Shown here piece by piece: positions 1 to 64,000 of a stretch of 64,000 nucleotides of DNA. Source of the DNA: Cylindrotheca closterium. Taxonomy: Eukaryota; Bacillariophyta; Bacillariophyceae; Bacillariales; Bacillariaceae. How positions within the stretch are numbered: position 1 is the first letter of the stretch; every line of letters starts with the position of its first letter. Made by a program: the position numbers and the translations under genes. Location of the stretch: NCBI GenBank assembly GCA_933822405.4, contig CAKOGP040001759.1, positions 108,449-172,448 of the forward strand, given 5' to 3'. The notes below the pieces were generated by a model that searched no databases, had not been told where the DNA came from, and saw only the letters and a program-made list of their open reading frames with translations.

Positions 1-1
1 A

Positions 2-385
2 AGGAGACGGATACAAGAATTGGAGCGTCGACTGGGAGCAGCAACTGATCGCAATGATGTGTACTTGAAGGATCTGAAGAATTTGCGGGAGAAAGTGCAG
101 CAATTGGAGACCACCAATCGTCGATTAGAGCAACAAGACAGCATTGCAGATTCATTGGAGCTGAAACTGGAAGAAGCCGTGTCTAGGAACAAGAAATTGG
201 CAGAAGATTTGACCAAAGCAAACGAGAAGGTTGACCGCCTGGAGTACGAAAACCATCATCTACGGAACGAACAGGCAGCGATGCAAGAAGAGTTGAAGAA
301 AGTGAGAGCCAGTAGTCAAGCTACCGGTAGGGGAACCGGCTCAGCACACGCCAGAAGCAAGATGAAGCAAGAACCGACAAATTGA
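2..385 (+). CDS. C-terminal end of a coiled-coil protein (5' cut by window edge)
   Basis: The frame is open to the left edge and ends at a TGA at 383-385, so only the last 128 codons are present and no start is visible. The residues are almost all helical and charged with heptad-like Leu spacing, typical of a long coiled coil; the last 25 residues become Gly/Ser/Lys-rich. The segment loosely resembles the coiled-coil half of the ankyrin protein at 55027-56649 (both have a lysine/arginine-V-R-A-S stretch at the coil end), but no family can be assigned. Function unknown. It reads in the same direction as the RRM-CCCH family that follows. Confidence 0.6.
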   Translation, partial: RRRIQELERRLGAATDRNDVYLKDLKNLREKVQQLETTNRRLEQQDSIADSLELKLEEAVSRNKKLAEDLTKANEKVDRLEYENHHLRNEQAAMQEELKKVRASSQATGRGTGSAHARSKMKQEPTN

Positions 386-837
386 TAGATTGACGGATTC
401 ATTCATTCATTGGATTGAAAAGGTGACCAAGCACATACTTTATTCATACGATAATCCTATCACCCAAAATTTAAAAAGTAGACTCAACAAAGACCAACGA
501 AGTCAATCGGGGGGTGCTGGAACAAGTGTCTGCATCCTTTTCATTTTGCATACCACTTTGAATACTTCACCTCATATTGTGAATTCCTCCGTCTGCAAGT
601 CATCGGTTCATAAGGAGTTTCATATTCCCCGTCTGCAAGTCATCGGTTCTCAGATTCAAATTTTTTGGTGGTTATTATTTGGCAGATATATTTGCGATCA
701 TTCATATTGTATTCTACTGGTAAATATAATACGAATGCCCGGTTATTTCGTAATACCTACAGTATAGTGTTATAACAATATAATATAAGAAAGCAGCATA
801 CGGTGAGGTATACATTCATACCAAACATTCCAAGAAG
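386..837. other. intergenic, with a 21-bp direct repeat
   Basis: No supported gene. A 21-bp sequence starting CCGTCTGCAAG occurs twice, at 589-609 and 629-649. The rest is AT-rich and presumably holds the 3' UTR of the upstream gene and the promoter of the gene at 838. Confidence 0.6.
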
Positions 838-2547
838 ATGGAGCCGGAAAATAGAGCGTTATCGTCGCCAAGACGCGGTCTACATGAAGCAAAGTTAACA
901 ATGCCGGGACTGAAGTCTCCGATCAACGATGTCCACCGACGATTTCAACCAAAGAGAACTCGCAGCATGGAAACGCAAAGCACAGAACTATCTCCTGCAT
1001 CCCCTTGTGCAGCAAGATCTATCGCGAAGCAGATTTCATTGGGTCTTAACGATGACGAACAACGAGAAACGAGCTCGTCTCAAGAAGCTCTCCCACTCAT
1101 ATCTCTTCAAGGGAAACGTCAGCATCATCATGTAACCGGAGATTTTGAAAGTACAGCACGGAAGAAGACAAAAGCCGACATGGATTCATCAAACGCCGTT
1201 GCGTTATCCAACCTACCACTCGACACTGATAGCCAAGAAATCTCCGGATTTGTGACAAGAACACTTGAAAAAATGCACAAAGAGAAAGTGTCAATTTTGA
1301 AATGTTTAATCCGCCGTAGGTGCAACAAAAAGGGTGACACGCTCCAAGCGTTTGTCCAATTCGCTACCGAACAACAATTAGATCTTGCCCTGAGTCTCAA
1401 CGGCATAGAATATTCCCGTCGACCAATCTACGCACATATCCCCAATTCCAAAGCCGCCGCGTCGATTTTCAAGACGAAGCAGGTACTCTGTGTGGGCTTT
1501 CTTTGTGGAACCTGCACGCGGACTGATTGCCTGAATGCGCACGGTGTCGAAGATTTGATGCTGTATGATGATACAGTACTCAACAAAAGTCGGACCCTTT
1601 ACATCAAAAACTTACCACCTGGATTCCCCCACGTATTCAATACGATAAAGAAGAGACTTACAGCGCACTTCCCATCTGTTTTCTTCACCGCGTTCCAGCA
1701 TCGCAAAAATCATGGAGATGCCATGGTTGAGGTTGCTAATGTTCAACATGCCGTCAAGGCGCGTGAAATTTTGAATGGGATCGAAATAGCCTTCCATCGG
1801 ATAGAAGTCAAGCCGTGGAATCCAGAGTACCAAGCTTTATTTCTTTACAACAGAGTGGAGAAAAGTTCTGTTCGAGCAACAGATAGACGCCGGGCTGTAA
1901 CCACTCCGTCACCGAAGAAGGATCGGTATTCTTCCCCCAACAGCAACTTGGACATGGACTATTCTCGAGATATTCGGCGAATGCAAGATAAGATTGATGA
2001 CCTTCGGCATGAAAACGACGATCTTCGACGAGACTATGATGATCTTCGATGGAAGTACGAAGAACTTCGACAGAAGTACTATGATTCGAAATCTCCCAAC
2101 CATGACTATCGTCGTGGCGGGAGAGATAATCACTATGAGAGAGACGACAGCAGACCTACTCACAGACAATCTAAGGACAAGACCTTCGATCTACAATGGC
2201 AGCTGGATCGAATAAAATACGAGAAGGAAGTCTTAGAAAAGGAGTCAGGGATGCTGAAGCAAAGGCTTGAAAGACTGGAGCACCTCGAAGATTTACAGAA
2301 GATGGTTCCAAAAGTGGAAAACATATCTAATGATCTCCAAACTCGACTGGACCAGGCTTTGTTGCAAAATGAGGAACTGACCAGTACACTGGAAAGAACG
2401 CAGCGGCAAGTCCAGGACTTGCAATCGGAAAAGTCTTCATTCGATATGACACTATCTAATCTTCAGATGGAAAACGAATCCTTGCAAGAGGAAATGGACC
2501 AAATGAAAATGAATCATGCAATGGAACTGGGATTGGCTCAGGCATAA
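838..2547 (+). CDS. RRM-CCCH-RRM protein with C-terminal coiled coil, copy 1
   Basis: This 569-residue protein is predicted to bind RNA. A basic, disordered N-terminus precedes an RRM-like fold at about 117-205 (RNP2-like VALSNLP, RNP1-like AFVQFATEQ). A single CCCH zinc finger follows at about 217-234 with spacing C-X7-C-X4-C-X3-H, then a second RRM-like unit at about 252-330 (LYIKNLP and GDAMVEVAN). From about 385 to the end it is charged and helical, with repeated DDLRHEN-type heptads, so oligomerisation is likely. The ATG at 838 aligns with an internal ATG at 2777 of the next copy, supporting the start. It is first of three tandem same-strand paralogues. The RRM assignment rests on motif pattern; the RNA target and cellular role are unknown. 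Confidence 0.85.
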   Translation: MEPENRALSSPRRGLHEAKLTMPGLKSPINDVHRRFQPKRTRSMETQSTELSPASPCAARSIAKQISLGLNDDEQRETSSSQEALPLISLQGKRQHHHVTGDFESTARKKTKADMDSSNAVALSNLPLDTDSQEISGFVTRTLEKMHKEKVSILKCLIRRRCNKKGDTLQAFVQFATEQQLDLALSLNGIEYSRRPIYAHIPNSKAAASIFKTKQVLCVGFLCGTCTRTDCLNAHGVEDLMLYDDTVLNKSRTLYIKNLPPGFPHVFNTIKKRLTAHFPSVFFTAFQHRKNHGDAMVEVANVQHAVKAREILNGIEIAFHRIEVKPWNPEYQALFLYNRVEKSSVRATDRRRAVTTPSPKKDRYSSPNSNLDMDYSRDIRRMQDKIDDLRHENDDLRRDYDDLRWKYEELRQKYYDSKSPNHDYRRGGRDNHYERDDSRPTHRQSKDKTFDLQWQLDRIKYEKEVLEKESGMLKQRLERLEHLEDLQKMVPKVENISNDLQTRLDQALLQNEELTSTLERTQRQVQDLQSEKSSFDMTLSNLQMENESLQEEMDQMKMNHAMELGLAQA

Positions 2548-2683
2548 AAGGATAAGGTCTAGTTGCCTTGTACTTCCGGTACATAGCATGTTATTCTTTG
2601 CATCTCCACAAAATTTGTTGGAATAGTCGCCACGGAACATATAATCGCTTTCATAGTCCTGTAGACGCGATCTGTTCGACTAG

Positions 2684-4363
2684 ATGTTGATCGAAACTGG
2701 TTCGTGTGCGATGACACGCCAAAAAACGGATATGAGAAGCGCAGCGGTACCCAGTCAGATCTCAGATTCCAACAACATGGAGCTGGAGAGCAGATCTTTA
2801 TCGGCTCCAAGAGATAGTTCCAAATCTCCGAGAAGAGCTTTGGTGCAACCATCATCAGCTCACGTTGATATTGCAAAATCCAATCAAACTGAAGTTTCCT
2901 ATGATGATTATGGCCGTATTCGTCGAAGAAAGCGATCACCAGATTTGTCATATGAAAGCACTACAAGGAAGAAAACAAATATCGCCTTAGGATCCTCAAA
3001 CACTATCGTGGTATGTAACCTACCACTCGACACTGATACCCAACAAATCTCCGAATTTGTGACACGAACGCTTGAAGAATTGCATGGCCAGAAATTCTCA
3101 GTTTTGAAATGCTCAATCAAGCGTAATGAAAAGTTTGGCAGGCTCCAAGCGTTTGTCCAATTCGCTACCGAACAACAATTTGATCTTGCCCTGAGTCTCA
3201 ACGGCATAGAATATTCCCGTCGACCACTCTATGCACATGTCTTCAATTCCAAAGCCGCCGTGTCAATTTTCAAGACGAAGCAGGTACTCTGTATGGGCTT
3301 TCTTTGTGGAAGTTGCACGCGGACTGATTGCCTGAATGCGCACGGTGTCGAAGATTTGATGCTGTATGATGATACAGTACTCAACAAAAGTCGGAGCGTT
3401 TACATCAAAAACTTACCGTCTCAATTCCCCCACGTATTCAATACAATAAAGATGAGACTTACAGAGCACTTCCCATCTGTTTTCTTCACCGCATTTCATG
3501 AGCGCAAAAACCGTGGAGATGCCATGTTTGAGGTTGCTAATGTTCAACATGCTATCAAGGCGCGCGAGATATTGAATGGGATCAAAATCGGCACTAATTG
3601 GATCGAAGTCCAACCATGGGATCCAGAGTACCAAGCTTTATTCGTGAACAATTTGCACAACCGAGTGGAGAAAAATTATTTTTCTCAAACAGCAGAGAGG
3701 GTGTGGGTTCCGATTACCCCGTTAACGAAGAAGGATCGGCATCCTCCGTCCAGCAGTTTCGACACGGAGCAGTCGCATTCACGAGATATTCGACGCATGG
3801 AAGATAAGGTTGATGACCTACGGCATGAAAACTCCGATCTTCAACGAGACTACGATGATGTTCGATGGAAGTACGAAGAACTGCGACAGAAGTACTATGA
3901 TTCGAAATCTTCCAACCATGACTATCGTCGTGGCGGGAGAGATAATCACTATGAGAGAGACGACAGCAGGCCTATTCACGAACAATCTAAGGACAAGACT
4001 TTCGATCTACAATGGCAGCTGGATCGAATAAAATACGAGAAGGAAGTCTTAGAAAAGGAGTCAGGGATGCTGAAACAAAGGCTTGAAAGACTGGAGCACC
4101 TCGAAGATTTACAGAAGATGGTTCCAAAAGTGGAAAATATAGCCGGTGATCTCCAAAGTCGACTGGACCAGGCTTTGTTGAAAAATGAGGAACTGACCAG
4201 TACACTGGAAAGAACGCTGCGGCAAGTCCAGGACTTGGAATCGGAAAAGTCTTCGTTCGACATGACACTATCTAATCTACAGATGGAAAACGAATCCTTG
4301 CAAGAGGAAATGGACCAAATGAAACTGAATCATGCAATGGAACTGGGATTGGCTCAGGCATAA
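2684..4363 (+). CDS. RRM-CCCH-RRM protein with C-terminal coiled coil, copy 2
   Basis: This is the second tandem paralogue, 559 residues from the first ATG of the open frame. RRM-like units lie at about 104-190 and 237-318, with a CCCH finger (C-X7-C-X4-C-X3-H) between them at about 201-220 and a coiled coil from about 370 to the end. The ATG at 2777 (MELESRS) aligns with the start of copy 1, so the true start may be there, giving 528 residues; the longest frame is listed. Long blocks are almost identical in DNA to copy 1 (for example 3896-4363 against 2081-2547), while the N-terminal 100 residues differ clearly. That pattern suggests gene conversion or a recent unequal exchange. It ends like copy 1 in NHAMELGLAQA; a relic of the longer tail seen in copy 3 lies downstream. 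Confidence 0.85.
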   Translation: MLIETGSCAMTRQKTDMRSAAVPSQISDSNNMELESRSLSAPRDSSKSPRRALVQPSSAHVDIAKSNQTEVSYDDYGRIRRRKRSPDLSYESTTRKKTNIALGSSNTIVVCNLPLDTDTQQISEFVTRTLEELHGQKFSVLKCSIKRNEKFGRLQAFVQFATEQQFDLALSLNGIEYSRRPLYAHVFNSKAAVSIFKTKQVLCMGFLCGSCTRTDCLNAHGVEDLMLYDDTVLNKSRSVYIKNLPSQFPHVFNTIKMRLTEHFPSVFFTAFHERKNRGDAMFEVANVQHAIKAREILNGIKIGTNWIEVQPWDPEYQALFVNNLHNRVEKNYFSQTAERVWVPITPLTKKDRHPPSSSFDTEQSHSRDIRRMEDKVDDLRHENSDLQRDYDDVRWKYEELRQKYYDSKSSNHDYRRGGRDNHYERDDSRPIHEQSKDKTFDLQWQLDRIKYEKEVLEKESGMLKQRLERLEHLEDLQKMVPKVENIAGDLQSRLDQALLKNEELTSTLERTLRQVQDLESEKSSFDMTLSNLQMENESLQEEMDQMKLNHAMELGLAQA

Positions 4364-4391
4364 AATGATAAGGACTAGTTGCCTTGTAATA

Positions 4392-4530
4392 GAGCTGTGT
4401 CTTGTCATGAAAGAAGAAAGTGACGAGGGCGAAGGATGAGACGACATGTTACAAATACTTGCCCGATAGACGAAAATGAATATTATCATGCGATGCTGGA
4501 ATTGGGGTTTGCTAAGGCAAATAAAAGGAT
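4392..4530 (+). pseudogene. two relic tails of the RRM-CCCH family
   Basis: After the stop of copy 2, 4392-4438 reads as a copy of the copy-3 C-terminus (ELCLVMKEESDEGEG then TGA). About 45 bp later, 4478-4530 reads as another family tail (HAMLELGFAKA), followed by ATAAAAGGAT as after the stop of copy 1. Neither has an upstream domain. The remaining spacer to 5056 contains only a short CAACAG-type microsatellite near 5005 and presumably the promoter of copy 3. The relics look like remains of unequal crossing-over. Confidence 0.65.
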
Positions 4531-5056
4531 CGGCCAGATTGTCAAATCATATCGTTTTAGAGTGAGGAAAGATGCTTGAGCTCAACGAATTACCACGAAG
4601 CCTCTTCATTCGCATAGTGGTACAAGCCACTCTGGGTTTCAGTTGTTGGAGAATCTGCATTTAGAGACTAATATAGTTGCTTTCGGATTTTCGAATGTAC
4701 AGCTTCATCTGCAGGCAAAATCATGCAATGCAATGTGGACAATGCGCACTTTTATCACGAATTTCCCAGTTGTAACGATGCAAAGCATCATGACGATCAC
4801 CTCGGGCTTTGTACAGTATCGCAGTGTCATGGTCGAAGGCCAAACTACAAGTATCTTGCATTCCAACCAGTCGTGGCTTATGGCGCACCGTTTGAAATAG
4901 GTAGGGCATGCGCGGAAATATAAAATAATACAGCATGAAAAATGTGATGCGGTCGCGTGCGCACACTCTATAGAATTCGCAATAATGAATCACAAATTGT
5001 AGTAACAACAGCAACAACAGCAACAGCGACACTGTCAATACCTTAATTTTGAGTCT

Positions 5057-7285
5057 ATGAGACTGTCAGATATATTAGCAAAGAAAATCGTGAATGATGT
5101 GGTGGAGAACATTTCCGCTCCTTCTGATAGCAATGAATTAGAAGGTCAACCCGACGATTCTTCATCTCATTCAGCAACGGATCGTGGTGAAAAGAGAAGT
5201 GCGGATCATGCACTGCGGCTGCCAGCTCAATCAAAGAAGAGAAGGCGCTTTGAAAAAAACCGAGTTGTTGTGGTCTACAATATCAAGGCTAGTGTGAATC
5301 TGCAAACGTTTTCAGCCTTTGTAGAAAGGACTTTGGAGGAAGTGAGTGGCGAACCAGTTGAAGTTGTGAATTGCAAATGTATGCAGCTCTGCGACAGAAG
5401 ACAGACTGCCATGGTTACTTTCAAGACTTCAGAGCACGGCGATTTGGCAATCAGTCTGAACGGCGTTAAATTTATGAACCAAACTCTGTATGCGAAAGCC
5501 TTCGAACCAAAATGGAAGGAACTTGCAAAAACAAACCAACACCTTTGCACCGCCCATTTGTTCAAAGCATGTAGACACAAAACGAATTGTTGCCATGCAC
5601 ACAACCTCGGACAAATGAAGTTGTACCCGGATACGGTCCTCCATGAGAACCGCACACGCTATATCAAGCTTCGTGAAGGCCTAAACGCCACCAAAGTTGC
5701 CAAAAAAGGTCATTTTTTTCGAAACATTCGACAGATTCTAAGACAAGAGGGTCTCAACGATGTTCTCACTGCCGGCTATTATCGAGACGGCAAGTATGAT
5801 GCAATAATCGAATTTGCAAGCACCAATAGTGCGACAAAAGTAAACGAGGCATTACAATTCGCCGATGTGTACCCGTGGAAACCCGAATATCAATCCATTT
5901 TTCTCGATTACTTCGACAATGGAATTGATACCGATATCGAAGTCGAAGGGAGGGAGAAGCATTCTTCCAGTAATCTGTTACCAGTCCATGGGGACCAATC
6001 TTTGAACGATGACGCAGTTGATACCACGGTCGAAGATGTGGATCGAAATGGAAAGAGAATTCGTCATTCTGTACTGGTATATAACCTTCCGACCACAATT
6101 GAAGTTGATAAGGTTCCTGGTTTTGTGCGTTCAAAACTGCAAGAAATACATGGCAAGGAAGTCGAGATTATAGATTGGAGCATCTGGCCTAATATGGAGA
6201 ATAGCTCTCTTCCCTCTAATTCCATGGAGCTTGTGTTTCAAAATCGTGAGCACTGCAACTTGGCGATGAGCCTCAACAGGCTCAAAATTATGGGTCAAGC
6301 AATCTATGCTCGGCCAGACAAGGAATGGAAGTATAAAGAACAACTCTGCATAGACTCACAGTGCGGAGTTTGCGGTCATGGGTTTGCTTGTCATTATGCT
6401 CACAATTTCGAAGAGATGAGACTCTACCATGAAACCGCAATATGCGAGAGCCGTGCTGTTTACATCAGCGGAGTCATAAGGAAAGATTTTGACACAAGGC
6501 AAGTGTTTTTTCGGATCATGTCAGCTCTGCGCCAGCAATTCAAGGGGATTATCTACGTTACAAGATTGCACTATCGAAAGGATATGGGAGATGCCTTGGT
6601 CGAGTTTTCCAACTCCAAGGTTGCCGCCAGAGCATTGTCGGTACTGAACGGTATCGTCAAACAGCAAATGAGATGGTCTGCCTGGCCATGGCAGCCAGAA
6701 TACCAGAGTATGTTCGTCGAGTACTTCAAGAACCAAAAACAGGTTGGAACCGAAGCAGGAAAAGAGCTAGAACACCCTTCCAACGGCCCAACTGTAGACA
6801 GTGGAAACGAGGACCGAGATAACACGCAAATGGAACAAGTGCAAAAGCATGGTGACAGGACCGTCGAAGAGATCAATCAGAGCAGCGCCATACAAGCCAA
6901 AACTGAAGAAGGAGATTGTCGATCCAGCGAAATTAACCAGCCGAGCAGTTCAGGCAAAACAGTGGATGGGGGTCTTCCAGACATAAGGACTGTATCTCCG
7001 GGAGACAGTGAGCCCACCATGGCATCAACAGAGATACCAGATCATGAATTCAAAACTGGACTCGCCGAAGCCAATTCGCAGATCGAGCTCTTGGCCAGCT
7101 TGTTGGAAAGAACCAAAAACAAGCTTAGTGTTGTAGAAACAGAGAAAGATACTCTGAAAAAACAGGTATCCGATTTGCAAATGGAAAACGAATCATTGCA
7201 AGAGGAAATGGAAAAGATGAAAATGAACCATGCAATGGAGCTGGGTCTTGCCATGAGAGAAGAAAGTGACGATGGCGAAGGATGA
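5057..7285 (+). CDS. double RRM-CCCH-RRM protein, copy 3
   Basis: At 742 residues this paralogue contains the family module twice. Module one has an RRM-like unit at about 70-155, a CCCH finger at about 160-180 (C-X7-C-X5-C-X3-H) and an RRM-like unit at about 200-275. Module two has an RRM-like unit at about 335-425, a CCCH finger at about 430-450 with the same spacing, and an RRM-like unit at about 466-550. A Ser/Glu-rich linker leads to a short coiled coil from about 665 with the family tail LQMENESLQEEM and a 12-residue acidic extension ending DDGEG. The long coil of copies 1 and 2 is missing. Internal module duplication before or after the tandem duplications is inferred. Predicted RNA-binding; no specific process can be assigned. 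Confidence 0.85.
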   Translation: MRLSDILAKKIVNDVVENISAPSDSNELEGQPDDSSSHSATDRGEKRSADHALRLPAQSKKRRRFEKNRVVVVYNIKASVNLQTFSAFVERTLEEVSGEPVEVVNCKCMQLCDRRQTAMVTFKTSEHGDLAISLNGVKFMNQTLYAKAFEPKWKELAKTNQHLCTAHLFKACRHKTNCCHAHNLGQMKLYPDTVLHENRTRYIKLREGLNATKVAKKGHFFRNIRQILRQEGLNDVLTAGYYRDGKYDAIIEFASTNSATKVNEALQFADVYPWKPEYQSIFLDYFDNGIDTDIEVEGREKHSSSNLLPVHGDQSLNDDAVDTTVEDVDRNGKRIRHSVLVYNLPTTIEVDKVPGFVRSKLQEIHGKEVEIIDWSIWPNMENSSLPSNSMELVFQNREHCNLAMSLNRLKIMGQAIYARPDKEWKYKEQLCIDSQCGVCGHGFACHYAHNFEEMRLYHETAICESRAVYISGVIRKDFDTRQVFFRIMSALRQQFKGIIYVTRLHYRKDMGDALVEFSNSKVAARALSVLNGIVKQQMRWSAWPWQPEYQSMFVEYFKNQKQVGTEAGKELEHPSNGPTVDSGNEDRDNTQMEQVQKHGDRTVEEINQSSAIQAKTEEGDCRSSEINQPSSSGKTVDGGLPDIRTVSPGDSEPTMASTEIPDHEFKTGLAEANSQIELLASLLERTKNKLSVVETEKDTLKKQVSDLQMENESLQEEMEKMKMNHAMELGLAMREESDDGEG

Positions 7286-7363
7286 GGCAACCCAAGCCGT
7301 ATACAGTCGGCCCTGTACCACAATAGGGTATCATAAAAATTGTAGCATTAAAATATAGGTCCC

Positions 7364-9214
7364 TTAGCAACATACAGCATCTGTCTTCTTCACCCCTTTC
7401 TTTGACTTCTTCTTTTTGCGAAGTTTCTTTTTGAGGTCTGCAATCTTTGTTGCAGTGGACGTCTTCTGATTCTGTAACCGCTTCTCTAGGGCTTCGATCC
7501 TTTCTCTTTGCGACTTGAGATCATCGTTCATGGTGTCACGCTTTTCACAAACGGTCAGGTACTTTTTCTTGTACCGATTGGTAATCGTCTTTTGTTTGCC
7601 AAGCTTTTCATTCATCTCCTCAAGCTTTATACCTTGGCCTTGTTCGAGTTTTCTGCTATGATCTTGAAGATCTTGGACCAAACATTGAAATCTGGTAAGC
7701 CTGTATTCTAGCGTTTGCGACATCTTCACATGGGTTTCTTTCAGGTCCTGGTAATCACGCTTCATGCGTCGATCATTTGCAGCAGCGTCAGATTTGCATT
7801 CTTGGATCGACACAATAAGATCCGTATTCTTCTGCTTCAGTTTGGTATTCTCCCTCATCAGATAATCGCAATCCAATTCTTTTAATGCTAAGCATTTCTT
7901 TGCTTCATTGAGAGATTCTTTTGTTTTGGCAAGCTCTAGTTGCTCCTTTTTACTCTGTTGAAGCCCTGCATTCGCTTCCCTCTTCATTTCCGCTTCGCGT
8001 ACAACATACTCCTGCATTCGAGACTCCAGAGCTGCAACTTCTGACTGCTTACGTTGGTGTAGATTCTTATACTCGTTGAGGAAAAGCTCCACTCGTTGTG
8101 AGCTCCACGCATTTTCGTCTGGTTTGGTTCCCAATGGTGTTGGATGCTCGGCTGGCTTCTGGCTCGTGTCAATTGATCTTTTCAAGTCACTTGCTAAGCA
8201 CTTCGCCGTTGACTTTGGCTGCATTTCATGACGACAAGATTCGTCATGAGTAACGCAAGCGAGATCATCGAAACCATACTCATCATCTGATTCATCGGTA
8301 GCGAACGACTGGATGGAAATAGAATCCTGCTCTCTGGGCTGGTACCGGGGTGTAGTTGTCACAAGATTTAGGATGTCCTTCCTGACAACACCTTCCTTGC
8401 TTCGCTTGTCTTTTAGCTTTTCGGCCAATACTAAACCATTCTCGGCCTCGTTTTCTAGGCCCTCCAGTATATCCTCAATTTCTCCGTGCGAAAGAGAGTA
8501 CAAGGAATCCACGTCAGCTTCTTCCTCCCTTGGGCAGAAAATTGCTGGCTGTATTGTTGTTGCCTTCTTGACTTTGAAGCGGTATTCATTTGTTGGCTCG
8601 GCTTCTTTCCTATCGCCCAAAGATTTCTCTGGATCAGTGCCAAAACTGGCATCACTCTGGAATTTACGAATTGACTGTTTCGGTGAGGCCCGAATTGCCT
8701 CTCCATCGACGGAAGATCGTGTCGACCCGTTACTCAATTCATGTTTTGACAAATTTACTTTCTCTGCAATCTCCTCATCGCTCTGAGACGACGACGAAGC
8801 AGAATACAAAGACCCAAAAGAGTGCTGCGTGTTATGGGTCACAGGCTCAGGGTGATATTGATCAATACCGATACTGCCCATGAGGGTTGTAGCGTTATTG
8901 TCTTCATTCAAGGCAGCATGATCCTCTCCGCCAACGGATTCTGAATACAATGAGTCCATATCGAGTAGGTCGTCATATCTTCCAATCATATGGAATTTCT
9001 GTTTCAGCAACAAGGCCCTTCTCCGAATCATTTCTATGTCAGATAGTTGCGGCTGCTCTTGTTGCAGTTGCTCGTTGGACTGAATGCTGAATTGGATGGA
9101 ACCACCATGATCCTCATGATGGTCAATCTTGGATTCTTCGCCAGTGTAGCCGTATCCTACACCTGATCCGCGATGATCAGAGTGGACACATGAGTTATAA
9201 GGTAAATCATACAT
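7364..9214 (-). CDS. coiled-coil protein with polybasic tail ending in Cys-Cys
   Basis: I use the first ATG of the frame (9214), giving 616 residues. The frame is open further upstream to a stop at 9326-9328 but holds no ATG there, so a 5' exon is possible. The N-terminal 350 residues are acidic and disordered with a recurring DSLYS/GSLYS motif (three times), which could be a phosphorylation or docking motif. About 385-600 is a continuous coiled coil. The end is strongly basic (KKKLRKKKKSKKG) and the last residues are AVCC. A polybasic stretch plus C-terminal Cys-Cys is typical of lipid-anchored proteins, so membrane attachment is plausible but inferred. It is convergent with copy 3 of the RRM family, 78 bp away. 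No family recognised. Confidence 0.75.
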   Translation of the reverse strand: MYDLPYNSCVHSDHRGSGVGYGYTGEESKIDHHEDHGGSIQFSIQSNEQLQQEQPQLSDIEMIRRRALLLKQKFHMIGRYDDLLDMDSLYSESVGGEDHAALNEDNNATTLMGSIGIDQYHPEPVTHNTQHSFGSLYSASSSSQSDEEIAEKVNLSKHELSNGSTRSSVDGEAIRASPKQSIRKFQSDASFGTDPEKSLGDRKEAEPTNEYRFKVKKATTIQPAIFCPREEEADVDSLYSLSHGEIEDILEGLENEAENGLVLAEKLKDKRSKEGVVRKDILNLVTTTPRYQPREQDSISIQSFATDESDDEYGFDDLACVTHDESCRHEMQPKSTAKCLASDLKRSIDTSQKPAEHPTPLGTKPDENAWSSQRVELFLNEYKNLHQRKQSEVAALESRMQEYVVREAEMKREANAGLQQSKKEQLELAKTKESLNEAKKCLALKELDCDYLMRENTKLKQKNTDLIVSIQECKSDAAANDRRMKRDYQDLKETHVKMSQTLEYRLTRFQCLVQDLQDHSRKLEQGQGIKLEEMNEKLGKQKTITNRYKKKYLTVCEKRDTMNDDLKSQRERIEALEKRLQNQKTSTATKIADLKKKLRKKKKSKKGVKKTDAVCC

Positions 9215-9497
9215 ACTATTTGCCTTGTCCTCCTCCACCTTTCGGTGACGGTTCCTATTTGCAAATTGTGTTTTGGAAGTTGACACACATATCCAAGAAT
9301 TCCGCGAAAAGTGACGCCAATTTTGTCATGGGTTTTTGTCTTTCGACCAAATTTTTGGGCCACATACGGAGGAATAGCGAATATGGGCATTCTCAAAATA
9401 CGTGTTACAGTATTACAGTACCAGGTACTCATATGATGTCAAAGTTTGGTGGATTGTGATACAGTATGATAAAATGTAAGCTCATATCTACAATATT

Positions 9498-10847
9498 CTA
9501 ATCTAATCGTATTTGGACTACTCTTGCACCACCTCCATTAATATTCTGGCCAATCCTTAACCGTTCCCCAAGATACAAACTATCGAAAATTCCTTCCCCT
9601 TTTATCGGAAGCCCCACACAAGCTCCCTCTGTATTGCTTCCAGCATGGACACATAGCTTGCCTCCATTAATATTGGCTTGAAATCGTTTTGGGATTCTAG
9701 TGGAGGATGGATCCTCTTCTTGTAGCATCCCTGACACCTTGACGTCAATCCATGGACCCAGCACTTGGCCGATATTCGTCACTTGTTGTGGTTGTTGTTG
9801 GCTGCTGGATTCACTAAATACTTGATAATTGTCATTGAAATCAAAGTCAGGAAAAGGAATCCGCCGATCTATTCCAACTCCATTGGGACCAGGCTGTAAA
9901 TATGCCAAGATCCATCTTCCAGGTAACAAGCCACGCTGGAACTCTGGCTTGTTGGTAATTTCACTTTTCGTTTTGCCTGTATCCACAACCTCTTGAATCA
10001 AGCCTTCAATTTCCTTTGTCTCTTGGAATGTGTATTCGTTGGGTCTGCGGCCATTAATGTAATCAAATAGCTGGCTAGCTGCCTTTGGCTCTGCTGGTGA
10101 AGGCTTCAGGGAAGATTTTGGTGGTGGTTGGTTGAACAGAAAGGATGACGGTGTAAAGCTTTCCCTCAGAGCCTTTGAAGGTGACTTGCTATCCCAAACT
10201 TGATCCTGTCGAGCGATAAGACCAGTTTCATCATCAATAGTATACACAATATCACTTTCGTATGCCGACACGTAGGGTCTCCATGGCAGTTGAATGTATC
10301 CACGGGACCGAATCCGGCCGGAAATCGTCTTTGGTTGAGTCTCCGTATGAATCGTCAGTGGTGATAACAATTGAATCTGAGAAGATGCAGGATCGAAAAG
10401 AATCCTCAAGGCATTTTGATAGCGACTGAGACTGGCCACATTGTTGGTCGGATCGGCAAAGACGCAATCGTCTTTGAAAATATCGGTGGACAAGTCTCCG
10501 GTCAGAAAGTAACCGCCAGATCCGTTGGCACCCACGGTCAAGTCTCGTGTTAATCGAGAGGCAAGTTCTTCCAATGGCAAATTCAAAGACTTATTTTCAA
10601 ACGTTTGGGGTTTTCCGAGAGGCGCCAATGATATCTTGCGAAGGACATCTGGCAATTCTTGTACTGAATCGGATGCTGTCGCTGACGATGGGGAACTGAT
10701 GCTTCCAAAGAGACAGATCCCAGCGGCTCCAGTAGTCTGTCTTAGCCAATCTCTCCTACTTGCATGTTCAGTCGATGAAGAAGACAAACCGTGAACAACG
10801 AAAACAAATGCTAGCAGGGTTGCTATGACATTATCAACTCGAGCCAT
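9498..10847 (-). CDS. plastid fibrillin/PAP-like protein with SnoaL-like domain
   Basis: From the ATG at 10847 the protein has 449 residues. It opens with a hydrophobic signal peptide (about 3-20, ending VVHG), a Ser-rich stretch as in bipartite plastid presequences, then SRRDWLRQTTGAAG and a second hydrophobic run ending before ATAS. That is what a twin-arginine thylakoid-lumen signal looks like. About 85-200 resembles the DUF2358/SnoaL-like proteins of plastids (YFLTGDLSTDIFKDDCVF). About 300-449 resembles the plastid lipid-associated/fibrillin fold (GRWILAYLQPGPNG ... LYLGERLRIGQNINGG). A role in thylakoid or plastoglobule lipid and photoprotection is inferred from the family. The frame extends 42 codons upstream to 10973, but that extension is TRIM LTR sequence, and the insertion sits 4 bp before this ATG. 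Confidence 0.85.
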   Translation of the reverse strand: MARVDNVIATLLAFVFVVHGLSSSSTEHASRRDWLRQTTGAAGICLFGSISSPSSATASDSVQELPDVLRKISLAPLGKPQTFENKSLNLPLEELASRLTRDLTVGANGSGGYFLTGDLSTDIFKDDCVFADPTNNVASLSRYQNALRILFDPASSQIQLLSPLTIHTETQPKTISGRIRSRGYIQLPWRPYVSAYESDIVYTIDDETGLIARQDQVWDSKSPSKALRESFTPSSFLFNQPPPKSSLKPSPAEPKAASQLFDYINGRRPNEYTFQETKEIEGLIQEVVDTGKTKSEITNKPEFQRGLLPGRWILAYLQPGPNGVGIDRRIPFPDFDFNDNYQVFSESSSQQQPQQVTNIGQVLGPWIDVKVSGMLQEEDPSSTRIPKRFQANINGGKLCVHAGSNTEGACVGLPIKGEGIFDSLYLGERLRIGQNINGGGARVVQIRLD

Positions 10848-10851
10848 TTTC
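10846..10851. repeat. target-site duplication, left copy (ATTTTC)
   Basis: The six bases directly outside the left LTR equal those directly outside the right LTR (11402-11407). The left copy overlaps two bases of the fibrillin-like start codon (CAT at 10845-10847 on the + strand). Confidence 0.85.
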
Positions 10852-10991
10852 TGTAAGAATATCCAGTACCTGTGACAAATGGGGAAGTGAGATGTAAACT
10901 TCCAACCCCAAAGATACTTCATGTATTTAGGGGAGACCCATCTTGCCACGGGGAGTCCATAGCTTAGTGGCACATCTCTACATTTTGTACA
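10852..10991 (+). repeat. left LTR of the TRIM (140 bp)
   Basis: It starts TGTAAGAATATCC, ends TTGTACA, and matches 11262-11401 along its whole length. It contains TAGCTTAGTGG (10960-10970), which fits a Pol III A box. On the minus strand it adds an in-frame 42-codon extension to the fibrillin-like gene. Confidence 0.9.
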
Positions 10992-11013
10992 TGGTAGCTT
11001 CAGGTTCGACTCC
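10992..11013 (+). other. putative primer-binding site, with a B-box-like motif
   Basis: TGGTAGCTTCAGG starts at the first base after the left LTR. TGG matches the complement of a tRNA 3' CCA end; the primer tRNA is not identified. The same stretch ends in GGTTCGACTCC (11003-11013), an exact match to the tRNA B-box consensus. Confidence 0.6.
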
Positions 11014-11261
11014 AGTGTGTCAGGTTGAGAGGGCCCGTCTAGGGGTACCCAATGAGGGCGACACGGTAGTGCTCAATCGCGCACGAGGATCTTCGTGGAA
11101 CTTTCATTGATGTTTTCATACTACTTAAGCAAATGACTCCCCTATATAGAAGACAAGGAGATTGCGACACTGGGTCTTATGCGTTCAGAAATACGAACTG
11201 TCCATCCGCGGTACTCAGCCTTGCTGAATAATAGCTCGAAGCTGGAAAGTCCGACGGGGAG

Positions 11262-11401
11262 TGTAAGAATATCCAGTACCTGTGACAAATGGGGAAGTGA
11301 GATGTAAACTTCCAACCCCAAAGATACTTCATGTATTTAGGGGAGACCCATCTTGCCACGGGGAGTCCATAGCTTAGTGGCACATCTCTACATTTTGTAC
11401 A
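11262..11401 (+). repeat. right LTR of the TRIM (140 bp)
   Basis: It matches the left LTR base for base at an offset of 410 bp, is preceded by a purine-rich tract (11252-11261) and followed by the target-site copy ATTTTC. Confidence 0.9.
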
Positions 11402-11407
11402 ATTTTC
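11402..11407. repeat. target-site duplication, right copy (ATTTTC)
   Basis: This is the partner of 10846-10851. The sequence to its right (CTCGAATC onward) was probably the original 5' leader of the fibrillin-like gene before insertion. Confidence 0.85.
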
Positions 11408-11550
11408 TCGAATCTTATTGTTTTATTTTATTCGGTTTGGATTTTTGGATTTGTCCTGTGACGTCAGTAATCGTTGACGGACGGACGGTGTCAGAAGCTA
11501 CACCGAAAAAAAATCAAACAGGAAACATCAACACCATATAAACAACACAG

Positions 11551-12564
11551 ATGACGGACCGCTTGTTATCTTCACCATTCAGTCTCATCCGCTGTTATGC
11601 TGGAGTCTTCTTCCTTTTTTCAAGTGTACATGGCTTTTCATCGTTTCATGTTCCGTTGGGTCCAAGATGCCCTTTGGATATGACTTTGTCGGCGGCGGCA
11701 TTATCCACCAAATCAACATTATCATCATCATCATCGTCGTCCTGCTCATCCAACTGGGACGAGACTGGAAAGTGCAAGTTTGGCAAAAAGGCTTATTGGG
11801 ATTCCGTTTATAAAGGAGATGGTGATAATGGGGCAGATGATATACCTTCCGAAACTTACAGCTGGTATTGTGGATTTGATGAATTGAAGCCTTTCTGGAA
11901 CATGTTGATGGAACCACTGCTGCTGTCGTTGACAACCACCAGCAGCAGCAGCAGCAGCACAGATGACGACGACGAGGAGAAGCAAGTACGGCGACGAAAG
12001 AAATCAGACACTCAAGTACTGGTAGCAGGAATTGGAAACGACCTAGCCCCTGTGGAATTATATGATGATGGCTGGACCAATATGGTAGCCTTTGATTATT
12101 CCCAAGCCGGAGTGGACCGTGCCAAGGAATTGTTTGGAACAAGTCGGTCAAAGGTGGCCTTGCTGCAGGCAGATGCTCGTCAATTGCCCTTGGAAGATGG
12201 TGCAGTGGATGTGGTCTTTGACAAGGGGACCTTGGATGCAATCTATATTACTGGGGAACAAGAGTTTCAAGATTCCGTCAAAGAATTGACGCGAGTCACT
12301 GGCAAGGATGGCGTCTTTGTGTGCGTCAGTGCCGTGATTCCGCCCGAGACCTTGTTGGAAGCATTTCTTGACAACAATAGGATTAGTAGTAGCAGTGAAG
12401 AGGATTCCTGCTGTTGTTGGGACACAATTCTTGATGGCGGCCTGGCATTTGCACCCGATGGGGAAGCCACCATTGATCTCGGGGCTCAGCTGTATGCCTT
12501 TCGAAGACGAGAAGCGAGTAGGAGCCACAGCGGATCACAGAGCGTTCAAATCGGTACTACCTAG
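11551..12564 (+). CDS. plastid-targeted class I SAM-dependent methyltransferase
   Basis: The 337-residue protein starts at the first ATG. The N-terminus is a signal peptide whose end reads SSVHGFSSF, the kind of cleavage site with Phe at +1 that sends diatom proteins into the plastid. The mature part contains YWDSVYKGD and SETYSWYCGFDELKPF, as in the METTL13/EEF1A-lysine methyltransferase-like group. Then come the SAM-binding motif VLVAGIGNDLAP (about 158-170), VAFDYSQAGVDRAKE, and the acidic DVVFDKGTLDAIY post-I motif. A poly-Ser/Asp loop (about 128-150) interrupts the N-terminal part. The substrate is unknown: relatives methylate protein lysines, but a plastid address argues against cytosolic eEF1A. 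It is transcribed away from the fibrillin-like gene, with the TRIM between them. Confidence 0.88.
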   Translation: MTDRLLSSPFSLIRCYAGVFFLFSSVHGFSSFHVPLGPRCPLDMTLSAAALSTKSTLSSSSSSSCSSNWDETGKCKFGKKAYWDSVYKGDGDNGADDIPSETYSWYCGFDELKPFWNMLMEPLLLSLTTTSSSSSSTDDDDEEKQVRRRKKSDTQVLVAGIGNDLAPVELYDDGWTNMVAFDYSQAGVDRAKELFGTSRSKVALLQADARQLPLEDGAVDVVFDKGTLDAIYITGEQEFQDSVKELTRVTGKDGVFVCVSAVIPPETLLEAFLDNNRISSSSEEDSCCCWDTILDGGLAFAPDGEATIDLGAQLYAFRRREASRSHSGSQSVQIGTT

Positions 12565-13270
12565 GGATAGCTGCCTACAACGAGGTTCGTTCATTCAGTG
12601 GCTTCGGCACTCAATTTGTCGGCACCAAATGCTGCCAGCCTGCTCTACTTTATCAGTGACAGCAGGACATCTATAGGTATCATAATGAAGTGCCACGTGC
12701 GTCATGTTGGCGAGGGCTGAAGGAATTTATTGCACCTACATGCAGCAGTAACTCACTCCTGTCGAAACGAGTAGGAGCAGGCAGGAAGCTCACGACAGGA
12801 GCATCATCCTGAGTAGCACCATCATGATGGCATAGTACCAAGACGGCATCTTCATGCTGCTTTAGGATGTATCCAGTAGATATAATAAGGATACTCGAGG
12901 GAGAGCATATAATGTAATAAAAGCATATTGTTATGATTGTGGTAGTAACCATAAATGAAACGCAATGATACCTACCTACCAGGTACTGGCTAATGATCAA
13001 TCGATCATCAATATATCCTTGATACCGAATCAAAGAAAGTGGTCCCGTATCTATACCGTATCTATTACCGTACGTCAGACGACGGCGGGCCGATGACTGA
13101 CATTTTTGGATCTTGTGAAATTTGAAATGTTACTACGCAGTATAGTAGCGTTGACACAATCTTCGTGTATACGGCTGCACCCTCTACCGGTAGGAGATCG
13201 CAGCCAACAACAACAAAGACACAACACAATGACAAGACTATAGTTCGCGACCTTGATTCATTTATAGATA
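12565..13270. other. intergenic, nothing recognised
   Basis: No supported gene, repeat or RNA. It should hold the methyltransferase 3' UTR and the promoter of the sulfotransferase-like gene. A minus-strand open frame at 12680-13033 has no supporting feature. Confidence 0.5.
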
Positions 13271-14380
13271 ATGACTGGAAACAAGCCTAGTAGCAGGCCT
13301 GTGGATCGGTATTATTCCAAAGTGTGCTGCTGTTTGGTTGGAATCCTTCTTATTTCTTCTGCAAATCTTTTCTTTTTCCTGGAACACAACAAACATTTGA
13401 ATGGTACTACTAGTGAGGGAGGAGCCGTCTCTGAAGGTCCCAGCACTCACATGATAGACCATGGGAAAACAAAACGGTGGAATCGAGCCATGGTCGAAGC
13501 CAAGGAAATGCTGGCAGCTCATGGAGAAGAGGCGGAATGTTTGCATCCCAAGGTGCAAGAGAGCAAGAAATTGTTGAAGCAGTTCCAAGGCAATCGACGA
13601 CCTTCCAAGCCTTATTTGAATATGGGATTCCCCAAATGCGGAAGCTCGACTCTCTTTGATTTCTTTGCATGTCTGGGATATCGAGCGACCCATTTTACCA
13701 ACAATTCGCTGGCGGGGGATTTTGAAGGCATTTGCATGCGTGACGCCGTGGCCAATGGCTTACGACCACTTGAGACGTGTGCACGAGGGGTGGATGCCAT
13801 TCTACAAATGGATGTGGAATATCCCTTGGGGATTGACGGATACTTTCACAAGCCATTTCGAGACGAATGTTTCTTTCCCCAATTTTCATTGTTGGAAGAA
13901 CTCCATCAAGAGGCACCGGCATCCACATTTTTACTGACTTTTCGACCTATTCATGATTGGATCACGTCCATCTCGGGTTGGGGTTCCACAGTCATGTTGA
14001 ATCGCTTCCAGTTGTGCGACTTTCCAAACTTGCCACGAGGCATCCCAACTGACTTGGGAAACAAGACCCAAGTTGTTGGTCAAATGACGGAATTTTGGTG
14101 CAGCCATGTCCAACATGTACGGAATTTTGTCAAGGAATATCCTTCCCATACACTGATTGAAACGAGTTTGTACGATAATTTGCAATCCGCTCAAATCATG
14201 TACGGTTTGTTCCCCACCAAAGTTGATGCCAATAATACTTCGGAGCCAATAACTACCGAACTTTCCAATGGCTGTTGGGGACATTCCAATGAGAATCGAC
14301 CAAAGCAATGGTTAAGGAGAAGAAAGGGAAAACAAGGAAGGAATTGGCTTCAGAAGGAGCAACAAAGACAGCAGGAGTAG
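13271..14380 (+). CDS. sulfotransferase-like type II membrane protein
   Basis: The 369-residue protein has a short cytosolic N-terminus, one hydrophobic helix at about 17-38 (signal anchor) and a lumenal catalytic part, the topology of Golgi sulfotransferases. LNMGFPKCGSSTLFDF at about 116-131 matches the 5'-phosphosulfate-binding loop of PAPS-dependent enzymes. TFRPIHDWITSISGWGS at about 222-238 matches the 3'-phosphate-binding motif with its Arg and Ser. It would transfer sulfate from PAPS to a glycan or other secretory substrate; the acceptor is unknown. The last 30 residues are basic and low-complexity. No intron is needed. Confidence 0.82.
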   Translation: MTGNKPSSRPVDRYYSKVCCCLVGILLISSANLFFFLEHNKHLNGTTSEGGAVSEGPSTHMIDHGKTKRWNRAMVEAKEMLAAHGEEAECLHPKVQESKKLLKQFQGNRRPSKPYLNMGFPKCGSSTLFDFFACLGYRATHFTNNSLAGDFEGICMRDAVANGLRPLETCARGVDAILQMDVEYPLGIDGYFHKPFRDECFFPQFSLLEELHQEAPASTFLLTFRPIHDWITSISGWGSTVMLNRFQLCDFPNLPRGIPTDLGNKTQVVGQMTEFWCSHVQHVRNFVKEYPSHTLIETSLYDNLQSAQIMYGLFPTKVDANNTSEPITTELSNGCWGHSNENRPKQWLRRRKGKQGRNWLQKEQQRQQE

Positions 14381-15478
14381 AAAATTTCCTACAGAAAGTT
14401 GTAGAGACCTTGATGGTGCTGGGGGACGAGGGAGAGGAGTGCCGTCTCAGGTCTATAAAGGAGAGAAGTACGAAATAGGGGTAGGAGCGGCTGGAATCAA
14501 TCAAAATCCTACAACATCTAGATAAGAATCTTGATCTTGATATCCAAGCGAACTTCTTAGACCCGTCATATAGCTACCGTAGCTCATGTACCACGATACT
14601 TGAGGTACTATGATATTTACTGCACTATTCAATGGCTAAGAAATATAATAGCGGTTATAGTAGCAAAAATCCTCCAACATCTGGTTAATCTGGATAAGGA
14701 TAAACAGGTATCCAAACGACCCTCTTATTCCATGGTGAAGGTACCAGTAGTCAAGTGCCTACTACCTACGATACTGTACTAGCTACCGAACGCGTCTCTT
14801 GACAACAAGCTTCTTTCACGAACAACCACAAGCTAAGAACAAGCTTCTTTCACGATTGACTTGAACTTCTCTCGCACCTCACAATGACGATCACGAACGA
14901 CCTGTTCGAGCCGTCAGCTCCCGTGACTGATAGAGTCGTGGAGGCGAATTGCTACCAATCTACATATGGTTTAGTATGATTACGCCTTGCTAATTCGACA
15001 TTGTGCCTTCGACTGTTTGTTTTTCCGCCTCCCTAATAGACATCATGTCGCAGTGAGTTTTATCGACGCTCTTTTCCTCTTTCAAGGCATAGATCTAAGT
15101 GTAGATACGCTTTCCATACCCTTCCATGGGTTCTATGGCTGTCGAAAAACAAGATTGTAGTTCTTATCTAAGATCAGATTTGTCCGCCCTACATAGTTCT
15201 CCCAGTATGTTTTCACTATGTGTGTCAAAGGAACAGATGTACTTTCACATGGCACGGGACCATGATTTCTGTCTAGCACTAAGATTTATACCGTCATCTC
15301 AATCGAAGTGTCACAAGACGTGTTCTGTGCAGTCGTCATCGAAATTTGAAGATACGTGTCCGCGATGTGCAAAACATTTCGAGGTCCGCCATCTGCACAC
15401 ACACAGTTTTTTTTATCCACCCGAACTTTTGCTAAAAAGGTTCGATTTGTATCATCACAAAATATTATAAACATATTA
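14381..15478. other. intergenic, about 1.1 kb
   Basis: No convincing gene. An 18-bp sequence (AACAAGCTTCTTTCACGA) occurs at 14804-14821 and 14838-14855. The open frame 15126-15470 overlaps the leader of the next gene and has no recognisable feature. Confidence 0.5.
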
Positions 15479-16204
15479 ATGCCACATCGCAGAATGATTC
15501 AACAACGGCAAGTCGAATCTCGGTCCTCCACTTGCACTCTAATGGACATGGATGACATGAAGACAGCCATATCAACGCCAGCGGACGAACCATCCCTCCC
15601 GAACCTGATTCCAGACGACCTTTCCTTGTCTTCGGACTACTATGAATCCGAAGACGAAGAAATGGTAGTAACGAGAAAAGTTACCTTCAAGAGCTCCTTG
15701 AAAATGCGCAAGATTGCGTCGCACCGCAAATATAGCAAGCAAGAGCGTGCGGCTACCTGGTATTCGGCAGAAGAATACAAAAAGCTGAGGGACTCTGCCT
15801 CTCGAACCGCCAAGAGAATGGCACGGGGCTACTCGGTGGACAAGGACGGAAAGGAAAGCAGCCGTGGTCTGGAACACCGCATTGCGGAAAGCCACAAGAT
15901 CCGTCAAACGAAACGATTAGATATCATCTGGACTGTTCTGGGTGAACAAGAGGAGATGTTTGAGAATGGTGAAGAGGTGGATCATGAACAGATTGCTCAA
16001 ATATATTCCATGTGTGCCAAGGACTGTGTGGCGGAAGCCCGAAAACGAGGCATCGAAGATGAACTTGCAGTCCGAGTACCAAAGGCTCCAGCATTGCCTT
16101 CATCGAATGATCCAGTCTTTACCAATACCAAAAAGGCGGATGACATCATGAGTCTGGTGGCTTCCTTGTCCATGAAAGCTGCAATGACAGTCCAAAGACG
16201 CTGA
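15479..16204 (+). CDS. basic protein of unknown function (WYS-motif)
   Basis: The frame runs upstream without an ATG, so I use the first ATG at 15479, giving 241 residues. The central part, about residues 60-105, contains RKVTFKSSL, YSKQERAATWYSAEEYKKL and RTAKRMARG. A Val-x-Phe strand followed by a Tyr-Ser/Glu-rich helix with Trp-Tyr-Ser recurs, as I recall, in many uncharacterised stramenopile proteins. The C-terminal third is helical with a VDHEQIAQIYSMCAK segment. There is no signal peptide or membrane helix, and no function can be given. The 3' end is followed by a short CTA microsatellite at about 16214-16231. Confidence 0.75.
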   Translation: MPHRRMIQQRQVESRSSTCTLMDMDDMKTAISTPADEPSLPNLIPDDLSLSSDYYESEDEEMVVTRKVTFKSSLKMRKIASHRKYSKQERAATWYSAEEYKKLRDSASRTAKRMARGYSVDKDGKESSRGLEHRIAESHKIRQTKRLDIIWTVLGEQEEMFENGEEVDHEQIAQIYSMCAKDCVAEARKRGIEDELAVRVPKAPALPSSNDPVFTNTKKADDIMSLVASLSMKAAMTVQRR

Positions 16205-16888
16205 ACATACGATACTACTACTACTACTACTTATTGCAACACGCTAGCTCTCTCTGCTATCAACTATCAACAACTAAGATTGAACACTTTCTGTCCACGC
16301 GGGACAAATGCACAAAGAGCTACAAATAGATCTTGGATACTAGGAACCAATTTTGTTTTACTGCTACAATACTACTTCTGATGCCACCCACAGTATCCAT
16401 ACCTTTTTCGCCCTCTCTTTTTTCATTTTTCTTCCACACATGACCTCCTGGAAGGTGTCACGTTAGACTCTTGTGATTGGAGGATCCTTTGTGATTGCAG
16501 TAACCCGGACGCCACCTCATTTTGAAAAAATCTGGGAGTTTGCGACGTCAGCTTTGTTTCGAGTGACGAGATTTTTGGATGCATGCATGATTCGCATTCG
16601 CATCCAAAGTTCGCCGTTCGTCCGATGTTCGCCATCGTTCGTCTGTCACACCAAACAAGAAAAAGAGAAGAAGAATGCTCTGGGTTCGCGTTGAAATTCA
16701 GACGACGTCCAACTGTTATGTTTTTGGTGTGCCACTCACACAAAAACTATACATTGACAAACTGAAACTCATTCAACAAGGCAGTTGCAGATGCAATTGC
16801 AAAGCCAACAGCATCAATAACAACAAAATCAATCGATAGTGACACAAAATTGTAATACCACACATACATCATCAATCCATACACAATA
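16205..16888. other. intergenic, nothing recognised
   Basis: No supported gene. It contains the 3' UTR of the previous gene and the leader of the transporter. Small open frames on both strands lack any family feature. Confidence 0.5.
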
Positions 16889-18097
16889 ATGACAAGAACA
16901 TCAGAGCAATCATCGACGACACCGCCAACCGAGCACTCCTCCATGGTGGTTGGCTCTGACGGCACCGTGCTAAAAAGAGATTGCGATGATGAAGGGGAAG
17001 TACTCCATGAAAATGTTTCCAATGTCCAAAAGCTCTTTCGGCGAATGTCATCCTCCAATGTCAGTGGAGATTTGGAACGGGGAGTTCCACGCCAACGAAA
17101 ATTGCACAAGATGCTGGCTTCCCGAGGACATTCGCAACCACAGACGGTCGAGAGACAAGAATCCATGAAGAAGATTGTTCAACAAGTAACCTTGAATTAT
17201 TCTCCAACCAAATCTGGCAAAGACACCTTGGAGGCTGTCTACAAGACTGGAGAATACAAAGCTGCTCTACCGCTTAACATATTGGTAGTCCAATCCTTCA
17301 TGGCGGGGATTTACATTGCCATGGCGGGTCATTTGTATCTGGCCGTGGGTGGAGGTGCTCTGGGTGCTGCCATGTTTCCCACCGGTCTGATTGCCGTCAT
17401 TTTGACCAGTGCGGAACTCTTCACGGGAGATTCCTTGGTCTTTGTGGCCAGCGTCTTGGGCAAACGCGTCGCCTTTTCCAAGTTGCTCCGAAATTGGACC
17501 GTCAGTTGGATCATGAACTTTGCCGGATGTCTCTTTTGGGCCTATCTTCTGGCCTATGCATCTGATTCGCTCGAGAGTCTGGATAAGATTGACTTTGCCA
17601 TTGCCGTGGCACTCAAAAAGACCAAACCATCCTGGGGCTGCATCTTGTTGAAAGGCATTGCCGCCAACTTTATGGTCTGTGTCGGTGTCTGGCAAGCTGC
17701 CTGTGCCGAAGAAGTGGCTGGAAAGATTCTGTGCCTATGGTTCCCCATCACTGCCTTTGTATTGATGGGATTTGATCACTGCATCGCCAATCAATTTTTG
17801 ATTCCACTTGGTATGATGCTGGGAGCTGATATTTCCATCAAAAAGTTGCTCTTGGAGGCCCTCTTGCCAGCAACCTTGGGCAACATTGTGGGTGGGGGCT
17901 TGCTCGTCGGAGGCATCTATTGGTATGTCTTTGATTCCAAGATGAAGAACAAACTGCGACTGCCAGTAGTTCGAAAACAAGAATCATCCCAGAGTAATGG
18001 CAAGCCAGCAGCATCAAAAGATACCAATTCTACGGATACGATGGACCGCAATCATAAACCATCAACGCATTTGGAGGAAGAGGAACAAGACATTTGA
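16889..18097 (+). CDS. formate/nitrite transporter family (FNT) protein
   Basis: This 402-residue membrane protein is a FocA/NirC-family channel or transporter for small monovalent anions such as nitrite or formate. After a hydrophilic, Ser-rich N-terminus (about 1-120) come about six hydrophobic helices. They include the FNT-typical stretches LVVQSFMAGIYIAMAGHLYL, GLIAVILTSAELFTGD, LLRNWTVSWIMNFAG, GIAANFMVCVGVW and FDHCIANQFLIP; the last two carry the family-conserved Asn and His residues. The C-terminal 50 residues are hydrophilic. NAR1-type plastid nitrite transporters belong here, but no plastid presequence is visible, so the membrane is unknown. Anion specificity cannot be read from sequence. 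Confidence 0.92.
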   Translation: MTRTSEQSSTTPPTEHSSMVVGSDGTVLKRDCDDEGEVLHENVSNVQKLFRRMSSSNVSGDLERGVPRQRKLHKMLASRGHSQPQTVERQESMKKIVQQVTLNYSPTKSGKDTLEAVYKTGEYKAALPLNILVVQSFMAGIYIAMAGHLYLAVGGGALGAAMFPTGLIAVILTSAELFTGDSLVFVASVLGKRVAFSKLLRNWTVSWIMNFAGCLFWAYLLAYASDSLESLDKIDFAIAVALKKTKPSWGCILLKGIAANFMVCVGVWQAACAEEVAGKILCLWFPITAFVLMGFDHCIANQFLIPLGMMLGADISIKKLLLEALLPATLGNIVGGGLLVGGIYWYVFDSKMKNKLRLPVVRKQESSQSNGKPAASKDTNSTDTMDRNHKPSTHLEEEEQDI

Positions 18098-18245
18098 TAG
18101 AAATCCTCTATCTGTCGTCTGAGCGTCGTCCGATACGTTGACCAAGATTTCTCCGTCGATCGAAATCTCGATAAAAAAACACCGTAAATAATAACATAAT
18201 ATCTTGGTATTATATATACATTGACAATATCATACTGTATCATCC

Positions 18246-18944
18246 ATGAAGCTCTTGAAAGCTTTGTTTCTTGGATTAGCCTGCCTCACTGGTGCCTCGG
18301 CTATCAAGGTTGGTGATAAGGTTCCCAAGAATGTGGACCTTCACTTCGGGTTCCCTCCCGAGAAGATTAACTTTGACGAGCGTGTGGCTGGGAAGAAAGT
18401 AATCCTGGTGGGTCTTCCAGGGGCCTTTACCCCTACTTGATCTAGTCGCCAGGTACCTGGTTACCTGGCAAAAGAGGACGCATTGAAAAAGCTTGGAGTT
18501 GACGAAATTATTATCTATTGCGTCAACGATGGAGCTGTGATGGATGCTTGGGCTTCAGACCAAGGAGTTGCCAAGACTTCTATCATTAAGCTCATGGGTG
18601 ATCCATATGGCGAGCTTACCGAAAAGCTTGATATGGAATTGACTCATGCTGGTCCAAAGTCAGTGGGACTTATCAATCGTTGCAAGCGATTCGCCTTGTT
18701 CATTGAGGATGGAAAGGTCAAGATTGTCAAGGTTGCCGAAGCTGAAGATGTGAGTCTTATCATATCACTATTTTGGAAACTATGATGAGTCGATCATATT
18801 AATACGAGGTCGTGTGTGTGGTTGATTCTGACAATTTTTCTTTTCGTTTACTTTCAGGATCCAGCGGGTGATGAACGCCCTGATGTCACTCTCGCCGAAA
18901 GCATGATTGATGCCATCTCCGCGCTTGGAAAGGATGAACTCTAA
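18246..18944 (+). CDS. selenocysteine peroxiredoxin (Prx5/type II), ER-type, KDEL end
   Basis: Exons are 18246-18749 and 18858-18944, with a 108-bp GTGAGT...CAG intron in phase 0. The product has 196 residues if TGA at 18438-18440 is read as selenocysteine 65. That codon falls exactly at the peroxidatic cysteine of the family motif PGAFTPT-C-S, and the same frame continues at once with SSRQVPGYL and the rest of a Prx5 domain (IIYCVNDGAVMDAW, NRCKRFALFIEDG). The N-terminus is a signal peptide (MKLLKALFLGLACLTGASA) and the C-terminus is GKDEL, an ER-retention signal. Predicted role: thiol or selenol reduction of peroxides in the secretory pathway. A Cys-to-stop null allele or a sequencing error is the alternative, but the exact position and the intact downstream frame favour Sec. 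Confidence 0.88.
18438..18440 (+). other. in-frame TGA at the peroxidatic Cys position (probable Sec codon)
   Basis: TGA lies between ACT (Thr of GAFTPT) and TCT (Ser), where Prx5 proteins have TGT or TGC. Reading on gives 103 more codons of conserved peroxiredoxin before the intron. Confidence 0.85.
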
Positions 18945-19045
18945 GAAGAGTTTGATCAATCATCTGAGTGGCCTCCCATGGCTTTCTTGACTCTTGACTT
19001 TGACTGATTCCCATGTATAATGTTTCTATTAGCAATGTATCGGGA

Positions 19046-19085
19046 ATGACGCTCTCGCAACCGATTTTGTGTTGGACGAGCTGAC
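19046..19085 (+). promoter_or_regulatory. weak SECIS candidate
   Basis: About 100 bp after the stop, ATGA (19046) is followed nine bases later by AA (19059-19060) and then TGAC (19082-19085). That is the order of the SECIS quartet, apical AA and 3' GA. GCTC/GAGC can pair just inside the quartet, but the helix is short. I could not find a better fold by eye in 18945-19386, and the true element may be elsewhere in that UTR. Confidence 0.2.
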
Positions 19086-19386
19086 AAAAAAGCAGATTTT
19101 GAGAATCATTTTTTCTGTGATGACTGGTCGAATCAATTTTGCGTCCTTTTGATTAGTCACCACATTAAAGGTTCATTCTGCTCGTATCCATTGCTCCAGG
19201 GCATGTACCCGGGAATCAGTCAAAGCGTGTTGGTTAATGCCGTACTGACGCTGCCGCTATTTTAGTGTCACGACAAATTGTAATTAGTAAATCAAAATTC
19301 TTTCTTTGTTTTTTGAAACTATTACGGATTAATTGAGTCGAGTGTGATGTCATGGTTCAATTTATTTGGCTGTTAGGCTAGTCTCA

Positions 19387-22300
19387 TCATGAACCCCATC
19401 CAAAACTGAGAACACTGCTAGTCACACTCTCCATTGTGCTGCTACCGCTATCCAAGGCGGTGGTCGCCTTGCTGAGTTCCTCGGGCGTGAGACACAACAC
19501 AGTTCCAATCACGGGAAGCAAGGCCTTCTTTTCGGCTACTGTTGTTGCATTGACAAAACTCAACGTCACATTCTTCAAGTATTCCATATTTACTTGCTCT
19601 TCTTGAGGCGTGAATTTCTCGCGCTGATTTTGTCGCTTCAGCTTGGCGAGGGCCTCGTTCATCCTGGTTTGCATGTCTTTCATGTTCTCCATGGCATGTT
19701 GCTTATCAGCTTCCGAGTCACCCAAAAGGTTTGCTAAGCGAGTGATTTCATTTCTTGCTTGAGTCAACTCGGCCTGTTTCTCCATTGCATAGAACAATGG
19801 CATACCGCCGCCGCCGCCATCTTCGCTCGACGGAGCATTTGCTGGAGCGCTGCCAGCCGGAGCCCCAGATTTTATGGCCTCGGCTTCTTCCACTGTTGCT
19901 CTGAGAGTTTCCTTCAGTTCCTTGATTGCCTTATTTGCATCGTCGAGTTCTTGTCTCAGCATATTGATGGTTGCTTCTGCTTCCGAATTCAAAGCGACTT
20001 CTCGTGCTTGCTCCGATCCATCCTTCTTTTCCTCGGCGTCATTTTTCTTATTCTTCATTCGAAGGGCCATGAGATGCAATTCATCCTTCAGGCGATGGAT
20101 TTCGCGGTTCAATCTTTCAGTCTCCTCAAAGAGTTCACTGCTGCGGTTTTCTGACTCGGCAAGTGCCGCATTGACATCTTCCGTTGTTTTCTGTGCGGCT
20201 TCCAGACGGCCAGCAATACTCTGGAGTTCACATGTCTGTTTGGCGTTTGTTTCGCTGAGTTCTTCTGCATCTTTTTTCGCTTGCTCCAATTCTCCAGTGA
20301 CTTTCTCCAGTGCTTCCTTCACTTGGTTGTATTGTGCAACTTCCTTTTCCATCTTGGAAACAAACATTTTTGCCTTCGCCTCAGCCTCTTTTCCATTTTG
20401 CTCGGCCACGAGGGCTCTCTGCATGGAAGTATCGGCTGTTGATCGAGCGGCCCGAGCTTCCATCTCAGCTTCTTCCCTCGCCTGCACCGCGGAAGCCATT
20501 CGAGCATTGGCGAGCGACAAGGACTGCTGCGCCTTTTTTTTGTAGGTTGACAAGGCTTCGTCGCCCTTCTCCACTGCTTTGTCGATGGCCTGTTGGGCTT
20601 CCTTCAATTCAGCTTCCTTTTCAGCGACTTGACTCCTCAACGTATGGAGTTCTAGCTGCTTCTCTTTCGTATTCTGGTTCATGTCGAGGGATTCACCTTG
20701 CATTTGGGTAATCTGATCTTGAAGGCTTGTGTTGTTCGCCTTCAGAACCTCGACTTCTGAACTAAGAGTTCGGCATTCTGCGCGACGCTCTTTCAGTTCA
20801 CCGGCAATGACTTTCGTTCTCTCCTTCAGTGTGTTATATTCCTCCTTTGAAGCTTCAAGAGCTGCGTTGGCATCTTGGACTTGTTTCTGTGCGAATGTCA
20901 AATTGTGAAAAAGGTCTACGTCAGTCCTGCAATGTCCGGGTTAACTGCCCAATACGATCCGAGACTTACCTCCATAGCTCTAACTTTCGCCACGTTTCCT
21001 TGTGAGCTATCTTCAGCCTTTACCATTTGCTTTTCCAAATCTCGTAGCTGCTTCAGATGTTGTTGCTGCATGCGCTTGAATTCCTTCTCCTTATCTGACA
21101 ACAATTCTTGGGTACCACTCAATTCCCTTGTCATCGCATCCACTTTCAGTTTGTGTCCTGATTTTACTCGTTTTTCATCCGCTTGTGCCTGTCGTAGACT
21201 TTGCTGGGTTTGGGAAAGCTCCTGCTTGAGTGCTTGCAATTCCTGCTCATGCCGCCGTTGTGAAGCTTGTTTCTCGGCCAAATGATTCTCCTCCAATCGT
21301 TTTAGCTGCTCCGAAAATTGATTCAATACATGATCAGGGATGGCAGCCTGCTGTGCTGGTACCGACGAAGGCGCTGGTTCTTGGCGCATAGTTGAAGGTG
21401 GCCTGTCCATATTATTACTTGATTCCTCCGCATTCTCCAGTTTGGTATCGTCGTGATCCATTCTGATGGGTTGGGGAAAATCAGTACTCGTTGCTGCCGA
21501 AGGTGGGGCCTCCTTCATTACTTCTTCCTGTGTGCCCTCAGGGTCCGTAGCCTCGTCTTCTGTATCATCCGTATCTACATTTCCAATGTCATCCCAACCA
21601 TCTTCTCCGTCGGAACCACCCTCGTCAGCCTCTTCATCGTCACCATCCATTCCCTCATCAGCAGTCTTTTCATCACTGCTAGCATCCTTCACTGTCCCTT
21701 CAAATTGCTTTTGAATTGCATCAGGGGCAGGTGCAGCCTGTGCCATTCCCTTTTCTCGTTTCTTTTGTTCCTGACGTTCTTTCCATGCCCTTTCTAGTGC
21801 TTCTTGATCATCCTCTTGGTCTTCACCATCGTCGTCATCTTCTTCATCATTGTCATCGTCGTCATCAGCAGGGGCATTTTCTTCCTCCTCTTCTCCTGCA
21901 GATTCTTCCGCGGGCGCTGGTGTTTCTTTTGTTTTCGTTGGTTCCTCCACGATAGTAGTCGGAGCTGCTCGGGATTGTGCAGATGCAGGTGCAGTAGCAG
22001 CTTGTGGTGCTTTTGCCTTGACTGCAAACTCTTTGTCACCTTCCTGCTGAAGCGAGTCCATGTTGAAAAAGCCACCTGCCGAGGCGAAGTTGGGGGATGT
22101 AAAATTGGAAGACTTTTCGGATTGGACATTTTCCTGATTTTAAAAATAAGCGATTAGGGTGAGATGAATGTGGTTATAGAAGCGCAGAAGCAAAGGAAGA
22201 CAACGTCAGCATCAAATTCATTGACGCCCTTTGCCTATTTAAAAAATCCTCTTTAATGAACAGCACATGTTCCAAGTATCACAATCATCTCAAAAGAACC

Positions 22301-22431
22301 GATGATTGTGCAAATTATAAACTTACGACAACTGACGCAGCTTGCTCCTGAAATTGATTAGCTGCCTTGGCCGCTTGTTCCTGCAACTCAGCTGCCTGCT
22401 TTGCCAGATCCGCAAACGAACTTCCCCACAT
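19387..22431 (-). CDS. GRIP-domain golgin, three exons
   Basis: Reading on the minus strand: exon 1 is 22431-22327 (starts MWGSSFADLAKQAAELQEQ), exon 2 is 22133-20970 and exon 3 is 20886-19387. The 193- and 83-bp introns have GTAAGT donors and CAG acceptors, and all junctions are phase 0. The product has 922 residues. A short N-terminal amphipathic helix is followed by an acidic, disordered region (to about 250), then a coiled coil of about 500 residues. Near the C-terminus, about 850-900, MEYLKNVTLSFV ... LPVIGTVLCLTPEE matches the GRIP domain, which binds ARL1 at the trans-Golgi. The conserved Tyr of GRIP is present. Predicted role: vesicle tether at the Golgi. The 5' end is divergent from the gene at 22931. 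Confidence 0.88.
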
Positions 22432-22930
22432 TTTCCCAGTAGTGCTGCTCAATTAGGCTAAAACGTTATCTTGCAATCGATGACCTGTGCCTTTATTATA
22501 TTCCCTCTTCAGGTCATATCGTAAGCGGCCAGTCCGCGTACAGACGTTTTGGAATTTGCAGTCGGCTTGGTCCATCGAAGAAGTCTTTCCAATGACAGAA
22601 AAGTCATTTTGCGGTTTTTTGTTTTTATCAACGTGGTTGAAACGTCCGGAAAATAAGCAGAAGGTTTCCGCCGTTGTGAAGTAAATGCTAAATACCGCCG
22701 TTACAAACCTATCTTGGTCAGATTTTACTTAAAGGAAACTGGACTTTTCCGGCCTGAGATGCGTTGGGAGTCATTTCGACGTGGTCACGGGAAAACGCAA
22801 TTCTGTCACTCCTCAATGTCGTTTCTAATCGTGTCCCACTTTCAAACTTGGACCAATCCCAGGTTCCCATCTCCCATAATTTTCTTTTTTGTCAAACGCT
22901 CGTACACTGACTCATCACACTCAACTCAGA
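22432..22930. other. divergent intergenic promoter region
   Basis: Five hundred bases separate the starts of the golgin (minus) and the TPR-like gene (plus). No repeat or RNA is seen; promoters of both genes are expected here. Confidence 0.5.
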
Positions 22931-23692
22931 ATGGACTCATCAACATCATCAACAACATCACCTTCACCTTCACCCAGTGCACTTGTACAGACTCTCAACC
23001 AAAAGGGAGTTTACTGCATTACCACAGGAAGATGCAACCGTGCCATTTCCTTTTTTGTCAGGGCAATGGAAGTCAGCAAGCAAGATCAACATCGGACTGC
23101 GTGCAACTGCGAGCACTGCTCCTTGGAAGCTTGCATCGAATACAGTCACAGCCTTGTTCAAGAGCACAGTGAATCAGCCATGGAGGAAGACGACAGCTGT
23201 GATTTTGTCCGACAATTTTGCAACCGAGAGGATTCTTCTTCTCACAATCATGATGATGATGGATACCTTTACCGAATTCCAATCGTCACCAAACCAGATT
23301 CCATGGGTCATTCCATGGGAAACATCATGCCCAAGATACTGACGTTCAATCTGGCACTCGCTCACCACTTGAAGGCCCTGGATGAAAAGCAAAACAATTT
23401 CAAAATTGCTGTTCGACTGTACCAACTGGTATATCAAACCGAACTCAAAGAAAAGAGCAAGGCTTCCTTTTTCTTCGCACTGGTGGCTGCCAATAATCTG
23501 GCGGATGTTCATCGAAGGCTCAGCAACCCTCAGAAACAACAGCAATGTTTACAATTTGTCTTGTCAGCAATCATGCTTATGGGATATGATATCAGCTCAC
23601 GAAATCGAGAATACTGCAAGGTGGAACTCGATGGTTTCGTACGCAACGCAACCTCGCTGATACTGACGCCGGGTTGTGCCGCAGTCGCTTAG
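22931..23692 (+). CDS. TPR-like protein of unknown function
   Basis: The frame is open from further upstream but the first ATG is at 22931, giving 253 residues. A Ser/Pro-rich start leads into helical repeat-like segments: TLNQKGVYCITTGRCNRAISFF, then after an acidic His-rich loop ILTFNLALAHHLKAL, AVRLYQLVYQTE and ALVAANNLADVHRRL. The Asn-x-Ala-Leu and Asn-Asn-Leu-Ala patterns are those of TPR-type helices and recur in many uncharacterised diatom proteins. No signal peptide or membrane segment. The partner and process are unknown. Confidence 0.78.
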   Translation: MDSSTSSTTSPSPSPSALVQTLNQKGVYCITTGRCNRAISFFVRAMEVSKQDQHRTACNCEHCSLEACIEYSHSLVQEHSESAMEEDDSCDFVRQFCNREDSSSHNHDDDGYLYRIPIVTKPDSMGHSMGNIMPKILTFNLALAHHLKALDEKQNNFKIAVRLYQLVYQTELKEKSKASFFFALVAANNLADVHRRLSNPQKQQQCLQFVLSAIMLMGYDISSRNREYCKVELDGFVRNATSLILTPGCAAVA

Positions 23693-23908
23693 ACTTGTAA
23701 AAAGTAACAAACCTAGGACTCAATCTGAAACAAGATCTTACTGTAGCTCAAAAAGTAGTTTGACTTATTTTAATATGATTACTTGCATTCCAGCACAAAA
23801 TTGCCAGAATGCTAGCTATAAATTATGAGAATATAATGTCAATCACTTCAATCACATATACACCATGATACAAAACAATCGATTGAAGTGTGTTTGATCC
23901 TTCACATT

Positions 23909-24952
23909 CTAAGCACCGCCTTCGCAGCCATCTCCAAAAGCAGCTTCGGCATTCGAAAAGGCACCGTCGTCATCCCCAGTGTACCCATAGACCTTTTCCA
24001 TGCCATATTCAACGTAGATCCAACCATAGTCACCTCCGACTCCTTGGATGGAAGTCAAACCATCGCCACCACTGTCTGTCACGTTGAATTTGCAGCACGA
24101 GTTCAATGGCACGCAAGTCTCTTCTTCAAAGATGGAAAAGGGAAGGTTGTCTCCCCATGGTCCTTGGAGAACTACCTCACCGTTACATTGGACTTGGTAG
24201 CTTAGTTCTTCTGGGTTAGCATCGAAACCAATCCCAAGGTAGAGTCTAGCGCACTCATCGGTGGTTTCAATGGGGTCCAATTGTTCGTCTTGGATGGGAT
24301 CTAACTCTTCATGGCAGTTAGGCCCAAAGCAGTACCTCAATTCATCAAACTCACCCTCCGACATGGCATAGGTTGCCACAGTAGCAGCACCATATCGAAG
24401 ATAAAAGTATCCGTTGCCTTCCATGAGACCATCACCGTAAGAGTCATAGACGATGAACTCGCAGGTCTCAGTATCATCCACACAAGTGGATTGCATGATC
24501 TGGTTGTTTCCACTTCGGTTTTCTTTGGTTTCTTCTAGAATTCCAACGGGGACGTTCCATACTTCTCCTTCGCTGCAGTGGAGGGACCATCCAGTTTCAT
24601 GGTTTGAGTCTTGATCGAGTTGAATGAAAAATTCCACCAACTTTTGTCCACTGTTACAATCTCCCGTTCCAGAGGAAGAGGTGGCCTCGAAAGTTGGTGC
24701 CAAAGTGGCTCGGATCGCAATAGGTGACCCTGTCGGCTCTCCAGCAGAGGTTTCAACATTAGTTCCTACGGCTGCTTCCGAACTCGCTGGTTTCAAACTG
24801 GGAACTGCCGCATAGGTCACACCGGCAATTCCTGCTGCTACCACCACAAGTCCCAGCACCGAAAATACCCAGAATGCACGGCTTCTTCCCTCTTGAACTT
24901 CAGGAGGCGGGAGTTCTTCATCGTTGTAAATTTCTTGTTTGATCGAAGTCAT
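23909..24952 (-). CDS. single-pass membrane protein with two Cys-rich DxxGDG domains
   Basis: I start at the ATG at 24952 (347 residues); the open frame continues upstream for 64 codons of low-complexity sequence with another ATG, but this one directly precedes a typical type II anchor. After an acidic cytosolic segment, about residues 28-56 form one hydrophobic helix. The outside part contains two related units. The first (about 95-210) has CVDDTETCEFIVYDSYGDGL, the second (about 225-345) has CCKFNVTDSGGDGLTS, each followed by a Tyr-Gly pair and a closing Cys. DSxGDGL loops with flanking cysteines suggest Ca2+-stabilised beta-sandwich domains. A cell-surface or secretory role is inferred; no specific function can be named. 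Confidence 0.8.
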   Translation of the reverse strand: MTSIKQEIYNDEELPPPEVQEGRSRAFWVFSVLGLVVVAAGIAGVTYAAVPSLKPASSEAAVGTNVETSAGEPTGSPIAIRATLAPTFEATSSSGTGDCNSGQKLVEFFIQLDQDSNHETGWSLHCSEGEVWNVPVGILEETKENRSGNNQIMQSTCVDDTETCEFIVYDSYGDGLMEGNGYFYLRYGAATVATYAMSEGEFDELRYCFGPNCHEELDPIQDEQLDPIETTDECARLYLGIGFDANPEELSYQVQCNGEVVLQGPWGDNLPFSIFEEETCVPLNSCCKFNVTDSGGDGLTSIQGVGGDYGWIYVEYGMEKVYGYTGDDDGAFSNAEAAFGDGCEGGA

Positions 24953-25457
24953 GATGAATTTGTTTTTTGTATCAAGTTTGGAGAAAACATCATGAGATTT
25001 CTCGACAAAGATACTACTGTACCCGAGTCTGGTTGATTGCCAATGACGACAAGGGATTGAAAAACGGTCGAGGAAATAGGATTGAAAAAAGGTCGAGGAA
25101 AAAAAAAATGAGGTCTCAACGCACGGCCCCATTCTAAGACTCATTCAGTCACGGATTGTGTTCGCCATGTGCATGGCACACATCTCTTTCTCCGTGTCAA
25201 TAAGTAGTCCAAATTTAGGTGTCAACCTTCTGTTTTCACAGAATGCCACGTTGCTTTGTCTGGCCTCGCATTTTACAAACCTGTTTTTCCGATTAGATCT
25301 CATTGGCCTACGTCATTGATCTTTATTTCTGACAAGCTCGCAACTTGAGCATGGCAAGGCTATTTCCACCGGTATAGTAATGTGGCCTCCAATAATATAA
25401 TTCGGTCCAGGTGAATTCAAAGCATCATTCTTCCTTTGTCAAAGCTAACCCTTTGCG
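24953..25457. other. divergent intergenic region
   Basis: It separates the membrane protein (minus) from the first cyclase receptor (plus). No repeat or RNA recognised; both promoters are expected here. Confidence 0.5.
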
Positions 25458-28400
25458 ATGCCAATACGACAAATAACCTTCCTATCTATCCTACACCTAT
25501 GGATACACTTGGTTACGGGCCGGCGGGAGCTTCAGCAATGCTCCTCATGTCAAGCTCCGGTTACGTTTGATCCAGCTAGACACAAGACAGTGTACACGGT
25601 TGGTGTCCTTGCCAGGAGAGGAGTCGAAACTGTGTTTGCCTCTTTCCAGAAAACCTTCGCAGAATATCTCTCATTAACAGCCGGAAAAAGATTCGACCCT
25701 CCCATCACTTTTGAGGTGCTTGACCTGGAAATTGAATCCGTGACAGATGATAACATCCCAGTGGACTTTGCATTTCTGAGTCCAACTCCATTTGCTTGTG
25801 CCAGTGCTCGGTTTGGCCTACAATCTCTGGCAACAATCACAGTCCTTACAGAAGTTGACTCGGAAGAATACAATTTGGCGGAATTTGGTGGTCTCATCAT
25901 CACACAAGCCAACAATGCTGACATAAATGAAATCTTTGACCTGAAGGACAAGGTCATTGCTGCCAGTTCAATTACGGGATTTGGATCTGGATTGATGCAA
26001 TTTTATGAGATGCAAAGGGCGGGATTGTTCTACATTAACGATCCACTTCAATACGTCTTTACCGGTGATGAAGGCGCAGTTGTTCGGGGCGTTCTGGATG
26101 GAAGGTTTGATGCAGGATTCATCCGTACAGGGCTAATTGGAAGCGTAACGGATGTGAATGGAAACATTATCGAACTCGACAACTTCAAAATTATCAACTC
26201 CCGACAAGACGTCACCGAAAGTGGTGGAAGGTTTCCATATGAACATTCCACGCCTCTCTATCCCGAGTGGAATTTTGCAGCGCTAGGGAGAACCTCCAGT
26301 GATGTCAGCCGAGCGACGCAGACCGCATTGCTCGATTTGACAGACCATGCCAAAGCTGCCAACGCATGGCAGTCTTGTTTGGATATTAATCCAGGGGACA
26401 CGGCTCTATGCAACGATCTTCAAGCCATTGATCCGACTGCCCGATGTGATACTACTATTGAAATAGCGAATGTGTCTGCCATGGCTCTTTCTGATGGAGG
26501 GTACTCTGGTTGGAGAACATCCTTGTCGTATATCAAAGTACAAGAGCTTCTACGAAACACTGGTATCATTCGAGACGATCCGACAACGCAAACATTGCAA
26601 TGTTCATTTTCGAGTGACGTGTATGACCACATATTGTGCCCAGATGGTTTCTTCAAGTTGCCATTTGATTCCTTCTACACAAGTTGCGACAGTGCTGGAG
26701 TCAGCTGTGCAGACGGATATACATGTATTTGCAGTCCTTGTTACGAAGCCTTTCCAATAGAGGTTGCTCCAAAAGTCAATTACACTCGGGGAAATTCATG
26801 CGAAAAGATGTCGGTTTGTTCTGTCATTTCGCAAAATGAGGAAATACCATTCAAAATTGTTGACAACTTGAAACTCGAATCTGGCTTGGATTTGAGAGTG
26901 AATGTACTGGAAGGCAGCAACGAAAGGCTGCTAGCGATAGAAGCGGACCGTACCAACAATTCGTATTCCTTCAACTTGACTTCAACAACTGTGGGAATAA
27001 TGGTGCTCGAGATTTTCAATGGGGAAACACAAATTGATGTCTCGCCTCTACGTGTAAAGGTGGAGTACCGAAGCTGTCCCGGCAGCCAAATTGCAAATGA
27101 CAGGGGGTTGTGCGTTTGTAACAACACGAGCTATCCAGTCTTTGGATCATGCGTCAGTCGATGGAAATTCCTAGTCGGCGTGATATTACCACTGCTCCTT
27201 ATCGGGTCCACTGCGCTGTACTTTTTCGTCAAACGGAAGCAACGCGAGGCAAATAGTCTATGGCTAGTGGACTCACAAGAGCTTGAATTTCAAGATCCGC
27301 CCATCATCATTGGCAGAGGATCGTTTGGCTTTGTCTTGATGGCAGAATACCGAGGGTCAAAAGTCGCAGTGAAGAGAGTCATTCCTCCAAAAAAGAGCAG
27401 GCGAGGCTCGCAAAGTGCTCTTTTTGGGTATGAAGAAAGGAAAGTTCATAAACCGGCAGTATCACCAAAAAGTAGCGTATCGTCGACAGAGGAGGTGGAT
27501 TTGGAACAGGGGAAAAAGGCCATTCGAACGAAACATAAAGTTACCAATGAGGATAACCAACCAAGCCAAGTTGACGAGATTCAATCTCGGGATACAACAA
27601 GCCAAATGTCTGAAAACCTGTATGATTTCGCTGATGATGAAAGCATTAGTATCGACTTAAGATCCAACCCAGATTTGAAGTTACGAGAAAAGACTGATGA
27701 TTCAAGTGTCAGCTCCATTGGGAGTAGTCAGCATATGAGCATGAGCTTCCATGATTCTGTTATTAGCGAAGGCATTCTCAATTTGCATGCATCAACTGAG
27801 AGCCGCATCATTGATCTTAACGAGGACGGCCTGATCAAGCCGAAATCGTCGAGAAAGACCCCCGTCGAGGAAAAGAGTTTATCACAGCTAAGGCTTGAGT
27901 TTATAGAAGAGATGCGATTGTTGTCAAAACTGCGGCACCCAAACATTACGACTGTTATGGGTATGTATTTTGTGCGTCTGATTCATTATATTCGGCGTCT
28001 GGCTTGGACGCTCACAAACTGGTTCTTTCATTGTAGGCGGGGTAATTGAAAAAGGTGTGGATCCGGTAAGTGTCGTATCCTACAGTTCTAGCACTACGTT
28101 CAAGATTCTGGTCTCACTGATTGATTGCTTCTTGTAGATGATGATCATGGAATACATGGAGCACGGGTCGCTCCAAGAAGTTCTTCTAAACCCAACAATG
28201 GTTCTGGAAGCGGACTTGATTTTGAATATACTGAAGGATATGGCTTCTGGGATTCGCTTTCTTCATTCATCACAGCCTCCAGTTATTCACGGCGACTTGA
28301 AGTCGCAGAATATTTTGATCGATTCGAAGTTCCGCGCCAAGCTTTCTGATTTTGGATTCTCGAATCGTAAACCTGACAAAGCAACTGGAACGCCATTGTG

Positions 28401-29406
28401 GATGGCTCCAGAACTTCTGTCTGGGCAGTCCCTCAATACTCCAAAATCTGATATGTACGCTGTGGGTATTATCATGTACGAAATAGTCGCTCGGAAAGAG
28501 CCTTACTATGATGCCACCGAGTCAAATCAAGATTTACTGAAGGGAATAGTGGACCGGAAGAAGAATAAACGACCTCGAATACCATCATATTGTCCGATTA
28601 AGGTGAAAAAACTCATCAAATTCCTGTGGCATGGCGACCCAAGCCTCCGTCCAACAGCAAGTGAGCTTGACAATAGGTTGCAAGAAATGGATTTTAAAGC
28701 GTTTGAAGCTTGTGCCCATGCTTCGGGTTCTCACAGTATGCAGGAGCACCCAAAGTCTCAAGGTGATAACGATGAACACTTTTTGTATCAAGCATTTCCA
28801 AGACATGTCGCCGAGGTATTGAAGTCGGGAGCGAAAGTTGAGCCCGAATCCCATGACATTGTTACTATATTCTTCTCGGATATTGTCGGGTTCACCACAA
28901 TTGCTGGCCAGTTCGAACCATTGAAAGTTTCGCAGCTACTAGATCGTTTGTACCTGAAGTTTGATGACTTGTCGAGAAAGCACGAGCTTTTCAAGATCGA
29001 GACCATTGGTGATGCGTACATGTGTGCTGGCAATCTAGCCACAGATCAGTATCTTGATCATGTGAAACGTGTCGCGTTGTTTGCCATGGATGCCATCGAA
29101 GCTGCATCAACAACGCTGGTTGATGAAGATGATCCTTCTCATGGCTTCATAAACATCCGAGTGGGATTCCACTCTGGTCCCGTTGTGAGCAATGTAGTTG
29201 GTAATCTGAATCCTCGCTACGGAGTCTTTGGAGATACCGTGAATGTGGCTTCACGGATGGAGAGCAACTCTGAGGAAGGTCGCATCCATTGCTCGAAAGC
29301 TAGTGCAAAACTTCTAATGACTCAAGCGCCGGAGATCAAAGTACGCCTGAGGGGAGAAACAGAGATCAAGGGAAAAGGAAAGATGACTACATACTGGGTT
29401 GGTTAA
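25458..29406 (+). CDS. receptor with PhnD-like ectodomain, TKL kinase and guanylate-type cyclase, copy 1
   Basis: Exons are 25458-27960, 28037-28065 (29 nt) and 28138-29406; the product has 1266 residues. A signal peptide precedes a PhnD/phosphonate-binding-type substrate-binding fold (about 40-300, YTVGVLARRGVETV ... GFGSGLMQFYEMQ), then Cys-rich segments to about 565. One membrane helix follows at about 573-593. The kinase has a Gly loop GRGSFGFV (about 618) and VAVKRV, then a Ser-rich insert of about 170 residues before helix C, and a catalytic loop HGDLKSQN (about 895), DFG and APE; all core residues are present. The cyclase starts at about 1085 with FFSDIVGFT and has the second metal Asp in IETIGDAYM. 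The Glu in that motif is the guanine-selective choice, but the second selectivity position is Gly (PRYGVFGDTVN) instead of Cys, so nucleotide choice is not certain. The ligand is unknown. Confidence 0.9.
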
Positions 29407-29694
29407 AAAGGTATAGAAGATGAAGTCTCTCTGAGTGTACTGCTTCGTTTTCCAGGGGCTCTCAAGAGATGATCGTAGTTATGTTTCTTCAGAAACAATG
29501 TGGACGAGTGAGTGAGTCAGTCGAATAGTGCCCTCCTTCACCTGAAAAGCTTTTTCGCTGACGGAAGGGAAATGTATATTACTACTGTTCCTCGAAACAA
29601 AACAAACTTTTAAGGGAAATTGAGGATTGCATCATGCTTGAAAAGCAATATACAGTGTGAACTGACATAATATTCGAAGTTTCATCTAATGTAG

Positions 29695-30110
29695 ATGCAG
29701 GAAATTCCTTGTGTTCGTCGGATTTTGCGCGCGTTGCCTTCACATTTGAATAGTGTCAAGAAGGTCACCCAAAACGCCCAGAAAGAGCTCCCATCGCCTC
29801 TACCGGAATCTGTGAGAAAGAATGAAGCCATCAAGGCAGAGTCTGAAACGCCGATCGACGAAGACGATGGGATTCCACTCTGGCCCCGTTGTGAGCAAGG
29901 TGGTTGGTAATGTGAACCCTCGGTACGGGGTCTTTATAGACACTGCGAATGTAGCGTCACGGTTGGAGAGTAGCTCGCAGTAGACGAAGATTCGCTGCTC
30001 TGTAGCAAGCACCTGAAACACCCACTACCCTACGTGGCTGGACATTCAAGACTGAGGGGAAGGGGAAGATGACAACGGAGTATTATTGCGTGTGCTGAGA
30101 ATGAATTTCA
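29695..30110 (+). pseudogene. decayed third copy of the cyclase receptor (C-terminal end)
   Basis: 29826-30110 matches the last part of the cyclase domain of the copy at 30913-34782: [15 protein letters not shown], then in another frame [31 protein letters not shown] and a stop. At least one internal deletion and several stops make it non-coding. The 150 bp after it also resemble the 3' flank of copy 2 (TCTCCCTTTTGCTGAAG, then AAAACGGTCGATTTG), so it is a duplicated segment and not a processed copy. Confidence 0.8.
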
Positions 30111-30284
30111 ATCTCCCTTTTGCTGAAGTTTGGTAGACTAGTTTTTAAATGGAAAACGGTCGATTTGTAATCTAGTATGGTGTACTGATACCGATAGTTG
30201 TATATTGTATTCTAGCTTTCTTAGACAGGGACATGTATATAATTTACAAATAATACTCGCATCCGGGCTTTGCCGCAATAGTTC

Positions 30285-30335
30285 TAGGATGGGCACTCAA
30301 GTGATCGCGGAGTGAGTCGGATGTTGGCACAGAAA
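30285..30335 (-). pseudogene. relic of the phosphodiesterase gene tail
   Basis: GGGCACTCAAGTGATCGCGG and the bases after it match 35088-35115, the SDHLGAHA-encoding end of the gene at 34939-36050. It shows that the decayed cyclase copy was duplicated together with the end of its neighbour. Confidence 0.6.
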
Positions 30336-30370
30336 CATTTTCCGGAAATGAGGCAAAAACTCTTTTTGTT

Positions 30371-30540
30371 GTGACGTTAACGAGTTTTTCTGCCAGTCCG
30401 AAGCAGTCATTTCTGCTGGTAATAAATACACGTGCGCAGAGCGGTTCATAGTTTTAAAAGACATTTTCACTGTGAAAATTATTCCGGACTAAAAAACAGC
30501 TGACAAACTGCCGATGAGACCTGTGGACAGAAAGCCCGCA
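30371..30540. repeat. duplicated non-coding block, copy 1
   Basis: It aligns, diverged, with 30677-30822: TTTTCTGCC, CGGTT, an ATTTTC..GTGAAAAT core, CCGG and an end with GACAGAAAGCCC against GCAGAAAACGCCC. The core ATTTTCACTGTGAAAAT (30463-30479) has perfect 8-bp inverted arms. Confidence 0.6.
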
Positions 30541-30676
30541 ACTTTTCGCCAGTGGAAATTAGAAATCGATCGACTGTTTTTCTTTTAAGGCCGCGTTGAC
30601 GAATCTATCGAGAATACCATGTACAGTTGAGAGGAGAAGCCTTTACTAAATGGAAAAAAAGGGAACAGAACCTGAA

Positions 30677-30822
30677 TGACGCGAGTGACAAGATTTTCTG
30701 CCCCAAGTGGCGAAGCGGTTGTAAGAGGTATGATACATTTTCGGTGTGAAAATTAAGCCGGGCTATTTTATATCATGACTGCGCTGGCGAACTCCCGGTG
30801 GGACCGATGCAGAAAACGCCCC
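30677..30822. repeat. duplicated non-coding block, copy 2
   Basis: Partner of 30371-30540, about 90 bp upstream of the copy-2 receptor start. Its core ATTTTCGGTGTGAAAAT (30737-30753) keeps the inverted-repeat layout imperfectly. It could be a duplicated promoter element. Confidence 0.55.
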
Positions 30823-30912
30823 CAATAAACCGTCACATTTCTTGCTACCATATCGAAACCAACAAAAACATCAAGCAAAACTAAAGCTGTGAAATTGATT
30901 GGTTCAAGAAGA

Positions 30913-33900
30913 ATGAAGGTCCTTATCTTGCAATGGATGATGCTATTGCATCTTACCATGGCTCAAGATCTTCAGCAATATCAGTCCTCGTGCTTTACGG
31001 GAATACCAATTGACTCATCGAGACACAAACCAAAGTACAAGATTGGAGTTTTGGCAAATCGAGGCGTCGAAACTGCTTATACATCGTACAATGCCACCTT
31101 TGCGGAATACCTATCGGCAACGGCTGGGAAACGCTTTGACCCGCCAATTGATTTCGAAATGGTGGACGTCAGTTTTGTTTCCATGTTCGAACAGATTGAA
31201 GCAGGAGATCTAGACTTCCTATTTTCGAGCCCAAGCGTTTCCTCTTGCATTGCGACACAGTTTGCCACCCAATCACTCGCTTCACTCATTGTGTCGACCG
31301 AAGTTGGCGTGCAGACCGTCAGCATGTCTGAGTTTGGTGGTCTGATTATCACACAAGCAGGCAATGATAATATCAACACCATCACAGACTTGAGGAACAA
31401 GACGATTGCCGCCATCTCCATTGCTGGGTTTGGTTCTGGCCTGATGCAGTTCTATGAGATGCAAAAGAATGGTATGTCATTTGTTACCGACCCTGCTCAG
31501 CTTGTCTTCACCGGAAACCAGGATGATATCGTTCGAGGAGTGCTGGATGGTACCTTTGACGTTGGCTTCGTACGTACAGGATTGATTGAACGGACCAGAG
31601 ACGAAGAAGGCAACCTAGTCGACTTTACCAAGATCAAGATTATTGACAGCCGACAAGACATGACAGCTTCGGGAACTGTCTTTCCATACAAGCATTCGAC
31701 GCCACTCTATCCCGAATGGAACTTTGTTGCTACGAAAAAGACTCCGTTCGAGATCAGCCAAGAAGTACAAGCAGCTCTTCTTTCAGTCAAGAGGCAAGGA
31801 GACACAGGGCTAATGGTGGAATCATGCCTTGAAGGCAACATCAACCCTGCAGATCATTGTAATGATCTTGCTGTGGTGGATCCCCAAGCTTCTTGTGACA
31901 CTACAATGGATACGGCGCTTGCGGCAGCCAAGGCTCTTTCTGATGGGAGATACGCTGGTTGGAGAACAACATTATCCTACGACGATGTAAACGAGCTCCA
32001 TTTCGATACGAATATCCTCAAGAGAGATCCAGTCACTCGAGATTGGAGGTGCTCTTCTTCTCCTGACTTGTATGACAAAGTTGAATGTCCAGTTGGATTC
32101 TTCAAGTTGCCGAGAGACGAGTTTGATTCATCCTGTGAAGATGCTGGACTTATCTGCCCAGAAGGGTCCGAATGCTTATGCAAACCGTGCTTCGAGGCTT
32201 TCCCTGTCGAAGTTGCACCACAAGCCACATATAAGCCAGGAAATGGATGCAAGAAAATGAGCATATGCGGAACCCTTGTCCAAAATGATGTTCTCAACTT
32301 CACAATTGCAGACAATCTTGAGCTTAGAGAACGCTTGAATCTGCGGGTCGTTGCTCTCGAGGGGAATAATGAGCGTGAGATTGATGTGGTGCCGGGACAA
32401 AAGCCCAATCAATATGTGCTACCTTTGACTTCCACTCGTGTCGGACTAATGGTCCTTGAGATCTTCAATGGTGAAGAGCAAATAGATGAATCTCCGCTCC
32501 GTGTGCAAGTGGTGTATCATACATGCCCAACCAAGCAAACTCCCAACGAAGATGGAACTTGCCGCTGTGAAGATAGGACATTTTCGATGTTTGGGAGATG
32601 TGTCGAAGGCCAACATGTCATGTGGGGTGAGTACTTGAATGTCATTTCTCGAATCTGCTTCTTGGACTGCCCTATCACTCAAACTGCGTTCTCCATGTAT
32701 CTCATGATCCGCGTTGAATGTAGGTACTTTCATTCCGATCATGACAATCCTGGCCGTCTGCGTATCGTGCTATGTGAGAAAAAAGAGCAGGGAAGCCGAC
32801 AGTTTGTGGTTGGTGAAGAGTTCTGAGCTGGAGCTTAGTGATCCACCGAAAGTCATTGGTGAAGGAAGATTTGGATTTGTCCTCCTTGCAAACTACAGAG
32901 GCTCAAAGGTTGCGGTTAAAAAGGTTCTTCCGACAAAGAGAAGGACTGGTTCGAGTGGTAGTACGTTTTGGGGCGGCTGGTCGAACAGTAGCGGTAGCAA
33001 GTCAATTTCCAACTCGAAACGAGATGAAAGTGGTGCTTTGGACACATATTTGGATTTGGAAGAAGGATCCGATAGAAAGGTCAAACGTTCGAGCACCAGC
33101 TTAACCTCGGGCTCTGCAGAATCAAAGTTAGTCGACTTCACGGACAGACCAGACACAGGAAAAAAAACTAGCGTTACATTTTCAATGGAAGTTCAAGAAG
33201 TATCGATTGATTCAGATGAGGAGAACATCCTCACTGCAAGCTCAATGGAGTCAAAGAGTCGCTTTAGAAGAAAGAGTGAATTCGTTAAAGAAATGAGGCT
33301 GTTGTCAAAGCTTCGTCATCCCAACATCACCACTGTTATGGGTAAGTGCAGGCTCATGATAATATCACTCGTGTCAACAAACATAAAGCTCACATTGTTA
33401 CCTCATTGTTTTGACAGGCGCGGTCATTGAAAAAGGAGTCGAACAGGTGAGTGCCGAAATCCAGATTTCCATCGGTATTGACCGAGTACGATATGCCTAA
33501 TGTTTTGCTCCACTCGTTTTAGATGATGATCATGGAATACATGGAACACGGGTCGCTCCAGGAGGTACTTCTGAATCCGTCAATCATGTTGGAAGCCGAC
33601 CTAATCCATAGCATACTGCAGGACATTGCCCAAGGTGTTCGTTTCCTCCACGCTTCAAAGCCGCCAATAGTCCACGGCGATTTGAAAACTGGAAACATTC
33701 TCATCGACTCCAAATTCCGGGCGAAGCTCTCCGACTTTGGATTGTCTCACCGAAATACTAAAAGTGCGACCGGTACACCGTTGTGGATGGCCCCTGAACT
33801 TTTGACCGGTCGTTCATTGAACACTCGCAAATCTGACATGTATTCGGTTGGAATAATGATGAATGAGGTATTCTCTCGACAGGAACCGTACAGCGAAGCA

Positions 33901-34782
33901 ACAGAATCAAACGAGGATCTAATCAACGCAATTACGGATAGCCGACAGAGCCGGCGCCCACTAATTCCGACAAAATGCCCAGTCAAGGCCAAGAAACTTG
34001 TTCAATTTCTTTGGCACTCCGATCCAGAGCTTCGACCCAGTGCGGAAGAGCTTGACAATCGTCTGCAGGAGCTGGACGCTAGTGTCTTTGAAGCTGTTGC
34101 GTCCCGATCGAATCGTCGTTTGCTGGGTAGCCAGAATCAAGCAGAGTCCAAGCACTTTCTGTATCAGGCGTTTCCTCGACATGTCGCCGAAGTCATAGCC
34201 AAGGGAGGAAAAGTCGAGCCGGAATCTCATGACAGCGTTACTATATTCTTCTCCGACATTGTTGGCTTCACCAAGATTGCATCCCAGTTTGAACCATTGA
34301 AGGTTTCTCAGCTGCTTGATCGATTGTACCACAAGTTCGATGATCTATCAAGAAAACATGAGCTCTTCAAGATTGAAACCATCGGCGATGCCTACATGTG
34401 CGCTGGCAATCTAGCCACCGACCAGTCTGGCGATCATGCGAAGCGCATCGCTCTGTTTGCAAAAGAAGCCATCACGGCAGCATCTGAAACGCCGATCGAC
34501 GAAGAAGATCCTTCACTTGGCTTTATCAAGATTCGAGTGGGATTCCACTCTGGTCCCGTAGTGAGCAATGTGGTTGGTAATTTGAATCCTCGGTACGGAG
34601 TCTTTGGAGACACTGTGAATGTAGCATCACGAATGGAGAGTAGCTCTGAGGTGGAAAGGATTCACTGCTCCAAAGCAAGCGCCAGGTTGCTGGTGAGACA
34701 AGCACCTGAAATTCCCACAACCCTTCGAGGATACACTGCACTTAAGGGGAAAGGAAAAATGTCAACGTATTGGGTGTTCTGA
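30913..34782 (+). CDS. receptor with PhnD-like ectodomain, TKL kinase and guanylate-type cyclase, copy 2
   Basis: Exons are 30913-32626, 32724-33341, 33418-33446 (29 nt) and 33523-34782; the product has 1206 residues. The upstream frame begins at GTG, so the ATG at 30913 with its signal peptide is taken. Domain order equals copy 1: PhnD-like binding fold (about 40-300, IGVLANRGVETAY ... GFGSGLMQFYEMQ), Cys-rich region, membrane helix (about 573-590), kinase with GEGRFGFV, VAVKKV, a shorter Ser-rich insert, HGDLKTGN, DFG and APE, then the cyclase with FFSDIVGFT, IETIGDAYM and PRYGVFGDTVN. An extra intron (97 bp) cuts the membrane-helix region and is absent in copy 1; the last two introns match in position and phase. 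Predicted role: a cell-surface receptor that makes cGMP on binding a small ligand. Confidence 0.9.
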
Positions 34783-34938
34783 GCATTTTGCATCTCTCTT
34801 CCCTTTTGCTGAAGCATTGTATGCTTACATTGCATTGTAACGATTCAGAGAGGAAAATCTAAAACGGCTGATTTGAAATCTAGTTTTCTATGTATGCATT
34901 CTAGAAAGGATACTTCAAGATCTTTCGTGCAATATTGT

Positions 34939-36050
34939 TCAAGCATATGTCATCAAGTGTGATGAGAATAGAAACAGGAGAGACATCGTAGACCAGCACA
35001 GGCCGAACATGCTCGAATCCGAACTTTCCGTAGAGGAAGCACCCCCGTTTGCCGACAATGGTTCCAACTTGACGGTAGCATGGGCACCCAAGTGATCGCT
35101 GAGTCGGAATGCTGGATTTGCCGTTTGCACAAACCCGTCCACTCCAGCACTTACGACTGTGTACTCTCCGGACAGGCCAAATACAAAGTCAATTCGACTC
35201 GAGCTGGTAGTCAATCCCACCTCGACATCGGGCGGATAAAGAGAACGGAAGATGTCTTTCGTAGTGGGACCCAAGACACCAAGAAGTTGTTGGTAACCCT
35301 CTTGAACTTCGGTCAATTCGTCATTCCACTCGTCAGTGTTGAAATCTCCGAGTCCAAAGACAGGTACCTTGTCAATATCCAAGCCTTCGGTTTCTTCTAA
35401 GTTCTTCAAAAAACGGTCAATGGAATTTCGCATTTCTCGTGCTTGGTTCAACCGGATTTCCAATGGCCCACCAGCATTCAAGTGAGTGTTGGACACGATC
35501 AAATCTCGAGTCGAGCCGTCGTCATCGGGAACCTTGATGTGTGCTGTCATAGCTCCCTTACCACTGAAGGCATCAATGCCTGAGCTGTTGCCATACTGGT
35601 GAAAGGCAAAGGACTCGATAGGATACTTGGACAAAATCATTAGGCCACTATCCAACCCCAAATTCAATCCCGTAAGTGGTCGTGGTTCTGTCGACACATT
35701 GTAAGGATAAACTTCCTTCAGTCCTTCAAATAATAAATCTGGATATGTTGTCTGTGTGCCCGACCAAACTTCTTGTAAGCATAAAATATCGTAGGTACCA
35801 CTTCTAAACTCTGCAATGTAGTCTGGAATCCGATCCATGGCTGGAACGGAAGCAGTTAAGATGAACCATACATTCTGAGATATTAAGGAAACTTCCACTG
35901 CCGAGGCAACTGATGTCAGAAAGAGGCTGCACAATAGTAGTCTAGAGCTGTGGAGCAATATTTAAAGGAGATGGAATAAAAGTAGGTTAGTCTCTGTGAG
36001 TATCATGGTTGGAACACATCAAAGTGTCATCTTCGGCTGACGTACATCAT
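34939..36050 (-). CDS. secreted DNase I-like phosphodiesterase (sphingomyelinase-type)
   Basis: The main exon is 35947-34939. Its frame has no ATG before the conserved domain, and a CCACAG acceptor sits at its start. A 5-base coding exon ATGAT at 36050-36046 followed by GTACGT restores the frame exactly and gives MISRLLLCSLFLTSVASA, a good signal peptide; the total would be 337 residues. The domain is endonuclease/exonuclease/phosphatase: SQNVW, CLQEVW (metal Glu), SGLMILSKYP, SNTHLNAGG, GLGDFNTDEW, SRIDFVF and SDHLGAH carry the expected catalytic Asn, Glu, Asp and His residues. The order resembles neutral sphingomyelinase-like members. A hydrophobic C-terminus (about 320-335) may be an anchor. 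The substrate, lipid or nucleic acid, is open. It is convergent with the receptor. Confidence 0.8.
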
Positions 36051-36497
36051 CCTGAAATTATGTTCGTGTGTATTGAAAAAATGCGGTCGGTCAGTGATGA
36101 CGAGTGATGACTGAATGAATCGATCTTGTGAAATTTGAAAATCTGATCTGAACTTCCCGAGTGTTCCAAGAGGAGAAGTGACGGAATGAATCAATCTACA
36201 GTATTTAGCGTTGGGGGATATTTTAATATTGAGCTCGCGTCGAGTGTCCCCGAAAGACAAAATTCTGTCACAAGCATCCCGAGGTCCGCTCTTCCATCCG
36301 TATCGTGCACCTTCTGTCGCAGGCCAAGCCTACCGCGCAGCCTTTTTGTCACTTGTATGTCACAGGCGCGTGGTGTGACTTGAAAACTGACCAAATTCAG
36401 AAAATTGAGATTGACATCACATATTTTTTTCCCATCACACAAGTCTTCTCCATTTGTTGGTTGGAACACAAGGACCTTTCTCGTTGCCACCACCACC
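36051..36497. other. divergent intergenic region
   Basis: It lies between the phosphodiesterase (minus) and the first acidic gene (plus). No repeat or RNA recognised. Confidence 0.5.
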
Positions 36498-38516
36498 ATG
36501 TCGTCGATGATCTTCGAGGCAATGCTTGCAACCGAAAGACTCTACGACAATTCAGTCGGGGTCTTTAATGATTGCTTGACCAGTCCAAAAGAGGAAGCTG
36601 TGATTGCCAACGAGGATTTTGTGCGCCACATGCTGGATCAGACTACCAACAAGTCAACCAATATCTACTCCTACGATAGCGATGAAGAAAAGGTCGAAAA
36701 TGATGACCTCGATGACCTAGTCATGATGATTCAGAAACGCCAGAGAAAAGACAATGGTGGTCAAGAAGAAGAAAAAGACGAAGAAACTCCGTCTTTGGAT
36801 GGCACCAACACCACTGCAAGCAGTGAAAATGGAAGACTAGCATCTCGAATGTCATGCAACATGGAACAGCTGTGTGCGCATGAGCAGTATGGTCTCGACA
36901 TCTGTCTGTTCCTCTTTTCGCCCAACTCGCCACTACACTCCCCAGATCGTCAGCTTTGTGATCATGAAGATGATCATGATCCAAACCCCGCCCAAGACGA
37001 CTCGGTTGTACAAGAAAACGATACCAATGACAATGACGAGAGCTGGTTCGGTATTGAGTGTGGAAAAATGTGTGGAGGAATCAACCGTGCCATTGAGGCA
37101 GACGAAAAGACTGCACAAACGGCTGCGAATTCAGAGTCTAGCAGAGAAGATGGTTCCACGACAATAGATGATTCCTTGGGAGAATTCACCTATGAGTCGG
37201 TCGAAGAAGACGATGATGAACAACAGGAAAGAGGCATTGTTCCACCAAATGCCTTGGCCACATATCTGATGGGTCTGATTGCCGAGAACACGGACGAGGC
37301 GAGTGGTGGTGGTGGTGGTCAAGAACATCATTCCAAGAATCTGGGCTTGTTGGAGTGCAATGATCGATCCATCCTTTCGGGAGAGATCAAAGTGCCCTTC
37401 AAAGAGCTCCCAGAGCCAGCTGGTCGATGTATGACAGAGCCAAGTGATGATGATTACTTGATGCTCCTCCAAACTGACCCCAAGGGTACCTCCTTTTGCA
37501 CCGATGACGAAATGTCCGACGTTGACGATGCTGGTGATGACGAGTCTGAAGACTCCGAAGAAACGGACGAGCTTTGCCCAAGATATCCAACCCAAGCAAC
37601 AAGACAAGCACTACGATCCTCCCTTCCCCCCTATGTCCCTCAAGGAGAGTTTTCTCCTCGTCGCCAGTACGACTATTCCGAGCACCACTTGGAACCAGAT
37701 GGTGCTACCATTCTCTCTGGTGATGAGGTTTCTTCTGCTGTAGAAAGCGAATTTTCAAAAGGAAATGCTCAGCAGGAGAGTAGTAATAGCCATACTCATC
37801 GTGAGGCCGACAGCAATAGCAACTTGGAAAATGGCGGAAAGACAATTTACGTGGAAATTTTGACGAGCGCCGACCTGGTCCATGATGCTGGCAGTGTCTC
37901 GTCTTCCTTGTGGTCGCATCGAGCCTTGTTGGACGATGACGATAGTATTCTCAATGAGGATTCTTCCTGGGAAGACTACCGAGAACCAGATGGCACCAAG
38001 TTTGCCGACATTGTGAAATACCAACAGCAAGATAATGATCATCATGCGACATCATCATCGTCATCCTTCCCAGCAGCAGCACCAACCGTAAACGAAATTC
38101 TCAATGACATCATGTCAGACGACGACGACGGCGACGAACAAGAGCAAGAGCAAGATACTACTAGTACGATCGTCTTTTCGGAGCCCTTTGATGAAACCCA
38201 AGATAACTTTCGTTCCTCGCCTCGCCAACAAATGCGAAGCGGGATGATGAACGATGGTGCCCATGCTACCTTTGAACTCCCACACATCCACAACCAAGCA
38301 TACAAGCCTACTCAAAAGCCCAAGACCAGCCTGGAAAAACGTTTGAATTTGTTGGAACGGCTCAAAGGGCTCCGCGATTCCGACACGCACATGCTGTGCG
38401 CCTGCGTCCAAGGATGTGGAGACTTTGCCGATGCCACCTTTTTTGAAGGTGCCGGGGACGAGGCCAGTCAAGAAGAAGAGGGGGGAAGCACCATGGAGCA
38501 ACTCTCCTTGGATTAA
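36498..38516 (+). CDS. acidic, disordered protein of unknown function (1)
   Basis: The first ATG of the frame is at 36498, in a CCACCATGTCG context, giving 672 residues. The protein is very rich in Asp, Glu, Ser and Gln, and mostly disordered. The structured-looking parts are the N-terminus (MSSMIFEAMLATERLYDNS), a short FAD-like Cys-containing end (LCACVQGCGDFADATFFEG) and a helix LEKRLNLLERLKGLRD before it. Hydrophobic islands such as NALATYLMGLIAEN recur between acidic tracts. There is no signal peptide. It heads a run of four acidic genes. Roles for such proteins range from nuclear scaffolds to mineral-associated polyanions; none can be chosen here. Confidence 0.72.
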   Translation: MSSMIFEAMLATERLYDNSVGVFNDCLTSPKEEAVIANEDFVRHMLDQTTNKSTNIYSYDSDEEKVENDDLDDLVMMIQKRQRKDNGGQEEEKDEETPSLDGTNTTASSENGRLASRMSCNMEQLCAHEQYGLDICLFLFSPNSPLHSPDRQLCDHEDDHDPNPAQDDSVVQENDTNDNDESWFGIECGKMCGGINRAIEADEKTAQTAANSESSREDGSTTIDDSLGEFTYESVEEDDDEQQERGIVPPNALATYLMGLIAENTDEASGGGGGQEHHSKNLGLLECNDRSILSGEIKVPFKELPEPAGRCMTEPSDDDYLMLLQTDPKGTSFCTDDEMSDVDDAGDDESEDSEETDELCPRYPTQATRQALRSSLPPYVPQGEFSPRRQYDYSEHHLEPDGATILSGDEVSSAVESEFSKGNAQQESSNSHTHREADSNSNLENGGKTIYVEILTSADLVHDAGSVSSSLWSHRALLDDDDSILNEDSSWEDYREPDGTKFADIVKYQQQDNDHHATSSSSSFPAAAPTVNEILNDIMSDDDDGDEQEQEQDTTSTIVFSEPFDETQDNFRSSPRQQMRSGMMNDGAHATFELPHIHNQAYKPTQKPKTSLEKRLNLLERLKGLRDSDTHMLCACVQGCGDFADATFFEGAGDEASQEEEGGSTMEQLSLD

Positions 38517-39719
38517 AATACTGATGAAATATGATGAGACAGACAATAAGAATAACGACGACTGACTGATTGGATGATGGAAAGAAAAAAGGTTTCTTGG
38601 AATAGTGTCCAAGGAACGATACACTAACAAAGTAGTAGCAGTCTTGTCTCGTCAGAGAACAACAACAACAACAACAAACAAACTAGAGAATAGAGAGTGG
38701 AGGATGTATGTATGCATGTATGTATGTAGAAGAGGAATAAAAATAGTGTCGCCACTAGCAGAAATGATACATTCTTTGTTGGGTACTATTCCCAGCATTT
38801 TTTAAAATTTTCATTCCTTGTATCTCTTCAAGGAGATTATGGAAGTCACCTACAAGCAAAACAATAGGACGACGACCAAGGTTGGTCCCGTGGTTGGGGT
38901 CCCGCGTCTGAGAGTGTTTATACCGAAGTAGGAGGCCAACATTCATTCATTCATTCATATCGTGTACTGAAAAGCAATTATTATACAGGAGTTGTCGTCG
39001 TGTTTGAATGCACCATAGTACACAGTGCGCCACCATGATATGAGGAGACGTTTTAGGACCATTGAAACATTGCCAAGGTGCAAGTTACGGATCCGAATGA
39101 ATGAATGTATGTATGTATGATGACATCCGACTTCAATAAGGTTCTTCGAACGCCGACAATAAGAAAGCAAAGCTGCCTACAACAATCCAAAGCTGGTACT
39201 GCCGCTTTTCTGCCTATAAAGCCTTGGGTCTTCTTCTGCTTGTCATCCTACATCACGATGATACAATACATGCATTGCAGACGATGGGTAAAGGCTCGAT
39301 CATCGGGGGGACTTTTATGATATTGAAGAAAACTATTTCCATTGTTTACGGGGAAAGCATCCACAGCGTTCCCCTTTTATATTGGCGCCGCGATTGGAAA
39401 ATTTCACATCGGAGTAATCACCTAAGTAAGATGCCGATGGATGTCGTGGTGACAGGGATAGGATATCGGTTTGAACCCCATACTTATGGCATTTGAATGA
39501 GAAACAGTCCGCAACGGCTAGGAATGGCGGGAGACATAGAGTGGCGCCCCAAAACACACATGGTTGTCTACGGGAATGAAAAAATTGTTAGAGGCTCCAC
39601 GTGCAAAGTCATTTTAGAGAATATTCACTGCCGTACCAGTGATCGAGCTCTTTGATCGAGGCACCACCAAACAAACTCGTAAAACTTCACAAAATCTGTT
39701 TCGCAAACAAAACAATAGA
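38517..39719. other. intergenic, with GTAT microsatellite
   Basis: No supported gene in 1.2 kb. A (GTAT)n-like run lies at about 38703-38729, an ATTC run at about 38941-38958, and another GTAT run at about 39103-39118. Confidence 0.5.
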
Positions 39720-40943
39720 ATGCCAGAATCCAAGCAGAAGTATAGTAATAGCACTAGAATGACGGAACTAGAGATTCCCTTTGACGAGCAGATTGCTAAT
39801 GAACACCACTCATTAGTAAAGTCAGCCTTGAGCAAGAATTCTTCCATGGATGACACTACCTCAACCGTCTGCTGTGACTCCTCTTCTGATGATGATGGTG
39901 ATTCTTCATCATCATCATCTCATTCTTTTTCTGCCAATCATCACTCAGTCGCTTGTGCAGTGGATCGTTGTTATCAACAATACAAAGAGAGTGATTCGTA
40001 CGAAGTGGAATACAGTCTAGCCGAATACGAATCCAAAGTCTATTTGGAAGATTTGAAGGATCGCCTCGTCGATGAAACACCAATCATTGAAGAATTGGTG
40101 GACGAGGACATTGGAGATGAGTTTGACTATGATGAGGACGATTATGATTATGAAGATGATGAGGATTCGTTTCTTTCATTGAATTCTTTGGAAAAGGAAG
40201 ACTTTGAGGTTTTCATTGAAGAAAACTCCAAGCTGGGACCCAAAATGGGAGGATGCTTGGGATTGGTGCGCATGGGAATCTTTGAACGCGATAATGAAGA
40301 AGACAATGATGACGACCTTTTGTATGCCTACGGTGACCTTCACTTGATGCAAAGTATGACGGACCAATCTAGCATCTACGATGTTCCGGACGAACAGCAA
40401 TCATCGAAAGCAGCAGAACCTTCTGGGGAACGATTTGTGGTCCGTGAGATCAATTACACAAAGGATGGGTCATCACTTAAGAATGCCAATGTTGTCACTG
40501 GAATCAACTTGACAGAAGGAGCACCCGTTCTCGAGACAGCCAGTGTCAGTTCTGACGAAGACTGGGGTGATGACGATGATGATGATGATCACACTCATAA
40601 CGCTTCATCCATTTATTTGGGAGGAGCCTCCATTCAGTTTGCTGATGATGAACGCAGCAATGCCTCGTTGATTCTTACTTGCGAGTTGAACTTTGAAGAT
40701 GACGACGATGAGTTTGATGATGATGACGATGACGAGGATGATACTGATGAAGAAGATAGTATCATCAATTACGCCATGCCCACCAACTTGGAACCAGATG
40801 GCATCAAGATGCGCTCCAAAGTGGACGGACTCATTGCCGAGATTCGAGGCTTTACATTGGATCCCAATGGGTTTCCAATTGCCCAAGACTTGGAAGTCCT
40901 TCACCTAGAAGAAGAACCTCAATGTGAGATTCTGGAGGTTTGA
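39720..40943 (+). CDS. acidic, disordered protein of unknown function (2)
   Basis: The longer open frame starts at GTG; the first ATG at 39720 gives 407 residues. Poly-Asp runs (DDDDDDDH, DDDDDEDD) and a DYDEDDYDYEDDEDS tract alternate with ordered islands: YEVEYSLAEYESKVYLEDLKD, MGGCLGLVRMGIF and LIAEIRGFTLDPNGFPIAQDL. LEPDG occurs here and in the gene at 36498-38516, hinting at common descent. No signal peptide or membrane helix. Function unknown. Confidence 0.72.
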   Translation: MPESKQKYSNSTRMTELEIPFDEQIANEHHSLVKSALSKNSSMDDTTSTVCCDSSSDDDGDSSSSSSHSFSANHHSVACAVDRCYQQYKESDSYEVEYSLAEYESKVYLEDLKDRLVDETPIIEELVDEDIGDEFDYDEDDYDYEDDEDSFLSLNSLEKEDFEVFIEENSKLGPKMGGCLGLVRMGIFERDNEEDNDDDLLYAYGDLHLMQSMTDQSSIYDVPDEQQSSKAAEPSGERFVVREINYTKDGSSLKNANVVTGINLTEGAPVLETASVSSDEDWGDDDDDDDHTHNASSIYLGGASIQFADDERSNASLILTCELNFEDDDDEFDDDDDDEDDTDEEDSIINYAMPTNLEPDGIKMRSKVDGLIAEIRGFTLDPNGFPIAQDLEVLHLEEEPQCEILEV

Positions 40944-41598
40944 ATGCCACATTCAGGAAAAACAACAGAATCCCTCCATCAATCCCTCAATCCCATCACA
41001 TAGACAGACAGCAATATATGTCCCCGTAACAATGTTGTAAGAACCGAGGCCAAGGTAACTGGGGTGTTGAAAACGAACCCGAGCTCCATGGAACAAGATT
41101 GCAAGCAGTCCAAGTTGCATTCCAATTCATTCATTCAGCAAGACTGAGTCCCTCAAAAGTCTTTCCATCAAACAATAGAAGTGCATCATCATGGACAAAA
41201 AGCGCGCTGGAAAAGAACTACCTACGGTACCGTACATCACGTATTCGTGCAACAGGAGAGCATTTTCGACTAACTGACTAAGAATTGTAATAGCAGATAC
41301 GCCCCACACATTTAAAAGAATAAAGTCTTGTCTAGTTTTGTTTAGTTTCTTTTTTTAGTTCTATTGGTGGACGATTGAGTGGCAACCATTGTTGCCTTGA
41401 CCTATTTCGGTACCATGAGAAAAGTAGTTGGGCTCACGACTGCCCGACACTATTATGGACTTGCTGAATCAATCAATCAATGAATCATTCGAGCTGTCCC
41501 TCAATAATACCGCAAGTAGTAGGTAGGTTTTATATATGCAAAGAGAATGATTCCAAATCATTCTGTTCTCTTGCGCGGTATAATACCTGCTTGCCTGC
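40944..41598. other. convergent intergenic region
   Basis: It separates the 3' ends of acidic genes 2 and 3. Nothing coding is recognised; both 3' UTRs are expected here. Confidence 0.5.
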
Positions 41599-43446
41599 CT
41601 AGCACGCAAAGGTTGGCGGTTGATTGGGCGGATAATTCACAACCACATCCGGTAACCGTTCGAACAATTGGCTCTCTCCCTCTTCCAAAATGGTGGACAA
41701 GTTTGCATTATTGTTGTCCATAGCAGTAGTAGTGGTAGTGGTGATAATAGTGGTTGGGCGCTCGAGTTCCAAATACTGTTGTTTTGGTTGTGGATCTCGT
41801 AGTTGAGCAACGTCTTCTTTTTTTGGTACTACTACCAAGTCCTCATTGTCGTACAATCCAGTAAAGACACTGCTTCCGTGATCACTTTCGTCATACGAAA
41901 CACTGGAGGGGACTTGTTGCTGCCTGGACGAGGGTGCTTCTTCTTCCTTTTTTTCGTCTTCTCCGTTCATGCGACTACGAAAGTGACGACGCCGATCGTG
42001 TTGTTGCTTCCGATGTTGACGTTTTCGATATTCCTCATCCGTCACAAAGGGTTGTGGATGTTGTTGACAATTCGCCGACTTTGGTGGTTGATTTTGTGAT
42101 TGTGGCGTTTGGGCCTGCTTGACGCATCCAAATGCCTTGAAATAATCCATCACATAAGATGGAACGGCATTGCAAAACATGTTGAGCCAAATCTCTTCTT
42201 GTAACATGTAGTCATCGTTTAAAGGCTTTGTTCGAGCCTTGCGGTTTTCCTTCACCACATCATGGCCATCCTGTTCATTCTTGTTGGTACGATGCGAACT
42301 GGTGGTGTTGTAGTGCAAGGTCTTTTGAATGTCGTTTTGGCGATGACGGGCCGAATAGTCACGAGGACGACGTCTTGTTCGAGAAGGTGGTCGGCGACGA
42401 GACTGTTCCAGTTCTTGATCATCATCTTCTTCGGAAGAATCCGTTGCTTGTTCTCGTGACAATTCCAATTCTTTGCGCCGATTCAGTTTTCGCCGACGGT
42501 CTTCTCGCTTGTGTTCTTTCTTCTTTTGCTGTTGTTGCATAAAGAGGTTGACAATCCCATCAGTCACCGACTCTTGGGCTTCAAAGGAATCTTCAAGAGT
42601 TACGGGAAAGGGAGAGTACTCCTCCTCCTCCTCTTCGGAGGTGGAGGAAAAGTTGGAAGAGGACGAAGCATCGTCCGTATAGGAAGAGGCTTCGCTATCG
42701 GAAGGTGCCGACGTGTCAGGAGTAACATTGCCCTTCTTCATCACTTCCATTTCCAATAGATTTGGTTTGGGAATAGGAGAAGATGATATTTCCATGGCAG
42801 CCATGTCCACATCCACTTGATCATGTTGATTCGAGGGTGTGGTGGGCGGAATGGCGGATGGTGACGGCGAGCATTCCTCCACGCTAGCATCGCCTTGGTC
42901 CTTGCTAGTAGAAGCAACACTGGAATCCATAATGTCGACACCAGCAAGAGAACCACCAGTCTGTTGGCTGTTAAGGTCATCATCATTTTCCGTTTCTTGT
43001 TCCTCCTCGATTGGAAAGGCGTATGAGACATCCGTAGTGGCAGCAGCAACAACCTCAGGGTTACTAGTCACATTGTTGGTAGTAGGAGTCGTCGCCGCCG
43101 TCATTGGGGAACGCTGAAGATCTGATGCTTCTTCGTCACTAGGAAGACCTTCATTGTTATTGTTGACATGAAGTTGAACTGTCTCTTCTTGTTCTTCTGG
43201 CGACGATGACGATTCTGATGAAGATGACGAAGGAAAGGCTTCCGCAACATCACTGCATGTCACTTCCTGGGATGATTCAGTAGCAGCAATCTTGACGCTA
43301 ACATTGTTGGTGACTGGAGTGGCAGCAGAGGTCATGCCTTCTGAATCTTCATCGTCAGCGCTTTTTGTTCTGGCAGTGCCATCATTGGATAGTGATGCCA
43401 CCATCTTTAGTTTTTCTTCCGTGCTCGGACTACAACTAGACATCAT
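41599..43446 (-). CDS. Ser/Glu-rich, disordered protein of unknown function (3)
   Basis: The 615-residue protein starts at the first of two ATGs, next to a CAT/ATG microsatellite. The first half is Ser, Glu, Asp and Thr-rich; the second half turns basic and Gln/Arg-rich (KKEHKREDRRRKLNRRKEL, RRRPPSRTRRRPRD). An ordered island at about 405-440 reads EEIWLNMFCNAVPSYVMDYF, with the only cluster of aromatic and Cys residues. The charge split suggests an RNA- or chromatin-associated protein, but this is inference. Confidence 0.68.
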   Translation of the reverse strand: MMSSCSPSTEEKLKMVASLSNDGTARTKSADDEDSEGMTSAATPVTNNVSVKIAATESSQEVTCSDVAEAFPSSSSSESSSSPEEQEETVQLHVNNNNEGLPSDEEASDLQRSPMTAATTPTTNNVTSNPEVVAAATTDVSYAFPIEEEQETENDDDLNSQQTGGSLAGVDIMDSSVASTSKDQGDASVEECSPSPSAIPPTTPSNQHDQVDVDMAAMEISSSPIPKPNLLEMEVMKKGNVTPDTSAPSDSEASSYTDDASSSSNFSSTSEEEEEEYSPFPVTLEDSFEAQESVTDGIVNLFMQQQQKKKEHKREDRRRKLNRRKELELSREQATDSSEEDDDQELEQSRRRPPSRTRRRPRDYSARHRQNDIQKTLHYNTTSSHRTNKNEQDGHDVVKENRKARTKPLNDDYMLQEEIWLNMFCNAVPSYVMDYFKAFGCVKQAQTPQSQNQPPKSANCQQHPQPFVTDEEYRKRQHRKQQHDRRRHFRSRMNGEDEKKEEEAPSSRQQQVPSSVSYDESDHGSSVFTGLYDNEDLVVVPKKEDVAQLRDPQPKQQYLELERPTTIITTTTTTAMDNNNANLSTILEEGESQLFERLPDVVVNYPPNQPPTFAC

Positions 43447-44213
43447 GATGATGATGATGATGTTGCCTTGATGCCTTGATCAATGACGTTGATGAAGATG
43501 TCAGGGCGGTGTTGTGATAAGGTTCCGATATGGAAAGATTTAATATACTCGCTCAATACTGTACCGGTACTGTACCAGAGAGGTTAAAACTGTTGGCGGT
43601 TCTTTTGGAGGGAGATCACATTCGAATTGAATGATGATAGAGCTTATTGTACTATACCTACGGTATCTATACTGAACGTTCCAAAATCAAATCAAGCTTC
43701 CGTATCTTTTGCCGCCCAATTCAAATTTGAGTTGTGGGATCGGCAGGCCGGCGTCATTTTCAAAATTGAAGATATTGTCGAAGGAGTCATATAGTAATTT
43801 TTGTCACGTAAAATTTGGGAACGAGAATTTTCAGATTTTTGACGGTCCATCAAAAAGTCCCGTGTCCGAAGCAGGATTGCTCGAAAAACGGAGTTGAGTC
43901 GCACGGAGATAACATTTATCTGATTATCTTATATCCATCGATCTTGCCAAGAACAAAAAGGTCCCAGCACGGCACACACACCAGCAAACCTTCAGCCGCG
44001 TCAATACAAATTTGGCAACCCTACAGTACTGTTTCATATACCAATTGCATTGCATTCTAGTAAATAGCAATACAGCAAGAGATCCATTGATTCTAATTCA
44101 TTGATTCATTCATTCCATCAAACAAGAAGATACGATTATCATATTTTTTCTAATACACGCGTTGTTTCCCACAAAAACCTGAAACCTTACATCGATTTTC
44201 ACCAACAAGCACG
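43447..44213. other. divergent intergenic region with a CAT/GAT microsatellite
   Basis: It begins with a GAT run (about 43443-43463), then 750 bp with no gene or repeat family I can recognise. Promoters of the genes on both sides are expected here. Confidence 0.5.
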
Positions 44214-44954
44214 ATGGCCCCCGGAGTAGAAGAAGAAAGACAAGAAATTGATCAATCATACGCAGATCATAGCATTGTATATGAAAATAACGATCTTACT
44301 AGTAGCAAGAAGAAAAAGAAGAAGAAGACTCCTCGATCAGCTTCATCCAAGAAGAAGACGAAGAGTATAGCTACGTCATCATCCAGCATGTCCCTGCACG
44401 ATTGGAATGTGGTAGAGAAACCAACCAACGACTCGAGCAGCGAGTTTTCAGATGACGAGTACCAAACGGATCTGTTGGAAGAAGCACAAGAACAAATCAA
44501 ACGCATTGACCACATTATTGCCAGCAGCGTTTGCAAAAAGAGCATCTGCAGCAGCAGGGATAGCCTTGATTCCTGCAGCGACTTTGACAATGATGATGAT
44601 GATAATGATGTCGTGGAAGTAGCTGAAGTATCGGTGGTGATTGAGAATCCTCCGAGCAGTGGTGACACTAGCGACTTTGAAGACGACGATGATGATGATG
44701 ATTTGGAAGAATTAGAAGCTTCGTGCATTGAGGATGGCGTTGTAGTAGAGGAGGAGGATGGTGTTGTCGTCGTTCACGAAGACGACCTTCCAAACCTGCT
44801 CGACAAATTCGCAATCGGAGACAAGCCAAACAACAATGCGGAGATTGCTATTGGCAAAGAACCTCCATATCTAGGACTAACAATGCGGCAAAGAACGCAT
44901 CTCAAGAGAAATAATAGCTTGATTCCATCCGGCATCGAAGGCCGAACAAAATAG
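44214..44954 (+). CDS. acidic, disordered protein of unknown function (4)
   Basis: From the ATG at 44214 it has 246 residues: a Lys-rich start (SKKKKKKKTPRSASSKKKTK), then Asp/Glu/Val-rich sequence with DDDDDDDLEELE and a short basic end (MRQRTHLKRNNSLIPSG). The basic N-terminus could be a nuclear localisation signal. One helix, DLLEEAQEQIKRIDHIIASS, looks ordered. Fourth of the acidic run; function unknown. Confidence 0.66.
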   Translation: MAPGVEEERQEIDQSYADHSIVYENNDLTSSKKKKKKKTPRSASSKKKTKSIATSSSSMSLHDWNVVEKPTNDSSSEFSDDEYQTDLLEEAQEQIKRIDHIIASSVCKKSICSSRDSLDSCSDFDNDDDDNDVVEVAEVSVVIENPPSSGDTSDFEDDDDDDDLEELEASCIEDGVVVEEEDGVVVVHEDDLPNLLDKFAIGDKPNNNAEIAIGKEPPYLGLTMRQRTHLKRNNSLIPSGIEGRTK

Positions 44955-45299
44955 AGAAATGCTGATGCATTGGCATCACAGCACCGTCGACATTTCCATT
45001 GGAACGACTTGAGGCAAGAACACTATACATCACAAGGTATTCACTCATTTAGATTATAATTTTATAAAACCATTTGTCATATTGAAGACTACATGGATCA
45101 CTGGAGCTTGTGGAATACGAGAGTCAGTTACGGACAACGAACTAGATGCCATGAAAGATGGGTCATAGTTTCGTATTGCCAAAAGCTCTTATAGAATCCG
45201 ACCAATCATTAATATATTATGTTTCGACGATCAGAGGAATCCATCCGTTCGCAGCAGTTCGGATCCCGCAGTGAGTCAGCAAGTCCAACGAATATACAA

Positions 45300-46470
45300 T
45301 AATAGCGCACTTCTGCTTCGGCAAGGAAAACCATTCTGTGGGAAATGCCGCCGCCGGCTAGCTCCGACTCTCCAAGAGACGCTGCAGCAAAGATCTGTGG
45401 AGACCTCCATTTGCCCCTTCGTGTCAGTATGTGATCGTCCCCAACGGGTTCTTCGAAGAATTTTGAGGGCTTCTGCACTCGCAGCAATGCCTTCTTCTAT
45501 CAGGCCTTGTTCAACTTTGACAGCCGAAATATTCCCATGTAGTGTTGCGGCCATTTTGGACTTATACTACACTTCTGCCACTTTAGCCAATTTGCGAGAA
45601 GCGATACGATAGCGATTATTTCCGTGTAAACATCCATCGCCTCATGGAAGAGTTGTATCGCTCGCCATATCCGAATCGCCTTGCGCACTCATTGCCAATC
45701 CTTGTTCGTTCAGTGCTTTCGCAGTTTTCTCGCGTTTGAAACCTTTCAGGGTAGTCATCATCAGATTCTTGGTGAGTGGATGTATATAATCATTGCCAAG
45801 CATCGATTTGCGAATGTTGATGGCTTTCCCGCAAGCCTCGATGGCCAATTCTGGCATGCCTTGCAGGGAATAGGCTGCTGCAAGTTCTTCATAGGTATCT
45901 GCTGTATCGGTGTCCAAATCACCTTGCGCTTCCTTCTGTATCGTTAGCAAGTTAGCGAACACCTCCGCGTACTCCCTTGGAGATTCCCTAGGCATTTTGC
46001 TTTTGTTTCGAGCGAATTTATCAACACATGTTGTATTCGAGAGCACTTTCGATGCCTCTATCAATCATCTGAAGCGCATCTTCATGCCTATCTTGGTCTG
46101 TCAACAACCCTGCAATTGCTTGATACGATATTACAACGTGTGTGCCCAGTAGTCTCTCAAGTACGAGCCTCTGTATGTGAATTGCTTCTGAAAACTTGCA
46201 TTGCACTCTCAAAGATTGCGCTATTTGTTGGTATAGTTCCGTCACTTCAGGATGGGTGCTCGGAAGAATCTCGAGGTTGATACATCCAGAGCTTTTCGGA
46301 ACATTTCTCCGGCTTTTTCGTTGTTACCTTGACTCAGACAGAGATCGATTTTGAGGATGGTGACCACGTTTGGATCATCTATCTTCCCCCGGTCTGCTGC
46401 GTTCGTTTGTTGTTCCAAATGTCTCCGTTGCTTTTTTCTTCGCTGCATTCCTTCAAAAGGCACTGCTCCA
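45300..46470 (-). pseudogene. broken TPR (kinesin light chain-like) gene
   Basis: Read on the minus strand, at least five separate frames in the right order match the intact protein at 50603-52069. The pieces are SQGNNEKAGEMFRKALDV (near 46320), then QSLRVQCKFSEAIHIQRLVLE, TYEELAAAYSLQGMPELA with ACGKAINIRKS, QLFHEAMDVYTEI, and GIAASAEALKILRR (near 45480). Frameshifts and stops separate them, so no full protein can be made. It is inverted relative to the intact copy. Confidence 0.85.
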
Positions 46471-46752
46471 AGGGATCGAGCGCCGGTTCTTGTGCGTCGG
46501 CCTTCATTGCTTTCGATTCTATATTTTCGAGATGTTCAGATTGCACATGTGATGATGAGATGCGTGCGGTGCGCAATTTCACACCTTTTTGCGGTGTACT
46601 CGTAGTTGGCTTATCGGTGGTGTATATATTATACATCGTCCTGGCGTTATTCCGCTTATGATGACCATCTTTTATTACAGTATTGTACCTAATAGAAAAC
46701 GAGTTGTCTCATTCATTTCATTTACAGTAATATAGGATTAGGACTACTACCT

Positions 46753-48343
46753 TTAGTTTCTGTACACGGAAAAGACGGCCAAAAAGTTATGCGTTGTGAA
46801 TCGTCCAGCATTGGAATCGGCCTTGACCTTGATACTCATGGGTCCGACAAGTCTTTCTTCCGTAAACTTCTTGCATGTGGGCAAATCCGAAAGAGACTCT
46901 CCTCCGGTATGTTTGACCTCAACATTTGGAAGAATTTCCTTCTTGGTCTTGCCATCCACAACGCAAAAGTTGGCTCCAAGCTTGGATCGAGTGTAAATGG
47001 TAATATCCACTTGTTCCCCCGCAGCAATTTCAAAACTTGAAGCTCCCGAGCCACTGTAAAGAGAAAATGATAAGATGATGATGATGAGAATCAAATACAA
47101 AAAAGCAACAAGCTTTGCATCGTCACATTTGTCTCTTTCCATTCCAATTCAATATCCATTCCAACTTCAATATGAATAACAATTATTTTTTGTGTACTCA
47201 CCGCACGTAAATGACTTCGGTATGGACCTTTTTCAAGTCACCAATATAGTTCGCCTTTTCAATTTCCGTTTTGGAGTCGGTAGCCTTGCCACCATAATCG
47301 GAAGGAAGTTGTTCGACATCAATGATTTGGCGCAACTTTTCTTCCCACTTGTCACGACTGGACACGACTTCGACCTTGGATGCGGTACGAGGGTCTATCC
47401 AACCCTTGATCATCTTCCAGGTAGCACTAAAGAATCTTGGTCCATTGACAATGTACATCTTGTTCATGGTCTCCGGGAAACAGAGAGAATCAATCGCCGA
47501 TTGATCCTTGACAATGGCCAAGGTTCGTTGGGACAATTGCGACATGGTCAGGCCTTCGAGATCCAAAATGCAAATGCATTCAAATCGCTTGAATTCGGGA
47601 TTCTTTTCCTTGTACGAACGGAGTCGGTTGCCAAAGTCGTGCATTTGTGCAAACCAATGGAACTTGACGACATTTTCTATGGTGGTGACGCACTCGACCG
47701 CGTCCGTGTTGAGGACACCTGGTTTGGAGATGAATACGGGAGCCCCGTTCATGCCGTATCCAGTGTAGCATTGTGGATATTGAGAAATGTAATGACTGAC
47801 TTCGCACCCAATGGCTTTGGATGGATCGGGCCAAAAGTCGGCACGCTTGGCTTCGGCACGGCATTCGGTAGCTCCTTCCACCATCGCGATGGTATCCGCC
47901 AAATTGTACTTGCGAGCACGAAGCCATCTGCAGTAAGCGTAAACTTCACCTTCGACAGTACCGAACGAGTAGATTGTATCCTTGAAGTCCTTGTCACGTT
48001 TTTCGACTTCCGCCTTGAATTTCATCTGTAATGAAAAATAATCAAAGTCGTTGAAAACAAAGTGAGACGACTCTTGAATCTAATATAGTAGATAAAACAG
48101 CATGGCATACCATCCATAGATTCATAAATGCTACAACTGAAACTGGAACTGAAACGGAAACGGAAAACTTACATAAGTGTCGGCTTCTTCCTCACTCAAA
48201 TGACCAGGTTGTCCCCACAGCATTAGCTGATCCAAATCCTTTGTCTTCTTGCTCTTTCCAGCAGCAGCTTCCGCATCTTCGGCAACCTTTGCCATGAGCT
48301 GTTCCTTGTCCCAGACTTCGATAATTTCACCAGAAGAATCCAT
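46753..48343 (-). CDS. Sec14/CRAL-TRIO protein with C-terminal GOLD-like domain
   Basis: Exons on the minus strand are 48343-48173, 48025-47202 and 47053-46753, with introns of 147 and 148 bp (GTAAGT and GTGAGT donors). The product has 431 residues. The first frame is open upstream without an ATG, so MDSSGEII is the start. An acidic N-terminus leads to a CRAL-TRIO N region (about 83-105, YCRWLRARKYNLADTIAMV), the lipid-binding core (about 125-300, with GAPVFISKPG, ICILDLEGL, YIVNGPRFFSATWKMIKGW) and a beta-rich end (about 335-431, ASSFEIAAGEQVDITIY) like the GOLD domain of SEC14-GOLD proteins. Predicted role: phosphoinositide or lipid transfer linked to Golgi and vesicle traffic. No signal peptide. 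Confidence 0.9.
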
Positions 48344-49538
48344 TTTGAATATTGTTGTTTCTTGTTTGGTAGTAGTGGCTGTACTGTTGTTGTTTGTGTT
48401 TGTGTTTGTGTAGATAGCAGTAGCAGCTGAAGTATCGGTGCTAACTGAAGTGCTTGTATTAATACGGTCTGTGGTTGCTTTCAAATGATGGGTCGAATAG
48501 CTTCGTCGTAGTTGTTGTTCACTATTATCAACTTTTTTGAAATGAATCAAGAAATGACAAACGGTGCTATAAACAATAGTAGACGGAGAAGAGAAATAGA
48601 CAAGGAGGAAAGTCTATTGTACTTGATTTGCAACAGATGCGATATACCGTAGCTATGGTAGGGTGAATGAATCAATGAAGGAATGAATCAATGAAGGAAT
48701 GAATGAATGAATGTAATCTATCCAATACACGTCGTCTTTTCCCCAAAGCCATCGATCGGATGACCCAATTTTCCAAAACTCGTTTCCGTGTGAGGTGCCA
48801 CGATGATGCTGAATATGAAAAAAGGCTTGTTGAACCAGCGTGTTTAGTCGCATAACGCTGTTGAGATCAAATACGAGAGACAAAAATACGCACTAAACCA
48901 TAGCAATTGTGGAGAATCCCGTTTTCCTGCCCGTGCAGGCTAGCTGCGCTAGTAGTTTTGCTCCGGCTGGCGGAATGAATGCAACCGTTGGAATAAAATA
49001 AAAGCGCTGCCTTGCTTTCGCCCGTACTTCGCTCGTCCATCTTCGTCCGTCAAGTCGAAGTATTCCATTCGATCGTTTGTGGATGACTCGCGATCCTTGA
49101 GCTTCAAGGAAGGATGTGGATCGAATCGAACGACCATGAGCCTCAAAATTCCGTTGGTTTCGAAGGTGTGTGTGTTGTTTGTGGCTTTCTGTTTTGTTGT
49201 GATGTGGATGCTAGTAGCAACGGCGTTGGGATCGGAGTGATTCAACAATATGAATGGGCATTGTGCTGAAAGTCCAAGAAGAAGTTGAATGTCGATCCTG
49301 ATCTTTCCCGTAGAGCTCTACCAGTACTTACGGAAAGTGACACCCGATGATGTTCTGGCATTCATTTGATTCCAGCCTTGGCATACAACCCGCCTTTCAT
49401 TCCATTTTATTCCATTCCATTCCATTCCATTCGAATATAATCTTTGGTGCTTTTGCAATTGTTTCGGATAACCAATCTCTCACTCTTCTACATTGGTTCT
49501 TTCATTCAATCTTTCACAGATTATCATAAATATCCAAA
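48344..49538. other. intergenic, with GAAT and ATTCC microsatellites
   Basis: A GAATGAAT/GAATCAAT run lies at 48665-48714 and an ATTCC run at about 49397-49432. A minus-strand open frame at 48949-49248 begins with TTG and has no family feature. Promoters of the flanking divergent genes are expected here. Confidence 0.5.
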
Positions 49539-49940
49539 ATGGCCAAGCTTAGTTTCGTTGTTCTTTCCACGGTTGTCGCTGCCTGCGCTGCCTTCACCAC
49601 CCCAGTTGCCCAGACTCGCTCTACTGTCATGCCCACCAAGGAAGCTTCTTTCGCCTTGAACATGGCCGAAGACACCTACTGGGAGGGTGAATACCCACCC
49701 TCCAAGGTATTGGGACCCCTCATGTCCAAGATGCCTTCTGGTATGCTTGGTATTATCTCCCTTGTCTTGCTTGGAATCACCATTTCTTCCTGCGCATCCT
49801 CTGGTGCTCTTATGCAAGAGCCAGGTGCCATGGCCAACGGATCCTGGGTCAAGCCAGAATACGTTCTTGGTTCCTTCATGGGTCCTTTGGCCTGGGGAAC
49901 ACATGTTGCTGCCTGGATCCAACGCAAGAATGGAATGTAA
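49539..49940 (+). CDS. small plastid (thylakoid-type) membrane protein
   Basis: The 133-residue precursor starts MAKLSFVVLSTVVAACA, a signal peptide ending in ACAAFTTPVAQ, with Phe just after the predicted cut as in diatom plastid presequences. The mature part begins around MAEDTYWEGEYPPSK, contains one hydrophobic helix (about 70-87, GMLGIISLVLLGITIS) and ends with LAWGTHVAAWIQRKNGM. Small single-helix proteins of this build include nuclear-encoded photosystem subunits of diatoms, so a photosystem or antenna accessory role is plausible but inferred. The A/C-rich leader and C-ending codons (for example GCC, ACC) suggest high expression. Confidence 0.82.
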   Translation: MAKLSFVVLSTVVAACAAFTTPVAQTRSTVMPTKEASFALNMAEDTYWEGEYPPSKVLGPLMSKMPSGMLGIISLVLLGITISSCASSGALMQEPGAMANGSWVKPEYVLGSFMGPLAWGTHVAAWIQRKNGM

Positions 49941-50506
49941 AAAAAAAGTTTTGTTACAGAATGACAAAATGGTACATCCTCTACTACTACGTTTGCAACT
50001 TGTGCAACACACACAAAATGGATTCAAGGATGATTCTTCATCCTCCCTCCATGATGATATTGCGCTTGACACAGAAACACACAAAACACGAACACAATAA
50101 TACAACAATACTAAACTTGCTTTTTATCTCGGCTTTTATGTCTTCTATCTTAGCACAATGCAGGTAGCATTATAATAGCATTTGCCGGTAGATGAAGGAT
50201 CACCATGCCATATTTCATGCCTCCGGCGGCAGCTGCCCAGCACCATGATGGGTCGTGTCCTCCTGCTCAGAGCTACATCATAGTAATTGGACTGCTGTTC
50301 GTTCCAAAGTCGGCAAGAATATTATATATTATATATGTTGGGGGTCATATCTTTCAATATAAGCAGCCAGAGCGGGCGGGAAACAAAACCAAAGAGTTGG
50401 AGCGTATGCTGGAGATTCATTCAATGCTTTTTGTGACTACTACCGGTAGGGGGCGGCCCGAGGAAAGAGAGAGTGTCAAGAACTAAAACAGTACCATCTG
50501 AACACA

Positions 50507-50542
<36 letters not shown>

Positions 50543-50602
50543 CATTCGTTTTATATATTTGCATCATCGTCGCGGTATCATCGTCATTATCTATATATAT
50601 GA
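49941..50602. other. intergenic, with GATT microsatellite
   Basis: A (GATT)n run of about eight units lies at 50507-50541, shortly upstream of the TPR gene. No gene or RNA recognised. Confidence 0.5.
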
Positions 50603-52069
50603 ATGCAGAATCGAAAAACAATCGAGGGCAACGAGCAAGATTCGGCTACAAATCTCTTCGATCAGTGCCAAGCCTATTTGAAGCAAGGAAACGACGAAAA
50701 GGCAAAGGAGATATTGGAAAGAGTGTTGACGATTCAAACGAAAGACTTAGGAGGCGATAATCTAGATTTGGCCGAGACACTCAAAGCGATGGGAGATTTG
50801 CTGCTGAGGGAAGGACAATTAGATGGAGCATCGGATAAACTCAATAGAGCTCTTGAGATACAGCTGAAGGAATTGGGTGAAAACCATGTTTGTACATCAA
50901 ATACCTACGAAGGCATTGGCCACGTGTTTTTTGCACAACATAACGATCAAAAGGCCGAAGAAATGTTCCGACAAGCTCTGGATATCAGGCTCGCAACTCA
51001 GGGAGAAAAACATGGTGACACAGCATCAACCTATAAAAACATTGGCGATGTCTCTCTGAGTCAAGGAAACTTCGAAAAAGCCGAAGAAATGTTCCGAAAA
51101 GCTCTGGATATCAACCTCGAGATTCTTCCAAAAACCCATCCTGATGTGACGAATTTGTACCATGATATAGCAAAGTCGCTGAGATTTCAAAGGAAGTTTT
51201 CAGAAGCAACCAACATAGCAAGGCTCGTACTTGAGACAGTACTAGTCGTGCACGGAGAAGACCACCTTGACGTTGTAAAAGCATATCTTGGAATTTCAGG
51301 GCTTTTGGGAGACCAAAATAGGAATCACGATGGTCTTCAAATGCTGGATAAAAGTATCGAAATTTGTTCTCGACTGCAAGGGCAAGGACAAGGAGACTTT
51401 GATATACATGTCTTGATAAATGCGCTTGCAATGAAAGCAATTTGTCTTCAAAAACTAGGGAATATCCAAGGTAGCACAGAGGTGTTGACCAACATACTAA
51501 CGATAACGAAGGAAACGCAAGGTGAAATGCACAGCTCCACAGGTGATACCTATGAAGAACTTGCAGCAGCATATCGCCGACAAGAAATGCCAGAATTGGC
51601 CCTTGAGGCTTGTGGGAAAGCCATCAATATTCGCAAAGCAACGCTGGGCAATGACCATTTCCTCACAAAGAATCTTAGGGCATCTCTAAAATTGATAAGA
51701 CGCGAGAAACAGGCGAAAGAACTAAACGAACAGGGACTAGCAATGAAGGCGCAAGGCGATTCGGAAAAGGCGATGCAACTCTTCCATGAGGCTCTGGATA
51801 TTTACACGGAAATAGTCGCTACTAGTAGTACCGGTCATCACAAGTTGGTCAAACTGGCAGAAGTACATGGGTCCAAGATGGCAGCAATACACGAGAATAT
51901 TTCGGCTATCAAAGTTCAGCAAGGCTTGCTGGAAGATGGCATTGCTGCCAGTGCAGAAGCCCTCAAGATTCGTCGAAGGGTTCATGGAGACGACCATGCT
52001 GACACGAAGGCGCGTATGGAAGCGCATCGATCTTTGCTGAAACGTCTCTTGGAAAACCAAAGCCAATGA
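50603..52069 (+). CDS. TPR protein, kinesin light chain-like
   Basis: The 488-residue protein starts at ATG 50603. Repeats of about 42 residues carry the kinesin light chain-type TPR pattern: LERVLTIQTKDLGGDNLDLA, LNRALEIQLKELGENHV, FRQALDIRLATQGEKHGDTA and FRKALDINLEILPKTHPDV. About nine to ten units can be counted, the last ending SAEALKIRRRVHGDDHADT. TPR arrays of this type mediate protein binding; without a coiled coil or kinesin partner nearby, a motor role is not claimed. No signal peptide. A broken copy lies at 45300-46470 on the other strand. Confidence 0.88.
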   Translation: MQNRKTIEGNEQDSATNLFDQCQAYLKQGNDEKAKEILERVLTIQTKDLGGDNLDLAETLKAMGDLLLREGQLDGASDKLNRALEIQLKELGENHVCTSNTYEGIGHVFFAQHNDQKAEEMFRQALDIRLATQGEKHGDTASTYKNIGDVSLSQGNFEKAEEMFRKALDINLEILPKTHPDVTNLYHDIAKSLRFQRKFSEATNIARLVLETVLVVHGEDHLDVVKAYLGISGLLGDQNRNHDGLQMLDKSIEICSRLQGQGQGDFDIHVLINALAMKAICLQKLGNIQGSTEVLTNILTITKETQGEMHSSTGDTYEELAAAYRRQEMPELALEACGKAINIRKATLGNDHFLTKNLRASLKLIRREKQAKELNEQGLAMKAQGDSEKAMQLFHEALDIYTEIVATSSTGHHKLVKLAEVHGSKMAAIHENISAIKVQQGLLEDGIAASAEALKIRRRVHGDDHADTKARMEAHRSLLKRLLENQSQ

Positions 52070-52859
52070 TGATTTCTTCTTTGGTAATGCAATATTCAGC
52101 GAAATAACTATGACGAGCATATTCTCCCCACGTGGTGGATCTTCGGGATGGCAAGCTATTCAGGGAACTGCTACGAGAACGAGGGCCATCGCACGGAAAA
52201 ATCACAGGATCAACCAAACAGACACAAGACGAGGACGTTCTAGTATCTTCCATTGCTGGTTTGCAACGTGGTCAGAGACTTGAGTTGAAATGTATATCTT
52301 TCAAGATGTAGAATGGTGGGGCATACGGAAAGATTCAATCGTTCAGCAGCCAATTGCTGGTGACTGGCATCACGTCAAACCTCATGTTGGCTGCTTCGTG
52401 AAGAGTATCATCATGTGGTGGCCCTAAAGTATTGTTCAGAGATCCTTCCACAGGGTCCATTTTCAGCCGGCTTTGCTATTTCCTATTATTGACGAATATA
52501 CTTCGGTACTGTCTGTGACTTTCACCTTTGACAAGAAACACTTTTGATAGTGGGAGTGGCTTTATTTGACACGATCTTGAATCTTATTGAGTCCCTTGAA
52601 GTACGCCAAAGATGTGATGGGTTTTACTTGTAAAGCGGGAAACGTTTGAATTTGGGTCGTGACAAACCTGCATGGCTTGCAAAGTCCTTAAGTAAGCGAG
52701 GAGGCAGACATATCACATATATGGCATTCTATAATTAGCCAAATTCGCATATCTTCCCTCACACATCGAAAGAATGAAGCACAACGGCGGTATCCTTCTT
52801 GTTGTCACGCTCCACAACGCAAGTTTGAGAATCCAAAATCAAAGGAAAGAAGCAATAGC
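52070..52859. other. intergenic, nothing recognised
   Basis: About 790 bp with no gene, repeat or RNA that I can support. Presumably a 3' UTR and the cyclin promoter. Confidence 0.5.
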
Positions 52860-54038
52860 ATGACTATCTCGACGAAGAGAGCCTCACCAGTGTTGCCTCT
52901 GTCATCAGCACTGCCGTCTGAGTCCTTACCAGCAACGCCCCTGGGGGAACAACATTTGAAGAAAGGAAATCTGGACGAAAAATCATCAGATAACACACAA
53001 AGCCCAAAGATACGGCATTTCAAAGAGAATACTCTCGACGTTATACTTCAACAAGAAGCTAAAACGTATCGCTCACAGTCTCTTCAGGGGCTTGACGCTT
53101 TTCCCAGCAACGACCAATCGTGCGTCCTGGATTGGTTTCGAACAATGACACAATTTTGCTACACCGTTGTGGATTGTTGTGAATTACCACAGCAGAGTGT
53201 GGAAGTGGCTATCAATATTCTGGATCGATTCTTGTTTGGTGATATTGAAGCAAGGATACCACTGATACTTTTATCCTCAGATTCTTCATCACAATCGCTG
53301 ATGTCAATGAGGCTCGAAATCCTAAGTTCCTCTTCCAACTTTCAACTGGCCACAATGACATGTCTATACATTGCCTGCAAGCTTTTCTCTACCAAATGTC
53401 TATTTCTTGTTCAGCTGGAGCGTCTATCTGGAAACACAGCTACTGCACGCGATATTGAATCCATGGAGCGGCAAATCTTGAGTCATTTACAGTTCCAAAT
53501 CAATGCTCCCACCATTGTCTCCTTTGCACAAGAATACGTCCAAGAGGAACTCCAAATATGGAGTTTTCCCGTTACGGAGCATAGTGATTGCGACGGAGAA
53601 AGCCATAGCGAAGACCAGCGATTGCTTTTCTTGCACTTGGTAGAACAACAATCGCGGCTGGCCACATGCAAACTCTATACATTTCATGTTCCCATCTCTT
53701 CCATCGCGTTGGCATGTGTCAAGAATGCTTTGGAGGTCATGGAAAACGTAAACCCCACTATGAAATTGCCAATCTTTCAAACTTTGTGGTCGGACTTGGA
53801 GAACAAGGTGCGATCCTACTACTACGACGACCAGCGTGATATTGCACTCGTCCAAGAACAACTGCAATCCAGTTTGCGGATCATTACTCTGGAAGCGATG
53901 CAACAATGGGCCAATTTGGATCAAACAAATGATGTACCTATGCGTGAGGACAATTCCCAGCATTCTTCGTCAAAGTTATTCTCCTTGTCCCCACGCACTC
54001 CAAATGCATCATCACCAACAGCAGTGATTCACTCGTGA
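52860..54038 (+). CDS. divergent cyclin (diatom-type)
   Basis: The 392-residue protein has a Ser/Pro-rich N-terminus and a cyclin N-terminal fold at about 85-215. Diagnostic pieces are VLDWFRTMTQFCYTVVDCC, VEVAINILDRFLF and LATMTCLYIACKLF, the last being the cyclin helix-3 pattern, followed by IESMERQILSHLQFQINAPT. The Lys and Glu that usually contact a CDK are not both evident. Ser-rich insertions lie between helices 2 and 3. Such cyclins are expanded in diatoms (called dsCYC) and tied to cell-cycle responses to nutrients and light; which CDK it binds is unknown. Confidence 0.85.
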   Translation: MTISTKRASPVLPLSSALPSESLPATPLGEQHLKKGNLDEKSSDNTQSPKIRHFKENTLDVILQQEAKTYRSQSLQGLDAFPSNDQSCVLDWFRTMTQFCYTVVDCCELPQQSVEVAINILDRFLFGDIEARIPLILLSSDSSSQSLMSMRLEILSSSSNFQLATMTCLYIACKLFSTKCLFLVQLERLSGNTATARDIESMERQILSHLQFQINAPTIVSFAQEYVQEELQIWSFPVTEHSDCDGESHSEDQRLLFLHLVEQQSRLATCKLYTFHVPISSIALACVKNALEVMENVNPTMKLPIFQTLWSDLENKVRSYYYDDQRDIALVQEQLQSSLRIITLEAMQQWANLDQTNDVPMREDNSQHSSSKLFSLSPRTPNASSPTAVIHS

Positions 54039-55026
54039 CATATCACACGGAGATGACACCAATGCTAGAATATAATGACTTAGTGGGGTGATGGTGAAAT
54101 AATATGGTGACACTTGAAATTTCTGCCATGAAGTACAGTACGGTATAGTATCCGCATTAACTTGCACAATACTGTACTAAACGCGGTAATTTTATTTAGG
54201 ATCGCTTACACCGGTATTTTCTGATTACATCACAGAACCCGGATCTTGAACTTTTTACTGCCACCCGCCGATCGAACAAAAGCGTTTTTCAACCGGGGTG
54301 CGACATGTACAATGTACGTACATGCATGCAATACGTGTACCGGCGAGGTATCACATGTTTCACGGCGGGATGTGTTTTTTAAACGTGGATTTGAACCTAT
54401 CAAAGTACTTCCATGTTAAACACACCGTTGGGTGAACGCAGTGCAGACAGCGATCGTCAAACACCGCAAACCTCACCACCATGACAACAATTTTTTAAAA
54501 CTCTACACTGGCTTAGAATTAGATTGAATTTTGTGGTCGAATGTTAATATATTGTATTTTACCTAGTTGCGGGAAGGAGAAACAGTGCACAATCATTCAT
54601 TCAGCCATGATATGTAGATTTTCGTCATCTTAGTCTCACCTCTGTCACTCTGCCCACTTGACGACAGCGCCCAGCCATGCTGATTTGCAAGCCAACTAGA
54701 AGATTGTATATCCGGGGTCCTTTGGGGCATCTGATCATGGGCTTCGCTCCGCCAAATACGAGTACTGTAGTTTTACGTTCACCGAATTTTTGCCAACATC
54801 AAGGATAATAATCGTGTTCCCGTTCCACTACAAAGCTGGGCGTCATGCGATCCTGGCGTCTTGATGAAATCTCCTTTTCTCCTATTTCCTGATTCCGAGC
54901 GTGCCATCCTTCATCGCCAAACGACTATATTTTTTTTTAAAAATAGAAAAATAACGTTTGGAAAAAAGGCATGTTTGACAATAAAGCAAAGAAACAACAG
55001 TCTCCCTTTACTCACCCACCCACGGA
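54039..55026. other. intergenic, nothing recognised
   Basis: About 1 kb between the cyclin and the ankyrin gene. No supported gene, RNA or repeat array. Confidence 0.5.
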
Positions 55027-56649
55027 ATGGGATTCCTTCAGAAGGCCTTTTGCGCTGGGCCACAACGACAGCTGACCCATGCGAACTCGCAACGACCGAA
55101 TGAATATGGCTTTTCAACGGGAGGGGAAGCATCCAATGAGTGTGACTATGACAATAATCCAACACAACTTTACCAACTTTTGGAGATGAAATCGTGGTCT
55201 CAGGCAATGGACTTTCTAGTCGAAGGGAAATATGACTCGAGTACTATTGATAATAATGTCTGTCGAATTCCGTACAATAAGCAAGTTTCCGTATGGGTCA
55301 CGAGGTATGATCGAAATGGAATAAAAATAAGATGGTCACACATTCCACTTCACGCGGCAGTCATCTTTGGAGCACCATTCACTGTGATCAAGAAGCTAGT
55401 GGAACTTTATCCTGATGGCGTTAGATGTGCCGATGACCAGGCGATGCTGCCACTACACCTTGCGTTCAAGCATCTGACGAATGTGAATAGCCTGCGTCTC
55501 GTGATGAACGAGTTTCCTGATGCCATATTCACCAAGGACAACCGAGGTCGTCTTCCATCAGATATCCGGGACGACGAGATATCAATCATAATACAACGCG
55601 TCATTTCTTGTGCCACGTCTCGTATTAAGCAACAGACGGAAGATCGAGACACCAAAGAGATTACAGAATTGAGGAAAGCACTTTTGGAGCAGAAACGGGA
55701 AGCTCAGGTCGACGACGGCGTAGCGCGGCGACACCAGAACGACCTGCAAGCCCGCGATGCAACGATAGAAGTCTTACGGAGTCAGCTCGAAGTCTTGCGT
55801 TTCGAACTACAGAGTATGGAAAAGAAATCAACATACTCATTTCCGTTCATGCAATCCGCGGGCCATGATTCTAACGGTGAACAGGGATATCAACTGAGAC
55901 GCGGCATCGAACTCGAAGCCGAGAACGAGGAGTTGAAGGCAAAAGTAAATGCTTTGCAGAAAGAGCTGACAGCAATGAATACAGCACTGCAGAATCAAGA
56001 GAATCGAAAAAATATGATTCGAATTGATGACAACGATGTTCATCGCTTCACAGAACTGAGCGAAGCGATGGTGTCTGAACGAAATAAATACGAACAAGAG
56101 AAACGAAAGAACAATGTATTGGCAGCAGAAAATGAAAGGATGAAGGAAGAAATTGCTCGAGTACGTGCGAGTGTGAGCGAAAGTTACCGATTGTCCGATT
56201 ACGTTGAATCTGGAGGAAATTCAGGTGCAGAGAACAGAGCCCCCACGAAGGAGCGTTTTGTGCCCCAGGAGCGTATCACGAGTTTAAAGATGGCGCCCGT
56301 CGGTGTTGGATCGAAGGATCTAGAGTCCTTCTTGGAAACTAGGCTGTTGAAGGAGTTGGACATCGAGAACAGACGACTCGAGAAACAGCTAGCCGCGAAC
56401 AACAATGTGGACGTGAGCGCATTGCTCAACAAACAATCAAGATTACAAGAAATGGAAAGAGAGGTGAAACACTTTCAAGGCAACTCGCAACGAATTTTTG
56501 GGGGTGGGGTCCTCACAACAGCACCCCAGCAGTCAACAATAAAAAGATACGACGAGGATGATCATAGTAGACGAAGAAGCAATGATGACGCCTTCGTAGA
56601 TGAATACAACCGAGTCCGCAAACAAGCAAGTGGTGCCTATAGAAGATGA
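55027..56649 (+). CDS. ankyrin-repeat protein with long coiled coil
   Basis: The 540-residue protein starts at ATG 55027. After a short variable N-terminus, about 100-200 reads like two to three ankyrin units (SHIPLHAAVIFGAPFTVIKKL, MLPLHLAFKHL) of the type common in diatom proteins. From about 205 the sequence is a coiled coil (about 205-470, interrupted near 270-285), then a basic, disordered end (RRRSNDDAF ... QASGAYRR). Ankyrin plus coil suggests a scaffold; no catalytic domain. The coil loosely resembles the partial protein at the left edge of the window. Confidence 0.8.
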   Translation: MGFLQKAFCAGPQRQLTHANSQRPNEYGFSTGGEASNECDYDNNPTQLYQLLEMKSWSQAMDFLVEGKYDSSTIDNNVCRIPYNKQVSVWVTRYDRNGIKIRWSHIPLHAAVIFGAPFTVIKKLVELYPDGVRCADDQAMLPLHLAFKHLTNVNSLRLVMNEFPDAIFTKDNRGRLPSDIRDDEISIIIQRVISCATSRIKQQTEDRDTKEITELRKALLEQKREAQVDDGVARRHQNDLQARDATIEVLRSQLEVLRFELQSMEKKSTYSFPFMQSAGHDSNGEQGYQLRRGIELEAENEELKAKVNALQKELTAMNTALQNQENRKNMIRIDDNDVHRFTELSEAMVSERNKYEQEKRKNNVLAAENERMKEEIARVRASVSESYRLSDYVESGGNSGAENRAPTKERFVPQERITSLKMAPVGVGSKDLESFLETRLLKELDIENRRLEKQLAANNNVDVSALLNKQSRLQEMEREVKHFQGNSQRIFGGGVLTTAPQQSTIKRYDEDDHSRRRSNDDAFVDEYNRVRKQASGAYRR

Positions 56650-57000
56650 TGAATAATTCCACTGAATGATTGTAGCTTGCTTCAAAAAATACCTATCAGA
56701 TTCAAAATTGAGTAGGATCATCGCATACGCATTCGCATTTTCATAAAAGTCATATTTTTACTTATGATTCATATTACTGTATCTACACGCGATCTCGAAG
56801 TGGTGAAGAAACGCGTCTTGCGCAACACTGCGCGTCCAGATAAGAACCGCTCCTTCTTGCCGTAAAAACACGTCGGATAAACATAGTACGCGACTGGGTT
56901 TTCAAACAGGCATCATTAATATCAATGAGGCAAGAGCATCTATGTTGTCACAATCACAATCTACCAGTACTGTCACATTCTTGAAGCTGATACCAACATC
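56650..57000. other. intergenic, nothing recognised
   Basis: A 351-bp spacer with no repeat or RNA recognised. Confidence 0.5.
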
Positions 57001-57849
57001 ATGAGCCGACAACGACAGCAGCAGCAAGGGCAGCAGGAGCAACAAGAGCAGCAAGAAGAACAAGACGAACAACAAGAGCAGATGCCTGCTCGTCCTGAAC
57101 AACGGAATCAAGTTCATGACCAAGCGCGACAGGATGTACAACAGGATGGGCTCCAGGTCCAAAACTTTCTAGAGTTTACGCCCCGGCAACAGCACGCTTG
57201 GCTCCGAGCACGATGTGACTGGTGCTTCGCAGTCGCAGACCACTTTCAACCAATGACATACACAACAGTTGAAATTGCGATCAATATGCTCTGCGACTAT
57301 ATGATGCACAGCGGTCGACTACATGAGTTGCCAATGGGCCATGTGTTGAGATGTTCTACGGCTGCTTCTTTGAGGATAGCAATGCTTCTGAACGAAGGCA
57401 ACTACATGACTCTTCAGCAGCTCATACAGATCGGCCAGCATCGTTTCATAGAAGACGAAATCTTCGAAAGCGTCTTTCACATCTATCAATGCCTAGGACA
57501 AGACATATTATCGCCTGAGACAATCGAATCTCATGCTTATAATTACTTGGTATTTCTGGAATCGGACGGGAATGGATCCATAGCCGATCTTTGGCAACCA
57601 CTTCGACGATTGGTCCGCTTAGCCAGTCGCGATTTACTCTTTTTGCAGTACCCAGCTCAGAAAGTAGGGCTTGCCGCTGTCGTCGTAGCCCTTCGAATCA
57701 ACAACGCAAATGGATGGGAAACGAGGACAATGGCCCTTTTACGGGCATTGAACATTGAAGAGTACTCAACTGAAGCTGCAATTGTTTCAGAGATTGGTAG
57801 TCGACTGTTGGCTCTGCATCACCGGTATACAAATGCAGATGAGATGTGA
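57001..57849 (+). CDS. cyclin-like protein, tandem copy 1
   Basis: The 282-residue protein has a Gln-rich start (first about 50 residues, many QQEQ repeats) and then a cyclin-like helical domain: WLRARCDWCFAVADHF, TVEIAINMLCDYM, CSTAASLRIAMLL and FESVFHIYQCLGQDILSP. The pattern matches the diatom cyclins: a Trp-Cys-Phe helix, then a Ala-Ile-Asn-Met-Leu helix, then an Arg-Cys-Ser-Thr-Ala-Ala helix. Its closest relative in the window is the next gene. Function as a CDK partner is inferred from fold only. Confidence 0.75.
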   Translation: MSRQRQQQQGQQEQQEQQEEQDEQQEQMPARPEQRNQVHDQARQDVQQDGLQVQNFLEFTPRQQHAWLRARCDWCFAVADHFQPMTYTTVEIAINMLCDYMMHSGRLHELPMGHVLRCSTAASLRIAMLLNEGNYMTLQQLIQIGQHRFIEDEIFESVFHIYQCLGQDILSPETIESHAYNYLVFLESDGNGSIADLWQPLRRLVRLASRDLLFLQYPAQKVGLAAVVVALRINNANGWETRTMALLRALNIEEYSTEAAIVSEIGSRLLALHHRYTNADEM

Positions 57850-58390
57850 ATCTTCATTTTCACATTCATTTGTTTAAAATTCATAGCCTAGTAGAACCCT
57901 TGGTATAGGCTCATAAAGCTAAATACCTGAATCATCAATCAGTCATTGGCCACTTTAGTATGAATTTTTATGCTTACAGGTTTTTAGAGGCTTTTGGACA
58001 CCCTTAGTCCCAATATTGTATGAAAGATTACTTCAGTTTTTCACATACCGGTATATTTACTCCCCGCGGTACCGCTATAATCTACCGCTATAATCTCAAA
58101 CATGGCATGCAGTTTGCGACTATAAAGGCGAATCTTGTTGAGACGGAATTGAGAATGGATCAATTTTATGTTCTACATCCGCGTTTTCCGTTTTATTCCG
58201 TGTGGTTCTCCAGTATTTATTATACCCGACCGCCGATTTTACAAGAAGAAAAAAAGGTTGCGAAGAATGGCGTGATGGCAAGAGAAGTGGTTTACAGACG
58301 CATTTTTCAAATCAATGATAATAGGGCTCGTAGTCACTCATCAACAAGCACTCCGGTAGTGTCTCGTCCCATTGCTCCCCATTGCTCGCC
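57850..58390. other. intergenic spacer between the tandem cyclin-like genes
   Basis: No gene or repeat recognised. The frame of the next gene is open upstream of its ATG, but only with TTG as a start. Confidence 0.5.
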
Positions 58391-59101
58391 ATGTCTCTTC
58401 AAGGAGGGGGCACAGCAGCAACACCTTTGACTATTGATTTTAAGTGGATCCGCGCAAAATGCAGGTGGTGTATCGGAGTTGTTGACCACTTTCAAATGAG
58501 ATTCACAACAGCTGAGTTGGCTACTCAAATTCTCTACCGGTATGTGCAATGTGGCCGCCTTACGGAGCTTCCAATGGACCATGTGACGAGGTGCTCCACG
58601 GCAGCTGCGTTTAGGATCGCGTTGGTTCTAAATGAACAGACACACATTCCGCTCAGTGAGCTTGTCCGCATGGGACAGAACAACAAGGGACAGAATAGAT
58701 TCACAAAAGAAGAAATATGTTTGAGCGAGTGGCACATATTCCACTGTATGGACGACAGCATGCTTTCACCGCCGACAATTGAGGGTTGTGTTAAGGGCTA
58801 TGTGGAAGGTTTCCAGGAGGCTGCTATCGTACTTCCCGTCGACTTTCGACAGGTATTGGAAGAATTGATTTGTTTGGCTATTCACGGCATCTTGTTTTTG
58901 GAGTACCCAGTGCAATGGGTGGGGCTCGGGATCGTTGTGCTGGCCCTTCGATTGTGCCAAGGGCAACATATTTGGGAAGCACAGGTTGCAGTCTTGTATG
59001 GGGAGGTAGGAATCGAAGAAGGCTCACCCGTGGCTGATGGTATCTCTGAAATCTGCGCTCGGCTCCTCATATTGAATGCGCATTTTCCTATCAGCTCGTG
59101 A
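58391..59101 (+). CDS. cyclin-like protein, tandem copy 2
   Basis: From the ATG at 58391 it has 236 residues. It aligns over its length with the preceding gene: WIRAKCRWCIGVVDHF, ELPMDHVTRCSTAAAFRIAL, WHIFHCMDDSMLSPPTIE and FLEYPVQWVGLGIVVLAL correspond to matching segments there. It lacks the Gln-rich N-terminus. The two genes arose by tandem duplication and have diverged strongly. A CDK-binding role is inferred. Confidence 0.75.
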   Translation: MSLQGGGTAATPLTIDFKWIRAKCRWCIGVVDHFQMRFTTAELATQILYRYVQCGRLTELPMDHVTRCSTAAAFRIALVLNEQTHIPLSELVRMGQNNKGQNRFTKEEICLSEWHIFHCMDDSMLSPPTIEGCVKGYVEGFQEAAIVLPVDFRQVLEELICLAIHGILFLEYPVQWVGLGIVVLALRLCQGQHIWEAQVAVLYGEVGIEEGSPVADGISEICARLLILNAHFPISS

Positions 59102-60279
59102 AATCAATAACAAGGGATGGATGCTCCATTCTACTATGTGGGTTCTATGTGGGTTTGGATACAGAAGCTATCCACGAAACGAAGTGATTTCTATTGATGG
59201 GAATAACTAAGTATGTACCTATGTTATGCAGCTCGGAGGCATGCATAGCGAGAGGTAGTAGTATTGTGACGATGTTGCCTGCCCCAAATCTACTATGGTA
59301 TAATGATGCTGCTAGTCGCATTGGCCAACTATTGGCCAACTTCAGTTGGCAAACACTGGAAGCCATCTGATGCATGAATTTGCGATAAATCGAGGGCGAA
59401 AGTGGAAATGTTGTGGTAGTTTCTGGTTCGTATCACCCGAGATGTACTCATCAGTCTTTGGTTGGTGCTTGTACCCACCTCTGCCATTAGATGTTTGACA
59501 ACATGCATTTCTTGTTCTGCTGCTTTCTCATAACAAGAGTACTAAACCTATAGCATCTCCTAACCTACCTACTACTAGAGAGCCAAACTCGGGTACAGCT
59601 GTCCATTCCTTTGCGGGATTCCCCTGGGGGCTTACACTGAAGTGAAAGTGCATACGGTATCGGTTGCGATCATTCTCTGTTTTCTTAAAAAAAGAAGTGG
59701 TTGGAATTCCATTGAAGGTTGCCAAGGGCCAAGGAAGGCTGCAGACGCTACAGTACCTGGTACTGGTACACTGTAGCTGGCACAGTTCTCCTACTGTGAC
59801 TTGGCAAGTCTCCAAGACGAGCTTTTCATGAAACTGCATGATGGCGGCGATCATTCTTTGTTTTCAAAATGGCGTATTGGAATACGATAGAACAATTTCT
59901 CATTCGATTGCGTTTTTGAAATAATTCGGTTGAAAAGATAGAGGAAAAATAAGCACTTAACGAAATACAAAACAAAGCAGATGCTCGCGAGTTCTTGAGA
60001 ACAAGGAACAAAATCGAAAGGCGGTGCATGCCTTGCTCGTTCCATCTCTCTTGCCAACGTCTCGCTTCATCATTCTACCGTATGCGAATGTGCATACGTG
60101 TACCGGTAGGCTGTATACATTTTCTCATTTTCAAAATGCCATACTGGCGGTACCGCGAAACGTCACAATGTGGGAACCTACAGGCCCATCACGTAAAAAT
60201 GTCAGTACGCGCCAGCCGAATACTTCTTCGATCGCCAGCCAGTATGTGTCACGGAGGCAACCAGATCATGAAACCGAAC
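59102..60279. other. intergenic, about 1.2 kb
   Basis: No supported gene. The gene-rich part of the window ends here; nothing structured is seen until the hairpin at 60280. Confidence 0.45.
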
Positions 60280-60298
60280 CGCCCGCGCGAAGCGGGCG
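60280..60298. repeat. GC-rich hairpin
   Basis: CGCCCGC and GCGGGCG form a perfect 7-bp stem around GCGAA. It lies about 30 bp left of the palindromic array. Confidence 0.6.
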
Positions 60299-60326
60299 TT
60301 ACGGATGAAGAAATTCTTTCAACTAT

Positions 60327-60473
60327 AATTCGCGGTTAATTAACCGCGAGTTGAAAAATTCGCGGTAAATTTAACAGCGAATTCAAAAATCGCGGTAAAT
60401 TTAACAGCGAATTTTTCAATTCGCGGTTATTTAGTAGCGAATTCTAAATTCGCGGTTAATTCAACCGCGAATT
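60327..60473. repeat. array of five ~30-bp palindromic units
   Basis: CGCGG starts recur at 60331, 60361, 60391, 60422 and 60451 (steps 30, 30, 31, 29). Each unit is an inverted repeat of the form CGCGGTTAA/TTAACCGCG, perfect in unit 1 (18 bp) and nearly perfect in unit 5. Units 2-4 have a TAAATTTAAC or TTATTTAGTA centre and AGCG in place of CCGCG. AATT flanks most units. The array is not coding. Confidence 0.8.
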
Positions 60474-61393
60474 GCGTGATGTAGAATCACTCTCATTTCT
60501 TCTTCAATACAACGATACCATGCAATAGAATGGTTTGTTCCTCAATCACTGGGTTTCTCCCTATGTTTGGATTGGGAAAGCTGTCCTCTTGAGAGCCTCT
60601 AGAGAGAGGAAAAGCAGCTGTTCCAATAGTGAAAATGCAAGTGTAGTAAATAATCTTCTATAGCATCATTACTACGTTATAGATCTATGATTCTTCCCCT
60701 TGACTTTGAGAGCGTGCAAGTACTTTCCTGTTCTAATCTCCTGGTAGTTGCATTCCCTGAAAACATTCAAAGAAAACTCCTTGCAATACTGTTTTCGTTA
60801 AGAACGGCATAGATCTTCTTATCTTACAGGAGGCTTATCTTTTCCATTCTCGTCCATGGCTTGACGCAGAAGCTTCGGGGCATCCGATCGTTGTCAATGG
60901 ATATTTTTTTGTAGTAGCTTTGAAAGGATGTTATTGGATGGTTGTCGACGAACTGTTTGACATGAGCCTAGTGGTCCTCGACGACTCTGCTGATCTTCTG
61001 GTTTTCTTGCTTCTGCAGCGCTCTCAGTCTATCAGCAAAATATATGGAACCACATTGTTCGACTTCCTATTTTTTTCGCCGCTCATGTCACACACCTTCT
61101 TTTGTTCCCCCATCGAGTGGAATGGGCGACTCCAGGAGCGGTGCGCAAGAGATCCCATAGAATTTTGCCCTGCTGATTTTTCGTCCCATCTTATGCTCCA
61201 AGATATTGTTCGCCTTTTGTAACTTCTGAGCCTGGGATATTCCGCATTTTGGTGTGAATCTGAACTGGAATCGGGGCCTGACCGGCTTGCTCACTCCTTC
61301 TGCACGGGGATCTGTGATCCGACATCATCACTGCTCGTGGAATTCATTCTTGGTCGGTGATCGTCGCGTTTTGGTCGTAGTTCGTTAAATTTT
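60474..61393. other. intergenic, possible protein relic on the minus strand
   Basis: No intact gene. On the minus strand, 61294-61088 (FRFTPKCGISQAQKLQKAN, SRAKFYGISCAPLLESPIPL) and a later frame (ADRLRALQKQENQKISRVV) look like protein-coding remains split by stops, but no family is recognised. Confidence 0.35.
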
Positions 61394-61524
61394 CTGTGAA
61401 TTTTTCACAGATGTTCCGAAATCTCTGTGAATGACCAACAGATGTTCCGAAATCTCTGTGAATTTTTCACAGGTTTTTTAAGGGTCTTCACAGATGTTCC
61501 GAAATTGCCGTGAAGTTTCAACAG
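61394..61524. repeat. 31-bp palindromic repeat, cluster A
   Basis: CTGTGAATTTTTCACAG (7-bp arms, 3-bp centre) starts at 61394, 61425 (centre altered to TGACCAA) and 61456, with ATGTTCCGAAATCT spacers of 14 bp. It then runs into GGTTTTTTAAGGGTCTTCACAG, another ATGTTCCGAAAT and a diverged unit to about 61524. Confidence 0.75.
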
Positions 61525-61642
61525 AGGTTCAGCTGACATGCGTGCACGCATGCCCTTTCGTAAAAGCACCATACAACTTCCGTAGAGGAAAAAACGGTTA
61601 ATGTTGTGCGCAAGCAATGCTTGGTCGTCTGGGTCCAAAATT

Positions 61643-61755
61643 CTGTGAATTTTTCACAGATGTTCCGAAATCTCTGTGAATTTTTCACAGATGTTCCGAA
61701 ACTTCTGTGAATTTTTCACAGGTTTTTTTAGGGTCTTCACAGATGTTCCGAAATG
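61643..61755. repeat. 31-bp palindromic repeat, cluster B
   Basis: The same palindrome starts at 61643, 61674 and 61705 with the same spacer, then GGTTTTTTTAGGGTCTTCACAG and ATGTTCCGAAAT. The order equals cluster A, offset by about 249 bp, so A and B are copies of one larger unit. Confidence 0.75.
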
Positions 61756-61861
61756 TCGAAATTGTGGCGAATGGTGGGTTCAGCTAGGAATATGACATTT
61801 ATGGCTGCACTATGTAAAACTAGTCGTAGACTTTTTTCCACGGTCGTCTGAGTCAAAAAGT

Positions 61862-61945
61862 CTGTAAATTTTCTATCGTCTGAGTCAAAAATTCTGTGAA
61901 TTTTTCACAGATGTTCCGAAATCTCTGTGAATTTTTCACAGATGT
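61862..61945. repeat. palindromic repeat, cluster C
   Basis: CTGTAAATTTTCTATCGTCT then GAGTCAAAAATT leads into palindromes at 61894 and 61925. It is identical, except for one base, to cluster D at 62653-62736 (offset 791 bp). Confidence 0.75.
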
Positions 61946-62009
61946 TCCGAAACAAACAATTTGATGCGTCATCGATTTGCACAACAATGACTGCGGAAAG
62001 AGATTGCTG

Positions 62010-62522
62010 TTAGAAAAACGTTATTGCTGTAGAAAAACCAGAGTCACACATTGTAGGCAAAGTCACACAGCGCAGGTACGTAAAAAGGTATGGATCTAGT
62101 TTATTCATGATAAATTTTCTTCCTGGACCATAGTTCTTTTGTTTGTACTCTTTCTCCGACCAGCTGATCACCTTTGCTTCCAGTGCCCAAAGAACTTTCA
62201 CCCAGTGCCATAGGTTGTCGTCTTGGTCCCGTTGTGTGCTTATCCCAGAAGCTGAGGCAAGGGAGTTGATTGCAACTAGCAATCGCTTAAGCCCCTCCTT
62301 GCTCCTGTCAGATGGGCGGAGCCCCAAGTCTTTGTTCGTACAATTCAAAATGTCTTGCCAGAGAATGAATAGAGTGCTGGGGCGTTGGCCAAAATGAGCC
62401 TTGAAAACTCCAATATTATGCTCCTTGAAGTTGTCATCAGTAATTGTGGTAGGTGAACCCCCAATCATTTCAAATCCGTAGATCAGCACCTGTTCTGGTG
62501 TCACTTCGATTCCAAGCATCAT
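62010..62522 (-). pseudogene. N-terminal transposase-like fragment
   Basis: A 170-codon frame starts at ATG 62522. FKAHFGQRPSTLFILWQDIL at about 34-53 and LWHWVKVLWALEAKVISW at about 102-119 match the layout of the N-terminal DNA-binding part of Harbinger/IS5-like DDE transposases (a Phe-Gly-x-x-Pro helix, then a Leu-x-Trp-Leu/Val-Lys helix). The catalytic DDE domain is absent, so it is probably inactive. It sits between palindrome clusters C and D. Confidence 0.5.
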
Positions 62523-62652
62523 CCTGAAAGATTCTGAAACTCTCTTCGCGTTTTCTCTTCAAAATCTCAAGCAAGCGTGACCAAATTTGAAAAAAACGGT
62601 TAAGTTGGCACCGTCTTCTGAGTTGAATTTTCTATCGCCTGAGTCAAAAATT

Positions 62653-62736
62653 CTGTGAATTTTCTATCGTCTGAGTCAAAAATTCTGTGAATTTTTCACA
62701 GATGTTCCGAAATCTCTGTGAATTTTTCACAGATGT
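62653..62736. repeat. palindromic repeat, cluster D
   Basis: Copy of cluster C. The unit TCTATCGTCTGAGTCAAAAA is itself repeated just upstream (from about 62628). The last palindrome unit (62716) is cut after CACAGATGTT, where the 421-bp satellite begins. Confidence 0.75.
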
Positions 62737-64000
62737 TGATCAGGCAAGACGGTAGACGGACTGGCAAGAGAAGATATCTGTCTTCACGCCAACAGTCATG
62801 TTGTCAGTCGCTTAAGCGAAGTAACGGTAATTATTGGACGAAATTTCGGGGACGATCGGCATGGCAAACGAAGGCGTGGCAGAAACATTCTTTTTGCCAA
62901 GTGCAAGATGAGACGATGAAGAGCTAAGGAACCATGATCTTCTGAAGCAATTCAGAATGATTATATCTTTTTTAAATCCGGTCCCTAATTCTAGTTACCA
63001 AGCTTACGATGCCAAACCCACACCTCTTACTTACGTACCGTATGGAGGACTGGCATAATCCCGTTTGGTACAATTCGTAGTATGCAATCATCCTAGGCCA
63101 ATCATGCTAAACATCGAGTCATGAAGTGGAGGCGGCGCCTGGTAATCCGTAGGATTATGATCAGGCAAGACGGTAGACGGACTGGCAAGAGAAGATATCT
63201 GTCTTCACGCCAACAGTCATGTTGTCAGTCGCTTAAGCGAAGTAACGGTAATTATTGGACGAAATTTCGGGGACGATCGGCATGGCAAACGAAGGCGTGG
63301 CAGAAACATTCTTTTTGCCAAGTGCAAGATGAGACGATGAAGAGCTAAGGAACCATGATCTTCTGAAGCAATTCAGAATGATTATATCTTTTTTAAATCC
63401 GGTCCCTAATTCTAGTTACCAAGCTTACGATGCCAAACCCACACCTCTTACTTACGTACCGTATGGAGGACTGGCATAATCCCGTTTGGTACAATTCGTA
63501 GTATGCAATCATCCTAGGCCAATCATGCTAAACATCGAGTCATGAAGTGGAGGCGGCGCCTGGTAATCCGTAGGATTATGATCAGGCAAGACGGTAGACG
63601 GACTGGCAAGAGAAGATATCTGTCTTCACGCCAACAGTCATGTTGTCAGTCGCTTAAGCGAAGTAACGGTAATTATTGGACGAAATTTCGGGGACGATCG
63701 GCATGGCAAACGAAGGCGTGGCAGAAACATTCTTTTTGCCAAGTGCAAGATGAGACGATGAAGAGCTAAGGAACCATGATCTTCTGAAGCAATTCAGAAT
63801 GATTATATCTTTTTTAAATCCGGTCCCTAATTCTAGTTACCAAGCTTACGATGCCAAACCCACACCTCTTACTTACGTACCGTATGGAGGACTGGCATAA
63901 TCCCGTTTGGTACAATTCGTAGTATGCAATCATCCTAGGCCAATCATGCTAAACATCGAGTCATGAAGTGGAGGCGGCGCCTGGTAATCCGTAGGATTAT
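62737..64000. repeat. 421-bp satellite, three full copies to the window edge
   Basis: Copies are 62737-63157, 63158-63578 and 63579-63999, identical as far as I can check, and the array continues off the right edge. Each copy has a 75-codon plus-strand frame (two copies start at ATG 63121 and 63542), basic and with no recognised feature. No rRNA, tRNA or snRNA feature was seen in the unit. Confidence 0.9.

Follow-up and report, generated by a model that had tools for sequence, protein, structure and literature searches.

In a 64-kb stretch of DNA from the marine diatom Cylindrotheca closterium (the window, i.e., the whole of this stretch), we have identified a + strand gene, PrxA, that very probably encodes a Prx5-like selenoperoxiredoxin, probably of the endoplasmic reticulum (ER), in which the UGA at codon 65 would be recoded as selenocysteine (Sec) by the eukaryotic route; judged from sequence, the probability of this reading is roughly 0.93. 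Selenocysteine had been proposed at this codon by an earlier, sequence-only reading, and the proposal is now supported by the same TGA in the paralogues, by Cys/Sec exchange among homologues and by the genes of the Sec machinery in the genome.

The gene and its active-site codon

The features of the gene and its 3' flank are as follows, where P0007 denotes the public C. closterium protein from the same gene.

18246..18749, + strand: exon 1, with the Redoxin domain (translation, domain and structure matches)
18246..18302, + strand: signal-peptide-like start, MKLLKALFLGLACLTGASA (judged by eye)
18384..18452, + strand: 69-nt GT..AG stretch, probably excised in P0007 (presumed boundaries)
18438..18440, + strand: TGA in frame as codon 65, aligned to the peroxidatic Cys; putative selenocysteine
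18519..18521, + strand: codon of Cys92 (Y-C-VND), which may pair with Sec65 (strong by counts; not significant once kinship is considered)
18750..18857, + strand: GT-AG intron, 108 nt (same junction in the C-terminal part of P0007)
18858..18944, + strand: exon 2, 87 nt, stop TAA
18930..18941, + strand: C-terminal KDEL, ER-retention-like (sequence; relatives compared)
19046..19085, + strand: SECIS candidate (ATGAC, GCTC...GAGC stem, TGAC)

With the TGA read as a residue and the intron at 18750-18857 spliced, the PrxA protein has 196 residues. It is only with this intron that the gene end at 18944 given in the sequence-only reading holds. A formate/nitrite transporter gene (PF01226, 1.4e-36) directly precedes PrxA on the same strand, its 3' part lying at 17600-18097 of the window.

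The active-site motif of Prx5 / type-II peroxiredoxins is P-x-x-x-T-x-x-C, and PrxA has the Redoxin domain and the corresponding PGAFTPT, followed by TGA. On the + strand, MKLLKALFLGLACLTGASAIKVGDKVPKNVDLHFGFPPEKINFDERVAGKKVILVGLPGAFTPT is succeeded by the TGA (18438-18440) and SSRQVPGYL, and the protein around this codon reads ILVGLPGAFTPT*SSRQVPGYL with the frame unshifted. When the frame is read through the TGA, the Redoxin family PF08534 is matched at 7.4e-23, and in phmmer alignments residue 65 is paired with the Cys of the poplar type-II peroxiredoxin 1tp9 and of human PRDX5 (1oc3), while another chain, 2wfc, has Ser at this position. Translation and alignment thus agree with the earlier description of a TGA in frame at the peroxidatic Cys, with the remainder of a Prx5 domain behind it. 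The Thr preceding the active site is, furthermore, present in all of the 111 readable homologues among those listed.

In the public model, this catalytic centre is absent: P0007 has 173 residues and lacks the 23 residues AGKKVILVGLPGAFTPTUSSRQV, which constitute the active site. If the 69 nt at 18384-18452 were a real intron, the TGA would be excised and a shorter protein made, as P0007 itself has it, and the stretch does begin with GT and end with AG; four other eukaryotic models (P0011, P0047, P0064, and P0118) omit the active site as well. These five models disagree, however, on the boundaries of the omission, and excision would remove GLPGAFTPT, the most characteristic part of the fold, which is kept in homologues. 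The length of 69 nt is also divisible by three, and the stretch keeps an open frame throughout. We hence consider such an intron very unlikely and retain the selenoprotein reading.

Both ends of PrxA suggest its location, namely, a signal-peptide-like start and a KDEL end, and the protein is probably in the ER. Among listed relatives, an ending of the form [KHRSN]DEL is found in 23 of 45 members of the PrxA clade (27 by a looser rule) and in nine of the 75 others (12 by the looser rule), the latter including P0007 and P0011, which belong with PrxA.

Conservation of the TGA and exchange of Sec and Cys

PF08534 is matched at eight places in the C. closterium genome, three of which have the GAFTPT motif, and in all three the next codon is TGA. 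Besides PrxA, these are PrxB (GAFTPTUSTKQ; C468, L006) and PrxC (GAFTPTUSSRQ; C58, L004), with the TGA at the same codon as in PrxA. By eye, PrxB starts in the manner of a mitochondrial presequence, and an ASAF motif like that of diatom plastid targeting can be made out in PrxC.

Homologues were collected as the best 120 of 3654, of 2025, and of 2189 proteins, giving 178 distinct listed proteins, in which the residue at the site is Trp in 126, Cys in 30, and another residue or a gap in 22. The Trp is best explained as a TGA that gene callers translated under a code with TGA as Trp. Among the listed proteins, the nearest homologue, P0001 (90% identical), has W at the site, and P0014 of C. fusiformis (72% identical) has Cys. 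Given that both Prx5-type paralogues share the TGA and that most listed homologues print W or Cys, the earlier argument that a nonsense codon would hardly fall on the catalytic position by chance is borne out.

A pseudogene or a sequencing error, in which a Cys codon has been mutated or misread, would require only one base between TGT/TGC and TGA, and the public annotators did handle the PrxA frame as broken in P0007. The frame is, however, otherwise intact across two exons, the two paralogues have the same TGA, and W stands at the site in P0001; a base error in particular is very unlikely because three loci and many independent contigs agree. We regard this explanation as extremely improbable. 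It is just as hard to believe that a change of code or plain read-through puts Trp or a near-cognate amino acid at the TGA. Trp is indeed what the homologue records print, but 30 listed homologues have Cys, not Trp, by any caller; moreover, internal TGA in this genome occurs where known selenoprotein families have their catalytic redox centre, and of 30 parsed genes one (L034) ends in TGA as an ordinary stop. Sec therefore stays the preferred reading of codon 65.

The exchange of Cys and Sec in this column, for which the sequence-only reading had suggested looking, is present and repeated. On a tree of 159 rows, from which the 22 of 178 homologues without a readable site were dropped, 14 Sec/Cys changes are counted; a first tree of 114 rows (nine of 120 homologues dropped likewise) gave 11, and for the Cys label at least seven of these are required by branches with good support. 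No relative was found among the viral contigs searched, and seven bacterial loci matched in the prokaryote genomes were set aside. A metagenomic PrxB-like homologue of 287 residues, P0054, is listed with an added glutaredoxin domain (PF00462), which may hint at an electron donor.

A second cysteine of PrxA, Cys92, may accompany Sec. Of the 129 aligned rows with Sec or W at the active site, 115 carry Cys at residue 92, as against 11 of the 30 rows with Cys there (Fisher 8e-9, kinship ignored), leaving as exceptions 14 Sec/W rows without and 11 Cys rows with this residue. When nine independent pairs on supported branches are compared, an average of 3.3 are for the association, 0.2 against, and 5.5 without difference (median p 0.25), so that once kinship is allowed for, the association of C92 with Sec is at most suggestive. 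In the phmmer alignment, Cys92, a candidate for the resolving Cys of an atypical 2-Cys enzyme, is two residues past the Cys of poplar ILCISVND, which we take to be the plant resolving Cys; if it is on a strand, Cys92 would face the same side. It is conceivable, albeit rather doubtful, that the diatom Prx5 selenoproteins form a distinct "Sec plus shifted Cys" type, in which Cys92 replaces the Ser of S-V-N-D, makes a selenenylsulfide with Sec65, and tends to vanish when Sec turns to Cys, with ER (KDEL), mitochondrial, and plastid isoforms in one cell.

Sec machinery and a SECIS candidate

Both tRNA-Sec and eEFSec, which the sequence-only reading had proposed to look for, are found in the genome. 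Five tRNA-Sec matches with the anticodon TCA score 72.4-74.3 bits, above the cut-off; C168 has four of them in a tandem array, and the fifth is on C124. The copies (L009 1079-1888, from C168, and L013) differ by a compensated acceptor pair, C-G vs T-A, and immediately upstream is a match to RNase MRP (51.8 bits, cut-off 50). A gene for eEFSec (L041) matches human eEFSec at 3.5e-120 over residues 33-612, and TIGR00475 alone gave no match in the genome at its cut-off. The genome also has SepSecS on C1, SPS2 with a TGA of its own on C201, and an SBP2-like L7Ae-domain protein on C270 (4.2e-6 to human SBP2 over 78 residues). The second part of SepSecS (L018) has an in-frame TGA within the matched stretch (NDASUTIHKD), perhaps in an intron.

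Including the three peroxiredoxins, at least 16 genes in the genome have a TGA at a redox site. The other 13, under family names that we in part presume, are five GPX, two SelM, one SPS2, two MsrA, one SelT, and two SelU-like genes, among them a SelU-like gene with RRPGUVYC (L028) and an MsrA with ACGUFWG (L039). In the latter (G000:C112:1109414-1109776), GUFW at the active site is in an upstream exon that the match does not cover, so the family search missed it.

The 3' UTR of PrxA, where the selenocysteine reading calls for a SECIS, contains a SECIS-like hairpin, and we propose 19046-19085 as a candidate. It is 101 nt past the stop, with the form ATGAC-GCTC...GAGC-TGAC, and similar hairpins follow PrxB (ATGAC-GTTG...CAAC-TGAC, 95 nt past the stop) and PrxC (ATGAC-GCTCCTG...TAGGGGC-TGAG, 83 nt). 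We described this form by a rule, namely, [AG]ATGA[CT], directly followed by at least four pairs, 28-70 nt to the end of the matching arm, and N-GA, all within 500 nt of the stop, and applied it, beyond PrxA, to 14 controls and 15 Sec genes; L028 and L039, initially placed among the Cys controls, turned out to be Sec genes and are counted as such. PrxA and 10 of the 15 other Sec genes match vs none of the 14 controls (Fisher p 2e-4), although we had composed the rule after inspecting the Prx hairpins and the 3' UTRs of eight further genes. The matching genes are PrxB, GPX on C564 and C26, SelM on C201 and C435, SPS2, MsrA on C435, SelT, SelU on C540, and the SelU-like L028; the pattern is absent from PrxC, GPX on C90, C105, and C560, and MsrA on C112 (L039). 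PrxC is missed owing to a C before ATGA and is matched if any base is allowed there. Of the five Sec genes whose UTRs had not been read beforehand, four match (SelM on C435, SelT, SelU on C540, and L028) and L039 does not. Upon dinucleotide shuffling, the pattern fires in 7.6% on average over 14 UTRs, the corresponding rate for the PrxA UTR being 4.3% over 500 nt and 6.1% over 450 nt. The three TGA-bearing GPX genes without the pattern (L019, L022, and L024, on C90, C105, and C560) share a short-stem ATGAC...TGAA after the stop, which we did not accept as a SECIS.

Taken by itself, the PrxA hairpin makes a weak fold, with a z of -1.67 and equally good folding in 15 of 200 shuffles, and in a context of 96 nt another fold prevails (z +0.52). 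By the primary SECIS rule in the available text of PMC2375036 (NTGA, 10-13 nt, AA or CC, 15-39 nt, GA; energy threshold -12.6), the AA of the hairpin is one nt too near, a CC with spacings of 11 and 20 nt would satisfy the rule but is paired in the predicted fold, and the energy of -10.5 kcal/mol is short of the threshold. The Rfam SECIS model had no match in the window at 18000-20500, at 12 loci, or genome-wide, the last search having a prokaryotic control set and no eukaryotic yardstick; this negative is uninformative, because the GPX, SelM, and SPS2 genes were unmatched as well. Two earlier hairpin scripts gave no convincing form for PrxA, and ten SECIS segments aligned too poorly in MAFFT to build a covariance model from them.

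If the candidate is functional, the SECIS in the 3' UTR would bind SBP2, which would bring eEFSec with Sec-tRNA to the UGA at codon 65. Following the biochemistry of Prx5, Sec65 in place of the peroxidatic thiol would then reduce peroxide and become a selenenic acid, which a thiol may resolve, perhaps that of the chain's own Cys92, before the enzyme is reduced by a cellular donor.

Comparison with known selenoperoxiredoxins

The statement in the sequence-only reading that Sec-containing peroxiredoxins are known in algae agrees with the available text of two papers. In Thalassiosira pseudonana, 16 selenoprotein genes including two peroxiredoxins were described (Lobanov 2007, PMC2375036), and PRX is among the most widely distributed algal Sec proteins, diatoms having 20 to 44 selenoprotein genes (Jiang 2020, PMC7539508). 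Sec peroxiredoxins of diatoms are thus already published, and PrxA very probably adds a further one; the gene itself is undescribed in the titles and abstract openings retrieved on Cylindrotheca selenoproteins, diatom Sec peroxiredoxins, and Prx5 selenocysteine, the main text of PMC7539508 does not contain the word "Cylindrotheca", and the available part of PMC5139114 has nothing further on Prx5. Because P0007 is without the catalytic centre and 126 of the 178 listed homologues print Trp, counts of diatom enzymes that defend against peroxide by means of selenium are likely too low.

PrxA would share with these published proteins the occurrence of Sec in peroxiredoxins of diatoms and other algae, whereas the Prx subtype, an ER form, and a partner Cys are not given in the accounts as available (PMC2375036 and PMC7539508). 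The algal selenoproteins AhpC_a and AhpC_b likewise have Sec in a thioredoxin fold and belong to the peroxiredoxin group in its wider sense, but their motifs are TGGUT and UxxC (PMC7539508, available text), in contrast to TPTUS in PrxA, whose best domain is Redoxin PF08534. With the Cys-type Prx5/type-II enzymes, human PRDX5 and poplar 1tp9, PrxA has the fold and the active-site motif in common (E 2e-23 and 1.6e-24), while differing in that a Sec codon replaces the peroxidatic Cys and a Cys replaces the Ser before V-N-D. Less expected in the PrxA family are the signal-peptide-like start together with KDEL, the repeated Sec/Cys exchange, and the second cysteine, C92; with changes between Sec and Cys among close relatives and an apparent ER form, the family is a naturally occurring setting in which to ask what advantage Sec gives a peroxiredoxin over Cys.
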